From: Haloarcula mannanilytica
GTDB taxonomy: Archaea; Halobacteriota; Halobacteria; Halobacteriales; Haloarculaceae
Length of the DNA stretch: 64,000 nt
Direction: 5' to 3'
Assembly (NCBI RefSeq): GCF_005406125.1
Contig: NZ_BIXZ01000001.1
Span: 1,178,001 to 1,242,000, forward strand
The notes under the pieces were generated by a model, which worked only from the letters and a program-made list of their open reading frames with translations, was not told where the DNA came from and made no database searches. Position 1 is the first letter of the stretch; each line of letters opens with the position of its first letter. Position numbers and translations under genes: made by a program. Positions 1 through 64,000 of this stretch are shown piece by piece.

Positions 1-1
1 C

Positions 2-64
2 TGGCATCCGGAGCACGACGTGGAATCCGCGATCCGATCGGCACTAGAGTCGGCGAACGCGTAG
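2..64 (+). CDS. C-terminal tail of an upstream protein (truncated by window edge)
   Basis: An open frame enters from the left edge and ends at a TAG, giving about 20 residues that end in LESANA. It lies on the same strand and about 50 nt upstream of the AglB-like gene, so it may be the end of another glycan gene such as a glycosyltransferase. Too little is present to identify it, and the function is not claimed. Confidence 0.5.
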   Translation, partial: WHPEHDVESAIRSALESANA

Positions 65-113
65 GACATCGAGTCCCGATGGATTTATTCGCCAGACCGG
101 AAAGAGAGAACAC

Positions 114-2447
114 ATGAGCGATACGCCCGGGGCGGGAGCGGTGCTCGATGACCGGCCCGAGCTGCGATCCGCAACAGAGGCGGTGTTAGCCGTCGACGAC
201 GCGCAGGACGGCTGGACGTTCGACGATATCCCCCTCGATTCGGGCCAGTTCGGCGAACTCGTCTCAGCGGGTATCGTCGAGAAAGACGGTGACGAGTATC
301 GCGTCGCCGATCCCGACGCTGTGCGGGCCGCTCTCGACGGCGAAACAGTTGACACCACAGAGGGCGGGCGCAGTGTGTCCCTCGCGAGCGCTCTGGACTT
401 CGATCTCGATGGACGCGCTACGGGCATGCTCGCCGCCGCACTGGCCGTCGTGTTCCTCGCCCGAACGTACGCCATCGGATCGGTCTACCGCGGCGGCGAC
501 ATCGTCCTCTCGAGCAACGACCCCTACTACTACCGGTACCACGTCGAACAGATCGCGGCGAGTGCCGGCAACGCTGCCGACCTCGGGGCGCTATCCGTAC
601 TTCCAAGTGGTGTGATCAACGGCGAGCCGCTGATGGTCGCTACGCTCTGGTGGGTCGCCAGTCTTCTCGGCGGGAGCAAGGAGATGATCGGCCACGTGCT
701 CGCGTGGTATCCGGTCGTGTCGGCGCTGGTTACAGCCGTCTTGCTCTATCTGCTTGCGGTTCGAGTGTCCAACGACCGCCGGATCGGCCTCGCGTCGGTC
801 CTCTTTCTGGCGATCATTCCCGGCCACGCCTTCCGGACGAGCCTGGGCTTTGCGGACCACCACGCCTTCGACTATCCCTGGCTGGTACTTACCGCACTGG
901 CACTCGTGGTCGCGCTGACAGCAGTTTCAGACAGGACATCGCTCCGACGACCGCTGCCCTGGTTCGGCGCGGTCGGCATCGCCGCCGGCATTGCCGGGCA
1001 GGTCCTCGCGTGGGAGGCCGGGCCGCTGCTCGTCCTTCCGGTCGGACTGGTCGTCCTGGGACAGACACTCCTCGATGTCGCTTCCGACCGGTCGTCGGTG
1101 GTCACGAACGCGCCAGTGCTTGCCGGTGTCAGTCTCGGCGCGATACTCGCCGGGAGTGTCCACGCTGTCGTCGGCTGGCAGACCGCACTCGTCGCTGGCA
1201 CGCCGGCGATACTAACCGTCGGCACAATCGTCGTTATCGCAACAGCGGAAGCGGCCAGGCGCGTCGGTGGGACAGTCAGGCAACTGGCTACAGTCGATGT
1301 CGGGCTTGGCGTCGTTGGCCTTCTCGTCTTCCGCTTTGGTTTCACGGAGCAGTGGGGAACATTCAGTAGCCGGCTCGACACGCTGTTTCGCTCCGACGCT
1401 ATCGCCGAGACGTACGGTCTGTTCAATACCGACAGCTTTGGCTTCCTGCTCCTGCTCGGTCTGGCGCTGCTCCTAGCACTCCCCGCGATGGCGTGGGGTA
1501 TCGACCTCGCTCGCAGCGACCGAAGCGGGTGGCTCGTCGCCAGTAGCTACGCCTGGGTGCTGTTCGCACTGGCCGTCATCCAGGTCCGCTTCGTCGGCGA
1601 ACTGGCCCCGTTCCTCGCGCTGTTTGCCGGCCTCGCCTTCGTCTGGGCCGCCTCATGGGTCGACATCGCCAGACCAGTACTGACAACCAGTGACGGCGAC
1701 CTCCGGGACGCGCTCGTTCCGGATACCCGCGCACTCGGGTCACTGTTCGTACTGTTTCTCCTGTTCGGTGCCCTGGGAATGGTTCAGGTCCCGGTAAAGA
1801 CGAGCCAGGTGATTACCGATGATGGGGCGTACGATGCAGCGACGGCAATTGAAGCCGACGCCGCTGAGCGCGGCCTCGAATACCCCGAAAACTACGTCCT
1901 CAGCCAGTGGGGACAGAGCCGGATGTACAATTACTTCGTCAACGGCGAGTCAGAGAGTTACGGCTACGCCCAGCAGACGTACGAACCATTCGTCTCGGTA
2001 ACGGGCTCCGAGCAGGCCCACAATCGGATTTCCGGACGTGTCGGATACGTAGTTACCACGGAAACGTCGCTTGAGGAGCCGACCACGATGTACGTTCGGC
2101 TACACCAGCACTTCGGGAGTCAGAACGGAGATGTATCCGGACTGGCTCACTATCGCCCGGTTTTCGTGAGCGAAGACGGGAGCCACAAAGCGTTCGCAGT
2201 GGTCCCCGGTGCGACGATACAGGGGACTGCAGCGCCAAATTCGAGCGTCTCTGTAGCGACCACAGTCGCCGTCTCGGACAGAGAAGTCGACTACGAACGC
2301 CAAACGACGGCCAACCAGAACGGTGCGTTTACCGTGACCGTCGCAAACCCCGGAACGTACACTGTGACGACCGAGGGCGAAGGCGAAACAACCGTCGAAG
2401 TCCCGGAGCAGACGGTGTACGACGGTGGCAACGTGACGGTCGAGTGA
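114..2447 (+). CDS. aglB: AglB/STT3-family oligosaccharyltransferase-like membrane protein
   Basis: This 777-residue protein resembles archaeal oligosaccharyltransferases, which move a lipid-linked glycan onto asparagine of S-layer proteins outside the cell. About 12 hydrophobic segments run from residue 103 to 560. The first external loop has SNDPYYYRYH around D136 (metal-binding DXD-type loop), a second acidic motif FADHHAFD lies near residue 247, and a soluble C-terminal domain ends in a beta-rich segment. Two things are odd. Residues 12-75 look like a small winged-helix-type domain ahead of the first membrane segment. The WWDXG catalytic signature of the soluble domain reads SQWGQSRMYNYFVNG around W599. 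It may be the main AglB of this lineage or a paralogue. The neighbours aglM, aglF and a sugar transferase support a glycosylation role. Confidence 0.8.
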   Translation: MSDTPGAGAVLDDRPELRSATEAVLAVDDAQDGWTFDDIPLDSGQFGELVSAGIVEKDGDEYRVADPDAVRAALDGETVDTTEGGRSVSLASALDFDLDGRATGMLAAALAVVFLARTYAIGSVYRGGDIVLSSNDPYYYRYHVEQIAASAGNAADLGALSVLPSGVINGEPLMVATLWWVASLLGGSKEMIGHVLAWYPVVSALVTAVLLYLLAVRVSNDRRIGLASVLFLAIIPGHAFRTSLGFADHHAFDYPWLVLTALALVVALTAVSDRTSLRRPLPWFGAVGIAAGIAGQVLAWEAGPLLVLPVGLVVLGQTLLDVASDRSSVVTNAPVLAGVSLGAILAGSVHAVVGWQTALVAGTPAILTVGTIVVIATAEAARRVGGTVRQLATVDVGLGVVGLLVFRFGFTEQWGTFSSRLDTLFRSDAIAETYGLFNTDSFGFLLLLGLALLLALPAMAWGIDLARSDRSGWLVASSYAWVLFALAVIQVRFVGELAPFLALFAGLAFVWAASWVDIARPVLTTSDGDLRDALVPDTRALGSLFVLFLLFGALGMVQVPVKTSQVITDDGAYDAATAIEADAAERGLEYPENYVLSQWGQSRMYNYFVNGESESYGYAQQTYEPFVSVTGSEQAHNRISGRVGYVVTTETSLEEPTTMYVRLHQHFGSQNGDVSGLAHYRPVFVSEDGSHKAFAVVPGATIQGTAAPNSSVSVATTVAVSDREVDYERQTTANQNGAFTVTVANPGTYTVTTEGEGETTVEVPEQTVYDGGNVTVE

Positions 2448-2528
2448 TTTTCAGGGAATTGGACCGTCCTCGATTCTTTGAGCCACTGAAGCGAAACGAC
2501 CATTGTACCCACCGAGAGAAGACAGCGT

Positions 2529-3002
2529 GTGTACGTCTGGGTTCGTGTCGTCATCGCCCTCAGCGTCTGTCTGGCATTGGGTGGGTTGTTTGTCCATGCA
2601 GAGGTGACAGAAGACCAGTGGCACCCGTACCCGGATGCTGAGGAGCTTGCAGCGGAATACGACTCGTACGTGGGACAAGACGTGATGATTTTCGGGACAG
2701 TAACAGAGCACAGTGAAGGCGGGATGGAAATCATGGCCGAGAGCGACGGCACGTCAATCACGCTTCAGGTGACCGGAACAGAGACGGCCGTCGAACCCGG
2801 CGGAGTCGTCCAGGTGTACGGAACCCTCGAACCGGGCCAAAGGATAACGGCCGAACGTATCGAAGTCGTCAACAGTAGCCGGTGGGCGGAACTCTACAAG
2901 TACGGCGCCTCTGTAGTCGGGGCACTCGGCTTTCTACTGCTGTTCTTCCGGTACTGGCGTCTCAACCGCGACACTTGGACACTGGAGGCACGCGATGGCT
3001 GA
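2529..3002 (+). CDS. Small membrane protein with an OB-fold-like domain
   Basis: The protein has 157 residues and starts at GTG. A signal-anchor segment (residues 5-22) is followed by a roughly 85-residue soluble domain with alternating beta-strand patterning (VGQDVMIFGTVTE, VQVYGTLEPGQRI), typical of tRNA_anti-like OB folds. A second membrane helix lies near residues 128-142, followed by a basic tail. The stop overlaps the start of the next gene by 8 nt, so the two are co-translated. No enzyme function is visible. A role in envelope biogenesis next to AglB is inferred from position only. Confidence 0.7.
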   Translation: MYVWVRVVIALSVCLALGGLFVHAEVTEDQWHPYPDAEELAAEYDSYVGQDVMIFGTVTEHSEGGMEIMAESDGTSITLQVTGTETAVEPGGVVQVYGTLEPGQRITAERIEVVNSSRWAELYKYGASVVGALGFLLLFFRYWRLNRDTWTLEARDG

Positions 3003-3489
3003 CCTGCTGACCCACCTCCTCGTTCCGTATATCCTCCTGACGGTTGCGAGTTGGCGCGTCGACTGGCTTGACCAGCGCTGGGTCGTCGTCGGGATGGGCG
3101 GGGCGGCGATTCCCGATTTGGTTAAAATCGGTATCGTGCTGGACGACAGCACGGTCGAAGCGCTTCTCGGTCTCCCGTTCACCTATGCACCCCTCTCGAC
3201 GCTCGGTGGAGTCCTGCTGTTTGCCGGGCTTATCACCGTCGTGTTTGAAAGACGCCACTGGCGGCGAGTGTACGGTCTTGTAACGTTTGGTGGCCTCACT
3301 TCACTGCTACTCGATGGACTGCGTGTGTACGCCGACGGGCGAGCGAGTGCGTGGCTGTATCCGTTCACGAACTGGCGGCCGCCGACGCCGAGCCTGTACG
3401 TCTCTTCAGATCCCACCGTACTCGTCGTGGCGTTACTCGTTGCCGGCGCGGTAGCCGTCCTCGATAGACGAATTCGGGCACGTGACTAA
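2995..3489 (+). CDS. YdjM/DUF457-like integral membrane protein (putative metal-dependent hydrolase)
   Basis: This 164-residue protein has four hydrophobic segments. It starts MADLLTHLLVPY, with an early histidine, and has LLLDGLRVYADG in the middle, which fits the small membrane-bound metal-dependent hydrolase family (YdjM-like). It overlaps the preceding OB-fold membrane gene by 8 nt, so the two form an operon downstream of aglB. The substrate is unknown and the family assignment rests on overall pattern. Confidence 0.6.
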   Translation: MADLLTHLLVPYILLTVASWRVDWLDQRWVVVGMGGAAIPDLVKIGIVLDDSTVEALLGLPFTYAPLSTLGGVLLFAGLITVVFERRHWRRVYGLVTFGGLTSLLLDGLRVYADGRASAWLYPFTNWRPPTPSLYVSSDPTVLVVALLVAGAVAVLDRRIRARD

Positions 3490-3493
3490 CGCG

Positions 3494-4801
3494 CTACCAG
3501 GTCAGGCCTTCGTAGGTAATACCGTCACGTCGGTCGATGATACGTCGGCCGTCGACGACGACAGGGTCGTCCATTTCATCGAACTCGGCGTCGAGCGCCG
3601 CGAACTCGTCCCAGTCGGTGACGATGACGGCTCCGGACGCGTCCACCAGTGCGGCTGCAGCGGAATCTGCATACTCGATATCGGGGTACCGCTCGCGCAT
3701 GTTCTCGGTGGCAACGGGGTCGTAAGCGACGATATCGGCTCCACGTTCTTGGAGTCCCTCGATGACCGGGACCGCCCGCGTGTTCCGGATGTCGTCCGTC
3801 CCGGGCTTGAAGGCCAGTCCCAGGACGGCGATGCGTTTCCCGGACACATCGGTGTGGTCGTCGAGTAAGGAGAGAAGGCGCTTGGGCTGGTCGTCGTTCA
3901 GTTCGACGGCCGCTGAAAGGACCGCCGGGTCGTAGCCCTCATCCCGTGCCGCGGCGATGATAGCGTCGGTATCCTTCGGGAAGCAACTGCCGCCCCAGCC
4001 GACGCCACTCCGGAGGAACTGCTCGCCGATGCGGTCGTCGAGTCCGATCGCGTCGGCCACCTCGTAGGCGTCGACGCCAAACTCCTTACAGATGTTCCCG
4101 ATGTCGTTGATGAGGCTGATCTTCGTCGCAAGGAACGTGTTGTTGGCGTACTTGATCATCTCGGCCTCGGCGATGCCGGTCTCGACGACCGGCACATCGC
4201 CGTCGGCAGCCTCGCGAAGCGGGGCGTAGAGATCGTGAAGCGTGGCAGTCGCGCGGTCGTCGTCCGTCCCGAAAACGAGCTTATCGGGGTTCAGGAAGTC
4301 CGCGACGGCCGTCCCTTCGCGCTGGAACTCGGGGTTCGACGCGACGAGGAAGTCCGTCCCGCGTTCGAGACCGGCGTCGGCGATACGGGGTGCAAGGCGG
4401 TCCTCTGTCGTGTTCGGAACGACGGTCGACTTCGTGACGACGAGATGTGGGTCCTCGCCCGTGTTCTGAGCGCCGGCCAAGGCTTCACCGATGGACGCCG
4501 CGCCGGCCTCCATGAACTGCAGGTCGATGCTCCCGTCGTCGTTCGAGGGCGTCGGAAGCGCCAGCATCGTCAACTCGGTGTTGAGGATCTCGTCGTAGTC
4601 GGTGCTTGCCCGGAGCCGACCGCCGCCGTGCTCGGCGACGAGTTCGTCGAGCCCGGGTTCGTGTATCGGAGATTCGCCGTCGTTGACTGCGTCGACGATG
4701 TCCTCGTCAATGTCTATCGTTACGACTTCGTGCCCGAGGTCAGCGAGACACGCCGCGACCGTGGTCCCGACGTACCCGCTGCCGACAATACTGACGTTCA
4801 T
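3494..4801 (-). CDS. aglM: UDP-glucose 6-dehydrogenase (AglM type)
   Basis: The enzyme oxidises UDP-glucose to UDP-glucuronate with two NAD+, supplying a hexuronic acid for S-layer N-glycans. The 435 residues are normal for the family. There is an N-terminal Rossmann motif [10 protein letters not shown] (7-16), the conserved TKSTVVP segment (123-129), the helical region with [11 protein letters not shown] (217-227), and the catalytic cysteine C273 in [14 protein letters not shown]-terminal UDP-binding domain contains [16 protein letters not shown]. It is transcribed divergently from aglF, whose product probably provides its substrate. A TATA element (4827-4836) puts transcription at about the ATG. 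Confidence 0.95.
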
Positions 4802-4826
4802 CAGGCAACGGTAGTCGAGCGGCGGG

Positions 4827-4867
4827 TATTATAATTCGGATCCTATAATTCGACAAGAGTTTTATCG
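4827..4867. promoter_or_regulatory. Divergent aglM/aglF promoter with a repeated TATAATTCG word
   Basis: On the minus strand ATTATAATAC (complement of 4827-4836) lies about 30 nt before the aglM ATG. On the plus strand GAGTTTTATCG (4856-4866) lies about 28 nt before the aglF ATG. Both genes therefore look leaderless. The 9-bp word TATAATTCG occurs twice in direct orientation, at 4830-4838 and 4844-4852, exactly 14 nt apart. One copy overlaps the aglM TATA box, so it could be an operator or simply duplicated AT-rich promoter sequence. Confidence 0.6.
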
Positions 4868-4889
4868 GACGACCAACCAATGAGGATAT

Positions 4890-5645
4890 ATGAAAGCTGT
4901 CGTACTCGCCGCTGGTGAGGGAACCCGACTCCGTCCGCTGACCGAAGACAAGCCAAAGGGGATGGTAGAAGTCGCGGGCAAACCGATTCTGACACACTGC
5001 TTCGAGCAGTTGATCGAACTGGGTGCCGACGAACTCCTGGTAGTCGTCGGCTACAAGAAGCAAGTCATCATTAATCACTACGAGGACGAGTTCGAGGGCG
5101 TCCCGATTACGTACACCCACCAGCGCGAGCAGAACGGCCTCGCTCACGCGCTCCTGACCGTCGAGGAACACGTCGACGACGACTTCATGCTGATGCTCGG
5201 CGACAACATCTTCGAGGCGAACCTCCAGGATGTCGTCAACCGTCAGCAGGAGGACCGCGCCGATGCCGCCTTCCTCGTCGAGGAAGTCCCGTGGGACGAA
5301 GCCAGTCGGTACGGCGTCTGTGACACCAACAAATACGGCGAGATAACCGAAGTCGTGGAAAAGCCCGATGACCCGCCGTCGAATCTGGTGATGACCGGCT
5401 TCTACACCTTTACCCCGGCTATCTTCCACGCCTGCCATCTGGTTCAGCCCTCGAACCGCGGGGAGTACGAGATCAGCGATGCGATTGACCTCCTGTTGCA
5501 ATCCGGGCGAACGATCGACGCCATCCGCATGGACGGCTGGCGAAACGACATCGGCTACCCCGAGGACCGCGATCAGGCCGAGAAACGGCTGCAAGGCGAA
5601 GTCGACCAGGAGATGGCGGCCGAGAACCTCGCCGCAAGCGAGTGA
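4890..5645 (+). CDS. aglF: Glucose-1-phosphate uridylyl/thymidylyltransferase (AglF type)
   Basis: This nucleotidyltransferase joins a sugar-1-phosphate to UTP (or dTTP), giving UDP-glucose for AglM and other glycosyl donors. The 251 residues begin with the signature LAAGEGTRLRPLTEDKPKGM (7-26, with K23 as the expected phosphate-binding lysine). They also contain MLGDNIFE (metal-binding Asp), an EKP motif near residue 155, and the late GWRNDIGYPED segment. It lacks a C-terminal left-handed helix, unlike the GlmU-like protein downstream. The ATG lies about 28 nt after a TATA element, suggesting a leaderless message. Confidence 0.9.
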   Translation: MKAVVLAAGEGTRLRPLTEDKPKGMVEVAGKPILTHCFEQLIELGADELLVVVGYKKQVIINHYEDEFEGVPITYTHQREQNGLAHALLTVEEHVDDDFMLMLGDNIFEANLQDVVNRQQEDRADAAFLVEEVPWDEASRYGVCDTNKYGEITEVVEKPDDPPSNLVMTGFYTFTPAIFHACHLVQPSNRGEYEISDAIDLLLQSGRTIDAIRMDGWRNDIGYPEDRDQAEKRLQGEVDQEMAAENLAASE

Positions 5646-5971
5646 GCCATGGTTCGCGGTCAGCGTCTCTCGAAGAAACGCGGGCAGTGAACCGAGACAA
5701 GGCCGGATCACGAGAGCGGTCCGGAAAAGCGATACTCTCGCAGATGCTCTGAACGAACAGGCGCGCGGAACCCGCGTTGTGACAGCCGCGATAACTGTAC
5801 AGACACACTTATGATGAGTGTTCTAAAGCAAGACCGACTCTCTAATGGCACTTTCCTCAAGAGTCACGATTGTACATTCGCGCGAGGCGCCCGAGCAATC
5901 ACTTCCAATGGTTTTAATGTTTGACTACGGGGACGCAGGACTTATCCCGGAACTCGGTAATCACACTGATA
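5646..5971. other. Intergenic region upstream of the sugar transferase
   Basis: I see no gene, tRNA or strong repeat here. GGTTTTAATG (5910-5919) could serve as a TATA element. It would give a transcript start near 5940 and a leader of about 30 nt before the ATG at 5972. An in-frame TTG at 5921 lies too close to this element to be a convincing start. Confidence 0.5.
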
Positions 5972-7375
5972 ATGGATAGTGGCTGGCGGTATCGGGTTGC
6001 GAGTGTGGCCGGCGTTGTCGCGCTGACAGCGATTGCCGTCGCACTCGTCAACAACGCGACCGTTCAGTCAGTCGCAACCACGGTCCCCCTGTTTAGACGA
6101 CTCCCCACCGACCCACCGTCGGGACCGGAGTTTACGTTCGAACTCCTCGTCACGGTCGTCGTCGTTGCCAGCGTGTTCCTCCCGCTGTACAAGCCCCGCC
6201 CACGTCGGATTCTCGATGCCGTTGCACTAGCCCAAAAGCGGGTACTCGTCGCGGTTCTCGTCTTGGCGACGATCGGCTACTTCGACTATACGTACCGATT
6301 ACCACGCTTGACCGTCGTATTAGTGACACCGCTGTTGCTGGTCGTATTGCCCGCGTGGTTCGTATGGATTCGGAAGCGGCCGTCGGCGAACGGTGAGCGA
6401 ACCATCGTCGTCGGTGATGACCTCAAGGTGATCGAAGAGGTCTCTAGTGAGGTCGAGGGCACGCTCTTGGGCTATCTCTGTCCAACGAGCGTGCTTACGA
6501 CGCCCGCCAGATCTGAAGCCGTTGCTGACGGTGGCAGCGCTGTTGGACTGGAACGACTCGGCGGCCTCTCACGGATCGAGGACGTACTCGTGGAGTACGA
6601 TGTCGATACGGTTGTGTTGGTATTTGAACATGCCGACCGAGCGGAGTTCTTCGGTGCGCTCGATGCCTGTTACGAGTACGGTGTCAACGCGAAGGTGCAC
6701 CGAGACCATACGGATTCCGTGTTGACGGCAAGCAGTGGGGTCGGGACACTGGTTGACGTGGAGATCGAACCCTGGGATATACAGGATTACATCCTCAAGC
6801 GGGCGTTCGACATCGTGTTTGCGTCGGTCGGACTGATCGTGCTGTCGCCCGTGATTGTGGGGATTGCGATTGCTATCAAAATAGATGATGGCGGACCGGT
6901 TCTTTACACGCAAGAACGAACTGCAGTGTTCGGTGAAGCTTTCAACATCTACAAATTCAGGAGTATGACCCCCGGAGGGGAGTCGGCAACACCGGTAGAA
7001 GATGAAAAAAACAGTCGCATAACCGATGTCGGGAAAATCCTCCGCCGAACGCATCTCGACGAAATTCCACAACTCTGGTCAATTCTCGTCGGCGATATGA
7101 GTGTGGTCGGACCACGAGCGGTCTGGACGGAAGAAGAATCCCTATTAGAAGCGGATACACAGTCTTGGCGCCAGCGGTGGTTCGTCAAGCCTGGGCTAAC
7201 TGGTCTGGCACAGGTAAATAATATCGAGAGTACAAATCCTTCCGAAAAACTCCGCCTTGATTTGAAGTACATCCGCAAGCAGTCCTTCTGGTTCGACGTG
7301 AAATTAGTTACCCGTCAGATCTGGACAACACTTGGCGACCTGATTGCTACAATTCGGGTAGCAATCCTTCGCTGA
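5972..7375 (+). CDS. Polyprenyl-phosphate sugar-1-phosphate transferase (WbaP/EPS-type)
   Basis: The enzyme transfers a sugar-1-phosphate from a nucleotide sugar to a membrane polyprenyl or dolichyl phosphate, the first step of glycan assembly. Four N-terminal membrane segments are followed by a nucleotide-binding-like central domain (ERTIVVGDD onwards). The C-terminal bacterial sugar transferase domain has membrane helix FDIVFASVGLIVLSPVIVG, then GPVLYTQER, YKFRSM, RRTHLDEIPQLW, DMSVVGPRAV and KPGLTGLAQVN. ATG 5972 gives 467 residues. A TTG 51 nt upstream would give 484. GC content is visibly lower than in the genes on either side, as is common for exchanged surface-glycan genes. Confidence 0.88.
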   Translation: MDSGWRYRVASVAGVVALTAIAVALVNNATVQSVATTVPLFRRLPTDPPSGPEFTFELLVTVVVVASVFLPLYKPRPRRILDAVALAQKRVLVAVLVLATIGYFDYTYRLPRLTVVLVTPLLLVVLPAWFVWIRKRPSANGERTIVVGDDLKVIEEVSSEVEGTLLGYLCPTSVLTTPARSEAVADGGSAVGLERLGGLSRIEDVLVEYDVDTVVLVFEHADRAEFFGALDACYEYGVNAKVHRDHTDSVLTASSGVGTLVDVEIEPWDIQDYILKRAFDIVFASVGLIVLSPVIVGIAIAIKIDDGGPVLYTQERTAVFGEAFNIYKFRSMTPGGESATPVEDEKNSRITDVGKILRRTHLDEIPQLWSILVGDMSVVGPRAVWTEEESLLEADTQSWRQRWFVKPGLTGLAQVNNIESTNPSEKLRLDLKYIRKQSFWFDVKLVTRQIWTTLGDLIATIRVAILR

Positions 7376-7499
7376 GGGAGAAATTCAGAGTCTGGGATCG
7401 GTGAAATTTCAAAACATCCTATGAGATTACCCCGTCCGTCAGAGAGGTAGTCTGGGAATCAAACGAAAAGGCCATACACCGGCCGCGAAATGGCCCGGT

Positions 7500-8624
7500 A
7501 TGGAGTCGATCGAAGAGTCGTCCGGAATCATCGACGACGAGGGGAACCTGTTTGGCGTCGTCAACATCGTCGATGCCCTCGTCGTTGTACTCGTTCTCGC
7601 TGTCATTGTCGCCGGAGTCAGCCTCGTACTAACGGCTGGTAGCGATTCTGATTCATCGGCGACTGAGGGGACGACCAATGTGACGCTCGATCTCGGTTCG
7701 CAACCGGAATACGTTATTTCCCAGATATCGATCGGGGACAGCTACAGTCCGGCTGGAGATTCAACCCTCAGAATCACGGATATCTATGTGACTCCGCAAG
7801 GAGAGTCTACTCGGGCGGTGGTGCGTGCTGAATTGTCTGCCCCACGTTCAGAGGACACACTCCAGTACAACGGTGCACCGCCACGGTACGGCCGACAGAT
7901 CGAGATTCAGACAGACACGTACTCCGCGACGGGGACGATTCGTGAAGTCGGTGGCAGTTCCGAAGTCACCACAACCGAGACAGAGGTGTTAGCCAGAGCA
8001 AATCTGTCAGAAACCGAGGCCAGACAGCTCAGTGCTGGACAGTCAATTCTAGTTGATGGACGGGAGGCAGCCACAATCGAGTCAGTGACGACATACGGAA
8101 CCGAAAATCCGGACAAGAAGACGGTTTTCCTCGGGCTGACGCTGCAGACCCTATCCCACAACGATAAACAGGAGTTCGGTGAGACAACGGTCCGGGCAGG
8201 AGCGGGCCTTTCATTGCCGACAGACGCAGGCCTCATTGAGGGCGAAATCATACGAGTCGGTACGACATCCCAGCGTGGCCAACCCGCGACTCGCAACGTC
8301 CAACTACAGGTATCGGGCGTGTCACCACTACTCGCCGAGAGCATCACCCCGGGGATGACGGAATCGTTCGGCGGTGAAACAACCGCACGGATCACCGAGG
8401 TCCAGCGCGAGAACGCAACGGTCGTCATCCGAGGACAGGAGGGGGACATCTACGAACGCGACCATCCGGTACAGCAGGATGTCACGTTCACTGCAAACCT
8501 CTCTGTCCGGGAAACGGAGGCCGGTGTCACGTTCAAAGGACAGACGCTCCAGCAGGGGCGCGTCATAACGCTGGACCTGGGAACGGTAACGATCAGAGCG
8601 ACTGTCGTCTCGGGCTACCAATGA
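7500..8624 (+). CDS. DUF4330 family membrane-anchored protein
   Basis: The protein has 374 residues. It opens with a short acidic segment and the family pattern DDEGNLFGVVNIVDALVVV leading into one membrane helix (about 25-46). The rest is an extracellular beta-rich, Thr/Gly-rich region that appears to hold two related modules (about 55-190 and 200-370), each with LRITD- or ARITE-like strands. The family has no established function. It follows the sugar-phosphate transferase and precedes a small repeat protein on the same strand, so a part in glycan export or polymer handling is inferred from context only. A possible TATA element (CCATACACC) lies about 28 nt before the ATG. Confidence 0.75.
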   Translation: MESIEESSGIIDDEGNLFGVVNIVDALVVVLVLAVIVAGVSLVLTAGSDSDSSATEGTTNVTLDLGSQPEYVISQISIGDSYSPAGDSTLRITDIYVTPQGESTRAVVRAELSAPRSEDTLQYNGAPPRYGRQIEIQTDTYSATGTIREVGGSSEVTTTETEVLARANLSETEARQLSAGQSILVDGREAATIESVTTYGTENPDKKTVFLGLTLQTLSHNDKQEFGETTVRAGAGLSLPTDAGLIEGEIIRVGTTSQRGQPATRNVQLQVSGVSPLLAESITPGMTESFGGETTARITEVQRENATVVIRGQEGDIYERDHPVQQDVTFTANLSVRETEAGVTFKGQTLQQGRVITLDLGTVTIRATVVSGYQ

Positions 8625-8643
8625 GAACGCAACATCAGTTACG

Positions 8644-9084
8644 ATGGTGAAACAGCGACTCAAGGCGGCTATCGAGAACTCGGTACTGATGTCGATCTCA
8701 GATGGGTTTTCAAGAGGAGTCGAGAACTCGACACTCAAGTCCATCGCTGATACGTTCACACTGGGTTTCGAGATGTCGACACTCCACAGGGTGTGCGCTT
8801 GGATAGTAGCTGTAACCAAAGCATCCTGGATCTACCGGTGGCTTACGGCGGAACCGGAACCGGATGTCATCGTCATTGATCTACGCGAGACGTACACCGT
8901 CGGCCCATTCATCTCAGTGCTCGATGCAATCGTGCCACGGATCGCACGGTTCTGGCGGAATTCCGGCCTCGCATCCGTCGCAGGGCGACTGGAACGAGTC
9001 CTCTCGGAGTCGACAACAATCCAACTGGCGGCTAAACTCCTCGAACCACCAGAGCCACCAGAAAACAACGAGCAGCGGGAGTAG
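8644..9084 (+). CDS. Uncharacterised protein with three 16-residue N-terminal repeats
   Basis: I do not recognise this 146-residue protein. Residues 11-26, 27-42 and 43-58 are three consecutive 16-residue units beginning ENSVL, ENSTL and EMSTL. The first two continue with S-I-x-D-x-F and end in a Gly plus a hydrophobic residue. The pattern suggests an amphipathic helical repeat that packs against a membrane or a partner. A hydrophobic stretch (52-66) and the segment VIVIDLRETYTVGPFIS follow, and the end is Pro/Glu-rich. It begins 19 nt after the DUF4330 gene, so the two are very likely co-transcribed. Confidence 0.7.
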   Translation: MVKQRLKAAIENSVLMSISDGFSRGVENSTLKSIADTFTLGFEMSTLHRVCAWIVAVTKASWIYRWLTAEPEPDVIVIDLRETYTVGPFISVLDAIVPRIARFWRNSGLASVAGRLERVLSESTTIQLAAKLLEPPEPPENNEQRE

Positions 9085-9099
9085 CGGTCTACGCGGTGT

Positions 9100-10890
9100 T
9101 CACTCCACCGTCACACTTTTCGCCAGGTTGCGCGGCTTGTCGATGTTCCGGCCCAGCAACGCGGCCGTGTGATACGACACTAACTGTAAATGCGTGTTCG
9201 CCAGCACGGCGGCGGCCCGTGGATGCGTTTCCGGAATCTCCAGAACATGGTCGGCGTAACGCTCGACATCACTCTGTCCATCGGTAATAGCCACCACCGG
9301 CGCATCTCGCGCCTCGACCTCTTTGACGTTCCCGATGGTCTTGCGGGCGCGCTCGTCGTCGCCGGTCACGATAGCGAACACGGGCGTGTTCTCGGTTACC
9401 AGCGCCAGTGGGCCGTGTTTCAACTCACCCGCAGCGAAGCCCTCGGCGTGCTTGTAAGTGATCTCTTTCATCTTCAGTGCGCCTTCGAGGGCCACGGGCT
9501 GCTGGTAGCCGCGGCCGATGAAGAAGTAGGCGCTGGCGTTCTGATACAGTTCAGCGACCTCTTGGGCAGCAGATTCGTCCAAGATTTCCTGGACGTGACC
9601 CGGGAGGTCACGGAGCGCGCTGATTACCTGCCGGGCATCGCCGGTCGTGGATATCCCGAGCGCGAGCAGGTTCAGTGCGGTTAGCTGTGAGGCGAACGTC
9701 TTCGTGGCAGCGACGCCGATCTCCGGTCCGGCACGGATGTACAGCGCGTGGTCGCACTCGCGGGCCGCAGTGGAGCCGACGACGTTGGTCACAGCGAGCG
9801 TTCGCGCGCCACGGCGACGGGCCGCTCGAAGCGCCGAGAGCGTGTCAGCGGTCTCACCACTCTGGGTCACCCCGACGACGAGTGCGTCACCGATTGGCGG
9901 CGTCGCGGTCGCGTATTCGCTGGCGAGGAACGCCTGGGCGGGGATACCCGCTTCGCGGAACAGTTGTGCGCCATGCAAGGCGGCGTGATACGAGGTCCCG
10001 CAGGCGACGAACTGGACGCCCGTCGGGGAGAGATCACCGAGGTCGCCGATGTTGACCGAGCCAGCGAGTTCGTCGACGCGGCCCCGCAAACACTGCCGGA
10101 GCGCGCGCGGTTGCTCGTGGATCTCCTTGAGCATGAAGTGCTCGTAGCCGCTCTTGCCGGTCTCCTCGGGGTCCCACTGAACGGTGTCGATATCCTTCTC
10201 GATGACCGTGCCGTCGGTATCGGTTACGGTCCAACCGTCTCCGTTAAGACGGGCGAACTCGCCGTCGGCGAGATAGACGACTTTGTCGGTGAAATCTCTG
10301 AAGGCGGGCACGTCACTCGCCAGGTAGGTCGCATCCTCACCGATACCTAGCACGAGCGGCGAGTCGTTCCGGGCGGCAAACACCGAGTCACAGCCGGCGA
10401 TGACGACGGCGACGGCGTAGCTGCCTTCGAGGCGGCTGATCGCCTCGCGGACGGCGTCTTCGGGGTCGGCTCCGCCCTGCAGTGCGTCCTCGATGAGGTG
10501 GGGTACGACCTCCGTGTCGGTGTCGGAGGTGAAGGTGTGGCCGGCCCCGACGAGTTCGTCTCGCAGGGCCTGGTAGTTCTCGATGATGCCGTTGTGGACA
10601 ACCGCAACGTCGCCGGTGCAGTCCTGGTGTGGGTGGGCGTTCTCGTCGGTCGGCGGGCCATGCGTACTCCAGCGGGTGTGACCGATGCCGACCGAACCCG
10701 AGAGCGTCCGGTCAGAGAGGGCTGCACGCAGGTCCGCGATTTTGCCGGAGTGTTTGCACATGTCGATATGGCTGTTGGCCAGCGCGACGCCGGCGGAGTC
10801 GTACCCGCGGTACTCCAGTTTCGAGAGGCCATGAACGAGCGTGTCGAGGGTCTCGTCGCCGCGGCCAACACAACCGATGATACCGCACAT
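9100..10890 (-). CDS. glmS: Glutamine--fructose-6-phosphate aminotransferase
   Basis: The enzyme makes glucosamine-6-phosphate from fructose-6-phosphate and glutamine, the entry to amino-sugar synthesis. The N-terminal glutaminase domain starts MCGIIGCVGRGDE, so Cys2 is the nucleophile, and includes GHTRWSTHG and HNGIIENY. Two SIS isomerase domains follow (VACGTSYHAAL, VTQSGETADTL, FIGRGYQQPVALEGALKMKEI). The protein ends LAKSVTVE, the expected family end. The 596 residues are normal length. The start overlaps the stop of the upstream GlmU-like gene (TGATG), so the two form one operon. Confidence 0.95.
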   Translation of the reverse strand: MCGIIGCVGRGDETLDTLVHGLSKLEYRGYDSAGVALANSHIDMCKHSGKIADLRAALSDRTLSGSVGIGHTRWSTHGPPTDENAHPHQDCTGDVAVVHNGIIENYQALRDELVGAGHTFTSDTDTEVVPHLIEDALQGGADPEDAVREAISRLEGSYAVAVVIAGCDSVFAARNDSPLVLGIGEDATYLASDVPAFRDFTDKVVYLADGEFARLNGDGWTVTDTDGTVIEKDIDTVQWDPEETGKSGYEHFMLKEIHEQPRALRQCLRGRVDELAGSVNIGDLGDLSPTGVQFVACGTSYHAALHGAQLFREAGIPAQAFLASEYATATPPIGDALVVGVTQSGETADTLSALRAARRRGARTLAVTNVVGSTAARECDHALYIRAGPEIGVAATKTFASQLTALNLLALGISTTGDARQVISALRDLPGHVQEILDESAAQEVAELYQNASAYFFIGRGYQQPVALEGALKMKEITYKHAEGFAAGELKHGPLALVTENTPVFAIVTGDDERARKTIGNVKEVEARDAPVVAITDGQSDVERYADHVLEIPETHPRAAAVLANTHLQLVSYHTAALLGRNIDKPRNLAKSVTVE

Positions 10891-12080
10891 CAGCGGACCA
10901 CCTCCGCGCCTTCGCGGACGGTGCCATCGACCGTCACGCCGGTCGCGAGTCGAGCGTTCGGACCAACGAGCGATCCAGGGACGAAGCTCACGTCACCCAA
11001 CGCCGTGGCACGGTCTGCGATAACGGCCCCGAGCCGCTGGTTCTCGAACACCGCTGTCCCGACCTGTACGTCAGCCGGGCCGCCGGGGACGACCGTGTTG
11101 ACGCCGAGGTTCGCGTCCTGACCCGTAACGGTGTCGACGAGGGTCGAACTCGGGTCGACTCGCGTGTCCGCGTCAAGCACGGAGTGTTGGACGACGCTGT
11201 TAGCCCCGACAGTGACGTTGCGCCCGAGCGCCACGTCCGGGCCGATGACGGCGTCCGGCCCGACTTCACAGTCCGGGCCGATGACGACCGGGGACTGGAG
11301 GACGGCCTGGTCGTGGACGCGCGCGGAGCTGTCGACCCAGACCTGTTCGTCCCGGGCCGATTCGACGACCCGACCCCGGGCCAGCACCTCGCGGGCGACG
11401 GTCAGCAGATCCCACGGATAGGTCGCGTCGACCCACATCCCGTCGACCTCGACGGCGCGAACGCGGTCGGACTCCAACAGGAGTCCGATAGTATCAGTCA
11501 GCGCCAACTCCCCGGCGTGGCGCGTCGTCTCGTCGATAGTCTCGAAGATATCACCGTTGAAGGCGTAGACGCCGCCGTTGATGAGCCTGAAATCGTCGTG
11601 TTGGGGCTTCTCGACGATGTCGACGATGTCGCCGTCCTGCACCTCGACCGCGCCGTAGCGGCTGGTGTCCTGCCGTTCGAGAACGGCGATGCTCGTATGA
11701 CCGGACTCCGCGTAGGAGCGGTCTACCGCCTCGATAGTCGCCGCGTCGACGAGCCGATCACCGTTCATCACCAAAAGCGGGCCGTCGACAGCGCTTCGGG
11801 CCTGGAGGAGCGCGTGCCCGCTGCCCAGTTGTTTCGTCTGGTTCACGTAGGAGATCGGGACGCCACGATACGTCGGACCGAAGTGGCCCTGGACCCGGTC
11901 ACGCTTGTAGCCGACGACGACGACCAGTTTCTCGATGCCGGCTTCGACCAGCGCGTCGAAGACGTGTTCGAGAATCGGGCGGTTCGCAGCCGGCAGCATT
12001 GGTTTTGGCCGATTGCGAGTTAACGGCCGCAGGCGAGTGCCTTCCCCAGCGGCGAGGACCACAGCCGTGTCGATGTGCAT
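10890..12080 (-). CDS. GlmU-like bifunctional sugar-1-phosphate nucleotidyltransferase/acetyltransferase
   Basis: The 396-residue protein has an N-terminal nucleotidyltransferase domain (about 1-235) with LAAGEGTRLRPLTRNRPKPM, a GSGHALLQA loop and LLVMNGDRLV. A C-terminal left-handed beta-helix (about 255-396) carries hexapeptide repeats such as VIGPDCEVGPDAVIGPDV. This is the layout of archaeal enzymes that acetylate glucosamine-1-phosphate and couple it to UTP to make UDP-GlcNAc. Translational coupling with glmS fits that pathway. A possible TATA element (CCATATTGAA, minus strand, about 12106-12115) precedes the ATG. The exact sugar specificity is inferred. Confidence 0.87.
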   Translation of the reverse strand: MHIDTAVVLAAGEGTRLRPLTRNRPKPMLPAANRPILEHVFDALVEAGIEKLVVVVGYKRDRVQGHFGPTYRGVPISYVNQTKQLGSGHALLQARSAVDGPLLVMNGDRLVDAATIEAVDRSYAESGHTSIAVLERQDTSRYGAVEVQDGDIVDIVEKPQHDDFRLINGGVYAFNGDIFETIDETTRHAGELALTDTIGLLLESDRVRAVEVDGMWVDATYPWDLLTVAREVLARGRVVESARDEQVWVDSSARVHDQAVLQSPVVIGPDCEVGPDAVIGPDVALGRNVTVGANSVVQHSVLDADTRVDPSSTLVDTVTGQDANLGVNTVVPGGPADVQVGTAVFENQRLGAVIADRATALGDVSFVPGSLVGPNARLATGVTVDGTVREGAEVVR

Positions 12081-12232
12081 ACCTGTAGGAGGTGGAGGAG
12101 GGGTTTCAATATGGCGGCCTTAATGAGATTGGACGGTCTCTACTCACGACCACATCTAGATTGTGATGATGAAACCAAACAGGACGGGACAATCGAAGTG
12201 ACCGATCCGCAGAGAGACTTGCCGGGTCAGCC

Positions 12233-13093
12233 TCACTGCTCGCCCATCCGCTCGCCAGCGACCCGACGGCCCTTCGTCGTCAGGTTCACTTCGGTCCGCT
12301 CCCGGAGGACGCTGATCACGTCGAGTTCGATGAGCCGGTCGAAGATCTCCTCAGTCTTTTCGACATCGATACCGACGAAGTTCGGGATGTCGAAGGGCGA
12401 CACGCCGGAGTGTAACGCCATGATGACCCGCTTTTCGGTCGAACTCAGGTCTAGATCAGCGCGGTTCTGTTCGGCGCTGTCTTCGAGCATCGTCTGAAGG
12501 ACAGTGGCGTGGAACTCCTCGCCCGCGAGGTGGGTTTCGACGCTGATGTCGTCCTCGCTGTGTTCGACCTGAATGACCGTCCGTTCCTCGCCAGAGACTT
12601 GCTTCTCCTCGACGGCGAGGTCGCCGATGTCGGCTCGCTCAACGACGACGGCCTGTCCGTCGGCCATTGCGAGTTTCAGCGCCTCATCGGTCACTTTCAG
12701 CCGTCCTTTCGTCCACTCAGCGGACTGGACGACACCGCCTTTCAGTGCAGGGTGCTGGACCAGCACTATCGCGCCGTCAAGACTCGCTCGGTAGAAATCG
12801 ATCTCGAACGTCTCGTGGTCCGACGCCGATACCAGGACAACGTCCTCGCCGATGTAGAGCGCGACGTAGTCCGAGACGCCGGCGCTCTGTTGGTTCACGT
12901 CGAACCGGTCGGCGATGCGGTCGATATCAGTCAGTGAAATCTGTCGCTTGTCGTCACCCAGTAGAGCGACCCGTTCAGTGGTGAGAACGATACGACAGTT
13001 TCGCCACTCGGCGTCGGTGAGGCGCTGGCCCTGTGAGACCGCCTGTAGGTACTGTCCTTTCGTATCGGCGATCTTCTTTTCGGTGTCGCTCAT
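12233..13093 (-). CDS. cheF: CheF-like archaeal taxis protein
   Basis: I assign this 286-residue protein to the archaeal CheF family. In Halobacterium, CheF links the CheY/CheC/CheD signalling proteins to the archaellum motor. The protein has an N-terminal beta-rich domain (CRIVLTTERVALLGDD resembles a PH/GRAM-like strand), a middle domain with EWTKGRLKVTDE, and a C-terminal winged-helix-like region (SSTEKRVIMALHSGVSPFDIPNFVGI). I chose the ATG giving MSDTEKKIAD because a TATA element lies at 13135-13144 and the paralogue at 22762 starts at the same place. The frame could open further upstream. It is not in a che cluster. It is divergent from acs1. Confidence 0.75.
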   Translation of the reverse strand: MSDTEKKIADTKGQYLQAVSQGQRLTDAEWRNCRIVLTTERVALLGDDKRQISLTDIDRIADRFDVNQQSAGVSDYVALYIGEDVVLVSASDHETFEIDFYRASLDGAIVLVQHPALKGGVVQSAEWTKGRLKVTDEALKLAMADGQAVVVERADIGDLAVEEKQVSGEERTVIQVEHSEDDISVETHLAGEEFHATVLQTMLEDSAEQNRADLDLSSTEKRVIMALHSGVSPFDIPNFVGIDVEKTEEIFDRLIELDVISVLRERTEVNLTTKGRRVAGERMGEQ

Positions 13094-13134
13094 GCCCCGT
13101 ACCGGCCTCTCGTATACCTGTTGGCCACAGAACT

Positions 13135-13144
13135 CAATATAAGT
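13135..13144 (-). promoter_or_regulatory. TATA element for the CheF-like gene
   Basis: The minus-strand reading is ACTTATATTG, centred about 46 nt before the ATG at 13093. Transcription would start near 13112 and leave a leader of roughly 20 nt. This placement rules against the longer upstream reading of the gene, whose extra codons would lie in the promoter. Confidence 0.55.
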
Positions 13145-13224
13145 TCCGTCGCCAGTGTCGAAAGTGAGAACGGCCATCGGTATCGTGGCCGATCCATCCC
13201 GGACAGAATCATACATAATTAGAG

Positions 13225-13236
13225 AGGATATTTTTG
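13225..13236 (+). promoter_or_regulatory. TATA element for acs1
   Basis: AGGATATTTTTG sits about 30 nt before the ATG at 13261, the spacing expected for a leaderless haloarchaeal transcript. An in-frame TTG at 13234 falls inside this element and is therefore an unlikely start. Confidence 0.6.
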
Positions 13237-13260
13237 AGTGCGCCGATGTATTGTCAATTG

Positions 13261-15204
13261 ATGGCACGGGGTGACGGACCGGGTCGGGACCAGCCCTACA
13301 CGGAGCGAGAGACGGTCGAACCGCCAGACTGGTTCGTCGAACAGGCGAACGTATCGGACCCGACTGTCTACGACCGCTTCGAACGGGAGTGGCCCGATTG
13401 CTGGCGCGACGCCGCCGAGTTGCTCGACTGGGAGACGCCCTTCGAAACAGTATTCCGGGGAACGGACGGCCCGCCCTTCGAGTGGTTCCCCGGTGGTCGG
13501 TTAAACGCCGCCTACAACTGTATCGACCGGCATCTCCCCGAGCGGAAGAACCAATTGGCGCTGGTCTGGGAGGGACACCTCGGCGAGTCCCGGACCTACA
13601 CGTACCTCGAACTGTACCGGGAGGTCAACGCCTTCGCCGCGGCGCTGCGCGAACGCGGCGTCGGGCCGGACGACGTGGTGACGCTGTACCTGCCGATGGT
13701 ACCCGAACTCCCGGTCGCCATGCTGGCCTGTGCGCGGCTGGGCGTGCAACACAACGTCGTCTTCGCCGGGTTCTCCGCGGACGCGCTGGCGACGCGGATG
13801 GAGCGGGCCGAGTCGGCGTATCTCATCACCTGCGATGGCTACTACCGACGGGGCAGCGCCGTTGCACAAAAGAACAAGGCCGATAACGCGCGCATCGCCG
13901 TCGACCACGATGTGTCTGTCGTGGTACTCGACCGACTGGGCCGTGACGTGCATTTAGGCGACGACTACGACGACTATCACGACCTGTTGGCCGCCCACAA
14001 AGGGGCCGAAATCGAGCCGGCCCCACGTGCGGCTGACGATCCGCTCTTTCGCATCTACACGTCGGGAACGACCGGCCAACCCAAGGCGGTCACCCACACG
14101 ACCGGCGGGTATCTCGCACACGTCGCCTGGACCGCCCGGTCGGTGCTGGACATCAAGCCCGAAGACACCTACTGGTGTTCGGCCGACATCGGCTGGATCA
14201 CCGGCCACTCCTACATCGTCTACGGCCCGCTCGCGCTCGGCACCACGACGGTGCTGTACAACGGCACGGCGGACCACCCCGAGAAAGACCGGCTGTGGGA
14301 ACTCATCGAAAAATACGCTGTCGACGTGTTCTACACCGCGCCAACGGCCGTTCGGGCGTTTATGAAGTGGGGCAAACAGTACCCCCAGCAGCACGACCTC
14401 TCCAGTTTGCGCCTGCTTGGCACGGTCGGCGAGCCGATGGACGCCCGCGCCTGGGAGTGGTACCGCGAACACATCGGCGGCGGCGAGTGCCCGGTCGTCG
14501 ACACCTGGTGGCAGACCGAAACCGGCGCGATCCTCGTCTCGACGCTGCCCGGCGTCGACGAGATGAAACCCGGGGCCGCGGGAACGCCGCTACCGGGGAT
14601 CGAAGCGTCCGTCGTGGACCGGTCGGGGACGGCGGTCGAAGCGAACACGGCCGGCGAACTCGTCGTGACCCGTCCCTGGCCGGGGATGCCGCACGCGCTG
14701 CTCGACGGAACGGACTGGGGCAGCGTCCCTGACAGTGCCGAGGAATGGCGGTACTACCCCGAAGACAGCGTCTCGGCCGACGAGGACGGCTACATCACCT
14801 TCCTCGGGCGGATCGACGACGCGATCAACGTCGCCGGTCGGCGGTTCAGCACCAAGGAACTGGAGTCGACAGTCTCCGGGGTCGATGGCGTCGCCGAAGC
14901 CGCCGTCGTCGGTGCCAACGACGAGCGGACCGGCACAGCAGTGTATACTTTCGCGTCCCCGGAAGACGGCTACGGCGAAAGCGAACTCCGGGACGCAATC
15001 GAAGAAGCCGTCGTCGATGCCATCGGCGGCATCGCCCGCCCCAAGGAGATCGTGTTCACGCCCGACCTCCCGAAGACGCGGTCTGGCAAAGTTATGCGCC
15101 GTCTGCTGACGGCGGTGGCGAACGACGAGGACCTGGGCGACACCAGCGCGCTGCGCAACCCCGAAATTCTCGGCGAGATCCAGTCGACGACGAGCCGCGA
15201 GTAG
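13261..15204 (+). CDS. acs: Acetyl-CoA synthetase, first copy
   Basis: This AMP-forming ligase converts acetate, ATP and CoA to acetyl-CoA via acetyl-AMP. The 647 residues match the family. Visible motifs are the P-loop YTSGTTGQPKAVTH, the acetate-pocket segment VDTWWQTETG, the hinge GRIDDAINVAGRR and the C-terminal LPKTRSGKVMRRLL, whose lysine is catalytic and the usual acetylation site. Sequence in the middle is near identical to the second copy at 17107, but this copy is shorter between the core and the C-terminal lid (no YKNDERF-type insert). It is separated from acs2 by a Bat-type regulator and is divergent from a CheF-like gene. Confidence 0.93.
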   Translation: MARGDGPGRDQPYTERETVEPPDWFVEQANVSDPTVYDRFEREWPDCWRDAAELLDWETPFETVFRGTDGPPFEWFPGGRLNAAYNCIDRHLPERKNQLALVWEGHLGESRTYTYLELYREVNAFAAALRERGVGPDDVVTLYLPMVPELPVAMLACARLGVQHNVVFAGFSADALATRMERAESAYLITCDGYYRRGSAVAQKNKADNARIAVDHDVSVVVLDRLGRDVHLGDDYDDYHDLLAAHKGAEIEPAPRAADDPLFRIYTSGTTGQPKAVTHTTGGYLAHVAWTARSVLDIKPEDTYWCSADIGWITGHSYIVYGPLALGTTTVLYNGTADHPEKDRLWELIEKYAVDVFYTAPTAVRAFMKWGKQYPQQHDLSSLRLLGTVGEPMDARAWEWYREHIGGGECPVVDTWWQTETGAILVSTLPGVDEMKPGAAGTPLPGIEASVVDRSGTAVEANTAGELVVTRPWPGMPHALLDGTDWGSVPDSAEEWRYYPEDSVSADEDGYITFLGRIDDAINVAGRRFSTKELESTVSGVDGVAEAAVVGANDERTGTAVYTFASPEDGYGESELRDAIEEAVVDAIGGIARPKEIVFTPDLPKTRSGKVMRRLLTAVANDEDLGDTSALRNPEILGEIQSTTSRE

Positions 15205-15206
15205 AC

Positions 15207-15220
15207 TTTTTCGAATTTTT
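15207..15220 (+). terminator. T-rich terminator after acs1
   Basis: Two runs of five T (ACTTTTTCGAATTTTT region) follow the acs1 stop within a few bases. This is the usual form of a haloarchaeal transcription end. It suggests that acs1 is a separate unit from the regulator gene. Confidence 0.5.
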
Positions 15221-15228
15221 CTATACTT

Positions 15229-15321
15229 CCGAAATAAGTTCGCTGCAATACCATCCTTAGGGACTGTTTTATCGTCAGCCTCTATTCTGTGACCCCGATT
15301 TAACCGGAATACTTATTTCGG
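15229..15321. promoter_or_regulatory. Inverted CCGAAATAAGT pair and TATA element of the Bat-type gene
   Basis: CCGAAATAAGT (15229-15239) is matched exactly, in inverted orientation, by ACTTATTTCGG (15311-15321), with dyad centres 82 nt apart. The right copy is placed as the TATA element of the downstream gene, about 31 nt before its ATG. A further TTCCGAAA lies at 15334-15341, right beside the start codon. The arrangement could be an autoregulatory operator or two opposed promoters. The same word is not seen upstream of either acs gene. Confidence 0.5.
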
Positions 15322-15345
15322 TATTTCCTAAATTTCCGAAACAAG

Positions 15346-17037
15346 ATGGACGAGGCAGCGGACCGCATCGGTGATCGGGGGTACGAACAGCTCCGCCGCG
15401 CGGCCGAGACACACCGGGCCGATCTCGTGCTCCGGCTCGGCGCGGAGGTCGGACTCCGCCCGGCGGAGATGACGGCAGTGCGGTTGGCCGATATCACCGA
15501 GTTCGAGGGGCATCTCCTGCTTTCCGTTCGGGACGACGGCGAAGTCGTGCGCGAGGCGTACCTCCCGGAATCGGTCGAACACGACATGCGGAAGTACACG
15601 AATGCGGCCGGGAAAGCCGACGACGAACCGCTGTTTGCCGTCTCCCCGCGGCGGCTCCAGATGCTCGTCAGCGAGGTCGCCGACCGCGCCACAGACACCG
15701 CACCACACCTGCAGGGAATTTCCTCGCGTGACCTCCGGTGGCGGTTCGCGGCGAGCCTGCTGGACAACGGCGTCCCGCCGGACATCGTCTGCGCGCTCGG
15801 CGGCTGGGACCGCCTCGACCGGCTCGACCCGCTGCTTGACGAACCGGACCGGGGAACTATCGTTGCAGCGGTTGAGGGCTCCGGCGGGCGGACAACCCAA
15901 GGCGCGCCCCAGCGAAACGTCGACTGGATTGGGGCAGTCAGCGAGGGGCTTGCGGCCGCCGCGACCGGTGAGGCGATCGCGGCGACCCTCTGTGACCACC
16001 TGACAGAGACGGCGGGCTTCGAGTTCGCCTGGCTCGCGGAGCGTACCGGCGACGGACTGACACCGCGTGCGACGGCAGCGATCGGCGAGACGGCTGTCAA
16101 GGAGCAGATTGATACCCACATCGAGTCAGTCACCGCGCCGCTCGACGTGGGCGAGGTCCGCGTCGTCGACGACAGCACCGGACCGGTCGCACTGGTCCCG
16201 CTTGTGAGGGAAAACGCCGTGTCCGGGATAATCGGGGTCGGGACGAGCGAGGGGCTCACCGATGCGGAACGCACCGTCCTCTCTGCGCTCGGTGTCCAGG
16301 TGGGTCACGCACAGATTGCCGCCGAGCGCAAGCGCCTCTTACTTGCCGATACGGTGACCGAGATCGAGTTACACTGTGCGGATAAGCGGACATTCACTGC
16401 CGGCATCTCCGCGGCGTTGCAGTGTACGGTCGAGCTGACCGGCGTCGTACCTGTGGCAGGTCAGTCACTGCTGTACTACCTGATGGTCAAGGGGGCTTCG
16501 GCCGACGCGATACTGTCCTATGCGGACACCGACGAGGGCGTGACCGACGCCAGACTCCTCGAAGAGCACAGTGATGGTGTGTTACTGGAAGTCGTCGTCA
16601 CCGACACGCCGGCGCTCCAACTGGTCGAGCGCGGCGGTCGCATCCGCTCGGTGACGGCCGCCGACGGCGTAGCGACAATCGCCGTCGAACTCCCCGGTGA
16701 GGCCGACATCAGACCGACGGTCGACGCCGTCACCGACGCCTATCCGGAAACATCGTTGGCAGCGAAGCGGCAAACAGAACGAGCGGCCGAGACGGATGCC
16801 GGGTTCCGCGACCGCTTGAGCGACCGCCTCTCAGATCGGCAAGAGACCGTTCTCCGGGCGGCCTACCACAGCGGCTACTTCGAGTGGCCCCGCGGATCGA
16901 CCGCCGAGGAGCTAGCGGACTCGCTTGACGTGTCATCACCGACGCTGCACAACCACCTCCGGAAGGCCCAGCAGAAGGTGCTGACCGCGTTTTTCGACGA
17001 CAGACCGACAGAGCCACGGCGGCCGGCCGGAAACTGA
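15346..17037 (+). CDS. Bat-type (bacterio-opsin activator) regulator with pseudo-integrase N-terminus
   Basis: This 563-residue transcription regulator has four parts. Residues 1-170 resemble the catalytic domain of a tyrosine recombinase: R38 in GLRPAE, then RDLRWRFAASLLDNGV (the family HxxR histidine is R128, R131 kept) and GGW at 152-154. No tyrosine follows, so it cannot cut DNA. Residues about 195-325 form a GAF-like sensor domain, about 335-490 the Bat domain, and 495-545 the HTH_10 helix-turn-helix (LSDRQETVLRAAYHSGYF, then SPTLHNHLRKAQQKV). It sits between two acetyl-CoA synthetase genes, so it probably controls acetate metabolism. The message appears leaderless. Confidence 0.85.
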   Translation: MDEAADRIGDRGYEQLRRAAETHRADLVLRLGAEVGLRPAEMTAVRLADITEFEGHLLLSVRDDGEVVREAYLPESVEHDMRKYTNAAGKADDEPLFAVSPRRLQMLVSEVADRATDTAPHLQGISSRDLRWRFAASLLDNGVPPDIVCALGGWDRLDRLDPLLDEPDRGTIVAAVEGSGGRTTQGAPQRNVDWIGAVSEGLAAAATGEAIAATLCDHLTETAGFEFAWLAERTGDGLTPRATAAIGETAVKEQIDTHIESVTAPLDVGEVRVVDDSTGPVALVPLVRENAVSGIIGVGTSEGLTDAERTVLSALGVQVGHAQIAAERKRLLLADTVTEIELHCADKRTFTAGISAALQCTVELTGVVPVAGQSLLYYLMVKGASADAILSYADTDEGVTDARLLEEHSDGVLLEVVVTDTPALQLVERGGRIRSVTAADGVATIAVELPGEADIRPTVDAVTDAYPETSLAAKRQTERAAETDAGFRDRLSDRLSDRQETVLRAAYHSGYFEWPRGSTAEELADSLDVSSPTLHNHLRKAQQKVLTAFFDDRPTEPRRPAGN

Positions 17038-17070
17038 CCCGTGTTTCGTGTTATCGTAGTTAGACCCCCC

Positions 17071-17080
17071 GTTTATATGG
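17071..17080 (+). promoter_or_regulatory. TATA element for acs2
   Basis: GTTTATATGG lies about 31 nt before the ATG at 17107, preceded by a run of six C. Placement fits a leaderless or very short-leader message and gives acs2 its own promoter separate from the regulator gene. Confidence 0.6.
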
Positions 17081-17106
17081 CCGCTGTGAAATATCGATGA
17101 TAGACT

Positions 17107-19101
17107 ATGTCAGATGAAGATGTTCAACTCGAAGCGCGGCTCGAAGAGCAGGAGGTCTTCGAGCCCTCGGCGTCGTTCGCCGAGCAGGCGAACGTCACCG
17201 ACGAGGGGATCTACGAGGAGTTCGAGGAGAACTGGCCGGAGTGTTGGGAAGGAGCCGCCGACCTCCTCGACTGGGAGGAGGACTACGACCAGGTCCTCGA
17301 CGATTCGAACCCGCCGTTCTACGAGTGGTTCACCGACGGCACGCTGAACGCGTCGGCGAACTGCCTTGACCGGCACCTGGAGGAGCGCGGCGACGAAGCC
17401 GCTATCGAGTGGGTAGGTGAGCCGGTAGACGAGGACAACGTCACCTACACCTACGAAGAACTCCATCAGAAGGTCAACGAGTTCGCGGCCGGCCTGCGGG
17501 AGATGGGCGTCGGCGAAGGCGATGTCGTGACGATGTACATGCCGATGATTCCGCAGTTGCCCATCGCCATGCTGGCCTGTGCCCGCATCGGTGCGCCCCA
17601 CTCCGTCGTGTTCGCCGGCTTCTCCGCGGACGCGCTCGCGACGCGAATGAACTCCGCTGACTCGGAGTATCTGGTCACCTGTGACGGCTACTACCGGCGC
17701 GGCGACCCGCTCGACCACCTCGACAAGGCCAACGAGGGCCTGAGCGGCGTCGACCACGAGGTCGAGCGGACCATCGTCGCCGAGCGGCTGATGGACGGCG
17801 ACGGCTTCGACCACGACTACGCCGACAATCAGGTCGCCTTCGACGATGTCATCGCCGACAACGAGGGCGCAGAGGTCGAGCCGGTCGACCGCGACGCCGA
17901 GGACATGCTGTTCCTGATGTACACCTCGGGGACCACCGGCAAGCCGAAAGGCGTCAAACACTCTACCGGCGGCTACCTCGCCTGGGCAGCCTGGACCTCC
18001 CAGGCAGTACTGGACATCAAACCCGAGGACACGTACTTCTGCTCGGCCGACATCGGCTGGATCACCGGCCACTCCTACATCGTCTACGGCCCGCTCGCGC
18101 TCGGCACCACGACGATGATGTACGAGGGGACGCCGGACTACCCCGACAAGGACCGCCTCTGGGAAATCGTCGAGGACTACGAGGCGACCCAGCTGTACAC
18201 CGCGCCGACGGCCATCCGCGCGTTCATGAAGTGGGGCAAGCAGTACCCCGAGCAGCACGACCTCTCCAGCCTGCGGCTGCTGGGGACGGTCGGTGAACCG
18301 ATCAATCCCCGCGCCTGGAAGTGGTACTACAAGCACATCGGGGGCGAGGAGTGTCCCGTCGTCGACACCTGGTGGCAGACTGAGACCGGCGGGATGATGA
18401 TAACGACGCTACCGGGCATCAAGGACATGAAACCGGGGTCCGCCGGCCCACCGCTGCCCGGACTCGACGTACGCATCGTCGACACCGAGGGCGATGAAGT
18501 CGAGCCCGGCCGCGCGGGCTACCTGACGGTCAACAAGCCGTGGCCCGGCATGCTCCGGACGCTGTACAAGAACGACGAGCGGTTCATCGACGAGTACTGG
18601 GCCGAGTACTCCGACACCGACAGCGACGATCCCGACGACTGGGTGTACTTCCCCGAGGACGGGGCGAAGATCGACGAGGACGGCTACATCACCGTCCTCG
18701 GCCGGGTCGACGACGTGATCAACGTCTCCGGCCATCGACTCGGGACGATGGAAATCGAGAGCGCTATCGTCGGCGTCGAGGGCGTCGCCGAAGCCGCCGT
18801 CGTCGGTGGCGACCACGACATCAAGGGCGAGGCGGTGTACGCATACGTCATCACCGAGGACGGCTACGACGAGACCGAGGAACTCCGCAGCGCGATCATC
18901 GACGGTGTCGAGGACGCCATCGGGCCAATCGCCCGACCGGAGGCGGTTATCTTCACACCCGAACTCCCGAAGACCCGCTCCGGGAAGATCATGCGCCGCC
19001 TGCTGGAAGACATCGCCAACGGCGAGGAACTGGGTGATACGAGCACCCTGCGAAACCCTGACGTTGTCAGTGATATCGCGACCAAAGTCCAGGGTGACTG
19101 A
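17107..19101 (+). CDS. acs: Acetyl-CoA synthetase, second copy
   Basis: The 664-residue AMP-forming acetyl-CoA synthetase has the same motifs as the first copy: YTSGTTGKPKGVKHS, VDTWWQTETGG, GRVDDVINVSGHR and LPKTRSGKIMRRLL. The consensus HSTGG and NVSGHRLGT segments make this the more typical copy. The first copy has HTTGG and NVAGRRFST. The gene leads a same-strand group with the DUF4212/sodium symporter pair, UspA and a small membrane protein, which points to coupled uptake and activation of acetate or a similar short acid. Confidence 0.95.
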   Translation: MSDEDVQLEARLEEQEVFEPSASFAEQANVTDEGIYEEFEENWPECWEGAADLLDWEEDYDQVLDDSNPPFYEWFTDGTLNASANCLDRHLEERGDEAAIEWVGEPVDEDNVTYTYEELHQKVNEFAAGLREMGVGEGDVVTMYMPMIPQLPIAMLACARIGAPHSVVFAGFSADALATRMNSADSEYLVTCDGYYRRGDPLDHLDKANEGLSGVDHEVERTIVAERLMDGDGFDHDYADNQVAFDDVIADNEGAEVEPVDRDAEDMLFLMYTSGTTGKPKGVKHSTGGYLAWAAWTSQAVLDIKPEDTYFCSADIGWITGHSYIVYGPLALGTTTMMYEGTPDYPDKDRLWEIVEDYEATQLYTAPTAIRAFMKWGKQYPEQHDLSSLRLLGTVGEPINPRAWKWYYKHIGGEECPVVDTWWQTETGGMMITTLPGIKDMKPGSAGPPLPGLDVRIVDTEGDEVEPGRAGYLTVNKPWPGMLRTLYKNDERFIDEYWAEYSDTDSDDPDDWVYFPEDGAKIDEDGYITVLGRVDDVINVSGHRLGTMEIESAIVGVEGVAEAAVVGGDHDIKGEAVYAYVITEDGYDETEELRSAIIDGVEDAIGPIARPEAVIFTPELPKTRSGKIMRRLLEDIANGEELGDTSTLRNPDVVSDIATKVQGD

Positions 19102-19146
19102 GCCGTAGCAGCGAACAGCACCACGAATTTTCAAGCTTTCAAACCC

Positions 19147-19584
19147 ATGTCAAGAGACACGCCCGCGGATCGAGATAAGTCAAATATCCAACCAGACGGT
19201 GGCACGGAAGCCGCCGCCCACGAAGACATCGATTACCTCGACAGGGAGGTGAACCTGTTACGGCCGAGCACACCGTTCATGCGCGACCACCTGAAGATCA
19301 TCTGGAGCAGTTTCGTGCTCTGGGCACTAGTCGTGTTCGGGCCGGTGACGATGACCGCTATTGCACCGGAGATGATGACCGTACAGACGCCCTTATTCGG
19401 CTTCCCGCTGCACTACTTCCTCGTCTCGCTTGGCGCGCCAACGGGTGCGCTCATCCTGGCGGTCGTCTACACGCGCTACCGAGACGCGCTCGACCAGAAG
19501 TACGGTATCGACCCCGATTCCGTCGAGAGCACGGCCCCAGAGACCAGCGAAGCGACGGCCGCTGACGGAGGTGTCGAGCAGTGA
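19147..19584 (+). CDS. DUF4212 protein, small subunit of a sodium/solute symporter
   Basis: This 145-residue protein has two membrane helices (about 54-75 and 91-112) between a polar N-terminus and an acidic tail. The N-terminal part carries NLLRPSTPFMRDH and the core has FGFPLHYFLVSLGAP, both typical of DUF4212 proteins that accompany VC_2705-type sodium symporters. Its last codons overlap the GTG start of the large subunit, so the two are made together. The actual role of the small subunit is not settled in the family. Confidence 0.88.
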   Translation: MSRDTPADRDKSNIQPDGGTEAAAHEDIDYLDREVNLLRPSTPFMRDHLKIIWSSFVLWALVVFGPVTMTAIAPEMMTVQTPLFGFPLHYFLVSLGAPTGALILAVVYTRYRDALDQKYGIDPDSVESTAPETSEATAADGGVEQ

Positions 19585-21251
19585 CGGTCCCGCTACAGGC
19601 CGAGGCGCTCGATATCTCGTTCAAACTCGTCCCGGCGATCATCGTCTTCCTGATGATGGCCTCGTTCCTCGTCATCGGCTACGTGTTCAAGGTGGCCGAC
19701 ACCGAGGGGATGTGGGTCGCCGGCCGCGGCATCGGCAACATCGAGAACGGAATGGCCATCGGTGCGAACTGGATGTCCGCCGCCTCGTACCTGGGGCTGG
19801 CCGGCCTGGTCGCGCTCTCGGGCTTTTACGGCCTGGCGTTCATCGTCGGCTGGACGACCGGCTACTTCATCCTGCTCATCTTCCTGGCCGCGCAGATGCG
19901 CCGCTTCGGGAAGTACACCGCGCCGGACTTCGTCGGCGACCGGTTCAATTCGCCGACCGCCCGCGCGCTGGCCGCGTTCACGACGCTGCTCATCGCGTAC
20001 GTCTACTCCGTCGGCCAGGCCCGCGGCATGGGGCTGGTCGGCCAGTACGTCTTCGGCCTCGAAATCATTCCGATGATTATCGTGATGATGACCATCACCG
20101 TCGGCTACCTCGCGCTCTCGGGCATGCTGGGCGCGACCAAGAACATGGCCGTCCAGTACACGATCCTCATCGTCGCGTTCCTCGCGGGCGTCTACGTCGT
20201 CGGCTTCTCGCAGGGGTACTCGACGGTACTCCCACAGATCGAGTACGGCGCGTTGATCGCCGACCTCGGCCGCGAGTTCTCCGCGCCGTTCGTGAACCAG
20301 CCGTTCTACCTCTGGATCGCGACGGCGTTCTCGCTCATCGTCGGGACCTGCGGTCTCCCGCACGTCCTCGTGCGGTTCTACACAGTCAGAAGCGAGCGCG
20401 TCGCCCGCTGGTCCTGCGTCTGGGGGCTGTTTTTCATCCTCCTGCTGTACTGGGCGTCGCCCGCGATGGCAGCCTTCGGCGTCGACCTCTTCGAAGCAAC
20501 GACCGGCGCGAGCGCCTACGCCGCGGAAGGCGGCATGTCCGGCGCTGAGGGTGACGTGATCGTCGTCCTCGCCGCACAGTTCGCCAACCTCCCGACGTGG
20601 TTCGTCGGCCTCGTTGCGGCCGGTGCGATGGCCGCCGCCATCGCAACGACTGCCGGGCTGTTCATTACGGCCTCCTCCGCGGTCGCACACGACATCTACA
20701 CGGAACTGATCAACCCCGACGCGACCCAGCGCCAGCAGGTGCTCATCGGCCGTGCGACCATCATTGGGATGGGCGCACTGGTGACGGTGACCGCGTTCAA
20801 CCCACCAGCGCTCATCGGCGAACTGGTCGCCTACGCGTTCTCGCTGGCCGGCGTCGTGCTGTTCCCGATGTTCTTCCTCGGTCTCTGGTGGGAGAACACC
20901 AACCGCCAGGGAGCGCTGGCCGGGATGGTGCTCGGGCTGCTCATCTGGATCACCTCGATTATCAACAGCGTCCTGCCGAACTACATCGGCGCGCTCGGAG
21001 CAGCCACTGGAGAAAGCGGTGCGCTCGTCCCGATATACGCCCAGTACGTCCCGCCGATCGGCGCTGCGCTGGTCGGGACGCCGGTCGTGTTCATCGTCAC
21101 CATCGCCGTCTCGCTAGCGACACCCGAACCGCCACTGGAGACCAAAAAGATGGTTCGACAGTGTCACAGCCCCGAGCCGATGGGGCAACAGGAGACTGCC
21201 GCAGACGTTGTCGGCGACAGCACCAGCGGCGGCACCCCTGCAGACGACTAA
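19581..21251 (+). CDS. Sodium:solute symporter (acetate/monocarboxylate-type SSS)
   Basis: The 556-residue integral membrane protein has about 13 hydrophobic segments. It belongs to the SSS family, with GANWMSAASYLGLAG in the first core helix, a PDFVGDRF segment, and GLPHVLVRFYTV, as in ActP/VC_2705-type monocarboxylate carriers. It would bring acetate or a related anion in with sodium, which is plentiful in the habitat. It starts at GTG within the stop of the DUF4212 gene. The two neighbouring acetyl-CoA synthetases make acetate the best guess for substrate. That is inference. Confidence 0.9.
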   Translation: MTVPLQAEALDISFKLVPAIIVFLMMASFLVIGYVFKVADTEGMWVAGRGIGNIENGMAIGANWMSAASYLGLAGLVALSGFYGLAFIVGWTTGYFILLIFLAAQMRRFGKYTAPDFVGDRFNSPTARALAAFTTLLIAYVYSVGQARGMGLVGQYVFGLEIIPMIIVMMTITVGYLALSGMLGATKNMAVQYTILIVAFLAGVYVVGFSQGYSTVLPQIEYGALIADLGREFSAPFVNQPFYLWIATAFSLIVGTCGLPHVLVRFYTVRSERVARWSCVWGLFFILLLYWASPAMAAFGVDLFEATTGASAYAAEGGMSGAEGDVIVVLAAQFANLPTWFVGLVAAGAMAAAIATTAGLFITASSAVAHDIYTELINPDATQRQQVLIGRATIIGMGALVTVTAFNPPALIGELVAYAFSLAGVVLFPMFFLGLWWENTNRQGALAGMVLGLLIWITSIINSVLPNYIGALGAATGESGALVPIYAQYVPPIGAALVGTPVVFIVTIAVSLATPEPPLETKKMVRQCHSPEPMGQQETAADVVGDSTSGGTPADD

Positions 21252-21255
21252 ACCC

Positions 21256-21729
21256 ATGTACGACAACATCCTCGTTCCGACCGACGGCAGCGAAACCGCG
21301 GAGAACGCGGTCGACCAGGCGGTCGACATCGCCTCAAAGTACGGCGCGACGGTCCACGCGCTGTACGTCGTCGATGTCGATGCCACTAGCTACTCGCTGG
21401 GGACAGAGCAAGTCGACCGCATCCGCCAGGGAAACCTGGAGGAGATGACCGACATCAAGGAAGACGCCGACGAAGCCACCGGCTACGTCCGCGACCGTGC
21501 CGCCGAACACGGCGTCGAAGTAAAAGAGCACATTACCGCCGGTGAGCCGGCCCGCGCGATCCGGAAATTTGTCGAGGACAACGACATCGACCTCGTCGTA
21601 ATGGGCTCTCACGGTCGCTCGGGCCTCAAGCGCGTTATCCTCGGCAGCGTCACGGAGAAAGTACTGCGACGGACCCGGCTGCCGGTGCTCGTCGTCGACA
21701 TCCACGGTGAGACGGACATTGAGGAGTGA
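21256..21729 (+). CDS. Universal stress protein, UspA family
   Basis: The 157-residue single-domain UspA protein starts MYDNILVPTDGSE only 4 nt after the symporter stop. The ATP-binding signature GSHGRSGLKRVILGS (G-2x-G-9x-G-S) is complete, so it probably binds nucleotide. UspA proteins beside SSS or sulfate transporters are often thought to tune the transporter. That link is inferred from the tight spacing here. Confidence 0.9.
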   Translation: MYDNILVPTDGSETAENAVDQAVDIASKYGATVHALYVVDVDATSYSLGTEQVDRIRQGNLEEMTDIKEDADEATGYVRDRAAEHGVEVKEHITAGEPARAIRKFVEDNDIDLVVMGSHGRSGLKRVILGSVTEKVLRRTRLPVLVVDIHGETDIEE

Positions 21730-21783
21730 CACGACCATGCGATTGAACCGGCCACAACGATCACGGACGGTCCGGGGCCGACG

Positions 21784-21999
21784 ATGAGCGTCGTCGACAC
21801 CATCCGCGACCACGTGCGCGATCACAAGCGAGGCATGTTCGTCGACCTCGTGTTCGCCATCGCCTGGGTGACCGCCGTGAGCGTCATCTTCGACCTGCTT
21901 GCGGCCCCCCAGTGGGTCTATTACTTGACGCTGGCCAGCGGCGTCGTCGCGTACTACGGCTTCTTCTGGTCGCTGGAGATAGCGATGGACCAGCAATAG
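21784..21999 (+). CDS. Small two-helix membrane protein at the end of the symporter operon
   Basis: This 71-residue protein has a charged amphipathic N-terminus (residues 1-17) and two membrane helices (about 18-39 and 45-65). I do not recognise a named family. It lies 54 nt after UspA on the same strand, with an ATG and no other candidate gene, and may be an accessory of the transporter. Its coding pattern (GC-rich third positions) fits a real gene. Confidence 0.65.
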   Translation: MSVVDTIRDHVRDHKRGMFVDLVFAIAWVTAVSVIFDLLAAPQWVYYLTLASGVVAYYGFFWSLEIAMDQQ

Positions 22000-22105
22000 G
22001 CCGGGCTCGGCTTTCCCAGAGAATTCTGACTCACAGCCGGGGTACGGTATCCCCTGTGAACCACACACATACAGTCGCAGAATGCCACCGTACCCGTGCA
22101 ATACA

Positions 22106-22127
22106 GGCTTGCCGCTGTTTGCAAGCC
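22106..22127. terminator. Stem-loop between the symporter operon and a small gene
   Basis: GGCTTGC (22106-22112) pairs perfectly with GCAAGCC (22121-22127) across an 8-nt loop. It lies in the 213-nt space after the small membrane gene. No clear T-run follows, so it may be a terminator, a processing site or a regulatory hairpin. Confidence 0.35.
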
Positions 22128-22212
22128 CGGCGAATTTCTGCCCCACCGGTAGTAATAAGACAATGTAGATCCATTGACTTGTTCGACGGCAGCGGACGCT
22201 GTAGAGCCAGCA

Positions 22213-22437
22213 ATGATATACGAAAGTTCGACGGGAGAGTACTACAGTGGTCTCGACATCTGGATGCGCTTCGAATCGGGGCTCTGGGAACCTCACGACT
22301 GGAGTCAGGAAACGGGACAGGAGTGGGTCCAGACTGAGACGGGTGAGGTCCTCACGCTGACGCCGATTCCGGAGTCCGAGCTTCCCGATGAGCTGTCGGT
22401 GACGGAGGCCGAGGACGTCGACTACCTGCGTGAGTGA
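22213..22437 (+). CDS. Small acidic protein of unknown function
   Basis: This 74-residue protein is rich in Glu, Asp, Tyr and Trp (LDIWMRFESGLWEPHDWSQE near the start) and has a GC-rich third-base pattern. I recognise no domain. The ATG at 22213 is preferred to an upstream TTG because the intervening codons (CSTAADAVEPA) look non-coding. It is flanked by two non-coding stretches. Confidence 0.55.
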   Translation: MIYESSTGEYYSGLDIWMRFESGLWEPHDWSQETGQEWVQTETGEVLTLTPIPESELPDELSVTEAEDVDYLRE

Positions 22438-22761
22438 CCGATAGTGAAGCGAAAGCGGCCCACGAGTCCGTCCGGGCTACCCGGACCATGTTGCACAGAC
22501 CGGTGGGGAAACCGTGGGCCACACTGAATGTGCCGTTCGACGCTCGCGGGCCACAATCGGTCCCCGATTGTTTTTTCGGAGCGAAGCGAAGTTGATTCAG
22601 CACCGCGTAGCGCCACGCTGCTCACGAGTCACTACGTTCCTCGTTCCTATCCGAGAGCCGCTCACTACGTTCGCGCCCCTCGCTACTCACGGCTTCGCTG
22701 TTCGTTAGAGGCGCGGAGCGCCGCTCGTGTATCGAGACCCTTCGCTTCGCTCAGGCTCTCG
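22438..22761. repeat. Non-coding stretch rich in short GCTTCGCT-type palindromes
   Basis: No credible gene is present. The sequence is built from short palindromic or repeated words: CGAAGCGAAG, GCTTCGCT twice, GGCGCGGAGCGCC (22710-22722, a 5-bp stem), and TCACTACGTTC twice (22629-22639 and 22662-22672, 33 nt apart). It runs straight into the 3' end of the CheF-like gene, whose last codons (AMSEK) are encoded by the same kind of words. A related stretch lies at 40855-41000. Confidence 0.6.
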
Positions 22762-23628
22762 CTACTTCTCACTCATCGCTTCACTCGCCATATTCCGCCC
22801 CTGCGCGTTCAGCGCAACCTCGGTGCGGACACGCACCTCATCAACCGCACCGATTTCAAGCAGTTTCTGATATATCTCCTCGACTTCGTCGGGGGTCGTT
22901 CCGACGAAATCGGACATCTCAAACGGTGAAACACCGGAGTACAGCGCCATCAACACTTGGCTCTCCATCTCCGAAAGCTCGTAATCGTCTTCGCGGTTCT
23001 CGATAACGCGGGTAAACAGCGTCTTCAGCGCCCGCGTGTGGTGGTCCATCCCCGAGATGTGGGTTTCGACGCTTCGGTCTTCGTCGTCGGTGTGTTCAAC
23101 CTCGATGACCTCCCGCTCCTGGCCCATCACGGTACTGGTGCCGGTTTCGATAGTCCCGACATCCTCAATCTCGAAGGACATGCTCGTGCCGCCGGGGAAC
23201 TGGAGGCGGATAACATCGTCATCCAGTTGAAACCGTGCCTTGCTCCACTCGGCGTCCTCCTGGACGACGCCGCCGACGACCGCCTGCTGTCGCGCGAGGA
23301 TGACCTCGCCCTGGAGGGTCGCACGGACGTACTCCGTCTCAAAGTCGTCCATGTTCGGCGTGTCGACAAGGAGGACGTTGTTGCCCACCTCCAGTGCGGT
23401 CGCACCGCCGGTCCCACCGTCCGGAACGAGGTCGTCCGGATCAGAGGGTAGCGAGATGTTAGAATGGGGAATCGGCTGTTTCGAGCCGTTGGTCGCCAGA
23501 ATGAGCCGCTTGTTGGTGACGATGAGCCGACAGGACTGCCATTTCGGGTCGGCCACGGGGTCGCCGTCGCGGACGACGTACTGGAAGTCCCCCGACGTGT
23601 CGACTAGCTTGCGTTCGTCACCACTCAT
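22762..23628 (-). CDS. cheF: CheF-like archaeal taxis protein, second copy
   Basis: This 288-residue homologue of the CheF-like protein at 12233 shares the same three-part plan: an N-terminal domain with CRLIVTNKRLILATNG, a middle domain with EWSKARFQLDDDVI, and a winged-helix-like C-terminus with MESQVLMALYSGVSPFEMSDFVG. The chosen ATG (MSGDERKLVD) lies about 38 nt after a TATA element at 23661-23670. Longer readings upstream cross that promoter. It is separated from other taxis genes, so it may adapt a different CheY/CheD input or serve another role. Confidence 0.75.
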   Translation of the reverse strand: MSGDERKLVDTSGDFQYVVRDGDPVADPKWQSCRLIVTNKRLILATNGSKQPIPHSNISLPSDPDDLVPDGGTGGATALEVGNNVLLVDTPNMDDFETEYVRATLQGEVILARQQAVVGGVVQEDAEWSKARFQLDDDVIRLQFPGGTSMSFEIEDVGTIETGTSTVMGQEREVIEVEHTDDEDRSVETHISGMDHHTRALKTLFTRVIENREDDYELSEMESQVLMALYSGVSPFEMSDFVGTTPDEVEEIYQKLLEIGAVDEVRVRTEVALNAQGRNMASEAMSEK

Positions 23629-23660
23629 AGCCGCTGGTATGACAGATTTGACGCCGAAGG

Positions 23661-23670
23661 ATAAATAAGT
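23661..23670 (-). promoter_or_regulatory. TATA element for the second CheF-like gene
   Basis: The minus-strand reading ACTTATTTAT is close to the ACTTATATTG element of the first CheF-like gene. It predicts a transcript start near 23640 and a leader of about 10 nt. Confidence 0.55.
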
Positions 23671-23683
23671 TCCAGCACGGCGC

Positions 23684-24496
23684 TCACAGCGCGACGAGCA
23701 ATCCACCGACGACACCCAGCCCGCCAAACACCGTACAGACCGCCCAGAACGGGACCTGTCGCACGAGACGGACCAGCGCGTCGACAGTGAGATAGCCGAC
23801 GACGGCGCTTACGACGAGTGCGACGACGGCCGGCAGCGGGTCGATTGCCGGCACGCCGTCGTCAACGAGGACCAGCGCGTTCGCGGCGAGCGCGGCCGGG
23901 ATCGACAGCAGAAACGAGAGCCGAAGCGACGACTCGCCCTCGTGGCCCCGAAGCAACAGCGCGCTCACGGTCGTCCCGGACCGGGAGACCCCGGGGAGGA
24001 TAGCCAGTCCCTGCAACACACCCACCAGCACGGCGTCGATCCAGTCCGGAATCTCGCGCTCGCCCAGCGACAGCGCCGCAGCGAAGCGCTGGAGCAGGCC
24101 GGTGATGACGAGCAGGCCACCGACCAGCGCCAGAAAGAGCCCACCCTCGAGATTTGAGACAGCCGCGTCGAGCGCCATATATGCGGGGAGGCCGGTGACG
24201 GCGGTCGCCGCCGTCGCGATGACGATAAATGAGAGGTCAGCCGTCTCGTCGGCGAAGGGACGACGGGAGAGTTGCCGAATCGACTGCAGAATCGTCCGGA
24301 CCTCAGCGCGGTAGTACGCCGTCGCCGCGACAGCGGTCCCGGCGTGGAGAAACAGCGCGAGGCGGGTCGCAGCAGCGGGCGAAACGCCTGTGACCACCGT
24401 TGAGGCGAGTGCGACGCCGCCCTCGCTGGAGACCGGAATCCACTCCAGCACCCCTTGCAGCAGGCCCAGCAGAATAGCGACGAGAATCGGGTTCAT
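23684..24496 (-). CDS. uppP: Undecaprenyl/polyprenyl-diphosphatase (UppP/BacA family)
   Basis: The enzyme removes a phosphate from polyprenyl (in archaea probably dolichyl) diphosphate so the lipid carrier can be reused in glycan assembly. The 270-residue integral membrane protein has the two family motifs: GVLEWIPVSSEGG near residue 16 (family form E-W-x-P-[IV]-S-S) and GVSRSGTT near residue 170. The ATG giving MNPILVAILLGLLQG starts at the first helix. An upstream GTG or ATG reading would add a 27-residue polar stretch lying over the shared promoter. Its substrate links it to the aglB region in pathway, though not in position. Confidence 0.88.
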   Translation of the reverse strand: MNPILVAILLGLLQGVLEWIPVSSEGGVALASTVVTGVSPAAATRLALFLHAGTAVAATAYYRAEVRTILQSIRQLSRRPFADETADLSFIVIATAATAVTGLPAYMALDAAVSNLEGGLFLALVGGLLVITGLLQRFAAALSLGEREIPDWIDAVLVGVLQGLAILPGVSRSGTTVSALLLRGHEGESSLRLSFLLSIPAALAANALVLVDDGVPAIDPLPAVVALVVSAVVGYLTVDALVRLVRQVPFWAVCTVFGGLGVVGGLLVAL

Positions 24497-24552
24497 ATCC
24501 ACGGAGCGGACGCCACGGGACAAAGGCCGTTCGGTTCGAGCCGTCGACGCGG

Positions 24553-24563
24553 CAGTATATATA
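24553..24563 (+). promoter_or_regulatory. TATA element (AGTATATATATC) for the MscS-like gene, possibly bidirectional
   Basis: The alternating TATATATAT lies about 27 nt before the ATG at 24586, predicting a leaderless message. Because the run is self-complementary, it could also drive uppP on the other strand, with a leader of about 37 nt. Confidence 0.6.
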
Positions 24564-24585
24564 TCGCCGGTATCCAATCCGGGGT

Positions 24586-25695
24586 ATGCAACTGGGAAGC
24601 GGGATGGTCGACCTGCTATCGGGGCTGCCGGCCTGGCAAGGATTCCTCGTGCTCGTCGGCAGCGGGATCGCGCTCGCGCTGGTTATCCGTATCCTCGGCG
24701 ACCGACTGCTCAGACGGGTCACACCACACATCGAGGGCGACATCGACGATATCGTCTTTCGCGGGATTCACACCGCCGTGTACGTCTCGGTCGGTCTCGG
24801 CGGCGCGTACGCCGGCGCACAGATATACGACATCCGGCCGGCGGTCGCGGTCTCGCTGGAAGCCGGGACGCTCTCGCTCGTGGTCGTCGTCTGGATGGTG
24901 ACGCTGCTGCGCATCGGTCGCCGGGCGTCCGCCGTCGCAACGGATTCAGCGTACATCGACCGCCAGATGGTCCCTATCCTCCAGAACGTCTGGAGCGCGC
25001 TCATCTCCGGCGGCGGCATCCTGCTCCTGCTGATACTCTGGGACATCGACGTGACGCCGCTGCTGGCCTCCGCGGGGATTATGGGCATCATCGTCGGGCT
25101 GGCAGCCCGGGACACGCTAGCGAACTTCTTCGGCTCGCTGTCGCTGTATCTCGACGGCACATACGCGGTCGGCGATTTCGTCGTGCTGGAGACCGGGGAA
25201 CGCGGCCGCGTCGAGGACATCTCCGTGCGCTCGACGGTCATCCGCACCCGCGATGACATCCTCGTCACCGTCCCGAACTCGAAGCTAAACAACGCAGCCA
25301 TCGTCAACGAGTCGACGCCGAGACGCAAGCGCCGAATCCGCGTCCCGGTCGGCGTCGCCTACGGGACGGATATCGACCAGGTCGAGGCGGTCCTGCTGGA
25401 ACTGGCCGAGGCCGAAGACCTCGTCCAGGACCGCCCGAGCCCGCGGGTCCGCTTCCGTGAGTTCGGCGACTCGGCGCTGAACTTCGAACTGCTGTGCTGG
25501 GTCGGCAATCCGGCCCTGACAGCCCGCGCGACACACGAACTCAACAGCGCGATCTACAAGCGCTTCCAGACCGAAGAGATCGAAATCCCGTTCCCACAGC
25601 GGTCCGTCTCTATCTCGGCCGAGGAAATTCCGGGTGAACTGTTCGGCCAGTCACCGTCGAACGGGGCGACCGATAGCGGTGTAACCGGAGAGTGA
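24586..25695 (+). CDS. mscS: Small-conductance mechanosensitive channel, MscS family
   Basis: The 369-residue protein has an N-terminal outside segment, three to four membrane helices, and the pore-lining helix and Glu/Gly-rich turn (ASAGIMGIIVGLAARDTLANFFGS region, about 163-190). A cytoplasmic beta domain follows, with VGDFVVLETGERGRVEDISVRSTVIRT and VPNSKLNN. MscS channels release solutes on osmotic downshock, which matters for a salt-in halophile. Divergent from uppP with a leaderless TATA arrangement. Confidence 0.92.
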   Translation: MQLGSGMVDLLSGLPAWQGFLVLVGSGIALALVIRILGDRLLRRVTPHIEGDIDDIVFRGIHTAVYVSVGLGGAYAGAQIYDIRPAVAVSLEAGTLSLVVVVWMVTLLRIGRRASAVATDSAYIDRQMVPILQNVWSALISGGGILLLLILWDIDVTPLLASAGIMGIIVGLAARDTLANFFGSLSLYLDGTYAVGDFVVLETGERGRVEDISVRSTVIRTRDDILVTVPNSKLNNAAIVNESTPRRKRRIRVPVGVAYGTDIDQVEAVLLELAEAEDLVQDRPSPRVRFREFGDSALNFELLCWVGNPALTARATHELNSAIYKRFQTEEIEIPFPQRSVSISAEEIPGELFGQSPSNGATDSGVTGE

Positions 25696-25771
25696 AGACA
25701 GGCAAGGTCCGCAGGTCCGCGCGACCGAGAGGTCGAAACGCAGTTACGGGGGCGACGCGTCGGCTCAGGCA

Positions 25772-27049
25772 ATGAGCATACTTGAGGACGCCCGCGCGGC
25801 GCTTGCGACCGGGCCGCTGTGTGATTCCTGTCTCGGTCGGCTCTTCGCCGACCGGAGTTTCGGGCTGGCCAACGCCGAGCGAGGCCACGCCCTGCGGGTG
25901 ACGCTCGCGCTTGAAGACGACGACCCCTTCGAGGAGAGCGAGGACTGTTGGGTCTGTGAGAGCGAGTGCGACCGCTTCGACTGGTGGGCCGAACAGGCCG
26001 CGACCGCGGTCCGCGGCTACGACTTCGACACCTACCAGGTCGGGACGAAAGTGCCGCCGCTGCTCGAAGAGAACGACGAACTGCTCCGGGAGGACGTGGG
26101 CTTAGCGCCCGACGCCGGCGAGGCGCTGAAGACGGAGCTGAACCGCGAGGTCGGGAAGCGAATCGGCGACTTGACCGGCGCAGAGGTGGAGTTCGGCCGG
26201 CCGGCGATTCAGTTCACCCTCGACCTCGCCACGGACGAAGTAGAGACACACGTCAACTCCGCGTTCGTCTACGGCCGCTACCGCAAGCTCGAACGCGACA
26301 TCCCCCAGACGAAGTGGCCCTGCAACGACTGCAACGGGACCGGCCTGTGGCAGGGCGAACCCTGCGAGGGCTGTGGCGGCAGCGGCTACCGCTACGACGA
26401 GAGCGTCGAGCAGTTGTCCGCACCAGTCGTACGGGAAGCGATGGACGGCGAGGAAGCGGTGTTCCACGGCGCGGGCCGCGAGGACGTAGACGCCCGGATG
26501 CTCGATTCGGGCCGTCCGTTCGTCATCGAGGTGATGGAACCCCGCAAGCGCGACGTTGACACCGACACGGTCGAAGCCGACATCAACGCCTTCGCCGACG
26601 GGAAAGTCGAGGTGACGGACCTCCACCTGGCGACCCACGAGATGGTCGAGCGCGTCAAGGAACTGGACGCCTCCAAGACCTACCGCATGGACGTTGAATT
26701 CGGGGACCCAGTCGACGCTGACGCCCTGCAGGACGCGCTGGCGGAACTAGACGAAGCGACCATCGAGCAGGAGACTCCCCAGCGGGTCACCCACCGACGG
26801 GCCGACATCACCCGGACGCGGACGGTGTACGACGCCGACGGGGAACTGACCGATGACCGCCACGCCGAACTCCGAATCCACGGCGAAGGCGGCCTGTACG
26901 TGAAGGAACTCGTCTCCAGCGACGAGGGCCGCACGGAGCCGAGCCTGGCCGGCCTGCTTGAGACCGACGCTGTGGTGACAGCCCTCGACGTTATCGACGT
27001 GCAGGGCGAGGACGAACCGTTCGCGAAAGACGAGTTCCTCAAAGAGTAG
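25772..27049 (+). CDS. pus10: tRNA pseudouridine(54/55) synthase Pus10
   Basis: The 425-residue archaeal Pus10 makes pseudouridine at tRNA positions 54 and 55. The N-terminal zinc-binding region has C17, C20, C59, C62 and C66 nearby, and a THUMP-like domain occupies about 75-170. The catalytic domain opens with FHGAGREDVDARML (catalytic Asp within 238-240) and ends with a YVKELVSS and TEPSLAGLL segment. Between them lies a second four-cysteine cluster, CNDC and CEGC (184-201), in a DnaJ-zinc-finger-like layout. The gene precedes rnhB by 58 nt on the same strand. Confidence 0.93.
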   Translation: MSILEDARAALATGPLCDSCLGRLFADRSFGLANAERGHALRVTLALEDDDPFEESEDCWVCESECDRFDWWAEQAATAVRGYDFDTYQVGTKVPPLLEENDELLREDVGLAPDAGEALKTELNREVGKRIGDLTGAEVEFGRPAIQFTLDLATDEVETHVNSAFVYGRYRKLERDIPQTKWPCNDCNGTGLWQGEPCEGCGGSGYRYDESVEQLSAPVVREAMDGEEAVFHGAGREDVDARMLDSGRPFVIEVMEPRKRDVDTDTVEADINAFADGKVEVTDLHLATHEMVERVKELDASKTYRMDVEFGDPVDADALQDALAELDEATIEQETPQRVTHRRADITRTRTVYDADGELTDDRHAELRIHGEGGLYVKELVSSDEGRTEPSLAGLLETDAVVTALDVIDVQGEDEPFAKDEFLKE

Positions 27050-27107
27050 CGCGCCGGGCCGCCGTCCAACCGGAAGCTGTTTTTGCGGTGCCATCCAGGG
27101 GACAGCC

Positions 27108-27743
27108 ATGCGATTCGGCGTCGATGAAGCGGGAAAAGGACCGGTCCTGGGATCGATGTTCGCCGCCGCTGTCCGGGCCGATCCGGCGGCCTTACCCGAT
27201 GGTGTTGGCGACTCGAAAGACATCAGGCCGGAGCGACGCGAGCGACTGGCCGCCGACATCCGCGAGTCGGCCGATGCGGTCGGTGTCGCCGAGATTCCGG
27301 TCGAACGTATCGACGCCGACGGGACGGATATGAACACGCTGACCGTCGACGGGCAGGCCAAGGCACTGTCGGCAGTGGCCCGAGACGGCCTGTCGGGTAT
27401 GGTCGACGCCGGCGACACCGACGCGGCGCGGTTCGGTCGCCGGGTCGCGGATGCGGTCGATGCCGACGTGACGATAACGGCTGAACACGGGGCCGACGAG
27501 ACGGACCCGCTGGTCGGTGCGGCCTCGATCATCGCGAAGGTTGCCCGCGACGCACACGTCTCGGAACTGGCTGCGGAGTACGGGGACGTGGGATCGGGGT
27601 ATCCCAGCGATCCGACGACGCGAACGTTTCTCGCGGACTACGTCGACCGCCATGGGAAGCTTCCGGCATGTGCTCGCCGGTCGTGGTCGACGTGCGACGA
27701 CGTGCTGGCGGCGGCACAACAGGCGTCGCTGGGAGAGTTTTGA
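27108..27743 (+). CDS. rnhB: Ribonuclease HII
   Basis: The enzyme cuts RNA in RNA-DNA hybrids and at single ribonucleotides in DNA. The 211 residues fit the archaeal family. The catalytic DEAGKGP motif is at residues 6-12, and GDSKDIRPERR, AEHGADETDPLVGAASIIAKVARD-type substrate helix residues and GSGYPSDPTT follow. A TTTTTG-type TATA element lies about 28 nt before the ATG, so it may have its own promoter within the pus10 group. Confidence 0.93.
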   Translation: MRFGVDEAGKGPVLGSMFAAAVRADPAALPDGVGDSKDIRPERRERLAADIRESADAVGVAEIPVERIDADGTDMNTLTVDGQAKALSAVARDGLSGMVDAGDTDAARFGRRVADAVDADVTITAEHGADETDPLVGAASIIAKVARDAHVSELAAEYGDVGSGYPSDPTTRTFLADYVDRHGKLPACARRSWSTCDDVLAAAQQASLGEF

Positions 27744-27818
27744 ACGGGGACAGCTCAACGGCGACATTGGGGTATCGAAGCAATTCAGTACTATAAACGG
27801 GCAGAAAGCGGGAGCCGC

Positions 27819-29387
27819 TCAGTCCTCGTCCAGTACGAGGCTCCGGAGGATGTCACCGTAGGCCGGCCGCGTCACGAGCACGCCGATAAGGACGCCCACG
27901 ATGGTGATGATGGCAAACCCGGAGAGGTCACCGAGTGGCAGGACCATCAGCGGACTCATGGCCATGATCGTCGTCGCCGCGGCCGCGCCGATGACCCAGA
28001 ACGCCTTGCGGAAGCGACTCTGGAACACGCGTCCGGTCTCGACTTTCCCCTCCTGAAGGATCTCGTCGGCGATGATGATGAGGTCGTCCACCCCCGTTCC
28101 GATGACCGCGATGAACCCGGCCAGGTGCGAGAGGTTCAGCGGATACTGGACGAAAGCGACGAATCCCAGCAGGATGAACACCTCCGACAGCGCGGTGACG
28201 ATCATCGGGATGACGACTTCCGCCCGTTTGTACCGGGCATACACAACGAGACTGACCATTAGAACTGCGATCAACCCCGTTACCAGGGAGTTCTGCTTGA
28301 ATCGTTCGGCCAGCGCTGGATCAAGAGAGGCACCAGAGTCCTGAGAGAGGTCAAGCGGTGCAGGAAGCTGCCCGGCCTCAAGGTTCAGCGCGATCTCGTT
28401 GGCCTGTTCAGAGCCGTTAGTCGGGACGATATACACCGGATCGTTAGAGAACTCACCGTTTGCGAAGCTCTCTCCGAGGTCTGCTCGAACACCGCGAGCG
28501 GTGACGACTTCCCCGTTCAGTGTGTGGACCAAGCACCCGTCACCCTCTGTTTGCTGGATGTCAGAGTGGTTATAATTACCACAGTTTGCCCCGTCACCGA
28601 ATCCGGCATCAACCATCCGCTGTGAGAACTCATCGGCGGCTTCGGGACGGACTGTAATGAAGACCGCCCAGTTGTTACCCTGTTCTGACTGTGTACTGGC
28701 CGAGATATCATCCATCTGATCCCGCTGGAGGACCTCTTCGCGGACGTAGCTCCCGCCCTCTCCACCCGGATACACGGCATATATTTTGACCACACCTCGC
28801 TCGTTCAGGATATCGACCAGTTCCTCACGGTCCCGGTCGGGAGCGGTGATGCTGACGAAGTTCTCCCCACCGGGAACGTTGACAATCTGGACCGATGCGC
28901 CGCTGAGTGCCGATGTCCGTAGCTTCTCGTCGATACTCCTGACCATTTCTTGGCGTGTCTCCGCGGTCACACCATCGCGCACCGTCTCCGGCTGATATCC
29001 GTTGTTCCCCAGTGCAGTGCGCAGTTCCGACTGTGTAACGTTTTCCGTGACAACCTCGACGGCGCCCATCTGGCGGTCAGGACCCCGTGGCCGGACCCGG
29101 ACATCGATACTATCGATGTCAAGCTCTTCAGCTAATGTGCTCTCTAATTGCACACGATCTGCCTCTGTGACATTGATGCCCTCCGCTGTAATGCCGACAA
29201 TCGGCGCTCTGAGGCGGGTTCCACCGCTAAGCTGAATGCCGTAATTGAGATTCGTCGACCGGTCGGTTGCCGCTCCCTCAGAACCCGTTGTCCCAGGCGG
29301 GACACCAGGAACAAACAGCGCAACGGCACTGAGAATCAGTAAGGTAACGAGCATAACGACCCGCCAGTTCTCTCTGAGCTGACTCAT
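27819..29387 (-). CDS. secD: Protein-export membrane protein SecD
   Basis: SecD is the larger subunit of the SecDF complex, which helps pull proteins through the Sec channel using the proton or sodium gradient. The 522 residues have an N-terminal helix, a long external domain (about 45-330) and five C-terminal helices. The helix-4 motif is ALIGTGVDDLI-like (IAVIGTGVDDLIIIADE). The start overlaps the secF stop by 4 nt (ATGA). GC content is lower than average for the window. Confidence 0.93.
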   Translation of the reverse strand: MSQLRENWRVVMLVTLLILSAVALFVPGVPPGTTGSEGAATDRSTNLNYGIQLSGGTRLRAPIVGITAEGINVTEADRVQLESTLAEELDIDSIDVRVRPRGPDRQMGAVEVVTENVTQSELRTALGNNGYQPETVRDGVTAETRQEMVRSIDEKLRTSALSGASVQIVNVPGGENFVSITAPDRDREELVDILNERGVVKIYAVYPGGEGGSYVREEVLQRDQMDDISASTQSEQGNNWAVFITVRPEAADEFSQRMVDAGFGDGANCGNYNHSDIQQTEGDGCLVHTLNGEVVTARGVRADLGESFANGEFSNDPVYIVPTNGSEQANEIALNLEAGQLPAPLDLSQDSGASLDPALAERFKQNSLVTGLIAVLMVSLVVYARYKRAEVVIPMIVTALSEVFILLGFVAFVQYPLNLSHLAGFIAVIGTGVDDLIIIADEILQEGKVETGRVFQSRFRKAFWVIGAAAATTIMAMSPLMVLPLGDLSGFAIITIVGVLIGVLVTRPAYGDILRSLVLDED

Positions 29388-30271
29388 CGCTTGACCCCCT
29401 CATATTTATACCATCGAAGCAGCGTCACGTTGAGCATATAGGTGTTCATCAGGTCTGCAGTGAGTCCAAGAACCAAGATCAGCCCAATATCCGCCATCAG
29501 GTCAATACCAAATAATGTGGCCGAAACCGCCATCACTGCCATCGCAGCGATGGAAGTAACGGTCATCGTCACACCGGTCTGCATTGCCCGATGAGTAGAT
29601 TCATAGAACCCACCCGAGCGCCGAAGGACGTGATTGTTCAGCAAGATATCTGAGTCAACGGAGTACCCGATCAGCATGAGCAACGCAGCGACGATACCCA
29701 GTGAAAGCTTGATTCCCAGAAGGTTCATTATCGCAATGGGGATCATAATGTCAGAGAAGGCCGACACGACGATGGCGATACTCGGAACAAACGTCCGAAA
29801 GAAGGCAAAAGCGAGGAGACTCATCCCAAGGAAGGCCACACCGACACCGATGACCGCAAGGCGTTGGTTCTGTGCGCCAAACAACGGTGATGTGTTTCCG
29901 CTTCCCAAGAGTGTCAAGTCTTCGTTAGACTGGACTGTGGTCCGAACCGACTCTGTGTTCACAGAGTTATCGAACGTGACCACATACTGATTCTCGTACT
30001 CTGCATCCGTCCCAGTGTTAATCCCCTGCACGGAGACGGTTGGTTCGTCGAACAACGAGTTGATCTCTTCGTTCGTATACTCGGAGTCTGTTCCGATTGT
30101 TAACTCTGTTCCACCGGTAAAGTCGATGCCCCGGTCGACTGGTGCTCCGGTGACAACCCACCACCCGAAGATGACCGCGAGCGCCAAGCCGAGCACCACC
30201 AGCGGAACCGCCACCAACTGGCGGTTCGAGTACTGGGTGTAATCGACTTCCGGGACCTCGAACTCGAACAT
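29384..30271 (-). CDS. secF: Protein-export membrane protein SecF
   Basis: SecF is the partner of SecD. The 295 residues have an N-terminal helix (15-38), the external GIDFTGGTELTI motif near 47-58, and five C-terminal helices with GYSVDSDILLNNH, the family proton-path segment. It is transcribed before secD with a 4-nt overlap, so the two subunits are translated together. The TATA-like GGCTTATTCG lies about 27 nt before the ATG, suggesting a leaderless message. The conserved archaeal complex works without SecA. Confidence 0.93.
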   Translation of the reverse strand: MFEFEVPEVDYTQYSNRQLVAVPLVVLGLALAVIFGWWVVTGAPVDRGIDFTGGTELTIGTDSEYTNEEINSLFDEPTVSVQGINTGTDAEYENQYVVTFDNSVNTESVRTTVQSNEDLTLLGSGNTSPLFGAQNQRLAVIGVGVAFLGMSLLAFAFFRTFVPSIAIVVSAFSDIMIPIAIMNLLGIKLSLGIVAALLMLIGYSVDSDILLNNHVLRRSGGFYESTHRAMQTGVTMTVTSIAAMAVMAVSATLFGIDLMADIGLILVLGLTADLMNTYMLNVTLLRWYKYEGVKR

Positions 30272-30345
30272 GACCGAACGATGTGAGACGGGCGCGAATA
30301 AGCCTTCTCAATCACTGCCGCTGACATCCGCCGTGCCGTACATCT

Positions 30346-30687
30346 ATGGCAGACTATCACGTATATTCGATCATGGCCGACAAGGCTAGCACAGTCGAAC
30401 TCTCCTATCCGGCGGACCTCAGCGGCTGGGGCCGCGACAAAATCGACGGCTCGCCGTTCCGGGCGTACCTCCGGAAGACACACGAGACCGCCGAGAAAGG
30501 CGACGTGTGGACGGAGTTTGTCGGCGTCGGCTGCTGTGGCGACACGCTTGATTTCTCGCTCCGGGTCGAGTCCGTCGACGGTGGGGATTGGGTAACCGAA
30601 GACACCGCGTTCGTCTACACCGAGCGCGAGGCCTGTGGGGTCGCCGGCGGCTGGCGGGTCCAGAGTGCCGCTGGACCGACCGAGTAA
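30346..30687 (+). CDS. Conserved haloarchaeal hypothetical protein
   Basis: This 113-residue acidic protein has LSYPADLSGWGRDKIDGSPFRAYLR and a notable GVGCCGD segment with adjacent cysteines. I believe such proteins are widespread in haloarchaea, but I cannot name a function. A second in-frame ATG at 30373 (MADKAST) is an equally good start, because the first nine residues look unrelated to the rest. It is divergent from secF. Confidence 0.65.
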   Translation: MADYHVYSIMADKASTVELSYPADLSGWGRDKIDGSPFRAYLRKTHETAEKGDVWTEFVGVGCCGDTLDFSLRVESVDGGDWVTEDTAFVYTEREACGVAGGWRVQSAAGPTE

Positions 30688-30711
30688 GCAGAATAGCGGT
30701 CTTCGAGACGG

Positions 30712-31179
30712 TCAGTCCGGCAGGTACCGCACGCTGACGACGCCGTCGGCCGTCCGAACCTCGACGCGGTCGACGCCGAGCCTGGCGGCCCGCGAGAGGG
30801 TGGCCTGGTCGTCGACGACATCCGCTGCGGCCTCGTCCGTCTCACCTTCCGGGACCGTCAGGACGTGTACCTCGCCCTCGCCGGCGCGCTCGACCGTCGT
30901 TAGCTCGCCGGGGGCCTGCTCGGCCGCGATTTCAGTCGTCTGTGCCGTCGGTGCGAGGTCGACCGTCTCGACGGGAATTCGTCGCCGCTCGGCGACCTCG
31001 GTGACGGTGTAGGTGACCTCCATTGGCGGCTCCGGTTCGACGGTCCCCTCTACTACCTCGCCGGCCTCGACGCCGGGGTTGTCCGACAGTGTCAACACCT
31101 GCGAGTCCGCGACGTTCCGAAGCGTCGCCGACGAATCGTCAGCATTGGTGACCAGAAATGTCCCTTCGATGGCTGTCAT
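30712..31179 (-). CDS. DUF5812-type haloarchaeal protein
   Basis: This 155-residue acidic soluble protein starts MTAIEGTFLVTNADDSSATL and ends VRTADGVVSVRYLPD. The alternating beta pattern (EGTVEPEPPMEVTYTV) and the central VHVLTVPEG match my recollection of the haloarchaeal DUF5812 family. No catalytic motif is visible and the function is unknown. It converges with the preceding plus-strand gene, leaving only 24 nt between stops. Confidence 0.65.
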   Translation of the reverse strand: MTAIEGTFLVTNADDSSATLRNVADSQVLTLSDNPGVEAGEVVEGTVEPEPPMEVTYTVTEVAERRRIPVETVDLAPTAQTTEIAAEQAPGELTTVERAGEGEVHVLTVPEGETDEAAADVVDDQATLSRAARLGVDRVEVRTADGVVSVRYLPD

Positions 31180-31278
31180 AGCGGGGAATTCGTGTTGGGC
31201 GTTCTTGCCCGTTTCGACCCGGGAACGGGTTCGGCTCGAACATGGCTCACCGGTGTCCGTGGCTCCAGTCGCAACGCT

Positions 31279-31845
31279 CTATTTCAGGAATCGGTGCGTC
31301 AGATACATCACCAAGATAGCCAGCAGCGGTGGACCAATGCCGGCAAGCGGCGGCAGCGAGTAGAAAAATCCGACGACAGCACTCTGTGTCGGTTCGCGCA
31401 GTTCCGCGGGCGCTGAAGCCAGGAGTGCGAGGTACAGCGACCCGATGAACAGGAACGCCGAGAGTCCGAGGGCGCGGTCGTAGGCGACCGACGACTCGGT
31501 CCGGCGGTGCCGACGCGCGACAGAGAGGACCGGAGCCAGCAGCGGTGCGACGAGCAGGAGGCCGATGAACAGGAAGAAGCTCCGCGAGAAGGTGAACGTC
31601 CCGCCGCGGACGCTCCCGGTCGCGGCGAGCTGGGTAATCAGGCCGAAGACAAACACGAGCGTGATAGCCCCAGACAGAAACAGCGCGACCGGGACGTAGG
31701 CTTTGAACAGGAGCGAGTCGCTGGCCCGGAATGCGTACGGGAACGCGCCGGGGAGCCCGTTGTACGGTTCCGGCCGGTCGTCGTCAGCGTCGCCGGCGGC
31801 GGACTCGTCAGCTGTGACGGACTGCTCTGCCGTCGCGTCTGTCAT
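31279..31845 (-). CDS. Four-helix membrane protein of unknown function
   Basis: This 188-residue protein has an acidic N-terminal tail (about 1-40), then four hydrophobic segments (about 48-70, 87-110, 125-145, 160-182) and a short basic end. No family signature is recognised. It is divergent from pgi across a 126-nt space. Confidence 0.6.
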   Translation of the reverse strand: MTDATAEQSVTADESAAGDADDDRPEPYNGLPGAFPYAFRASDSLLFKAYVPVALFLSGAITLVFVFGLITQLAATGSVRGGTFTFSRSFFLFIGLLLVAPLLAPVLSVARRHRRTESSVAYDRALGLSAFLFIGSLYLALLASAPAELREPTQSAVVGFFYSLPPLAGIGPPLLAILVMYLTHRFLK

Positions 31846-31971
31846 ACCTGTCGGTTAGGCGAGCGCGTGGTTAAGCGCGGTGTTGTCCGGCCAGCGGTGA
31901 CAACAGGCTCGGCTCCCTCGCCCGCCGTCCCCTCCGGGAGTTGTTTGTACCACCCCGCCGACACCCCCAGT

Positions 31972-33282
31972 ATGCACGTCGATATCGGAGCCGCGCTTGC
32001 CAGTGTTGCCGACCCGGGCGTCGAACGAGCGACGCTTGATGACCTGGACGAACGGGTGGCCGCGGCCCACGACCGAATCGAGCGGGGGCGAGACGACGAC
32101 GAGTTCGGCTACGCGTCGCTGAACCTCCCTGAAGCGACTGACGCCGACGCTATCCGGGACGCCGTCGCGCCGGTCGCCGACGCCGAATCAGTCATCACCG
32201 TCGGTATCGGGGGCTCCGCGCTGGGGGCGAAAACCATCACTGAAGCCCTGGCCGAAGACCCCGACAGCCACGTCGTGCTTGACAACGTCGACCCGGAGCA
32301 CGTCCGGCGGACGCTCGACGGCCTCTCGCTCGAAGAGACGGCCATCAACGTCGTTTCGCGCTCGGGGACAACGGCGGAGACGCTGGCGAACTTCCTCGTC
32401 GTTCGGGAGGCCTACGAGGACCGCGGGGTGGACTGGACCGAGCGCATCGTCGTGACCACTGGCGAGTCCGGCCCGCTCCGGGCGCTCGCCGACCAACACG
32501 ACCTGCCGACGCTGCCGGTGCCCGAGGGTGTCCCCGGTCGCTTCAGCGCGCTCTCGGCGGTCGGCCTCGTCCCGCCGGCCATCCTCGGTATCGACATCGA
32601 GGGGCTGCTTGCCGGCGGCCAGAAAGCGGCCAACGACCTCGCCCCGTCGCTGTATGACTCGCCGGCCTACGCCTACGGCGCGATGGCCTACGCACTCGAA
32701 GAGGAGGGCGCGCAAGTCAACGCCGTCATGCCCTACGCCGAGCGGTTGGAGTCCTTCGGCGAGTGGTTCGCCCAGCTCTGGGCCGAGAGTCTTGGAAAGG
32801 ACGGCCGGGGCCAGACGCCAGCGCGGGCACTGGGCGCGACCGACCAGCACTCCCAGCTCCAGCTGTACCGCGCCGGCCACCGGGACAAGGTCGTCACGTT
32901 CGTCCGACCACGGGAGCGGGCCGACGTGGCGATTCCCGACCCGGACCACGAAGACCTGTCGTATCTCGCCGGCACCGACCTCGGCGGCCTCATCGACGCC
33001 GAGTACGAGGCGACGGTGGCGAGCCTGCCGGCGGCTGACCGGCCGGCGCTGGAAGTCGAGATCGACCGCCTCGACGCGGAGAGTGTCGGTGAACTGCTGT
33101 ACGCGATGGAGGCCGCCTGCGTCCTCGTCGGCGAACTCGCGGAGGTGGAGACGTTCACCCAGCCGGCCGTCGAGTGGGGCAAAAACGCCACACGAGCGCT
33201 CATCCGCGGCGAAGAGACCGAGGAGACGGCGGTTATCGACGACCGCGAGCGGCTACGGATCGGCGAAACGGAGTCCCTTTAG
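31972..33282 (+). CDS. pgi: Glucose-6-phosphate isomerase
   Basis: The enzyme interconverts glucose-6-phosphate and fructose-6-phosphate, linking gluconeogenesis to the glycan precursors made by glmS and aglF. The 436 residues have the PGI SIS folds: VGIGGSALGAKTI, SRSGTTAETLANF, a GVPGRFSALSAVGL substrate loop, an ATDQHSQLQLY motif with the ring-opening His, and a late GKNATR-like end. The ATG at 31972 is preferred. The frame is open further upstream but runs through divergent-gene sequence there. Confidence 0.92.
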   Translation: MHVDIGAALASVADPGVERATLDDLDERVAAAHDRIERGRDDDEFGYASLNLPEATDADAIRDAVAPVADAESVITVGIGGSALGAKTITEALAEDPDSHVVLDNVDPEHVRRTLDGLSLEETAINVVSRSGTTAETLANFLVVREAYEDRGVDWTERIVVTTGESGPLRALADQHDLPTLPVPEGVPGRFSALSAVGLVPPAILGIDIEGLLAGGQKAANDLAPSLYDSPAYAYGAMAYALEEEGAQVNAVMPYAERLESFGEWFAQLWAESLGKDGRGQTPARALGATDQHSQLQLYRAGHRDKVVTFVRPRERADVAIPDPDHEDLSYLAGTDLGGLIDAEYEATVASLPAADRPALEVEIDRLDAESVGELLYAMEAACVLVGELAEVETFTQPAVEWGKNATRALIRGEETEETAVIDDRERLRIGETESL

Positions 33283-33305
33283 GCCGGCGTGACCGACTGC
33301 CGATA

Positions 33306-34448
33306 ATGGACGACACTGCCGCGAACTGGGGTGTCCTCGCCGCTGGCATCGGTCTCGTCGTACTCGTCGCCACGGAAACCGGCCTCGTGGGCTGGGTGAC
33401 GCCGACGACGGGGGTCGGCCCGGTCACCGCCCGCCAGGTCGCTGTCGCCGGCTTTGTCGTGGCCGCGCTCGCGTTCTCGTTTGTCCGCCACGGCGCGCTC
33501 GACCGACGGCAAGCCGGCCTCGCCGCAGTGGGGGCAAGCGCCATCGCGACGCTCGCAACGCTCGTCGCATTCTTCGGGCCCGAGTTTCGGCCCGGCGTCG
33601 AGGCAACGGTCGGTCTCGCGGTCTATCTCACGATGCTGGCCGGCGGTATCACGGTCGCGCTGGGCTGGGCGCTTTCGACCGGCGTGGCGAACAATCGGCT
33701 GTACACGGTCGCCCGAGCGCTCTCAGTCGCGACGGGCATCGGGCTGGCCGGCTTCCTCGTCGGCACGCTGTTCGCTCAGTTCGTCGTGCTCGGGGCCGCG
33801 CTTGTAGGACTGATCAGCTCCGGGGCGCTCGACGGCGGGACCGTCACCGGACCGGCGTACATCACCCTCACCGTCGGTATCGGCGTCGGCTTCGTCGGCT
33901 TCGGGGCGGCCGTCGCCAGCCAGTTAGACCGGACCTGGGACGACCTCGACCTCCGTCGGCCAGGACTCCGCGACATCGGCTACGGCGTCGGCGGCGTCGT
34001 CGTCCTCATGGTCGCGCTCTTTGGCTTCAGTTACATCATTCAGGCCCTCGGCCTCGAAGCCGCCCGGAGCAGCGTCGAAGAACTGGCCCGCGAGGACCCA
34101 TCCTTCCTGCTCGTGATGATGCCACTGGCGTTTCTCACTATCGCGCCCAGCGAGGAGTTTATTTACCGAAACATCATTCAGAAGTACCTCTACGACGATT
34201 TCAGCGAAATTCAGGCAATCGTGCTCACCAGCGCTGTCTTCGGCATCGTCCACTTCGGCCAGTACGCCGCTGGGACGCCGACACAGACCGTGCTCTCGCT
34301 GCTCTTGGTGTTCGTGCTCTCGACGCTGCTGGGTCTGAGCTATCTCAAAACTGAAAACCTGCTCGTCCCCATCTTCATCCACGGGGCGTTCAATGCCATC
34401 CAGTTCCTCACATTGTACATTCAGATTACAGGAAATCCGGTAATCTGA
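33306..34448 (+). CDS. CPBP-family intramembrane metalloprotease
   Basis: The 380-residue protein has about eight to nine membrane helices. The Abi/CPBP (Rce1-like) motifs are complete: SEEFIYR (E-E-x-x-x-R, about 282-287), FGIVH (H near 316) and FIHGAFN (H-x-x-x-N near 359). Members cut prenylated or membrane-bound peptides. Substrates in haloarchaea are unknown. It begins 23 nt after pgi, so it is probably co-transcribed with it. Confidence 0.88.
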   Translation: MDDTAANWGVLAAGIGLVVLVATETGLVGWVTPTTGVGPVTARQVAVAGFVVAALAFSFVRHGALDRRQAGLAAVGASAIATLATLVAFFGPEFRPGVEATVGLAVYLTMLAGGITVALGWALSTGVANNRLYTVARALSVATGIGLAGFLVGTLFAQFVVLGAALVGLISSGALDGGTVTGPAYITLTVGIGVGFVGFGAAVASQLDRTWDDLDLRRPGLRDIGYGVGGVVVLMVALFGFSYIIQALGLEAARSSVEELAREDPSFLLVMMPLAFLTIAPSEEFIYRNIIQKYLYDDFSEIQAIVLTSAVFGIVHFGQYAAGTPTQTVLSLLLVFVLSTLLGLSYLKTENLLVPIFIHGAFNAIQFLTLYIQITGNPVI

Positions 34449-34504
34449 GCCGTCTGACTGCTGTCTGACGGGTGTTTATGCGAACTACCGTTGTAGGCGA
34501 TGGC

Positions 34505-34651
34505 ATGGCTCGGCGGTTCACCATCGTCTGTGATGACGACCAAGCGCGGATCATCGAGACGCTCGCGCGGCGCTACGGCATCACAGAGGAGGAAGTACTC
34601 ACACAGCTGATCGATCTCGGGCTGGAAGCCCGGGACGAACAGACTGTTTAG
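34505..34651 (+). CDS. 48-residue ribbon-helix-helix-like protein
   Basis: This short gene encodes MARRFTIVCDDDQARIIETL as its first 20 residues and ends LGLEARDEQTV. A beta strand followed by two helices separated by YGITEEEV is the plan of CopG/MetJ-type ribbon-helix-helix DNA-binding proteins. TGTTTATGCG (34473-34482) is a TATA-like element about 27 nt before the ATG, which supports a leaderless message. Its TAG overlaps the last codons of nob1 on the other strand by 4 nt. The function is not known. A small regulator is the likely reading. Confidence 0.65.
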   Translation: MARRFTIVCDDDQARIIETLARRYGITEEEVLTQLIDLGLEARDEQTV

Positions 34652-35106
34652 GCCGGGTTCTTCCGCGAGAGCGAACTGCCACAGATGGGACAGCGGTCGC
34701 GGTTCTCGTCGAACTCGCGGCCGCAGCCGGCACACTGGAACAGCCAGTCCCGTTGTTCGGAAATGCCATCACGGGCGATAACTTCCACCGCCACGTCGAG
34801 TTTCTCGGCGACGTTTTGCATCGCGTAGTCGTCCGTGACGAGTCGGCTATCGAGTTCGAACGCCGCCGCGATCAGGCGGATGTCAGTTTCAGATAGTTCC
34901 GCCAGGTCGCCGGTTTCGCTGGCGGCGCGCTCGATGCGCTCGACGGTGTTGTCCTCGGGGATATGGAGATGCATACCCGAGCCTTCGAGGGCGTCGAAGC
35001 GATAGGCGGCCTCGTCCTCCAGTTCCTCCCTGACGAGCGGAATCGTCGCTATCTGCTCGTCGGTGTGATACTCGTTGATAAACGCCGAGGAGTCCAGAAC
35101 GTACAT
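34648..35106 (-). CDS. nob1: NOB1-type ribosome-maturation endonuclease (PIN domain plus zinc ribbon)
   Basis: The 152-residue protein has an N-terminal PIN nuclease domain with acidic residues D5 (MYVLDSSAFI), D75 (SETDIRLI) and D92/D93 (VTDDYAM). A C-terminal zinc ribbon has C125, C128, C139 and C142. This is the archaeal NOB1 layout, which trims the 3' end of 16S rRNA. It starts directly after the stop of the PRC-barrel gene (TAG then ATG), so the two are co-transcribed. Its 3' end overlaps a small plus-strand gene. Confidence 0.9.
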   Translation of the reverse strand: MYVLDSSAFINEYHTDEQIATIPLVREELEDEAAYRFDALEGSGMHLHIPEDNTVERIERAASETGDLAELSETDIRLIAAAFELDSRLVTDDYAMQNVAEKLDVAVEVIARDGISEQRDWLFQCAGCGREFDENRDRCPICGSSLSRKNPA

Positions 35107-35346
35107 CTAGCGTTTGACGATCATGTGGTCTTTCACCGCCTTGACCCGTTCGACGGGAACAAGCAGGCGGCCCTGGTCACTGTACTCGAAGTCCGTGTTG
35201 CGGAGCGACTCCGCGGGGTCAATGACGAGGTTGTGCAACGCACCCGAGGAGAAGTCCATCGTGATGTTGTAGAGACTGCCGATCTCCGCACCATCAGTCC
35301 CCATCACGTCTTTCCCCGACAGGTTTTCTGCGAGTATTGCAGCCAT
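35107..35346 (-). CDS. PRC-barrel domain protein
   Basis: This 79-residue single PRC-barrel domain is recognisable by LSGKDVMGTDGAEIGSLYNI, FSSGALHNLVIDP and LLVPVERVKAVKDHMIV. Such barrels occur in RimM and photosynthetic reaction centre proteins. Small archaeal ones often sit beside RNA-processing genes and may act as adaptors. Here it is the first gene of a two-gene unit with nob1. GTTTATGTAA on the minus strand lies about 27 nt upstream of the ATG. Confidence 0.88.
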   Translation of the reverse strand: MAAILAENLSGKDVMGTDGAEIGSLYNITMDFSSGALHNLVIDPAESLRNTDFEYSDQGRLLVPVERVKAVKDHMIVKR

Positions 35347-35558
35347 ACCCCCTTGTTCCGAACGAGGTTACATAAACGCCACGGGGATGACTGACGAGCG
35401 ACTCGCCGCCACTTTCCGGTGGCTGCCACGGCAGGGCGACAGCCACGCTACCATCGGAAACGTCGGTCAGCACGGGTATCCGCTGATCTGTCTCGGGAAA
35501 CAGAACAACCCAACGCAGTGGGCAGCAGCCCTAAGCGGGAGGCCCCCGACTCGGATGC

Positions 35559-36089
35559 ATGGACCGAAACAGGCGTCGATTTCTCGGAGTCCTCACAGCC
35601 GCCGTCGCGGGAACTGTTGCAGGCTGCAGTGGCGACGGCGGTGACGCGTCGTCCCCGACGGAGACTACCACCGTAGCGACTGACACAGCGACACCGACGG
35701 CAACTGACACAGCGACGCCGACTGAGACGGCCACGCCGACCGAGACGCCGACACCGACTGCCACAGCCACTGAGACACCCACGCCGACCGGAACGCCGGG
35801 CGGCGCCGACCAGGAAGTCGCTGTCGCACCGGGCAGCTTCAGGTTCGATCCCGAAACCTTCGAGGTGCCGGTCGGAAGCACCGTCCTGTGGGTCTGGGAG
35901 GCCGGCGGCCACAACGTCAAGCCGACCGCGACGCCGGCCGACAGCGACTGGTCAGGGACGCCCGGCGACGAGACGTATCCCAGCGGCCACCAGTACACCT
36001 ATACGTTCGAGGTCCCCGGCGAGTACGAGTACCACTGTATTCCCCACAAGGGCTTTGGCATGACGGGATCGTTCACTGTCACCGAGTAA
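35559..36089 (+). CDS. Halocyanin-type blue copper lipoprotein
   Basis: This small electron carrier sits on the outer face of the membrane. The N-terminus is a twin-arginine signal (RNRRRFLGVL) with lipobox cysteine C23 (AGC). Residues about 30-80 are a Thr/Pro-rich linker of repeated T-P-T/T-E-T units. The copper domain follows, with ligands H118 (GGHNV), C160 and H163 (YHCIPHKG) and M168. All four ligands are present, so it should bind copper. The electron donor and acceptor are not shown by context. Confidence 0.92.
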   Translation: MDRNRRRFLGVLTAAVAGTVAGCSGDGGDASSPTETTTVATDTATPTATDTATPTETATPTETPTPTATATETPTPTGTPGGADQEVAVAPGSFRFDPETFEVPVGSTVLWVWEAGGHNVKPTATPADSDWSGTPGDETYPSGHQYTYTFEVPGEYEYHCIPHKGFGMTGSFTVTE

Positions 36090-36183
36090 CGCCCGCTTAG
36101 CCCCGCGTTCGGTCGCGCGCGTCTGATGACGACGAACTTAACTGCCACCGACGACTCGGTTCTGACAACTTCTGGAGCCATTT

Positions 36184-37989
36184 ATGTCTGACACGGACCC
36201 CACCACAGCCACCGACGACACCCTGCGGACGCCCATCGTCGCCGTCCTCGGCCACGTCGACCACGGGAAGACGAGCCTGCTCGACAAGATCCGCGGCTCT
36301 GCCGTCACCGCCGGCGAGTCGGGCGCGATTACCCAACACATCGGCGCGACCGCCGTGCCGCTTGAAGTGATTTCGGAGATCGCCGGCGACCTCGTCGACC
36401 CGACGGACTTCGACTTGCCCGGCCTGCTGTTCATCGACACGCCGGGCCACCACTCCTTCTCGACGCTGCGTTCGCGGGGCGGCGCGCTCGCCGACATCGC
36501 CATCCTCGTCGTCGATGTCAACGACGGCTTCCAGCCCCAGACGCTGGAGGCCATCGACATTCTCAAGCGGACCCAGACGCCGTTTATCGTCGCCGCGAAC
36601 AAGATCGACACCGTCCCCGGTTGGAACCCCAACGAGGGCCAGCCGGTCCAACAGACGATGGACGCACAGTCCGACCGCGTCCAGTCCGACCTCAACGAGA
36701 AACTGTACGAGATCATCGGCGAACTCTCCGATAACGGCTTCTCCGCGGACATGTACTGGCGCGTCCAGAACTTCCAGGCCAACATTGGTGTCGTGCCGGT
36801 CTCGGCCGAAACGAGCGAGGGCATCCCGGACCTGCTGACGGTGATGATGGGGCTGTCCCAGCGGTACATGAAAGAGGAAATGGAGATCGACACCAGCGGC
36901 CCCGGCGTCGGGACCGTCCTCGAAGTGAAAGACACCCAAGGCTTTGGAACGACCCTCGACGCCATCATCTACGACGGGACCATCCGCAACGACGACACGA
37001 TCGTCGTCGGCGGCCTGCAAGGCCCAATCATCACCGACGTGCGCGCCCTGCTCCGGCCGCGCCCGCTCGAAGAGATCCGGACCGAACAGGAGTTCGAACA
37101 GGTCGAGCAAGTCGCGGCCGCCGATGGCGTCAAGATCGCTGCGCCGGACCTCGACGACGCGATGGCTGGCGCGCCGATCCGCGTCATCCGCGACCGCGAC
37201 CGCAGCGAGGTCATCGCCGAGGTCGAGGCGGAACTCGCCGAAATCGAGGTGACGACCCAGGAGGAGGGTGTCGTCATCAAGGCCGACACGCTGGGCTCGC
37301 TGGAGGCGCTTTCCAGCACGCTCGAAGAAGAGGAGATCCCGGTCATGCGCGCCGAGGTCGGCGCGGTCGCACCGCGGGACGTGCGGGTCGCCGAAACCGC
37401 CGGCGAGCCGACAAATCAGGCGATTCTGGCCTTCAGCGTCGAGGTGCTCGACGACGCCCGGGACCTCGCCGAACAGGAGGGGGTAGAACTGTTCGAGGAC
37501 GACGTTATCTACCAACTCGTCGAGTCCTACGACGATCACGTCACCGCCATCGAGGAGGCCCAGCAGGAGCAGATCCTCGAAAACATCACTCGGCCCGCGA
37601 AGTTTCGGGTCCTGCAGGACCACACGTTCCGCCAATCTGACCCCGCTGTCGTCGGCGTGGAAATCCTCTCCGGTGAACTCCGCCGGAACGTCAACGTCAT
37701 CAAGTGGGAGGACGGCGAGGCAACCCGCGTCGGGAGCCTCAAGACGATTCAAGACGAGGGCGAAGACGTTGATTCGGCCCGCGCTGGCGAGCGCATGGCC
37801 GTCTCGATCCAGGGGCCGACCGTCGGCCGCCAGATCGAGGAGGGCGACGACCTCTGGGTCGAGATCCCGGAGAAACACGCGAAGATTCTGGAGCAGGAAC
37901 TCAAAGAAGACATCTCCGTGGACGAACGCGAGGCGCTGTCGATGTATCTGGAGAAACACCGGAACCGGGACCCCTTCTGGGGGAAGTAA
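36184..37989 (+). CDS. infB: Translation initiation factor aIF5B (IF-2 family)
   Basis: This GTPase joins the ribosomal subunits and positions initiator tRNA. The 601 residues are normal for archaea, with no intein. The G domain has G1 GHVDHGKT (23-30), G3 DTPGH (85-89) and G4 NKID (139-142). Domain II, a linker domain and the C-terminal domain with MERMAVS-like and GRQIEEGD strands follow. The gene stands alone with its own ATG after a 94-nt space. Confidence 0.95.
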
Positions 37990-38037
37990 CGGTTGTTTTT
38001 CCAATAGGATTTTTACCCGCCGGACGGAACAGCGTGT

Positions 38038-38217
38038 ATGGTCTCCCGCGAAAACAGAATCATCGGTGGCTTCGTCATCGCCGCCCTCGTCCTCGGGTTC
38101 GGCAGCACAGCGCTGGCCGACGTTCCGTCAGTGGTACCACTGGCAATCTTCCTGATTGTCGGTGTCATCATGCCGATGATTGTGACCAATTACCTTGATT
38201 CGTCCGGGGCCGTCTGA
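38038..38217 (+). CDS. 59-residue two-helix membrane protein
   Basis: This short gene starts MVSRENRIIGGFVIAALVLG and ends TNYLDSSGAV. Two hydrophobic segments (about 8-26 and 33-50) make it a small integral membrane protein. GGATTTTTAC (38008-38017) is a TATA-like element about 26 nt before the ATG, so the message is probably leaderless. No family is recognised. It lies 48 nt after infB. Confidence 0.6.
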   Translation: MVSRENRIIGGFVIAALVLGFGSTALADVPSVVPLAIFLIVGVIMPMIVTNYLDSSGAV

Positions 38218-38277
38218 AGCGGGCCAGAGAGCGAGTAATAATATTTAATTAGCAGGCGTGTCTCTGCAGAAACACGA

Positions 38278-38472
38278 ATGTCCGGCCGCCCGTCGATGCC
38301 CGACCTCGTGCTCGCCAGCATCGCCCTCTCGATGCTGCTGGCGTCGCTCGGCGCAATCGCCACCTCTATCAGCCTCGTTACTGCGCTGAGTGCCGGCAGT
38401 CTCCCCGCCGGTGGCTCCATCGGCTACGCGCTGTTTTACAATCCGCCAGTCGCTAGTGGTGGCCGCTCGTAG
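38278..38472 (+). CDS. 64-residue membrane protein
   Basis: This small protein has one long or two short hydrophobic segments (about 9-33 and 36-52) and a polar end. An AT-rich element, TAATAATATTTAATT (38236-38250), lies about 34 nt before the ATG, one of the strongest TATA regions in this part of the window. The function is unknown. It follows another tiny membrane gene by 60 nt. Confidence 0.6.
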   Translation: MSGRPSMPDLVLASIALSMLLASLGAIATSISLVTALSAGSLPAGGSIGYALFYNPPVASGGRS

Positions 38473-38545
38473 CGCTCACTCTCCGAACCGACGGCCAACT
38501 GGCGGCCGTTCTGCTAGCGAAAACTGAGACGGAAACCGGCGACCG

Positions 38546-38899
38546 TTACTGCGCTGTCGGCGACGTGTCGTCGCCCATCACTTGCTTGACCTGCAGCGCA
38601 GCGGAGGCGGCGATCCCCTGGGCGAGGTCGTCGCGCTCGGCGTCGGAGATGCTCGCGCTTTCCGGGTCCTCGGGTGTGTAGTCGGCGCTGACGACCGACC
38701 CGACAGGTGGCTGGACCGCGATTGTGGCCCGCGGGCCTGTCGTACTGTTGCTGATTTCGGAGCCGACGACGAACTCACCGGGCAGGAGTTCGCGGGTCCG
38801 GGCGGCGACGCTTGAGAGGTCACGACGGAGCTTCTCACGCTGTTCCGTGGTCAGCGTCACTTCCTCTGTCTCCCCACCGAACGACGTATTACCGTACAT
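38546..38899 (-). CDS. DUF5811-type haloarchaeal protein
   Basis: The 117-residue soluble acidic protein starts MYGNTSFGGETEEVTLTTEQ and ends with an ASAALQVKQVMGD helix. The central TGPRATIAVQPPVGSVVSADYTP segment fits a small alpha-beta fold, and I associate it with the haloarchaeal DUF5811 family. No known function. It is transcribed on the same strand as pdaD, 84 nt downstream of it. Confidence 0.65.
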   Translation of the reverse strand: MYGNTSFGGETEEVTLTTEQREKLRRDLSSVAARTRELLPGEFVVGSEISNSTTGPRATIAVQPPVGSVVSADYTPEDPESASISDAERDDLAQGIAASAALQVKQVMGDDTSPTAQ

Positions 38900-38983
38900 G
38901 AACGTTCTCTATCTCTAAGGGGTGGAGGACTAAAAACCCAGGGTCGAGCACAGTTCTCTCCGGAACCGTCAGCACACCGGGAC

Positions 38984-39454
38984 TCACACGACAGGGTGGC
39001 TCTCGCCGTAGGTGGCGAGCACGACGGCGCTGACGTACTCGGAGTCCGACGCCGCCGACTCGACATACACGTTCTCCTCGACGAACTCCCAGTCCCGGAG
39101 GTCCCGGCCGGCGGCCAGGCCCTCGCGGATCTCCATCCGGACCGCGTCCTCGCTCGTGCCGTCGACCTCATAGAAGATGCCCGGGCCGTCATCGCTCCGT
39201 GCCCAGCCGATCCCAGCGGCCACACTCTCACCGGGTTCGGCCGTCGCCGAGGACTGGACGACCTCTAGCGCTTCGCCGGGCGGCCCCAGGTCCGGCGCAG
39301 TTCCCGTCACCTCGATAGCCGGTCCGTCGGGGATGACCGACGAGAGGGTGATGAGGTTGTAGTTGTGGACCCCGGCCTCGGCGAGTGCCGCGTCGTAGGC
39401 GGCCAGCGCGGTCGGGCCGGTCGCGGTCCCCCACACGACCCGGATGGTACTCAT
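38984..39454 (-). CDS. pdaD: Pyruvoyl-dependent arginine decarboxylase
   Basis: The enzyme converts arginine to agmatine, the first step toward polyamines and agmatidine-modified tRNA. The 156-residue proenzyme carries the self-cleavage site in NLITLSSVIPDGP. By family rule the chain breaks between S38 and S39, and S39 becomes the pyruvoyl cofactor. The GIGWARSDDGPGIFYEV segment supplies the active-site region, with the Glu expected later in the chain. Confidence 0.93.
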   Translation of the reverse strand: MSTIRVVWGTATGPTALAAYDAALAEAGVHNYNLITLSSVIPDGPAIEVTGTAPDLGPPGEALEVVQSSATAEPGESVAAGIGWARSDDGPGIFYEVDGTSEDAVRMEIREGLAAGRDLRDWEFVEENVYVESAASDSEYVSAVVLATYGESHPVV

Positions 39455-39496
39455 AGGCGACAGTCGACGGTCCGCGGGGTAAGGGGTTTCGCTTCG

Positions 39497-40711
39497 CTAC
39501 GTCGGAGCAAGTTTGTACAGCATCCCCGGGCGGTCCGGATCGCCATCGACCGCGCGTTCCGCATAGTAGATGCCGTCAGCGGCCACCAGCGGCGCACTCG
39601 TCACGTGGCCGCGGTTTTCGGTGGTCCAGGCCACCTCACCAGAGGCCCGGTTCAGGGCGTACAGTTGCGCGTCGTAAGACCCGACGAGCACGTGGTCCCG
39701 GGTGGCAACGACGCTCCCGATAATCCAGCCGCCGGTGTCATAGCGCCACTGTTCCTCGCCGCTGTCGAGGTCGATTGCGTACACCCGGTCATCGTGGCTC
39801 CCGACGTAGACGGTCCCGTCATGGACCGCTGGGGCACACATTACATCGGCATCGGCCTCGAACGTCCACTGTTCCGCGCCGTCGGTTACGTCGACGGCGG
39901 TGACCGTCTCGGCCCACGACGGCACGATGGCGGTCCCGTCAGCGACGGCGATGGGCGCTTTCACGTCGCCGCCAGTGTCGTAGCGCCAGGCCCGCTCCAG
40001 GTCAGGGAACGACCAGGCGTAGCAGTACCCGTCGTTCGAGCCAAACAGCAGGCGACCGTGTTCGCGGTCCAGCGCCACCGTGGAGTGTGGATGGTCGGTC
40101 GGACGGCTATCGCGCCACTGCACGTCGCCGGTCGCAGCGTCGACGGCGACCACGCTCCCGCTCGGCGCGGCGTGTTCGACAGCGACGTACAGCGACCCGT
40201 TGTAGTAGGTCGGACTCGCGCCGATGGCATCGCCCAGTTCCGTCCGCCAGCGATACTGGCCGGTTTTGAGGTCCAGCGCCGACAGCGCGCCGTCGTAGGC
40301 TCCGATGTAGACGGTGTCGTTCGCGATGGCCGGCGTCCCGTGGCTCCCGCGTGTCGCCTGCGTAATCACCGTGGACCACTGGACCTCGCCGTCCGGTGCG
40401 ATGGCCCGGACGCGGCCGGTGTCGTCAGCCAGAATCAGGTCACCAGTCGGGGCGAGCGCCGGACTCCCCTTCGCAGCGGTGTGATCTCCGCGGTTAGCCG
40501 GCAGTTCCCACGCCCGCTCGACGGCCTCGGGAATCGAGGCGTCCTGATACCCCTGGTTCAGGAGCCCCTGTCGGAACTGCGTGGTGGCGTGTTCGTCCAG
40601 CGACGGCGATGCGAGTGGGTCAAACGACGACTGGCACCCCGCGAGTGATCCGGCTGTTGTCGCCGCCAGCGTTCCCAGAAACGCCCGCCGCGTCCGTCCG
40701 CGCTCTGTCAC
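39497..40711 (-). CDS. PQQ-type beta-propeller lipoprotein
   Basis: The 404-residue secreted lipoprotein has a twin-arginine signal (RGRTRRAFLGTL) and a lipobox cysteine at AGC (residue 26). It is followed by at least six propeller blades with the repeated pattern V-x-A-[ILV]-D-x-x-[ST]-G-x-x-x-W-[RT] (for example ALDLKTGQYRWRT, AIDLDSGEEQWRY, ALNRASGEVAWTT). Some family members bind PQQ in dehydrogenases. Others, like BamB, are scaffolds. No catalytic residues are evident here, so a scaffold or binding role outside the cell is more likely. Confidence 0.88.
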   Translation of the reverse strand: MTERGRTRRAFLGTLAATTAGSLAGCQSSFDPLASPSLDEHATTQFRQGLLNQGYQDASIPEAVERAWELPANRGDHTAAKGSPALAPTGDLILADDTGRVRAIAPDGEVQWSTVITQATRGSHGTPAIANDTVYIGAYDGALSALDLKTGQYRWRTELGDAIGASPTYYNGSLYVAVEHAAPSGSVVAVDAATGDVQWRDSRPTDHPHSTVALDREHGRLLFGSNDGYCYAWSFPDLERAWRYDTGGDVKAPIAVADGTAIVPSWAETVTAVDVTDGAEQWTFEADADVMCAPAVHDGTVYVGSHDDRVYAIDLDSGEEQWRYDTGGWIIGSVVATRDHVLVGSYDAQLYALNRASGEVAWTTENRGHVTSAPLVAADGIYYAERAVDGDPDRPGMLYKLAPT

Positions 40712-41052
40712 GGACGCCGATACCGGGCGGGGTGGCTTAAATCAGGCGGGGTCAAGGCCTGCTGCGGTGGGGGCAGTAGCGATGTTCGCGGTATGTGTCG
40801 AATGTCACACTGACAACGCTGTGCGGTACTCAAAACCGAAAACTGAAACCAGTCGTAATATCCGTGAGCGAAGCGAGCGGTTCACCGCGCTCGAACACCG
40901 TGAGAGTGCGGCCTTTTTCGCCACCGAAAGACTCGCTTCGCTCGTCTTTCGAGCCTTGCTTCGCTCCGCTCAGCAGGACCACGTTTTTCAAGGAGTGGTA
41001 GCCGACACGACCAGCGTGGGCGAGGCTACCCGACGCTGAAAAAGGTGGGTGG
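40712..41052. repeat. Non-coding stretch with GAGCGAAGC palindromes and hairpins, plus the PAN terminator
   Basis: I find no credible gene. From about 40860 to 40975 the sequence is dominated by GAGCGAAGCGAGC and its complement. CGAAAGAC (40925-40932) pairs perfectly with GTCTTTCG (40944-40951) around an 11-nt loop that itself reads TCGCTTCGCTC. A run of five A at 41039-41043 (T on the minus strand), just after the PAN stop, is a likely terminator for that gene. The part from 40712 to 40855 shows nothing clear beyond the upstream region of the propeller gene. Confidence 0.55.
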
Positions 41053-42273
41053 TTAGGCAAACGCGACCGGCACGCTGCTGGCGTCGTCGTCGGCCTCGAT
41101 CTTCTCGTAGGCGTCGTGGAGGTCGGACTGCTTCACCGTGGTTCGGCCGTCGCGGATGGCGAACATCCCGGCCTCAGTCGCCAGCGACGCCAGCTCCGCG
41201 CCGGAGAGGCCGTCGGTCTCGGCGGCGAAGGCACCCAGATCCACGTCGTCGTCGAGGTTCATCTCCGTGGTGTGGATTTCGAGGATGCGCTCGCGGCCCG
41301 CCTTGTCGGGATTGGGCACTTCGATGAGGCGGTCGAAGCGGCCGGGGCGAAGAATGGCGCGGTCGAGCATGTCGAAGCGGTTCGTCGCGGCGATGATGCG
41401 AATTTCGCCGCGTTCGTCGAAGCCGTCCATCTCCGAGAGTAGCTGCATCATCGTCCGTTGGACCTCGGCGTCCCCGGAGGTCTTCGACTCCGTTCGCTTG
41501 GCCGCGATGGCGTCGATCTCGTCGATGAAGATGATAGCCGGTTCGCGCTCGGCCGCGAGTTCGAACAGGTCACGGACGAGTCGCGCCCCCTCGCCGATGA
41601 ACTTCCGGACCAGTTCGGAGCCGGCCATCTTGATGAACGTCGCGTCGGTCTCGTTGGCGACGGCCTTCGCCAGCATCGTCTTCCCGGTACCGGGCGGGCC
41701 GTGTAGCAGCACGCCGCTGGGCGGCTCGATACCGACTTCGCGGAACTGGTCGGCGTTGACGAGCGGCTCCTCAACGGCTTCCCGGACCTCGCGGATCTGC
41801 TCTTCGAGGCCGCCGATGTCCTCGTAGCTCACGTCCGGCGAGCCATCGACCTGCATCGCCTGTGCGCGGGCGTCGGTCTCGGGGTCCAGAATCTGCTTGA
41901 CGCCGAAGGAGTCGTTAATGGCAACGCGGTCGCCGGCCTCCAGTCCGTCGCGGATGGACGGCGAGACCTCCGTCAGCACCTCCTGGTTGTTGCCGTGTTG
42001 CTTGACGACGACGCCGTCGTCGGTCAGCTCCTCGGCCGTCGCGATATACAGCGAGGAGGTCTTGAGCGTCTCGTTTTCCCGTTCGAGCTGATCGACCTCG
42101 TCGGTGAGGTCGTGCTGCCGGTCACGGGCGGCGTCGAGTTGCTCGGTGAGCTGTTCGTTGACCTGTACGATCTCTTTGAAGTGTTCCCGGAGTGCCTCCA
42201 GACGCTCGTCAGGCGTCATATCGGGGTCGAGTTCCAACCGTGGTCGTTCCGGAAGCGAGGGACTGCGCGACAT
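41053..42273 (-). CDS. pan: Proteasome-activating nucleotidase (PAN)
   Basis: This AAA ATPase unfolds proteins and feeds them to the 20S proteasome. The 406 residues have an N-terminal coiled coil (about 22-72), an OB domain (about 75-130), Walker A GPPGTGKT (192-199), Walker [12 protein letters not shown], pore loop KFIGEG, and the second region of homology [20 protein letters not shown]. The last three residues are A-F-A: the proteasome-docking HbYX motif has Phe in place of Tyr. ATG 42273 ([10 protein letters not shown]) is chosen over a TTG 33 nt upstream. Confidence 0.93.
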
Positions 42274-42409
42274 TTGGATGGTCGGTACTATACGGTTGAG
42301 ACACAAAGTGCCTTCGGGTCACACGGGGGTGAAAGGGTTATCCGTGTCGGGACGGGGCTCTCTACGCACTGCCAACGCAGGCCGTATTGACAGCTTGGCC
42401 GGACCTCGT

Positions 42410-44200
42410 CTACAGCAGTCCGGCGAACTCGTCGAGGTACTCGCCGTACGTCGAGAGCGCGGATTCGACCGGGTCCGGACTCGCCATGTCGACGCCGGCG
42501 TCCCGGAGCAGTTCCAGCGGGTACTGCCGGGACCCGCTCCGGAGGAAGTCGATATATCGCTGGGCGGCGGGCTCGCCCTCTTCCAGAATCCCGTCGACGA
42601 GCGCGACGGCCGCCGAGATGCCAGTCGCATACTGGTAGACGTAAAAGGCCCGGTAGAAATGCGGGATGCGCATCCACTCGCGGGCGATGCGGTCGTCTAG
42701 CACCGCCGGCTCGTAGTAGTCGCCCTTGATGTCCCGGTAGAGGTCGTCCAGGCGGTCAGGGGTCAGCGGCTCGCCGGCCTCGGACATCTCGTGGGTGCGG
42801 TGCTCGAACTCGGCGAACATCGTCTGGCGATAGAGGGTCGACCGGAACCGTTCGAGGTATTCGTTGAGGATGTGCCGGCGTAGGCGCTCGTCCTCAACGG
42901 TGTCCAGCAGGTGGTGGGTCAGCAGCGTCTCGTTGACCGTCGAGGCGACCTCGGCGACGAATATCTCGTAGCCGGAGTAGACGTAGGGCTGTTCCTCGCT
43001 GGTGTACTCCGAGTGCATCGAGTGGCCGAGTTCGTGGGCCAGCGTGTACATCGACTCCACGTCGTCCTGGTAGTTCATCAGGATGAACGGCTGGGAGTCG
43101 TAGGTTCCCCCGGAGTACGCACCCGATTGCTTGTGCTCGGTCTCGTAGACATCGACCCACCGCGACTCCAGGCCCTCGGCGAGTCGAGACTGGTAGTCCT
43201 CGCCCAGCGGCGCGACGGCTTCGGTGACGTACTCGCAGGCCTGCTCGTACTCGATTTCGGGTGATTCCTCCTGCACGAGCGGGATGTAGAGGTCCCACAT
43301 CCGCAGTTCATCGGCCCCGATGGACTGGCGCTTGAGGTCGGCGTGGCGGTGCAACGTATCGAGGTTGTCATGAACGGTGTCGACGAGCGTGTCGTACACC
43401 TCGACGGGGACGTTCGGCCCGTCAAGGGCGGCCTCGCGGGCGGTGTCGTAGTTGCGGGCGTTGGCCATCTTTACGTCCGTCTTGACGGCGTTCTTGTAGG
43501 CCGTGCCGACCGCATTCCTGACAGTCCCCCACTCGTCGTAGAACGCCTCGTAGACGCGCTGTCGGAACTCCCGGTCCGGGTGTTTCTGCAGCGTCGTGAA
43601 GTTGTTGAGCGTGATGGGCTGCTGGTCGCCGTCCGGGTCCTCGACGGCCGGGAACTCCATGTCGGCGTTGGCCAGCATGTTGTAAACTTCGCCGGGTGCA
43701 CCGGTGACCTCGCCGAGTTCGGCGAGCAGGTTCTCGACTTCGGCCGAGCGGGTGTGGTCTTTCATCCGGAGCACGTCGTCGAAGTAGTGCTCGTACGGCT
43801 CCAGCGCCGGTTCCTCGTCGATCATCGCCTCGATGTCGTCGTAGTCGAGTTCCTGCAGTTCGGGGTCGAGGAACGACGCGGCCGAACTGGCCTCCGAGGA
43901 CAGCGACTGTGAGCGGGCAGTCAGCGCCTGATAGGTGTCGTCGGTCGTGTCCTCGTCCCGGCGCATCCGGGCATAAGCGGCGACGTTCGACACCGTCCGC
44001 ATCAACTCTTCGTAGGTCTCTAGCGTCGCTAGCAGGGTGGCGGCGTCCTCGGTGGCCCGCCCCTCGTAGGCGGCCAGGTCCTCGATCAGTTCCTCCGCCT
44101 CCTCGTAGGCGGCTTCCCAGTCCTCGTCGCTGGCGTAGAGGGATTCGAGGTCCCACTTGTACGCCTCGTCGATGTCGCTCCGTGCGGGTACCGAACTCAT
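42410..44200 (-). CDS. pepF: Oligoendopeptidase F (M3 family)
   Basis: This cytoplasmic zinc peptidase cuts short peptides, perhaps those released by the proteasome encoded next door. The 596 residues match PepF. The mostly helical N-terminal half leads to the zinc site HELGHSMH (H-E-x-x-H) near residue 387 and the downstream Glu in FVAEVASTVNE. The typical IYSYQ-like region (FYVYQYATGISAA) follows. It starts MSSVPARSDIDEAYKWDLESLY, as is usual. Confidence 0.93.
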   Translation of the reverse strand: MSSVPARSDIDEAYKWDLESLYASDEDWEAAYEEAEELIEDLAAYEGRATEDAATLLATLETYEELMRTVSNVAAYARMRRDEDTTDDTYQALTARSQSLSSEASSAASFLDPELQELDYDDIEAMIDEEPALEPYEHYFDDVLRMKDHTRSAEVENLLAELGEVTGAPGEVYNMLANADMEFPAVEDPDGDQQPITLNNFTTLQKHPDREFRQRVYEAFYDEWGTVRNAVGTAYKNAVKTDVKMANARNYDTAREAALDGPNVPVEVYDTLVDTVHDNLDTLHRHADLKRQSIGADELRMWDLYIPLVQEESPEIEYEQACEYVTEAVAPLGEDYQSRLAEGLESRWVDVYETEHKQSGAYSGGTYDSQPFILMNYQDDVESMYTLAHELGHSMHSEYTSEEQPYVYSGYEIFVAEVASTVNETLLTHHLLDTVEDERLRRHILNEYLERFRSTLYRQTMFAEFEHRTHEMSEAGEPLTPDRLDDLYRDIKGDYYEPAVLDDRIAREWMRIPHFYRAFYVYQYATGISAAVALVDGILEEGEPAAQRYIDFLRSGSRQYPLELLRDAGVDMASPDPVESALSTYGEYLDEFAGLL

Positions 44201-44238
44201 AGCGCGCTCTTGGGGCGGGGGCGAAGTAAGCCTTCGTT

Positions 44239-45384
44239 TCAGCGTCGTTCGAGTATCGTCGCCACGGCGGCGTTCCCGAACCCGCCGACGTTGCAGGCCA
44301 AGCCGATATCGGCGTCGACCTGTCGCGGACCGGTCGCGTCCGTCAACTGCTCGTACAGTTCGACGGCCTGCGCGACACCCGAAGCCCCGATGGGATGGCC
44401 CTTCGACTTCAACCCGCCCGAGGTGTTGACCGGGAGGCGGCCGTCGCGGGCAGTGACGCCGTCCATCGCCAGTTCCCAGGCCGTGCCCCGGTCGGCGACG
44501 CCGATACCCTCCAGTTGCAGGAACTCCAGTATGGTGAACATGTCGTGGAGTTCGACCACGTCGAGGTCCGCGGGACCGAAGTCAGCGGAGTCATAGGCAC
44601 GCTCAGCTGCCGTCGAGACGGCGTCCATTGCCGTCAGGTCCGACCGCTCGTGGACGACCTGACTGCCCGTCGCGCCCGCGACGCCGGCGACGAGCGCGTA
44701 GTCGTCGGTCAGGTCGCGGGCGCGCTCCTCAGTCGTAAACAGCAGGGCCGCGCTCCCATCGGAGATGGGACAGAAGTCGTACAGCCGCAGCGGGTCGGCA
44801 ACGACCGGCGAGTCCAGCGCCGTCTCGACCGTAATCTCGCTTCGGAAGTGCGCGTTCGGATTATCGACGCCGTTCCGGTGGTTCTTGACGGCCACGCGGG
44901 CAAGCGCTTCTCGAGGAGCGCCGAACCGCTCCATGTAGTGTCTGGCTGTCAGGCCTGCGAACGAGGGGATAGTGACGCCGTGTTTGTACTCCACAGGGTG
45001 GGTGATCGCCGACACCACGTCCGAGGTCACCGGCGTCGAGAGATGGGTCATCTTCTCGCCACCGACGAGCAGCGACAGGTCGCTCTCGCCCGACGCGACC
45101 GAGCGCCACGCCGCGGCGATGCCGGCCCCGCCGGCAGCGGAGGTCTGCTCGATGCCGGTGGCGTAGGCGCTCCCGAGGCCGAGGTCGTCTTTCAGCGCGT
45201 TCACCAGGCCGCCCTTCGACTCGTAGGCCCCGCCGGACTCCGAGAGGTAGAGGTGGTCGACGGCCCGCGGTTCGACACCTGCGTCGTCGAGGCAGCGCGT
45301 GCCCGCTGCCGCGAGCAACTCCCGAAGGCGGGGCTCGCGGACGCCGAACTGCGTCATCGACGCGCCCACGACGGCGACAGTCAT
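44239..45384 (-). CDS. Thiolase-superfamily protein (SCP-x/archaeal ACAT type) with altered nucleophile site
   Basis: The 381-residue thiolase fold includes VAVVGASMTQFG at the start, VELHDMFTILEFL with the catalytic His, GGLKSKGHPIGASG, and a C-terminal NVGGFGNAAV. At the first active-site position, where thiolases have Cys in a CASGG-type turn, this protein reads EQTSAAGGAG with Ser82. It may therefore lack normal thiolase chemistry or be an acyl-CoA-binding relative. No DUF35 zinc-ribbon partner is adjacent. The start at 45384 is chosen because upstream codons look non-coding. Confidence 0.85.
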   Translation of the reverse strand: MTVAVVGASMTQFGVREPRLRELLAAAGTRCLDDAGVEPRAVDHLYLSESGGAYESKGGLVNALKDDLGLGSAYATGIEQTSAAGGAGIAAAWRSVASGESDLSLLVGGEKMTHLSTPVTSDVVSAITHPVEYKHGVTIPSFAGLTARHYMERFGAPREALARVAVKNHRNGVDNPNAHFRSEITVETALDSPVVADPLRLYDFCPISDGSAALLFTTEERARDLTDDYALVAGVAGATGSQVVHERSDLTAMDAVSTAAERAYDSADFGPADLDVVELHDMFTILEFLQLEGIGVADRGTAWELAMDGVTARDGRLPVNTSGGLKSKGHPIGASGVAQAVELYEQLTDATGPRQVDADIGLACNVGGFGNAAVATILERR

Positions 45385-45457
45385 ACCTGGGTGGTACCAT
45401 TCTGTCAACCTATCTCTTTCTATCGGTTGACGAGATCCGGATTCGCGTAGCGCTGTG

Positions 45458-46432
45458 TTACGGTTCCAGCAGGACCTTCCCCTGTGTCCGGCGGTCCTCG
45501 ACGTGTTCGTGTGCGGCGGCTGCATCCCTCAGGTCGAAAACTCGGTCGACCTGCACGGACGCTTCGCCGGCCGACAGCGCTTCCAGAACCGGTTCGAACG
45601 CGCCGAACACCCGGTCCGGATCGCGGTCGGCGGCCTCCCCGAGGTGGTAGCCGACGACGCTGTGGTTCCCGAAGATGAGCCGCGGCGTCGAGACCTGCGG
45701 GACTTCACCGCTTGCGAGGCCGTAGGTGACGACGCGGCCGCCCGGTGCGAGCGCATCGAGGCTCGCCTCGAACACGTCGCCGCCGACGCCGTCCAGAACG
45801 AGGTCGATGCCCGCACCGTCCGTGGCGGCGTCCACGGCGGCCGTCAGGTCCCGGCCAGCGTAGTCAATCGTCTCATCAGCGCCCAGTTCGTGGACGAACG
45901 ACCGCTTCTCGGCGGTGCTCGCCGCGCCGAGAACTGTCGCGTCCGTTCGTGCCACGGCCAACTGGATCGCCGCGGAGCCGACGCCGCCGGCCGCCGCGAG
46001 CACCAGGACCGTTTCGCCGTCGGCGAGGCCGCCCCACTCGAACAGCGTGTTGTGGGCGGTCAGCCACTGTATCGGGACGCCGGCAGCGTCCCGAAGCGAG
46101 AGTGCGTCGGGGACGCGCCAAACATGTTCCCCGCTGGCGACGACTGACTCCGCATAGCTGCCCTGCGGGACGTACGCCATCACTCGCTCTCCCCGTTCGA
46201 AAGCGACCCCGTCGCCGGTGGCGTCGACGCGGCCGGCGACCTCGATACCGGGCGTGTACGGCGGTGACGGGCCGCCGGGATACGTGCCGCGGCGCTTGGC
46301 GATGTCGGCGAAGTTGACGCCGGCCGCAGTCACACGAAGTCGGACCTCTCCGGATTTCGGCTCGGGGCGGGGCTGTGTCGTGGTGGTGAGGACGGACCGG
46401 TCGCCGTGCTCCGTGACGCGGACAACTCGCAT
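45458..46432 (-). CDS. Quinone oxidoreductase-like medium-chain dehydrogenase/reductase
   Basis: The 324-residue MDR enzyme has a GroES-like N-terminal domain and a Rossmann domain with AAAGGVGSAAIQLA. It lacks the structural-zinc cysteines and most zinc ligands, as in zinc-free NADPH:quinone oxidoreductases (QOR/zeta-crystallin type). Segments GVNFADIAKRRGTYPGG and GIEVAGRVDATGDGV fit. The substrate cannot be told from sequence. Start MRVVRVTEHGD is typical. An upstream ATG would add five residues. Confidence 0.88.
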   Translation of the reverse strand: MRVVRVTEHGDRSVLTTTTQPRPEPKSGEVRLRVTAAGVNFADIAKRRGTYPGGPSPPYTPGIEVAGRVDATGDGVAFERGERVMAYVPQGSYAESVVASGEHVWRVPDALSLRDAAGVPIQWLTAHNTLFEWGGLADGETVLVLAAAGGVGSAAIQLAVARTDATVLGAASTAEKRSFVHELGADETIDYAGRDLTAAVDAATDGAGIDLVLDGVGGDVFEASLDALAPGGRVVTYGLASGEVPQVSTPRLIFGNHSVVGYHLGEAADRDPDRVFGAFEPVLEALSAGEASVQVDRVFDLRDAAAAHEHVEDRRTQGKVLLEP

Positions 46433-46474
46433 ACGGGACCGATACACCGGGCCTGGGAAAACGACTGTGGCAGA

Positions 46475-47314
46475 CTACAGTCCGTCAGTGATGTGCCCAG
46501 CGACCCGCGCGGTCGTGCGGGCCTTCGCGCGTCGATGGTCGAAAACCGTCCGCGCGTCCGCAGCGGCGTCCTCGTCCCTGGTGAAGGTCACGTCCGGGTA
46601 GGATACGTCGGTCAGTACTAGCGGTTCAGGCGGGGCCGGTCGGACACCGTCAGGGCCGGTGATGGGCTCCGGCGAGAGGATACGGTCGATCTTCGACAGG
46701 GAGTCCGACCCATCCGCAACGGCCACTGCAAGGGCGACGAGCCGGCGGACGAGCTGGCGGCAGAACCCGCCGGCACTGAACCGAGCGACAAGGAACTGGC
46801 CGTCACGCTCCCAGTCGATGTCGACGGTCCGCTCGGTGCCTGTCTCGTCGGACGTGAGGTTGTGGAAGTCGTGGTGACCGGCGAGTGCATCGACGGCATC
46901 GGCCCACCGCTCGTCGTCGACGGGGCTGTGTCCGGAGCGGTCGGCGCGGGCGTCGTCTCCCACCGGTGCGTACAGATAGTACGTGTAGGCCCGTTCGGTG
47001 GCGTCGTGGGTCGCGTGAAACTCGGCGGGAACGTCGGCGCTGGCCCACACGCGGATGTCGTCCGGGAGTTCACCGTTGAACGCCGTCGGTGAGAGCCACG
47101 CTGGCGCGTCGAAGGCGATGGTCTGTGCCCGCGCGGACACGCCAGCGTCGGTCCGGCCGGCGGCTGCATAGCCCTCGGGCAGGCCGTCGCCGCGCTCACA
47201 GACGCCCAGTCGGACCAGCGCCGAACGCAGTCGCCCCTCGACAGTGTCGACATCGGGCTGGCGCTGGAACCCGTGATACGGCCGCCCGTCGTAGGCCACG
47301 CGATAGGCGCGCAT
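46475..47314 (-). CDS. truA: tRNA pseudouridine synthase TruA
   Basis: The enzyme makes pseudouridine at tRNA positions 38-40. The 279 residues include the YDGRPYHGFQRQP start, catalytic D56 in AGRTDAGVSA, the RAYTYYLYAP strand and the FCRQLVRRLV helix. The ATG at 47314 matches the family start. Longer in-frame readings add a basic tail unlike homologues. It is divergent from a GNAT gene. Confidence 0.93.
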   Translation of the reverse strand: MRAYRVAYDGRPYHGFQRQPDVDTVEGRLRSALVRLGVCERGDGLPEGYAAAGRTDAGVSARAQTIAFDAPAWLSPTAFNGELPDDIRVWASADVPAEFHATHDATERAYTYYLYAPVGDDARADRSGHSPVDDERWADAVDALAGHHDFHNLTSDETGTERTVDIDWERDGQFLVARFSAGGFCRQLVRRLVALAVAVADGSDSLSKIDRILSPEPITGPDGVRPAPPEPLVLTDVSYPDVTFTRDEDAAADARTVFDHRRAKARTTARVAGHITDGL

Positions 47315-47409
47315 GCCGGTTCCTCGCCGGCGAGTCACTTGTCTCATCCGAATCCCAGTTTCCGAGAAGGATAGACGAACTTAGGGAGCCTGAGTGCAAA
47401 GTAGGGAAC

Positions 47410-47916
47410 ATGTCCAACGCCGCCGCGGCGGATCACGTATTCCCCCGCCCGCCCGAAACGTTCACCGACCACGACGGGCGGACGGTGACACTCGAGGCCT
47501 ACGACGGCGATATCGACCCGCTTGTGGATATGTACGCCGACTTCGGGAACGACTCCCGGTCACAGGGCGTGCCGCCCCGAACCGAAGCGGACATCCGCGA
47601 CTGGCTGCCGAATCTCGTTGAAGACGGCCTGAACGTCGTCGTCTGGCACGAAGGGGACGCCGTCGGCCACGCTGTCCTCGTCCCGTATCAGGATACCTCC
47701 GAACTGGCGATTTTTGTTCACCCGGACTACCAGTACGCCGGCATCGGCTCACGGCTCATCCGCGTGCTACTCGGCTACGGACAGGAAAACGGGCTCGAAC
47801 AGGTCTGGCTCTCAGTCTCGAACACCAATCACGTCGCGCGAGCGCTGTACGAGTCGGTCGGCTTCGAGACGGTTGCCAAGGAGCGCGTGGAGATGGAGAT
47901 GGAACGGGCGCTCTGA
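47410..47916 (+). CDS. GNAT-family N-acetyltransferase
   Basis: This 168-residue acetyl-CoA-dependent transferase has the pyrophosphate-binding loop QYAGIGSRLI (Q-x-x-G-x-G) near residue 117, preceded by the strand LAIFVHPDYQ. NHVARALYESVGFETV closes the fold. It starts MSNAAAADHVFP after a 95-nt space from truA. The acceptor could be a protein N-terminus, a lysine or a small amine. Confidence 0.85.
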   Translation: MSNAAAADHVFPRPPETFTDHDGRTVTLEAYDGDIDPLVDMYADFGNDSRSQGVPPRTEADIRDWLPNLVEDGLNVVVWHEGDAVGHAVLVPYQDTSELAIFVHPDYQYAGIGSRLIRVLLGYGQENGLEQVWLSVSNTNHVARALYESVGFETVAKERVEMEMERAL

Positions 47917-47981
47917 GGGGCGCAGCGACGAACAACTGCTACCCCGAACAGGGCTAAGTAGCGCCCACGCGAAATCGGCGT

Positions 47982-48251
47982 ATGGACCTCGCTTCACACC
48001 CCGGTACGCTGACCTGTGCGGAGTGTGGCACAGAGATCGAGGACGCGGGCTATCTACCGGCGACCGAACGGGAGGGGACGTACCACCCGCTGGTCGACGC
48101 GGCGGTCTGTGATACCTGTGGCTTCAACGACATCGGGATGACCGGCTGTGCGCCCGACCTCAGCGACGTGGTCGACGCCGGACCGGACGATACACTGCTG
48201 TACGTCCGCGTAACTGACGACGATATCGAGGTCGTCAGTGCGAAAGAGTAG
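47982..48251 (+). CDS. Small zinc-ribbon protein
   Basis: This 89-residue protein has CAEC (12-15) and CDTC (43-46), spaced like the two knuckles of a zinc ribbon, plus an extra Cys in TGCAPDL. It is acidic and has no membrane segment. Haloarchaea carry many such CPxCG-type small zinc proteins, some needed for stress or motility traits. No specific role can be read here. Confidence 0.7.
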   Translation: MDLASHPGTLTCAECGTEIEDAGYLPATEREGTYHPLVDAAVCDTCGFNDIGMTGCAPDLSDVVDAGPDDTLLYVRVTDDDIEVVSAKE

Positions 48252-48278
48252 TCCTGCTAGCCGGCGAGGACAGACGAT

Positions 48279-48701
48279 TCACTCTGTTTCGAGGCTGACT
48301 TCTCTGTCGGTTTCGCGGGTCCGGTCCTCGCTCCCGTCGTTTGCCGAGAGCGATTCGGTCTCCAGCAGTCGGTCCAGCCGCCGCTCGAACTCGCTGTCGG
48401 TCAGTTCGCCGCGGGCGTAGCGTTCCCTGAGCTGGTCGACGGGGTCAACCCCCTGTTCTGATGGGACGGTTGCATCAGTTCCATCCGTCTCCGATTCGTC
48501 TTCCGGGGACTCAACCATCGGCAGTTCCGAACCCAGCAGGGCGACCAGCGGGGCCAGGATGAACCAACCGAGGATTATCGAAACCGGTGTGAGCACGTTG
48601 CCGAGGCCGGCCGCGCCTCCGAGCATGGCGATGCCCGTCGACAGAATCACGATGGTCGCGACGAGCTTCCACCTCGGGAGGGCGATGGAGGGGAGCTGCA
48701 T
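48279..48701 (-). CDS. SHOCT-domain membrane protein
   Basis: The 140-residue protein has two membrane helices (about 14-34 and 39-60) and an acidic linker. A C-terminal SHOCT motif (QLRERYARGELTDSEFERRLDRLLE) is followed by an acidic tail. SHOCT segments are short helical pairs thought to aid oligomerisation. Start ATG 48701 is chosen over a TTG 9 nt upstream. Confidence 0.82.
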   Translation of the reverse strand: MQLPSIALPRWKLVATIVILSTGIAMLGGAAGLGNVLTPVSIILGWFILAPLVALLGSELPMVESPEDESETDGTDATVPSEQGVDPVDQLRERYARGELTDSEFERRLDRLLETESLSANDGSEDRTRETDREVSLETE

Positions 48702-48762
48702 GTCGGACAATCAACACGGCGGTCGCAAAAAGCTACTGTCACTGATCGGCCGCTCGGCCGCG

Positions 48763-50070
48763 CTATTCGGTGAAGTCCTCGAACGTCGGCCGGTCGTGGT
48801 CGCCGGGGAACTCAGAAAGCGGGACGCTGACCTGCTCGCCGTCGTCCATCTCCTTGAGCGTCACCTCGTCGTTTTCCAGGTCCTGCTCGCCGACGATGAC
48901 GACCGTCTCGGCGTTGACACCGTCGGCGTAGCCCATCTGGGCACCGAACGAGCGGTCGGCAACGTCGCTCTCGACGACGTGGCCGCGTTCGCGCAGGTCC
49001 CGGGCGATGCGGGCCGCGGTCGGGCGCGTGTCGCCGACCTGCAGGACGTAATAGTCCGTCGACAGCTCCTCGGCGGGCCAGACGCCGGCGCGCTGACAGA
49101 GGAGTTGGAGCGTGGCGTGGCCGGGCGCGAAGCCGACGGCCGGCGTCGGCTGGCCGCCGAAGCCTTCGATGAGGTCGTCGTAGCGGCCGCCGCCGAACAC
49201 CGAGCGCGAGACCTCGCCCGTCGAGTCGAAACACTCGAAGACGACGCCGGTGTAGTAGTCCAGCCCGCGGGCAGTTGTCAGCGAGACGGTGAGATGCTCG
49301 CGGACGCCGAAGTCCTCGGCCGCATCGAGCACCGCCTGGAGGTTGTCGGTCGCTGCCCGAACGTCTTCGGAGCCGGTGAGGTCCGCCAGTGTTTCGATCT
49401 CATCGGCGTCGATCTGCAGCATCTCGTCGAACTTGTCGGCCTGGCCGTAGTTGAGCCCCGCCTCGACGAGCGCGTCGAGGTACTCGTCGTGGTCGATCTT
49501 CGCCCGCTTGTCGACCGCGCGAATCGCCTTGGGCACGTCAACGTCAGCCCCGAACGACTCCAGCACGCCCGCGAGGATGTCCCGGTGCGAGACGCGGATC
49601 TCGAAGTCCTCGGCGGTCAGCCCGAGATCGGTGAGCATGTCCACGGCGACGGCCAGGATCTCGGCGTCGGCCGTCGGCTCCGCCGACCCGAAGATGTCGA
49701 CGTTGGTCTGGTAGAACTCGCGGAAGCGGCCCTGTTGGGGCTCCTCGTAGCGCCAGAACGGCCGCGTGGACACCCACTTGATGGGCTTCGAGAGTTCCTG
49801 TTGCTTGGCGACGAACATCCGCGCCACGGTCGGCGTTAGTTCCGGCGTCAGCGCGACCTCGCGGCCGCCCTTGTCCTCGAAGCTGTACAGTTCCTCGACG
49901 ATCTCCTCCCCGCTCTTGTCGACGTACATCTCAGTCGGTTCCAGCGCCGGCGTGCCGATCTCGCGGAAGCCGTACCGCCGCGCTACGTCTTCCAGCGTGT
50001 CCATCGCCCACCGCCGAGCCTGCATCTCCTCGGGGTAGAAATCGCGAAAGCCCTTGACGGAGTCGTACAT
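48763..50070 (-). CDS. hisS: Histidyl-tRNA synthetase
   Basis: The class II synthetase has 435 residues. Motif 2 (RYEEPQQGRFREFYQ), the histidine-binding GLDYYTG and motif 3 with FGGGRYDDLI are all present, followed by an anticodon-binding domain (YYVLQVGDTRPTAARIARDL). It begins MYDSVKGFRDFYPEEM, a typical start. A 169-nt space separates it from the PP-loop gene. Confidence 0.95.
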   Translation of the reverse strand: MYDSVKGFRDFYPEEMQARRWAMDTLEDVARRYGFREIGTPALEPTEMYVDKSGEEIVEELYSFEDKGGREVALTPELTPTVARMFVAKQQELSKPIKWVSTRPFWRYEEPQQGRFREFYQTNVDIFGSAEPTADAEILAVAVDMLTDLGLTAEDFEIRVSHRDILAGVLESFGADVDVPKAIRAVDKRAKIDHDEYLDALVEAGLNYGQADKFDEMLQIDADEIETLADLTGSEDVRAATDNLQAVLDAAEDFGVREHLTVSLTTARGLDYYTGVVFECFDSTGEVSRSVFGGGRYDDLIEGFGGQPTPAVGFAPGHATLQLLCQRAGVWPAEELSTDYYVLQVGDTRPTAARIARDLRERGHVVESDVADRSFGAQMGYADGVNAETVVIVGEQDLENDEVTLKEMDDGEQVSVPLSEFPGDHDRPTFEDFTE

Positions 50071-50239
50071 ACTCGCGCCTACAGCGAGCGCGCGCTTGAA
50101 CCTGTTCGTTCGCGGCTAGTATCAGAAGGGGACCTAGGAACAACATCCATCGGAGCAAAATCGAACAGCCAGAAAGCCCCTTTCAGTCCCACCCGGCCGG
50201 TTGTGTCACCTACGTATCCGGTTTAGCTGTCTCACCTGC

Positions 50240-50857
50240 CTACCGAAGCCCACGCACACGAGACTGGGTGTGTTCGGGAAAAATATCAGCTACAGCACCC
50301 TCGCCGTAGCGCTCCCGCAGTATCTCGCGGAGTTCCACCTCGTAGTCAGCCTTCGGAATCTCGGCGCTGGGGCCGCTCTCGACGACCAATCGGTCGGCGG
50401 CCATCGCGTCGATAGCGCCGCGGCCGATGCCAGCGAGCGGCGCGAGGTAGTCCACGTCGAAGCGGTCCTCGACGCTCTGGGCGAGCGGGCGGTCGATGGT
50501 CGGCACCCGGTCGTCGCGGCGCGTGCCGTCGGCAATAGCGTCGAGCGTGTCGATACCATCGGCATCGGCGAGCCAGTCACCGCGGGCGACGGTTTCGACG
50601 GCGTGTTCGTGGACCCGCTGGATGCCGTTGCGGGGGTAGCCGTCGTCGTGCATCTCCTCAACGGCCTCGTGGGCCACGTCGGGGTCCAGGTCGACCGTCA
50701 CGTGGTTGAAACCGACGGCCGACGCGCTCTCTCGGGCGGGGTCAGTGTCACAGACGCCGAACGAGCCGCTGACGAGCGTCACGTCGTAAAAGGGGTCGAG
50801 CAAGAGCGCCGCCAGCGTCGAGTCCTTGCCCCCGCTGTACAACAGACCACAGCGCAT
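50240..50857 (-). CDS. PP-loop ATPase-type protein (ATP-pyrophosphatase superfamily)
   Basis: This 205-residue protein starts MRCGLLYSGGKDSTLAALLL. SGGKDS (8-13) is the adenylating PP-loop found in diphthamide, tRNA-thiolation and NAD synthesis enzymes. It lacks the second domain of diphthine-ammonia ligase and has no clear cysteine pair for sulfur transfer, so the reaction is open. It starts directly after the PDCD5 stop (TAG then ATG), which ties it to translation genes. A modification of RNA or a translation factor is the best guess. Confidence 0.75.
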   Translation of the reverse strand: MRCGLLYSGGKDSTLAALLLDPFYDVTLVSGSFGVCDTDPARESASAVGFNHVTVDLDPDVAHEAVEEMHDDGYPRNGIQRVHEHAVETVARGDWLADADGIDTLDAIADGTRRDDRVPTIDRPLAQSVEDRFDVDYLAPLAGIGRGAIDAMAADRLVVESGPSAEIPKADYEVELREILRERYGEGAVADIFPEHTQSRVRGLR

Positions 50858-51202
50858 CTACCGGCGCTTGATGTCGAAGCTCTTGGAGTCAGGCGTCAGT
50901 TCCGAGAGGAGTTCCTTCATCTGGTCCTCGTCGATGCGGCCCTGCACGCGGCCGCTCTGGGCCAGCGCCACGACCTGCTGTTCGATCTGCTCGCCGACCT
51001 GGGGTTTCGACATCTTGACCGTGTTGAGCCGCTTGCGTGCGCCGTCGGTGAGGTTCTGCTTCAGCACGGCCTGCTTCTGGGCGTCGGCCTGCTGCTGGGC
51101 CGCTTCTTGTGCTTCGCCGTCCTCGCCCTGCTGTTCCTTGAGCTGCTCCATCTTCTTTTTGCGGAGTTCTTCGAGTTCCTCCTCGCTGGGGTCGCCACTC
51201 AT
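50858..51202 (-). CDS. PDCD5/TFAR19-family DNA-binding protein
   Basis: The 114 residues start [20 protein letters not shown], followed by a Gln/Ala-rich helix and the conserved core ([22 protein letters not shown], then [20 protein letters not shown]). This is the archaeal homologue of eukaryotic PDCD5. It commonly lies downstream of rps19e, as here, and is thought to bind nucleic acid or chaperonin. Its own TATA-like TGTTTATAGC may lie about 60 nt upstream. Confidence 0.93.
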
Positions 51203-51288
51203 AGGTGTGTGAACGTACTGGAGTCGGTCGGAAAACGATTTCGGAGCGGTCGCTGTGAGTCAGCTATAAACAGCGAGAAAACCGCCAA

Positions 51289-51750
51289 TTACGCGTAGCG
51301 TTCGAGTTCCGGACGGTCCAGTTCCGTCAGGAGGTCGCCCGCGGTGTCATCGAGAAGGCTGCGACCTTCGCCGGTGACGCGGCGGCCGTCGTTCTCGCTG
51401 GTCTCGACGTAGCCGGCGTCTTCGAGCTGCTGGAGCGCGGTCCGGATGATGTTGCCCGAGCCCTTGGTCTTGTGGTGTGGGCGGACGCGGTAGCGGGTCG
51501 TCCCCTGCTTCGAGGTGCCGTACTCCGAGCGGAGGGCGTTGACGCCGACCGGACCGTCGACAGCGACCTTCCGGAGGAGGCTGGCGGCGCGGCGCGCCCA
51601 GAAGTCCTCCTGCTCGGGTGGGAGTTCGCGGTCGACACCGGTCTTGGTGTACTCGGCCCAGTCCGGGGCTTCGATGTCGTCTTCGTCTGCGAGCGTCTCC
51701 GTGAGTGCCTCGATGAGTTCCTCGGGGGGAACGTCGTAGAGTGTAGCCAT
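51289..51750 (-). CDS. rps19e: 30S ribosomal protein S19e
   Basis: The 153-residue archaeal/eukaryotic small-subunit protein has MATLYDVPPEELIEAL at the start and DFWARRAASLLRKVA, RSEYGTSKQGTTRYR and GSGNIIRTALQQLEDAGYVE motifs. TTTAAATGA (minus strand, about 51775-51783) is a TATA element about 28 nt before the ATG, giving a leaderless message. It leads the unit with PDCD5 and the PP-loop gene. Confidence 0.95.
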   Translation of the reverse strand: MATLYDVPPEELIEALTETLADEDDIEAPDWAEYTKTGVDRELPPEQEDFWARRAASLLRKVAVDGPVGVNALRSEYGTSKQGTTRYRVRPHHKTKGSGNIIRTALQQLEDAGYVETSENDGRRVTGEGRSLLDDTAGDLLTELDRPELERYA

Positions 51751-51867
51751 TGCAGATTTCTTTCCGTCGCCGTCATTTAAACGCGTCGTTCGCGGTCGGC
51801 GGGCGTGAACCGTTCACTCGCCCGCAGGGCAGCGATGCTGCCATCCGCTGCCAGAGGTGACCGGGCG

Positions 51868-52902
51868 TCACTCCTCGGGCGAAGCGGCCCGGTCCACGCC
51901 GAGGGCTGCAGCGACGCCGCCGCCGATAACCGTCGGCAACAGGTAGCTTCCGACGCGGTGAATCAGCACGCCCGACGTGGCGACGGCGGCCGAAATCGGT
52001 GCCGTTGAGACCAGCAGCGTCACGAGCACCGTCTCGATAGCCCCGGACCCGCCGGGGAGCGGTACAACGCTGGCGATACTCGCAACGGGGACGACTAGCA
52101 GGACGATCTCGGGAGACACCGGCGACCCGACGGCGTACAGCGAGGTCCACAGCGACGCCGACAGGCAGGCCCAGCCGAATGCCGAGAGTCCAAACGTCTG
52201 GAGCACCGTCCGCCGGTCGGTTGCGATGCGTTCGATAGCCGAAAAAAACCCCTCGATGCGCGCCTCGATGCTGGCTGCGGACGGCGGCGACCACCGGGGT
52301 ACGACTTTCGACACCGCGGCGAGGGTCGGTGCGACGGTCCTGATGACTGCCGCCTGAACCTGGTACCGGTGGTGCCAGCCAAGGACAGCGGCAATCGGGA
52401 TGCCGACCGCGAGCACCGCCACGGCACCGGCGGCAAAAGCCAGGTTCCGGGTCAGTTGGACCGCGCCGGCGGCGACGAACGTGAACCCGACGATAGCGTA
52501 GCCGAGCGACGGCAGGAAGTGGACTGTGTCGACGGTGGCGATGGCCGCCAGCCCGGTCTCGTACTCGGTGTCGGCGGCCGCCGAGATGAGCAGGGCGCTC
52601 AGTGGCTCCCCGCCGGCCTGGCCAAAGGGCGTGACGTTGTTCGAGAACACGGCGGCGACGAACACGAGAACGGCAGTGTGTGGCGCTATCGGCGCGCCGA
52701 GAGCTTGCAGCACCGTCCACAGCGCCAGCCCCCAGGAGACGAGCCACAGCATGGCGATGCCCGCGACGGCCAGAAGCGCCACCGGGTCCGCCGTCATCAG
52801 GGCGTCCAGCGTCTCGTCGATGCCGACAAGCCACACTAGCCCCGCGAGGACGGCGAGCGTCGCCGCGAACCCGACGACCGTCGCCACCCGGTTCCCATCC
52901 AT
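51868..52902 (-). CDS. Lysylphosphatidylglycerol synthase TM-domain (UPF0104) membrane protein
   Basis: This 344-residue protein has about eight membrane helices. NNVTPFGQAGGEPLSALLI near the middle and VVPLPGGSGAIE near the C-terminus are the marker motifs of the UPF0104/AglD-C-terminal-like family, often linked to lipid or polyprenyl-linked sugar movement. The ATG at 52902 (MDGNRVATVVG) sits at the first helix. It is divergent from thiL with about 95 nt between starts. Confidence 0.85.
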   Translation of the reverse strand: MDGNRVATVVGFAATLAVLAGLVWLVGIDETLDALMTADPVALLAVAGIAMLWLVSWGLALWTVLQALGAPIAPHTAVLVFVAAVFSNNVTPFGQAGGEPLSALLISAAADTEYETGLAAIATVDTVHFLPSLGYAIVGFTFVAAGAVQLTRNLAFAAGAVAVLAVGIPIAAVLGWHHRYQVQAAVIRTVAPTLAAVSKVVPRWSPPSAASIEARIEGFFSAIERIATDRRTVLQTFGLSAFGWACLSASLWTSLYAVGSPVSPEIVLLVVPVASIASVVPLPGGSGAIETVLVTLLVSTAPISAAVATSGVLIHRVGSYLLPTVIGGGVAAALGVDRAASPEE

Positions 52903-52998
52903 GTGGATGGCATTGGTAGTCTCCGGTTTCAAGCCACCGACCCTGACCCGTCGGCCGATACCCCCGAGGGTTTTGGCCCGGGGCACCGACGACCGGGT

Positions 52999-53865
52999 AT
53001 GGACGAGCGGGCTGCACTCGCCGACCTCGCCGACCGGCTTCCCGACGCAGGCGACGACTGCGCCGTCGTGGACCAGCAGGTCATCACGACCGACATGCTC
53101 CACGAGCGGACGGACTTCCCGTCAGGGACGACCCGCTACACGGCCGGCTGGCGGGCTGTCGGAGCCTCGCTGTCGGACGTGGCCGCGATGGGGGCCGACG
53201 CGACTGCCGCGGTGGCCGCCTACGGCGCGCCGTCGTTCGAGCCGGACGAGCTCGGGGCCTTCGTCGACGGCGCACAGGAAGTCTGTCACGCGGTCGGCGC
53301 GGAGTACGTCGGCGGCGACCTGGACAACCACGATGAGTTCACCGTGGCGACGACGGCCATCGGCACGGCCGCGGACCCGGTGTTACGCTCCGGAGCGTCC
53401 CCCGGCGAGGCGGTCTGTGTCACCGGAACGCTCGGGCGGACGGGGGCCGCTCTGGAACTGTTCGATAGCGGCGACATCGACCGAGCGAACGAGCTATTCC
53501 GGTTTGAACCGCGTGTGCATGCGGGCGTCGCGCTCCGGCCGTACGCGACGGCGATGATGGATTCAAGCGACGGCCTGGCCCGCTCGCTGCACCAGTTGGC
53601 CGAGGCTAGCGGCTGCGGGTTCGCTATCGAAGAACCGCTCCCAATCGACAAACAGGTCGACGCGATCACGGAGACCGACCAAGAGCGCAGCGAACTGGGC
53701 GTGTTTTTCGGCGAGGACTTCGAACTGGTCTGTACGCTGCCCGAATCGGATGTTCCCGAAGCCAGACAGGGTGTACCGTGCCAGTTTCACCAGATCGGAA
53801 CGGTCACCGAGCGCGGCGTGACACTCGACGGCGAGGTGCTCCCAGACCGAGGCTACTCACACTGA
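52999..53865 (+). CDS. thiL: Thiamine-monophosphate kinase
   Basis: The enzyme phosphorylates thiamine monophosphate to thiamine diphosphate. The 288 residues carry DAGDDCAVV (metal/ATP site), TTDMLHERTDF, ASLSDVAAMGA, VGGDLDNHDEFT and MMDSSDGLARSL motifs. All acidic residues for metal binding appear present. The ATG at 52999 (MDERAALADL) is chosen. The frame reads further upstream through promoter sequence. Confidence 0.92.
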   Translation: MDERAALADLADRLPDAGDDCAVVDQQVITTDMLHERTDFPSGTTRYTAGWRAVGASLSDVAAMGADATAAVAAYGAPSFEPDELGAFVDGAQEVCHAVGAEYVGGDLDNHDEFTVATTAIGTAADPVLRSGASPGEAVCVTGTLGRTGAALELFDSGDIDRANELFRFEPRVHAGVALRPYATAMMDSSDGLARSLHQLAEASGCGFAIEEPLPIDKQVDAITETDQERSELGVFFGEDFELVCTLPESDVPEARQGVPCQFHQIGTVTERGVTLDGEVLPDRGYSH

Positions 53866-53895
53866 GAGCGGTCCGACAGCGGTGCGGGCGGACGG

Positions 53896-55131
53896 TCAGA
53901 TCGCACTGATTTCGAACGGAACCGGCGTGAAACAGGCCAGTCCCAGCAGGAGCGTGAACAACCCGAGGAGCCGTCGCTGCCGGTCCAGCGCCGTATCTAC
54001 GGTCGGCCTCGCGGGACCCGCATACGCGAGCCCGGTAGCGAACAGGCCCCAGAACACCCACAGTCCCCAGACGCCGAACCCGACGGGCGGCGGGTCACGG
54101 GTGAAATACAGGTAGCCAGCGAGTGCGAACAGGGCACCGGGAACGGCGGCGGCGACGGTTTCCTGGCGCTGACCGACGATGGCCCGAACGATGTGGCCGC
54201 CGTCGAGTTGGCCGACCGGGAGCAGATTCAAGAATGTGAAGAACATCCCGGCCCAGCCGGCGAACACTATCGGGTGGACCGACTCGCCGGGACCGACCTC
54301 GGTTCCGAGCCCCAGTGCGTTCACCAGCCCCTCTAAGGCCTGAAACAACAGCGGATAGTTGAACGTGATGATGACGCCGGTGTCGCTGTTTGCCACCCGC
54401 TCCGGGACCGTAATCGGGTCTATCGAGAGGCCGATGACCGTGACGACTGTCGTCGCGACAAGGCCGGCAAGCGGGCCGGCGACACCGATGTCGAACAGCG
54501 CCGTCCGGTCGGGGATGCGCCCGCGGATGTTGATGACCGCCCCCATCGTTCCCAAGTACGAGGGAAACGGAATGAAATAGGGCAGCGTCACGTCGACGCC
54601 GTGATAGCGGGCCGCCGCGTAGTGACCCAGTTCATGAATGCCCAGTACACCGAGCATTGCGACGACGAACGGCCACGCCTCGAAGATCCGAAGCGGGTCC
54701 TCGGCGACCGGGATGTAGTACCAGGCGCTCGCCCCGACGTACAGCGTCGAGGCGATGGTCGCAAGCAGGAGCCCGATGTTGAGCCACGGGACGCCGCCGG
54801 TGTCGGTGTCGACGGGCTCCGCGATCAGTTCGTACTGGTTCGGTCGCGCGTTCGCCGGCCTGCCCGAGACGGTAATCGAGCCGTCGACGGTCGTCCCGCC
54901 CACAGCAGTACCGCCGTTGCTCGCAGCGGGCGACTCCGAGCCGAGTCCTTCGAGCCGAACGTCGTACCCCCGCTGTCGAAACACCGGCCGGAGTTGCTCA
55001 ACGACCGCGTCGGGCGGCACAAGCGGGTCTCCGACGTACCGGACAGTCCTGTCGGTTTGCTGGACTGACGATACGGCGAACACGCCGGCCAGTTGATCCG
55101 GGGACGGAGGGTCACCGGCAGGGCCACTCAT
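53896..55131 (-). CDS. Site-2 protease family zinc metalloprotease (M50)
   Basis: The 411-residue protein has a soluble N-terminal half (about 1-140) and about seven membrane helices. The zinc site HELGHYAAARYHG (H-E-x-x-H) lies near residue 165, and the third ligand motif NLLPVGQLDGGH follows. A TLPYFIPFPSYLGTMGA loop is typical of EGY1-like and archaeal S2P enzymes. It cuts within membrane helices of unknown substrates. It has no PDZ domain, unlike the S2P at 59626. Confidence 0.92.
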   Translation of the reverse strand: MSGPAGDPPSPDQLAGVFAVSSVQQTDRTVRYVGDPLVPPDAVVEQLRPVFRQRGYDVRLEGLGSESPAASNGGTAVGGTTVDGSITVSGRPANARPNQYELIAEPVDTDTGGVPWLNIGLLLATIASTLYVGASAWYYIPVAEDPLRIFEAWPFVVAMLGVLGIHELGHYAAARYHGVDVTLPYFIPFPSYLGTMGAVINIRGRIPDRTALFDIGVAGPLAGLVATTVVTVIGLSIDPITVPERVANSDTGVIITFNYPLLFQALEGLVNALGLGTEVGPGESVHPIVFAGWAGMFFTFLNLLPVGQLDGGHIVRAIVGQRQETVAAAVPGALFALAGYLYFTRDPPPVGFGVWGLWVFWGLFATGLAYAGPARPTVDTALDRQRRLLGLFTLLLGLACFTPVPFEISAI

Positions 55132-55227
55132 TCGGTTTCCCGTACACGATGCGGGCACAAATACTCCGCGAACAGACCCGCCGCTATGGAATGGAATAGC
55201 GGAAAACGGATCGCGGGGACCAAACCA

Positions 55228-55476
55228 CTACGCCGGCTCGATGCGCCAGGTGGTCGCGCTCGTGTACGACCACTTCTCGACGTTGATCTCGGACGCGCTG
55301 TCTTTGAGTTTGACCATCAGGGCACCGATCTCCTTCGGGGAGAGACCGACTTCATCAGCGATGAACTTGCTCTTGAAATACATCTCGCCGTCACTTGCCT
55401 TCTCTGCGAGGAACGACTTCAGTCGCTCTTCTTTGGAGGGCTCTTCCTCGCCGGAGGGCGTTGCAGTAGCGCTCAT
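55228..55476 (-). CDS. Small haloarchaeal winged-helix-like protein
   Basis: The 82-residue protein has LKSFLAEKASDGEMYFKSKF then ADEVGLSPKEIGALMVKL and a WSYTSATTWRIEP end, a compact winged-helix-like pattern shared by small conserved haloarchaeal proteins. A good Shine-Dalgarno (GAGGTGA) lies five bases before ATG 55476, so this ATG, not the GTG 9 nt upstream, is the start. An SD is unusual among the mostly leaderless genes here. Confidence 0.75.
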   Translation of the reverse strand: MSATATPSGEEEPSKEERLKSFLAEKASDGEMYFKSKFIADEVGLSPKEIGALMVKLKDSASEINVEKWSYTSATTWRIEPA

Positions 55477-55510
55477 CTTTGTCACCTCACTCCTCCGTAA
55501 CCTCGCCGGG

Positions 55511-55520
55511 AGTATATAAA
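55511..55520 (-). promoter_or_regulatory. TATA element of the small winged-helix-like gene
   Basis: The minus-strand reading TTTATATACT is one of the best TATA matches in the window. It predicts a transcript start near 55488 and a leader of about 12 nt that contains the GAGGTGA Shine-Dalgarno. Confidence 0.65.
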
Positions 55521-55894
55521 GAAAGGAACCTTCAGGTCACTTCGGTCACTTTCAGGACAAATCGAGCTAAAACGCAATTTTCACGACCGTTTGAGATTCT
55601 TTTAGACGTTTTACAAGCCTTTCTCAGCCAGTAGATTGGAGCCAGTCTTGATGTGTTTTGAACAGTCTGTGAAAGAGGAATATCACCTTCTGTGGCGACA
55701 ATAAACGGATATTATTGCCGGTATTTCGTGGATGTGTCAGACGCGCGTCAGCGCGTCCGGCACGCGTCAGACAGCCAGTTCAGTTGGTATCTGGCCGGCA
55801 CCAGTCACAATAAGTCACAACAGCGGCCGACCGGAGAGGCGACGACCAGTGGCCTTGACAACCCTTAAGAGTGCATCGCGGTTACGGCGGGCTA
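55521..55894. other. Long AT-rich intergenic region upstream of pyrH
   Basis: No credible gene is seen. The left part (55521-55735) is AT-rich for this genome and has no clear motif. GACGCGC (55740-55746) and GCGCGTC (55751-55757) form a 7-bp hairpin with a 4-nt loop, and ACGCGTCAGAC follows as a partial repeat of the same words. CCCTTAAGAG (55862-55871) may be the TATA element of pyrH, about 28 nt before its ATG. Confidence 0.5.
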
Positions 55895-56581
55895 ATGAAA
55901 GTCGTCGTCTCCATTGGTGGAAGCGTATTGGCCCCGGACCTCGACGCGGACCGGGTCGCCGACTACGCCGACGCCATCCAGTCACTCGATTCACAAGGGC
56001 ACACGCTCGGGACCGTCGTCGGCGGCGGCCCGACCGCACGTGAGTACATCGGCAGCGCCCGCGACCTCGGCGCGAACGAGATCGAACTCGATCAGCTCGG
56101 TATCGCTGTCACGCGGCTGAACGGTCGGCTGCTCATCGCCGCCCTGGACGACCGCGCGGCTCCGACGCCCGCCGAGAGCTACGACGAGGGCCGGGAAGCC
56201 ATCCGACGTGGGGACATCCCCGTCCTCGGCGGCATCGTGGCCGCACAGACCACCGATGCCGTGGCGGCCGCCTTCGCGGAGTACGTGGGCGCGGACCTAC
56301 TCGTGTACGCGACATCGGTTCCGGGGGTCTACGACGCCGACCCGAACGAGGACGACGACGCGACGCGGTTCGACGAAATCAGTGCGAGCGAACTCGTCGA
56401 CGTTATCGCCGACATCGAGATGGACGCCGGCAGCAGCGCGCCCGTCGACCTGTTGGCCGCGAAAATCATCCAGCGATCCGGTATTCGGACGGTAGTGCTT
56501 GACGGGTCTGACCCCGAGCGCGTCGTGCGCGCAGTCGAAGACGGCGAGTTCGACGGGTCCGAGATCATCCCGGAGGCGTAG
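55895..56581 (+). CDS. pyrH: Uridylate kinase (UMP kinase)
   Basis: The enzyme phosphorylates UMP to UDP, which feeds UTP for the UDP-sugar enzymes elsewhere in the window. The 228-residue archaeal form has MKVVVSIGGSVLAP, VVGGGPTAREY, LGGIVAAQTTDAVAA and a DLLVYATSVPGVYDADP loop. The ATG at 55895 fits homologues. A GTG 24 nt upstream is less likely. The TAG is followed at once by the lysS ATG. Confidence 0.93.
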   Translation: MKVVVSIGGSVLAPDLDADRVADYADAIQSLDSQGHTLGTVVGGGPTAREYIGSARDLGANEIELDQLGIAVTRLNGRLLIAALDDRAAPTPAESYDEGREAIRRGDIPVLGGIVAAQTTDAVAAAFAEYVGADLLVYATSVPGVYDADPNEDDDATRFDEISASELVDVIADIEMDAGSSAPVDLLAAKIIQRSGIRTVVLDGSDPERVVRAVEDGEFDGSEIIPEA

Positions 56582-58219
56582 ATGGCGGAAGATCCCTACG
56601 AGGTTGGCCGCGGCGGCAGCCGAGCGTTCTGGGCCGATTCCGTCGCCGACACGATCGAGGCGCGGGACCCGGACGAGCCAGTCGTCATCAAGGGCGGCGT
56701 CTCCCCCTCGGGCGTCCCCCACATCGGCCACTTCAACGAGATAATGCGGGGCTACTACGTCGCCGAGGCGCTGCGGGACCGCGGCCACGAGGTCCGGCAG
56801 GTGTTTACCGCCGACGACAAGGATCGCCTCCGGGCGGTCCCCCGCCAGCTCGCAGACCTCGACTGGAACGTCGTCGGGCTCGGCGAGGTCGACGCCGGCG
56901 CACTCGGGCGGAACCTCGGGAAGCCGTACACGGACATTCCGGACCCCTTCGGCTGCTGTGACTCCTACGGCGCGCACTTCACGACGCTCCTGCGGAAAAG
57001 CGCCGACCTGGTCGGCGTCGACGTGGAGTTCGTCTCCAACACCGAACTGTACGCCGACGGCGAGTTCGAACCCGTAACGCGGCGCGTGCTCGAACGCGCC
57101 GACCGGGCCCGCGACGTGCTCGCCGAGTACCAGAACAAGGTCGACGACGACTACGTCCCGTTCCTACCCCAGTGTGCCAACTGCGGGAAGATCACCGAGG
57201 GCGTCACGGCCGTCGACCTCAACGCCGGCGAAGTCGACTACGTCTGTGCAGATGTCGAGGCCGGCGACCAGACCATCGAGGGCTGTGGCCACGAGGGCAC
57301 GGCGACGCTCCGGGACGGGAAGCTCCCGTGGCGCTTCGAGTGGCCCGCCCAGTGGGAGATTCTCGGCGTCGACTTCGAGCCGTTCGGGAAGGACCACGCC
57401 GAAGGCTCCTGGCCCTCCGGCGAGGACGTGGCCGAGAACGTGCTGGATATCCAGCCGCCTGTGCCGATGGTGTACGAGTGGTTCACGCTCGACGGCGAAC
57501 CGCTCTCCTCGTCATCGGGCAACGTCATCACCGTCGACGAGGTGCTCGACATCCTCGAACCGGAGGTGTTCACGTACTTCTTCGTGAAGGACCCGCGGAA
57601 ACAGCGGGACTTCTCCGTCGAGAACGTCGACCAGCTCGTCGACGAGTTCGACCGGTTCGAGCGGCGGTACTTCGGTGAGGCAGACGGGAGCGAAGACGAG
57701 ATGGAACTCGCCGAGCGGGCCTATCCGATGGTCGTCGACGAGCCCCGCCCGGAGCGCGTTCGGATTCCCTACACGTTCGCGGCCGTTCTCGGAATGGCCG
57801 ACGACCCGGAACTCCGGGAGGAAATCGCCCGCAGGGAAGGACACATCCCCGATGACGCGCCGGAATGGGCCGTCGAGCAGGCGCTTGCCCGCGTCGAGCG
57901 CGCCCAGGAGTGGGCCAGTCTGACGGACAACGAGTTCAACTACGAACTCAAGCGAAGCGAGATACCCGACGTGTCCTTCGACGACGCGACGGCGGCCGCG
58001 CTGGACGAACTAGCTGATTTCATTGCTGAAGGCCACGACGGCGAGGCGATTCAGGCCGAAATCTACGAAACGGCCAAACGAAACGACATCGACATCGGCG
58101 AGTTCTTCTCGGCCGGCTATCAGCTCCTCTTTGACGACACCGAGGGTCCGCAACTCGGGACATTCATCGCAAAGCTCGACCGGGAGTTCGTCGTCGAGCG
58201 CTTCCGCCGGAACGAGTAA
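56582..58219 (+). CDS. lysS: Lysyl-tRNA synthetase, class I
   Basis: The 545-residue class I enzyme is the archaeal type, unlike the class II LysRS of most bacteria. The HIGH-type motif is PHIGHFNE and the KMSKS-type loop is SSSSGNVIT. A four-cysteine zinc knuckle (CANCGKI, then later Cys residues CADV and GCGHEG) lies near residues 198-240. It starts on the base after the pyrH stop, so the two are co-transcribed. A strong hairpin follows the stop. Confidence 0.95.
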   Translation: MAEDPYEVGRGGSRAFWADSVADTIEARDPDEPVVIKGGVSPSGVPHIGHFNEIMRGYYVAEALRDRGHEVRQVFTADDKDRLRAVPRQLADLDWNVVGLGEVDAGALGRNLGKPYTDIPDPFGCCDSYGAHFTTLLRKSADLVGVDVEFVSNTELYADGEFEPVTRRVLERADRARDVLAEYQNKVDDDYVPFLPQCANCGKITEGVTAVDLNAGEVDYVCADVEAGDQTIEGCGHEGTATLRDGKLPWRFEWPAQWEILGVDFEPFGKDHAEGSWPSGEDVAENVLDIQPPVPMVYEWFTLDGEPLSSSSGNVITVDEVLDILEPEVFTYFFVKDPRKQRDFSVENVDQLVDEFDRFERRYFGEADGSEDEMELAERAYPMVVDEPRPERVRIPYTFAAVLGMADDPELREEIARREGHIPDDAPEWAVEQALARVERAQEWASLTDNEFNYELKRSEIPDVSFDDATAAALDELADFIAEGHDGEAIQAEIYETAKRNDIDIGEFFSAGYQLLFDDTEGPQLGTFIAKLDREFVVERFRRNE

Positions 58220-58224
58220 CGCCG

Positions 58225-58260
58225 GAGTAAGGTGGCCTTACTCGGCCGTGAAACGGCTTT
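58225..58260 (+). terminator. Terminator hairpins after lysS
   Basis: GAGTAAGG (58225-58232) pairs with CCTTACTC (58236-58243) across a 3-nt loop. A second stem GCCGT/ACGGC (58245-58257) follows and is trailed by TTT. Six nt after the lysS stop, this is a good transcription terminator candidate. Confidence 0.6.
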
Positions 58261-58274
58261 AAACGAACGCTGTT

Positions 58275-58354
58275 ATACGGGTTATTGTAGGTTATTTTCG
58301 GATTACGCCGACCCGGGTCGGCGGACACCGGTAAATTGCTACAATAATCCGTAT
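58275..58354. repeat. 80-bp nested inverted repeat with one shared dyad centre
   Basis: The outer arms ATACGGGTTATTGTAG (58275-58290) and CTACAATAATCCGTAT (58339-58354) are complementary over 16 bp with one mismatch. The centre holds a perfect 18-bp palindrome, CGCCGACCCGGGTCGGCG (58306-58323). Both have their centre at 58314.5. The element lies between convergent lysS and the small zinc-finger gene, and its right end touches that gene's stop. It could be a bidirectional terminator, a miniature mobile element or a protein-binding site. Confidence 0.75.
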
Positions 58355-58530
58355 CAGTGGGACTGTTCCTGCGTGTCGATCCGCTCGAACATCGGTCCGA
58401 GTCGCTCGTCGTAGCATTGTCGGCAGACGTACGCATCGAGTACGCCGGCCTCGCTATGCGTGTGAATCACGGTATGGACTGTCGCGTCAAACGGGACCGT
58501 CTCGCCACAGATACCACAGGTTTCTGGCAT
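58354..58530 (-). CDS. 58-residue zinc-finger protein
   Basis: This short minus-strand gene begins MPETCGICGETVPFDATVHT and ends ERIDTQEQSH. CGIC (5-8) and CRQC (36-39) form a two-knuckle zinc site, and histidines lie between them. Haloarchaea have many such small zinc-finger proteins. Its stop codon lies in the right arm of the 80-bp inverted repeat. Codon use and GC-rich third positions fit a real gene. It is likely to bind protein or nucleic acid. The role is unknown. Confidence 0.7.
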   Translation of the reverse strand: MPETCGICGETVPFDATVHTVIHTHSEAGVLDAYVCRQCYDERLGPMFERIDTQEQSH

Positions 58531-58603
58531 CGCCGGACACTAGCTTGTGATACGTTCTCACAGTACATAGAATGGGCGGTTCGTGCAGCGACACCAGTTC
58601 GTC

Positions 58604-59500
58604 TCAGGGAGCGCGCGGGACCACGAGCACGGGTACATCGACTGTTCGGAGCAGTTGTGAAGTGACACTGCCCAGTAACTGGCGTTTCAGGTTCGAACGG
58701 CCGTGTGACCCCATGACGACGAGGTCGATATTTCGGTGGGAGACGTACTCGCGGATACCGGCAGCGACGCCGTCAAACGAGTCAGTCCGTGCTACGGCGG
58801 TTTCGACCGACACATCGGGCGCTGTCTCTTTGAGGTCGTTGGCGACCGAATCAACGGATTCCCGCCCGCTTTCCTCCAACCGTTCGATGAACGTCTCGTT
58901 CAATCCACCGGCGTTGAACGCTCCGCCGGCGGCCTGGATGTTGACGACATTGAGGACGTGGACCGCCGCGTTGTATCGCTTCGCGACGGCTGCGCCGTGT
59001 CGCGTCGCCGTTTCGGCGTTCGCACTGCCGTCAGTCGGGACGAGTATCCGCGAGTAGTCAAATCCGTCTGCTTCCGACTGCCTCTCGCCCGAGACAACGA
59101 GTACGGGGACCGCAGTTCGGTGCAACACCTGTTCGGTGACACCGCCCAGAAGTCGCTTCCCGAGGCCGGACATCCCCTGCCGACCGAGGGCGATGAGGGA
59201 TGCGTCGGTCTCCCGTGCGTACTCGTCAATCTGTACGCTCGGTTTTCCCTCAAGCAGTGCCGTCGTGACGGGCTGGCCGATATCGGCGGCGAGCGACTCG
59301 ATCTCATCGAGGACTGACTCGCCGTGGTCCCGGAGTTGTTCGGTCTCGTCGTCGGTTCGCGTGAGCGAGAGTGTGCTCTGTTTGACGACGTAGACAGCCT
59401 CGACGGTCGCATCGAAGTCCCGGGCCAGATCGAGGGTACGACGCGCGGCCGCCGTGGACTCGTCGCTCCCGTCAACGGGAAGCAAGATGTGGTCGTACAT
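58604..59500 (-). CDS. Tandem-domain universal stress protein
   Basis: The 298-residue protein has two UspA domains. Domain 1 (about 1-140) starts MYDHILLPVDGSDEST and has a GRQGMSGLGKRLLGG loop. Domain 2 (about 150-298) starts YSRILVPTDGSANAE and has GSHGRSNLKRQLLGS. Both loops keep the G-2x-G-9x-G pattern of nucleotide binders, though domain 1 ends in Gly where Ser/Thr is usual. ATG 59500 is preferred over an upstream GTG. Confidence 0.9.
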   Translation of the reverse strand: MYDHILLPVDGSDESTAAARRTLDLARDFDATVEAVYVVKQSTLSLTRTDDETEQLRDHGESVLDEIESLAADIGQPVTTALLEGKPSVQIDEYARETDASLIALGRQGMSGLGKRLLGGVTEQVLHRTAVPVLVVSGERQSEADGFDYSRILVPTDGSANAETATRHGAAVAKRYNAAVHVLNVVNIQAAGGAFNAGGLNETFIERLEESGRESVDSVANDLKETAPDVSVETAVARTDSFDGVAAGIREYVSHRNIDLVVMGSHGRSNLKRQLLGSVTSQLLRTVDVPVLVVPRAP

Positions 59501-59625
59501 TGTGTGTTTGTTTGACACCCATTCACTTCACCGTTGGCCGGGCCGGTCGCCGGTACCCGCCCGGTGACGGCGGCGGTGTGTCCCAAACCAAACCCTCTTG
59601 CTTGGCTAAGCCTAGTTCCGAGCAA

Positions 59626-61392
59626 ATGGTGAGTACGCTGACGTGGGTTCTTGCGGGTCTTGTCGCCTACACCCTCCTCGCGATGGCGCTCCGGACTCGC
59701 GGCGTTGTCCCCGAGTATATCCGTTTTAGCGGCCCGATTACGACGATTCACACCCAGAAGGGCAAGGCCGTGCTCGACTGGCTCGCGCGGCCAAAGCGAT
59801 TCTGGCGGGCCTGGGGGAACCTCGGCGTCGGGTTCGGACTCGTGGTGATGGTCGGCTCCTTCCTCCTCGTTGCCCTCGGGGCCTACCAGGCGCTCGTCAA
59901 TCCGCAGCCCTCCGCGCTGAACGAACCCCGGAACGCGCTGGCGATCCCCGGTGTCAACGACTTCCTCCCGCTGTCGGTCGCGCCCGAGATCGTGCTCGGA
60001 TTGTTGCTCGGCCTCGTCGTCCACGAGGGCGGTCACGGGCTGTTCTGTCGCGTCGAGGATATCGACATCGAGTCGATGGGGCTTGCCCTGCTGGCGATCA
60101 TTCCCATCGGCGCGTTCGTCGAACCCGACGAGGACGAACTGCTGCGCTCCGACCGCGGCGCGCAGGCCCGGATGTATACGGCCGGCGTGACCAACAACTT
60201 CGCGCTGGCGATCATCACGCTCCTGTTGCTGTTCGGGCCGGTCGCTGGCGCTGTCGCCGTGGTCGACGGCGTTCCGGTCGGGAGCCCGATCAACGGAACC
60301 CCTGCCGCCGAGGCGGGTATCCAGTCGGGCGATGTCATCACAGCCGTCGACGGGCAGTCAGTCGAGAACCAGCAGGAACTCGAAGCGGTACTGGCCGAAA
60401 GCGACGCCCAGACCGTCGAGGTGGCGCGCAAAGACGCTGAGACCGTCACTGTCGAGCGGTCAGTCGTCGTCTCGGCGGCCCTCCAGAGCGCGCCGCTGGG
60501 GACCGGTGAGACGATAGTTTCGGTCAACGGGACCGCAGTGTCGACCGGCAGTGAGTTCGAACAGGCGGCCCGGAACCACCCCATTGGGACGCTCGAAACC
60601 GAATCCGGGGAAACGGTGACGACCCCCCTCGGCGCGTACGTACTGGTCGCCTCGGACGGCCCGCTCGCCGGTGAAGGGGCACCGAGCGGCGAGGGCATGA
60701 TAATCACCGAGGTCAACGGCGAGCGAACGCACAGCGGGACGGCGCTAATGGCGGCCCTTGATGGCGGCGAACCCGGAGACCGGGTGACAATCACCGGCTA
60801 CGTCGACGGCGAGCGCGAGACCTACGAGGTGACCATGGCCGAAAGCGAGCAGGTGGACAACGGTATCGTCGGCGTCAGCATCCAGCAGGGTATCAGCGGT
60901 ATCCAGGTCAGTGACTTCGGCATCGACGCTTACCCCGCCGCCGCGTTCCTCGAATTCATCGGCGGCTCACCTGACACACCCACGTCAGTCACCGAGTTCT
61001 CGTTCGCTCAGCGGATTTTCAGCACGCTTTTGCTCCCCTTCATCGGCGTCGCCGGCGGCTTCGGCTACAACTTCGCCGGCTTCACCGGCATCGCGACGAA
61101 CTTCTACACCGTCCAGGGCCCGCTCGGCGCGCTCGGAGCGACGCCGGTGTTCCTGCTAGCGAACGTCCTGTTCTGGACCGGCTGGATCAACCTCGTCATC
61201 GGCCAGTTCAACCTCATCCCGACGTTCCCGCTGGACGGCGGCCACATTCTCCGGGCCGCGACCGAGTCGTTCGTCTCACGCTTACCCGTCTCGGACGGGC
61301 GGCGGGTGACGACGGCCGTCTCCATTGCTATCACCGTGTCGATGATCAGCGGCCTCCTGTTGATGGTGTTTGGGCCGCGGCTACTGACGTGA
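59626..61392 (+). CDS. Site-2 protease family protein with PDZ domains (M50)
   Basis: The 588-residue intramembrane zinc protease has zinc-site HEGGH at H133/E134/H137 in LGLVVHEGGHGLFC. Two PDZ-type segments follow (about 222-290, GTPAAEAGIQSGDVITAVDG, and about 350-410, GEGMIITEVNGERTHSGTAL), then helices with the third-ligand motif NLIPTFPLDGGH. This is the RseP-like layout used in regulated membrane proteolysis. The ATG at 59626 (MVSTLTWVLAG) begins the first helix. The substrate is unknown. Confidence 0.9.
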   Translation: MVSTLTWVLAGLVAYTLLAMALRTRGVVPEYIRFSGPITTIHTQKGKAVLDWLARPKRFWRAWGNLGVGFGLVVMVGSFLLVALGAYQALVNPQPSALNEPRNALAIPGVNDFLPLSVAPEIVLGLLLGLVVHEGGHGLFCRVEDIDIESMGLALLAIIPIGAFVEPDEDELLRSDRGAQARMYTAGVTNNFALAIITLLLLFGPVAGAVAVVDGVPVGSPINGTPAAEAGIQSGDVITAVDGQSVENQQELEAVLAESDAQTVEVARKDAETVTVERSVVVSAALQSAPLGTGETIVSVNGTAVSTGSEFEQAARNHPIGTLETESGETVTTPLGAYVLVASDGPLAGEGAPSGEGMIITEVNGERTHSGTALMAALDGGEPGDRVTITGYVDGERETYEVTMAESEQVDNGIVGVSIQQGISGIQVSDFGIDAYPAAAFLEFIGGSPDTPTSVTEFSFAQRIFSTLLLPFIGVAGGFGYNFAGFTGIATNFYTVQGPLGALGATPVFLLANVLFWTGWINLVIGQFNLIPTFPLDGGHILRAATESFVSRLPVSDGRRVTTAVSIAITVSMISGLLLMVFGPRLLT

Positions 61393-61440
61393 GGCCGGGG
61401 TTTCGTTACCCATTTACTCCCCGCCGCGAAAGCCGGGCGT

Positions 61441-63180
61441 ATGTTCCTGCAGCTCCGTGCGGAGGTCGAGGACGCCCTCGCCGACGCACTCACAACCCTC
61501 GACCTGCCGTCCGAGGACCTCGGTATCGAGGAGCCTCCGGAGGATGTCGACGCCGTGCTCGCATCGAGCGTCGCCTTCCGGCTGGCCGGCGAGGTCGGTA
61601 CCGCGCCGCCGAACGTCGCCGCTGATATCGCCGCCGCGATTGACACCGACGACCTCACCTACGTCAGCGCCGTGACGACCCAGGGGCCGTACGTCAATTT
61701 CCTCCCGAGCGAGGCGTACTTCGCCGAGACCCTGCAGTCGGTCACAGAGAGCGGGTTCGGCCGGCTTCCCGACCGCGACACCAGCGTCGTCGTCGAACAC
61801 ACCTCCGCGAACCCGACCGGGCCGGTCCACGTCGGACGAGCGCGCAACCCAATTATCGGGGACGCCGTCGCCCGCGTGCTCGATTACGCCGGCTACGAGG
61901 TCGACCGCCACTACTACGTCAACGACGCGGGCCGCCAGATCGCCGTGTTCACCTGGGCCTACGAGACCTTCAACGAGGCCGACCTGCCCGAACCAGAGCG
62001 CGAGTCCCCCGAGTACGAGATGGTCCGGTACTACCGCAAGGGCAACACCGTCCTCGAAGACGGCGACCCCGACGAGGTCGAGGAAGCCGAAGCCGAAATC
62101 CAGTCGATTCTGCAGGGCCTCGAAGACGGCGACGAGGAGACCTACGAGCGGGTTTCCGAGGTCGTCGACACCGTGCTGGGCGGGATGCAGACCACGCTCG
62201 GCCGCCTCCCAGCCGAGTTCGACGAGTTCGTCAAGGAGACGCGGTTCATGCGCAACGGCGATACGGACGACCTGGTCGACCGCCTGAAGGAACTCGACTG
62301 CGCCGTCTACGAGGAAGATGCCTGGCAGTTGGACCTGCCCGGCTTCGAGAAGAACCTCGTGTTCCTGCGTTCGGACGGCACGTCGCTGTACACCACCCGG
62401 GACCTGGCCCACCACGAGTGGAAGTTCGACACCTACGACCGCGCCGTCACGGTGCTTGGCGAGGACCACAAGCTCCAGGCCGACCAGCTCGACGCCGCAC
62501 TGGGCCTGCTCGGCAACGACACCGACCAGCTCCAGCAGGTGTTTTACTCCTGGGTGAACCTCCCCGAAGGAGGAATGAGCACCCGCGAAGGGACCGGCAT
62601 CGACCTCGACGACCTGCTCGATGAGGCTATCGACCGCGCGCGCGAGGAGGTCGAGTCCCGGCTGGATGACCGGACCCGCGGCGACCTCGACGCGGACGAC
62701 ATCGACCGCATCGCCCGCCAGGTCGGTATCGGCGCGGTGCGCTACGACATCGTCTCGAAGCAGCCGACGAAGGGCATCACCTTCGAGTGGGACCGCGCGC
62801 TGGACTTCGAGGCCCAATCGGCCCCGTACGTCCAGTACGTCCACGCGCGCTGCTGTGGCATCCTGAGCGACGTGGAGGCCGATATCCCCGAAGAGCCCGA
62901 GCTCGACCCGCTTTCGGAACCGGAAGAGCGCGAGCTGCTCCGCGAACTGGCCCGGTTCCCCGCCGTCATCGAGGCGGCCGCGGACGACCTGACGCCACAC
63001 ACCGTCGCCACCTACACCCGCGACCTCGCAGAGACGTTCAACGCCTTCTACCGGGAGTGTCCTGTGCTCGACGCCGACCCCGAGACCCGCGCCGCGCGGC
63101 TGGCACTCGTTGATGGGACCCGAACGACGATTTCGAACGCCTTAGACGCGCTGGGTGTCGAAGCGCCGACCTCGATGTAG
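61441..63180 (+). CDS. argS: Arginyl-tRNA synthetase
   Basis: The 579-residue class I synthetase has an N-terminal Add-1 domain, then the HIGH-type motif [16 protein letters not shown] near residue 120-135, the [11 protein letters not shown]-like [11 protein letters not shown], and a DALR anticodon domain ([24 protein letters not shown]). No canonical KMSKS is visible, as is common for ArgRS, and the substitute region MSTREGTGI is present. It follows the S2P gene by 48 nt. Confidence 0.95.
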
Positions 63181-63249
63181 GGGCGGTCCGCGTCGGGACT
63201 CCAGTGTGACAGGCGCGACAAGCGAAGAAAATGCCGTCGGCAGACCAGC

Positions 63250-64000
63250 CTATTTCTGCAGGAACGCGTCGACTTCCGCTGCGATCAGGTCGGATGCTTC
63301 CGCAGGGCCACTGTGGCTGACGCCATCGAACTCGACGAATCGACTGTGTGGGAGTGCATCGTGGACGTTTCGGGCACTCCGCCGGAGGAAGTCCGGGCCG
63401 TCGGTACCGGATAGAACGAGCGCGGGCGCGTCCACGTCGAGACGGTCCGGGAGTCGGTACTGCTCGACGGACCGGTTCATCCGGACGACCTCCTCAGCGA
63501 GGTCGACGCAGTCGGGCCAGACAGGCCACTCCGCCAGCCAGGTGTCGAGGTCGTCGATACCATCGGGATGGAGCACCTGTTCGATGTAGCGTTTCACCGC
63601 TTCCTTGCGCTCCCCGTCCTGTATGAGCGATGCCATCCGGTCGGCGAGGTCGGCCTCCGTCCGGTATCCCTCAGGAAGTACGGCCGGTTCGTACGCGATC
63701 ACTGCCTCGACCGGCGTCTCCGTCGCGGCCTCGATAGCGGTAAGTGCGCCATACGAGTGGCCGAATAAGATCGGATCGCCGTCGACGGCATCAGCGAGCG
63801 CCGCTACATAGCTGACCTCGCGGGCCAACACCTTGTCGGCGCTCGTTTCCGCCGGAGAATCGAGACAGGTCCCGAAACCAGGGCGCTGGGGAACGACAGC
63901 ACCGTATCCATCGAACGCCGAAAGGACCGGTCCCCAGTATTCCACGGGGGCCATTCCGCCGTGGAGGAGCAACAGGGGTTGGCCGTCGCCGTGGCGTTCG
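63250..64000 (-). CDS. Alpha/beta hydrolase (N-terminus cut by window edge)
   Basis: A reading frame runs off the right edge, so the start is missing. The visible 250 residues include LLLLHGGM (oxyanion loop), VVPQRPGFG, GHSYGA (nucleophile elbow with catalytic Ser), the acidic residue region LVLSGTDGPDF and GVSHSGPAE (catalytic His). A complete catalytic triad is therefore likely. The family covers esterases, haloperoxidase-like and C-C hydrolases, and the substrate is not predictable. Confidence 0.85.
   Translation of the reverse strand, partial: ERHGDGQPLLLLHGGMAPVEYWGPVLSAFDGYGAVVPQRPGFGTCLDSPAETSADKVLAREVSYVAALADAVDGDPILFGHSYGALTAIEAATETPVEAVIAYEPAVLPEGYRTEADLADRMASLIQDGERKEAVKRYIEQVLHPDGIDDLDTWLAEWPVWPDCVDLAEEVVRMNRSVEQYRLPDRLDVDAPALVLSGTDGPDFLRRSARNVHDALPHSRFVEFDGVSHSGPAEASDLIAAEVDAFLQK

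Follow-up and report, generated by a model that had tools for sequence, protein, structure and literature searches.

Between the convergent genes lysS and a small minus-strand gene of Haloarcula mannanilytica lies a near-palindrome, and its regularity raises the question of what it is and how it came to be there. An earlier note had proposed a miniature inverted-repeat element, a bidirectional terminator or a site for a dimeric or multimeric protein. We argue that this DNA, at 58276-58353 of the window (the whole stretch of 64,000 nucleotides that was analysed), is a miniature inverted-repeat element (MITE) that would have been mobilised in trans and inserted on a stop codon with duplication of a TSA triplet, probably by a transposase of the IS630 group; we give this model as a whole a probability of about 0.85. 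The features of the locus are as follows.

56582..58219, plus strand: lysS, class I lysyl-tRNA synthetase, 545 aa (Pfam PF01921, E 2e-101)
58273..58275, no strand: left copy of the target duplication, originally TCA and TTA today (one of three bases unlike the right copy)
58276..58353, no strand: MITE, 78 bp, near-palindromic (absent in 14/14 alignable relatives, which have a single TCA there; 18 copies in its own genome)
58276..58290, plus strand: left terminal inverted repeat (TIR) TACGGGTTATTGTAG (match to the family consensus TACGGATTATTGTAG)
58294..58301, plus strand: left subterminal box ATTTTCGG, offset 19-26 (MITE and IS630 ends have it at a conserved place)
58306..58323, no strand: central perfect palindrome CGCCGACCCGGGTCGGCG, 18 bp (in the corresponding helix 3, both-side changes at 8/8 pairs in 59 elements)
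58328..58335, minus strand: right subterminal box TTTACCGG, offset 19-26 (placed as on the left, and conserved between MITE and IS630 ends)
58339..58353, minus strand: right TIR, TACGGATTATTGTAG in minus-strand reading (family alignment and end profile)
58354..58356, minus strand: right copy of the target duplication, TCA, the TGA stop codon of the 58-aa gene (sequence and relatives)
58354..58530, minus strand: gene of a 58-aa CxxC-motif protein, with the insertion target at its stop codon (region conserved in 14 relatives)

The sequence bears out the symmetry that the earlier note had described, namely 16-bp outer arms with one mismatch (58275-58290 and 58339-58354) and a perfect 18-bp inner palindrome sharing their centre at 58314.5. 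A repeat search joined them into one 40+40 arm pair with 75% complementarity that spans 58275-58354, the arms between the outer repeat and the core being mostly complementary as well. The palindrome stands, but the limits of 58275 and 58354 first given to the element do not: relatives place its ends at 58276 and 58353, and the outermost A and T are dropped because both belong to the flanking triplets. What remains is short and non-coding (78 bp, no gene inside), with TIRs of 15 bp that differ by one mismatch between the arms. Hairpins had also been claimed on the lysS side, where the repeat search does find an inverted repeat, at 58219-58249. It directly follows lysS and is kept in relatives with paired arm changes (GTAAGG/CCTTAC, GTAGG/CCTAC), suggesting a conserved native lysS hairpin. 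On the other side, the 58-aa protein, which has CxxC...CxxC motifs, is kept in relatives and is by appearance a small zinc-finger protein; its ORF had no Pfam match. The gene of a universal stress protein with two Usp matches (58607-59500, minus strand) adjoins the locus.

Comparison with relatives provides a reading of how the element arrived. Flanks of 29 relatives were tried, 15 of which have no recognisable right flank and are uninformative; the other 14, all Haloarcula, align over the junction, and every one of them lacks the element and has one TCA where the window reads TTA-element-TCA. Because these relatives keep a single TCA and no element, the locus is read as a single insertion with a 3-bp target duplication, the left copy having mutated since, and the flanking triplets of the window copy remain identical at two of three bases. 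Duplication of TA, as in classical IS630 elements, is rejected at this site, where the TCA of the relatives has no adjacent TA. Read on the opposite strand, the duplicated TCA is the TGA that ends the 58-aa gene, and its right copy is still the stop. The insertion hit this codon and the duplication restored it, so that the element entered without coding harm and persisted.

The element is one of many. Its own genome (4.2 Mb, 33 contigs) holds many dispersed relatives with sharp ends, of which 18 are two-ended copies. Matches at E 0.01 turned up in 18 of the 32 genomes searched within the genus, and a TIR pattern gave 210 hits in these 32 genomes against 3 for a reversed control pattern. Across the Haloarculaceae, the TIR occurs with at most one mismatch in 41 of 146 genomes and in 12 of 22 genera; in Halomicrobium katesii, with two mismatches allowed, the TIR counts are 169 forward and 177 reverse. 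The earlier note had held that the lack of any other copy would count against a mobile element; with dispersed copies, empty sites in all alignable relatives and a single TCA in each of them, pointing to a 3-bp target duplication, its miniature inverted-repeat candidate has come through. That the palindrome is a MITE, one copy of a dispersed haloarchaeal family rather than a lone terminator, is strongly supported by these comparisons of sequence. Some insertions are inherited across species, because six Haloarcula genomes have one old copy in common at the same site.

Plasmid records with copies are mainly from Haloarcula and Halomicrobium. The phages searched for the element had no match; 23 exact TIR matches in viral contigs, none with a matching partner end and nearly all in low-GC DNA, were judged to be chance. 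Within the family, a subfamily has TAGTG tips in place of TACGG, usually in both arms of one copy (seven loci), and parallels the TAGTGATTA ends of one IS630 set described below. Many TACGGAAAGTTGTAG and TACGGACGGTTGTAG ends occur in H. katesii, which suggests further high-copy subfamilies and a recent burst. In another genus (eight loci) the arms end in TTGTAC or TTGTAA and not TTGTAG, a further subfamily. One H. katesii copy (L188:1042-3156) is split by a composite insertion sequence of about 2 kb, which we take to be ISH11-like. A literature search, with subscription journals and ISfinder outside its scope, brought up no paper that we recognised as describing this MITE family.

We extracted 101 distinct elements, 50-110 bp long, from the loci collected. 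Read on one strand, 73 of them have identical 3-bp flanks (TGA in 44, TCA in 29); in 2000 shuffles of the partners the number averaged 36.8 and never exceeded 52. Palindromic flanks, the prediction for an extended palindrome, were found in one. Because TSA was part of the TIR patterns for the genus, the family and H. katesii, the search itself selected to some degree which letters the duplication has, but the contrast between 73 direct and 1 palindromic flanks is unaffected by this. No 4-bp direct repeat abuts any of the 101 elements, and the target consensus around the duplicated triplet is GnC-TSA-GnC.

Stop codons are common targets. In the genome of H. mannanilytica, 14 of the 18 copies have their triplet precisely at the TGA stop of an ORF that is 40 codons or longer and reads into the element, against 17-30% on stops for control TGA-containing sites in the same loci, and pure chance is rejected on this comparison. 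Pfam places ten of the 14 ORFs in families, QueC, SDF, HIT, MCP signal and Radical SAM among them. With a 60-codon threshold, 52 of the 101 elements lie on stops, whereas in these loci TGA does so in 12% and CTGAG in 18% of cases. Over 300 contiguous kb of H. katesii, with genes predicted by a simple codon scorer, there are 23 copies: 9 on stops, 11 intergenic and 3 overlapping predicted genes. None of the 23 lies inside a predicted gene, though 56% of weighted sites are coding. When the 3 overlapping copies are left out, 17 of 20 are on a stop or at most 100 nt after one (34.5% expected, p 5e-6); with these added back, 17 of 23 are at or near gene ends (p 1e-4). The excess on stops themselves was weighed against two target profiles. 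One built from 26 off-stop elements predicts that 17.8% of tolerated H. katesii sites are stops, against 9/20 (p 0.005) or 9/23 (p 0.013) observed; one that includes stop-sited copies gives p 0.06-0.13. Copies of IS630 elements are on stops more rarely than the MITEs (4/31, Fisher p 1e-4). Target sequence together with loss of harmful insertions may suffice to explain the docking, and special targeting of stop codons is no more than a candidate reading.

A second property of the family is its hairpin. As RNA, each strand of the window copy folds better than any of 200 dinucleotide shuffles (z -5.6 and -5.8). An alignment of 59 dereplicated elements, 76-81 bp long, has both-side changes at 22 of 31 pairs, and 123 cells compare with 37 in shuffles (0/500 as high), counts that relatedness among copies inflates; structures slid out of register score 0.03-0.10 versus 0.23 for the true pairing. 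Palindromy is kept while the letters change, the central helix included, because the two sides have changed together at so many pairs, and upkeep of that helix goes beyond what the ends in common with insertion sequences require. The covariation could stem from selection for the hairpin, and equally from one arm serving to correct the other. The old insertion found in six Haloarcula genomes has few changes and no clear compensatory pattern. Rfam gave no hit at E 1 across 57900-58700 of the window.

A bolder reading is that the family has evolved to dock on TGA stops and carries 3' ends from gene to gene as a module, with a branch of IS630 that duplicates TSA spreading it. The GnC-TSA-GnC target would fit haloarchaeal gene ends of the GAC-TGA kind, the 3-bp duplication would remake the stop, and the T-rich covarying hairpin would provide a new 3' end for the gene docked on. 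We consider this unlikely, if worth keeping in mind. We also consider it unlikely that the window copy is a bidirectional 3'-end signal maintained by the host, its hairpin and T-rich arms terminating or protecting the transcripts of both convergent genes. The concentration of non-overlapping H. katesii copies at gene ends and the arm covariation speak for such a signal, as does the TTATTTTC that the window copy places downstream of lysS; in a Haloferax study, transcripts terminate at T stretches that end at C, and termination at one hairpin put to the test was 59% (PMC7237163). Yet the element is mobile and absent in 14/14 alignable relatives, and therefore no required terminator. Moreover, lysS already has its own inverted repeat upstream of the element, selection against coding and promoter insertions would equally place copies near gene ends, and the six orthologous copies at another locus lack clear compensation.

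If the palindrome moves as a MITE, a transposase must bind its ends, and the mobiliser is probably a haloarchaeal group of the IS630 family with TSA duplications and TA-tipped ends. A DDE transposase would bind both ends through the TACGG tip and the TTTACC box at 19-24, excise the element and insert it at a palindromic GnC-TSA-GnC, duplicating the central TSA; we infer that this is cut-and-paste movement by an IS630-group enzyme. An interrupted H. katesii element with TACGG tips and TCA duplications contains DDE_3 remnants that assign it to IS630, and further IS630 elements came from DDE_3 searches and a genome scan (best 80 of 228 relatives). Their end sets are TACGGTCGTGCG...TTTTTACCGG, TAGTGATTA...TTTGC/TTTACC, TACTATCGGC and TAGGGATCAG, and the elements have TAC or TAG tips and TSA duplications. 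Where TSA was required on both sides and identity not demanded, the triplets are identical in 6 of 7 IS elements (the exception is L237); the 33 of 80 loci among the best 80 of 228 are conditioned on a matching TSA duplication and give no rate. The candidate partner proteins are IS630 transposases (NF033545, E 1e-47 and 2e-71; PF13358, DDE_3).

The ends themselves were compared with TSA-TA-starting sites in the same loci as controls. At positions 19-26 of the MITE end profile, 22 of 37 distinct IS ends exceed the 95% control (p 4e-13), whereas at positions 6-18 the likeness is weak (5/37); because of this difference, MITE and IS630 ends are taken to have the bipartite layout in common but to differ in the middle. 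None of the haloarchaeal IS630 elements collected carries the full MITE end TACGGATTATTGTAG. A search for an autonomous element with the exact MITE TIR yielded, at 40 places in Haloarcula (mostly partnerless hits), only short or truncated elements or nothing, and only short elements at eight more places, in two genomes outside that genus. At the eight DDE_3 hits of the H. mannanilytica genome we recognised no IS630 end of the TSA group; there the mobiliser may be lost, unassembled or unrecognised, and DDE_3 presence does not track MITE presence (21/41 versus 40/105 genomes, Fisher p 0.19). A second IS630 group, with TATAGTA ends, does not match the MITE ends.

A different transposase, for example of the IS5 superfamily, would make the likeness to IS630 ends a convergence. 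The TIR middle is unlike every IS630 end seen, DDE_Tnp_1 transposases are common in these genomes, and IS5-superfamily targets can be TNA, which the palindromic target with its TNA core resembles. We nevertheless judge this improbable: DDE_Tnp_1_2 had no hits in 5 MITE genomes, 30 DDE_Tnp_1 loci and 20 further stretches held, with two exceptions, no TACGG-tipped element with TSA repeats, and the IS630 elements match the MITE in tip, box offset and TSA. Of the exceptions, one is an interrupted element that proved to be IS630 and the other is an IS nested in a MITE.

The assignment to MITEs rests on dispersed copies (18 in the own genome, some 170 TIRs on each strand of the H. katesii genome) and on target duplication (identical TSA in 73/101; two of three bases and empty sites for the window copy). 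RUP and Correia are palindromic bacterial MITEs linked to IS630/Tc1, short and near genes, with a probable IS630-type partner; they duplicate TA, whereas the present family duplicates TSA. Among the closest known systems is the haloarchaeal IS630 TSA group (for example H. katesii, 1142 bp; Halovenus salina, 1122 bp), which resembles the MITE in duplicating TSA, in having ends tipped with TA and in the TTTACC/TTTGCC box at offset 19-24. It differs in encoding a transposase, in its length of about 1.0-1.15 kb, in its TIR middle and in being seldom on stop codons (4/31). The IS630/DDE_3 transposase is a candidate partner only, and both the MITEs and this IS group have TSA where an element derived from IS630 would be expected to have TA, as the Tc1/mariner rule is summarised in PMC6875036.

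Prokaryotic MITEs are covered in general terms in the review PMC10969869. Those of Haloquadratum walsbyi, compared here by their description in PMC3119063, are likewise non-coding, with TIRs and target duplications, and moved in trans; a difference is that, of 31 events in which they hit other mobile elements, 30 involved PATEs or IS605-type transposons. The Haloquadratum SMR elements of the same description are alike in having 80-110 bp, prominent inverted repeats and no transposase, but they are described there as lacking target duplication, and we reject assignment to them for a family that duplicates TSA. Finally, a palindrome of the REP or PATE type, which a single-strand transposase (HUH/Y1) would move, would also be short, palindromic, extragenic and present in many copies, but is scarcely credible given true TIRs and a 3-bp duplication in 73 of 101 elements, and derivation from PATEs or IS605 is rejected likewise, since PATEs have neither terminal repeats nor duplications in the account of PMC3119063.

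The identity of the palindrome is in our view settled: it belongs to a dispersed family with a sharp target rule, for which a probable mobiliser group can be named. That this is a new family of an ordinary kind, the MITE, with the unusual habit of docking on stop codons with a 3-bp TSA duplication, is well supported. By duplicating TSA, a group within the IS630 family breaks with the superfamily's TA rule, a departure open to biochemical testing. The empty sites of relatives are natural deletion mutants for asking whether the insertions alter 3' ends. The restored stop codon illustrates a harmless route by which mobile elements can get into dense genomes, at the ends of genes.
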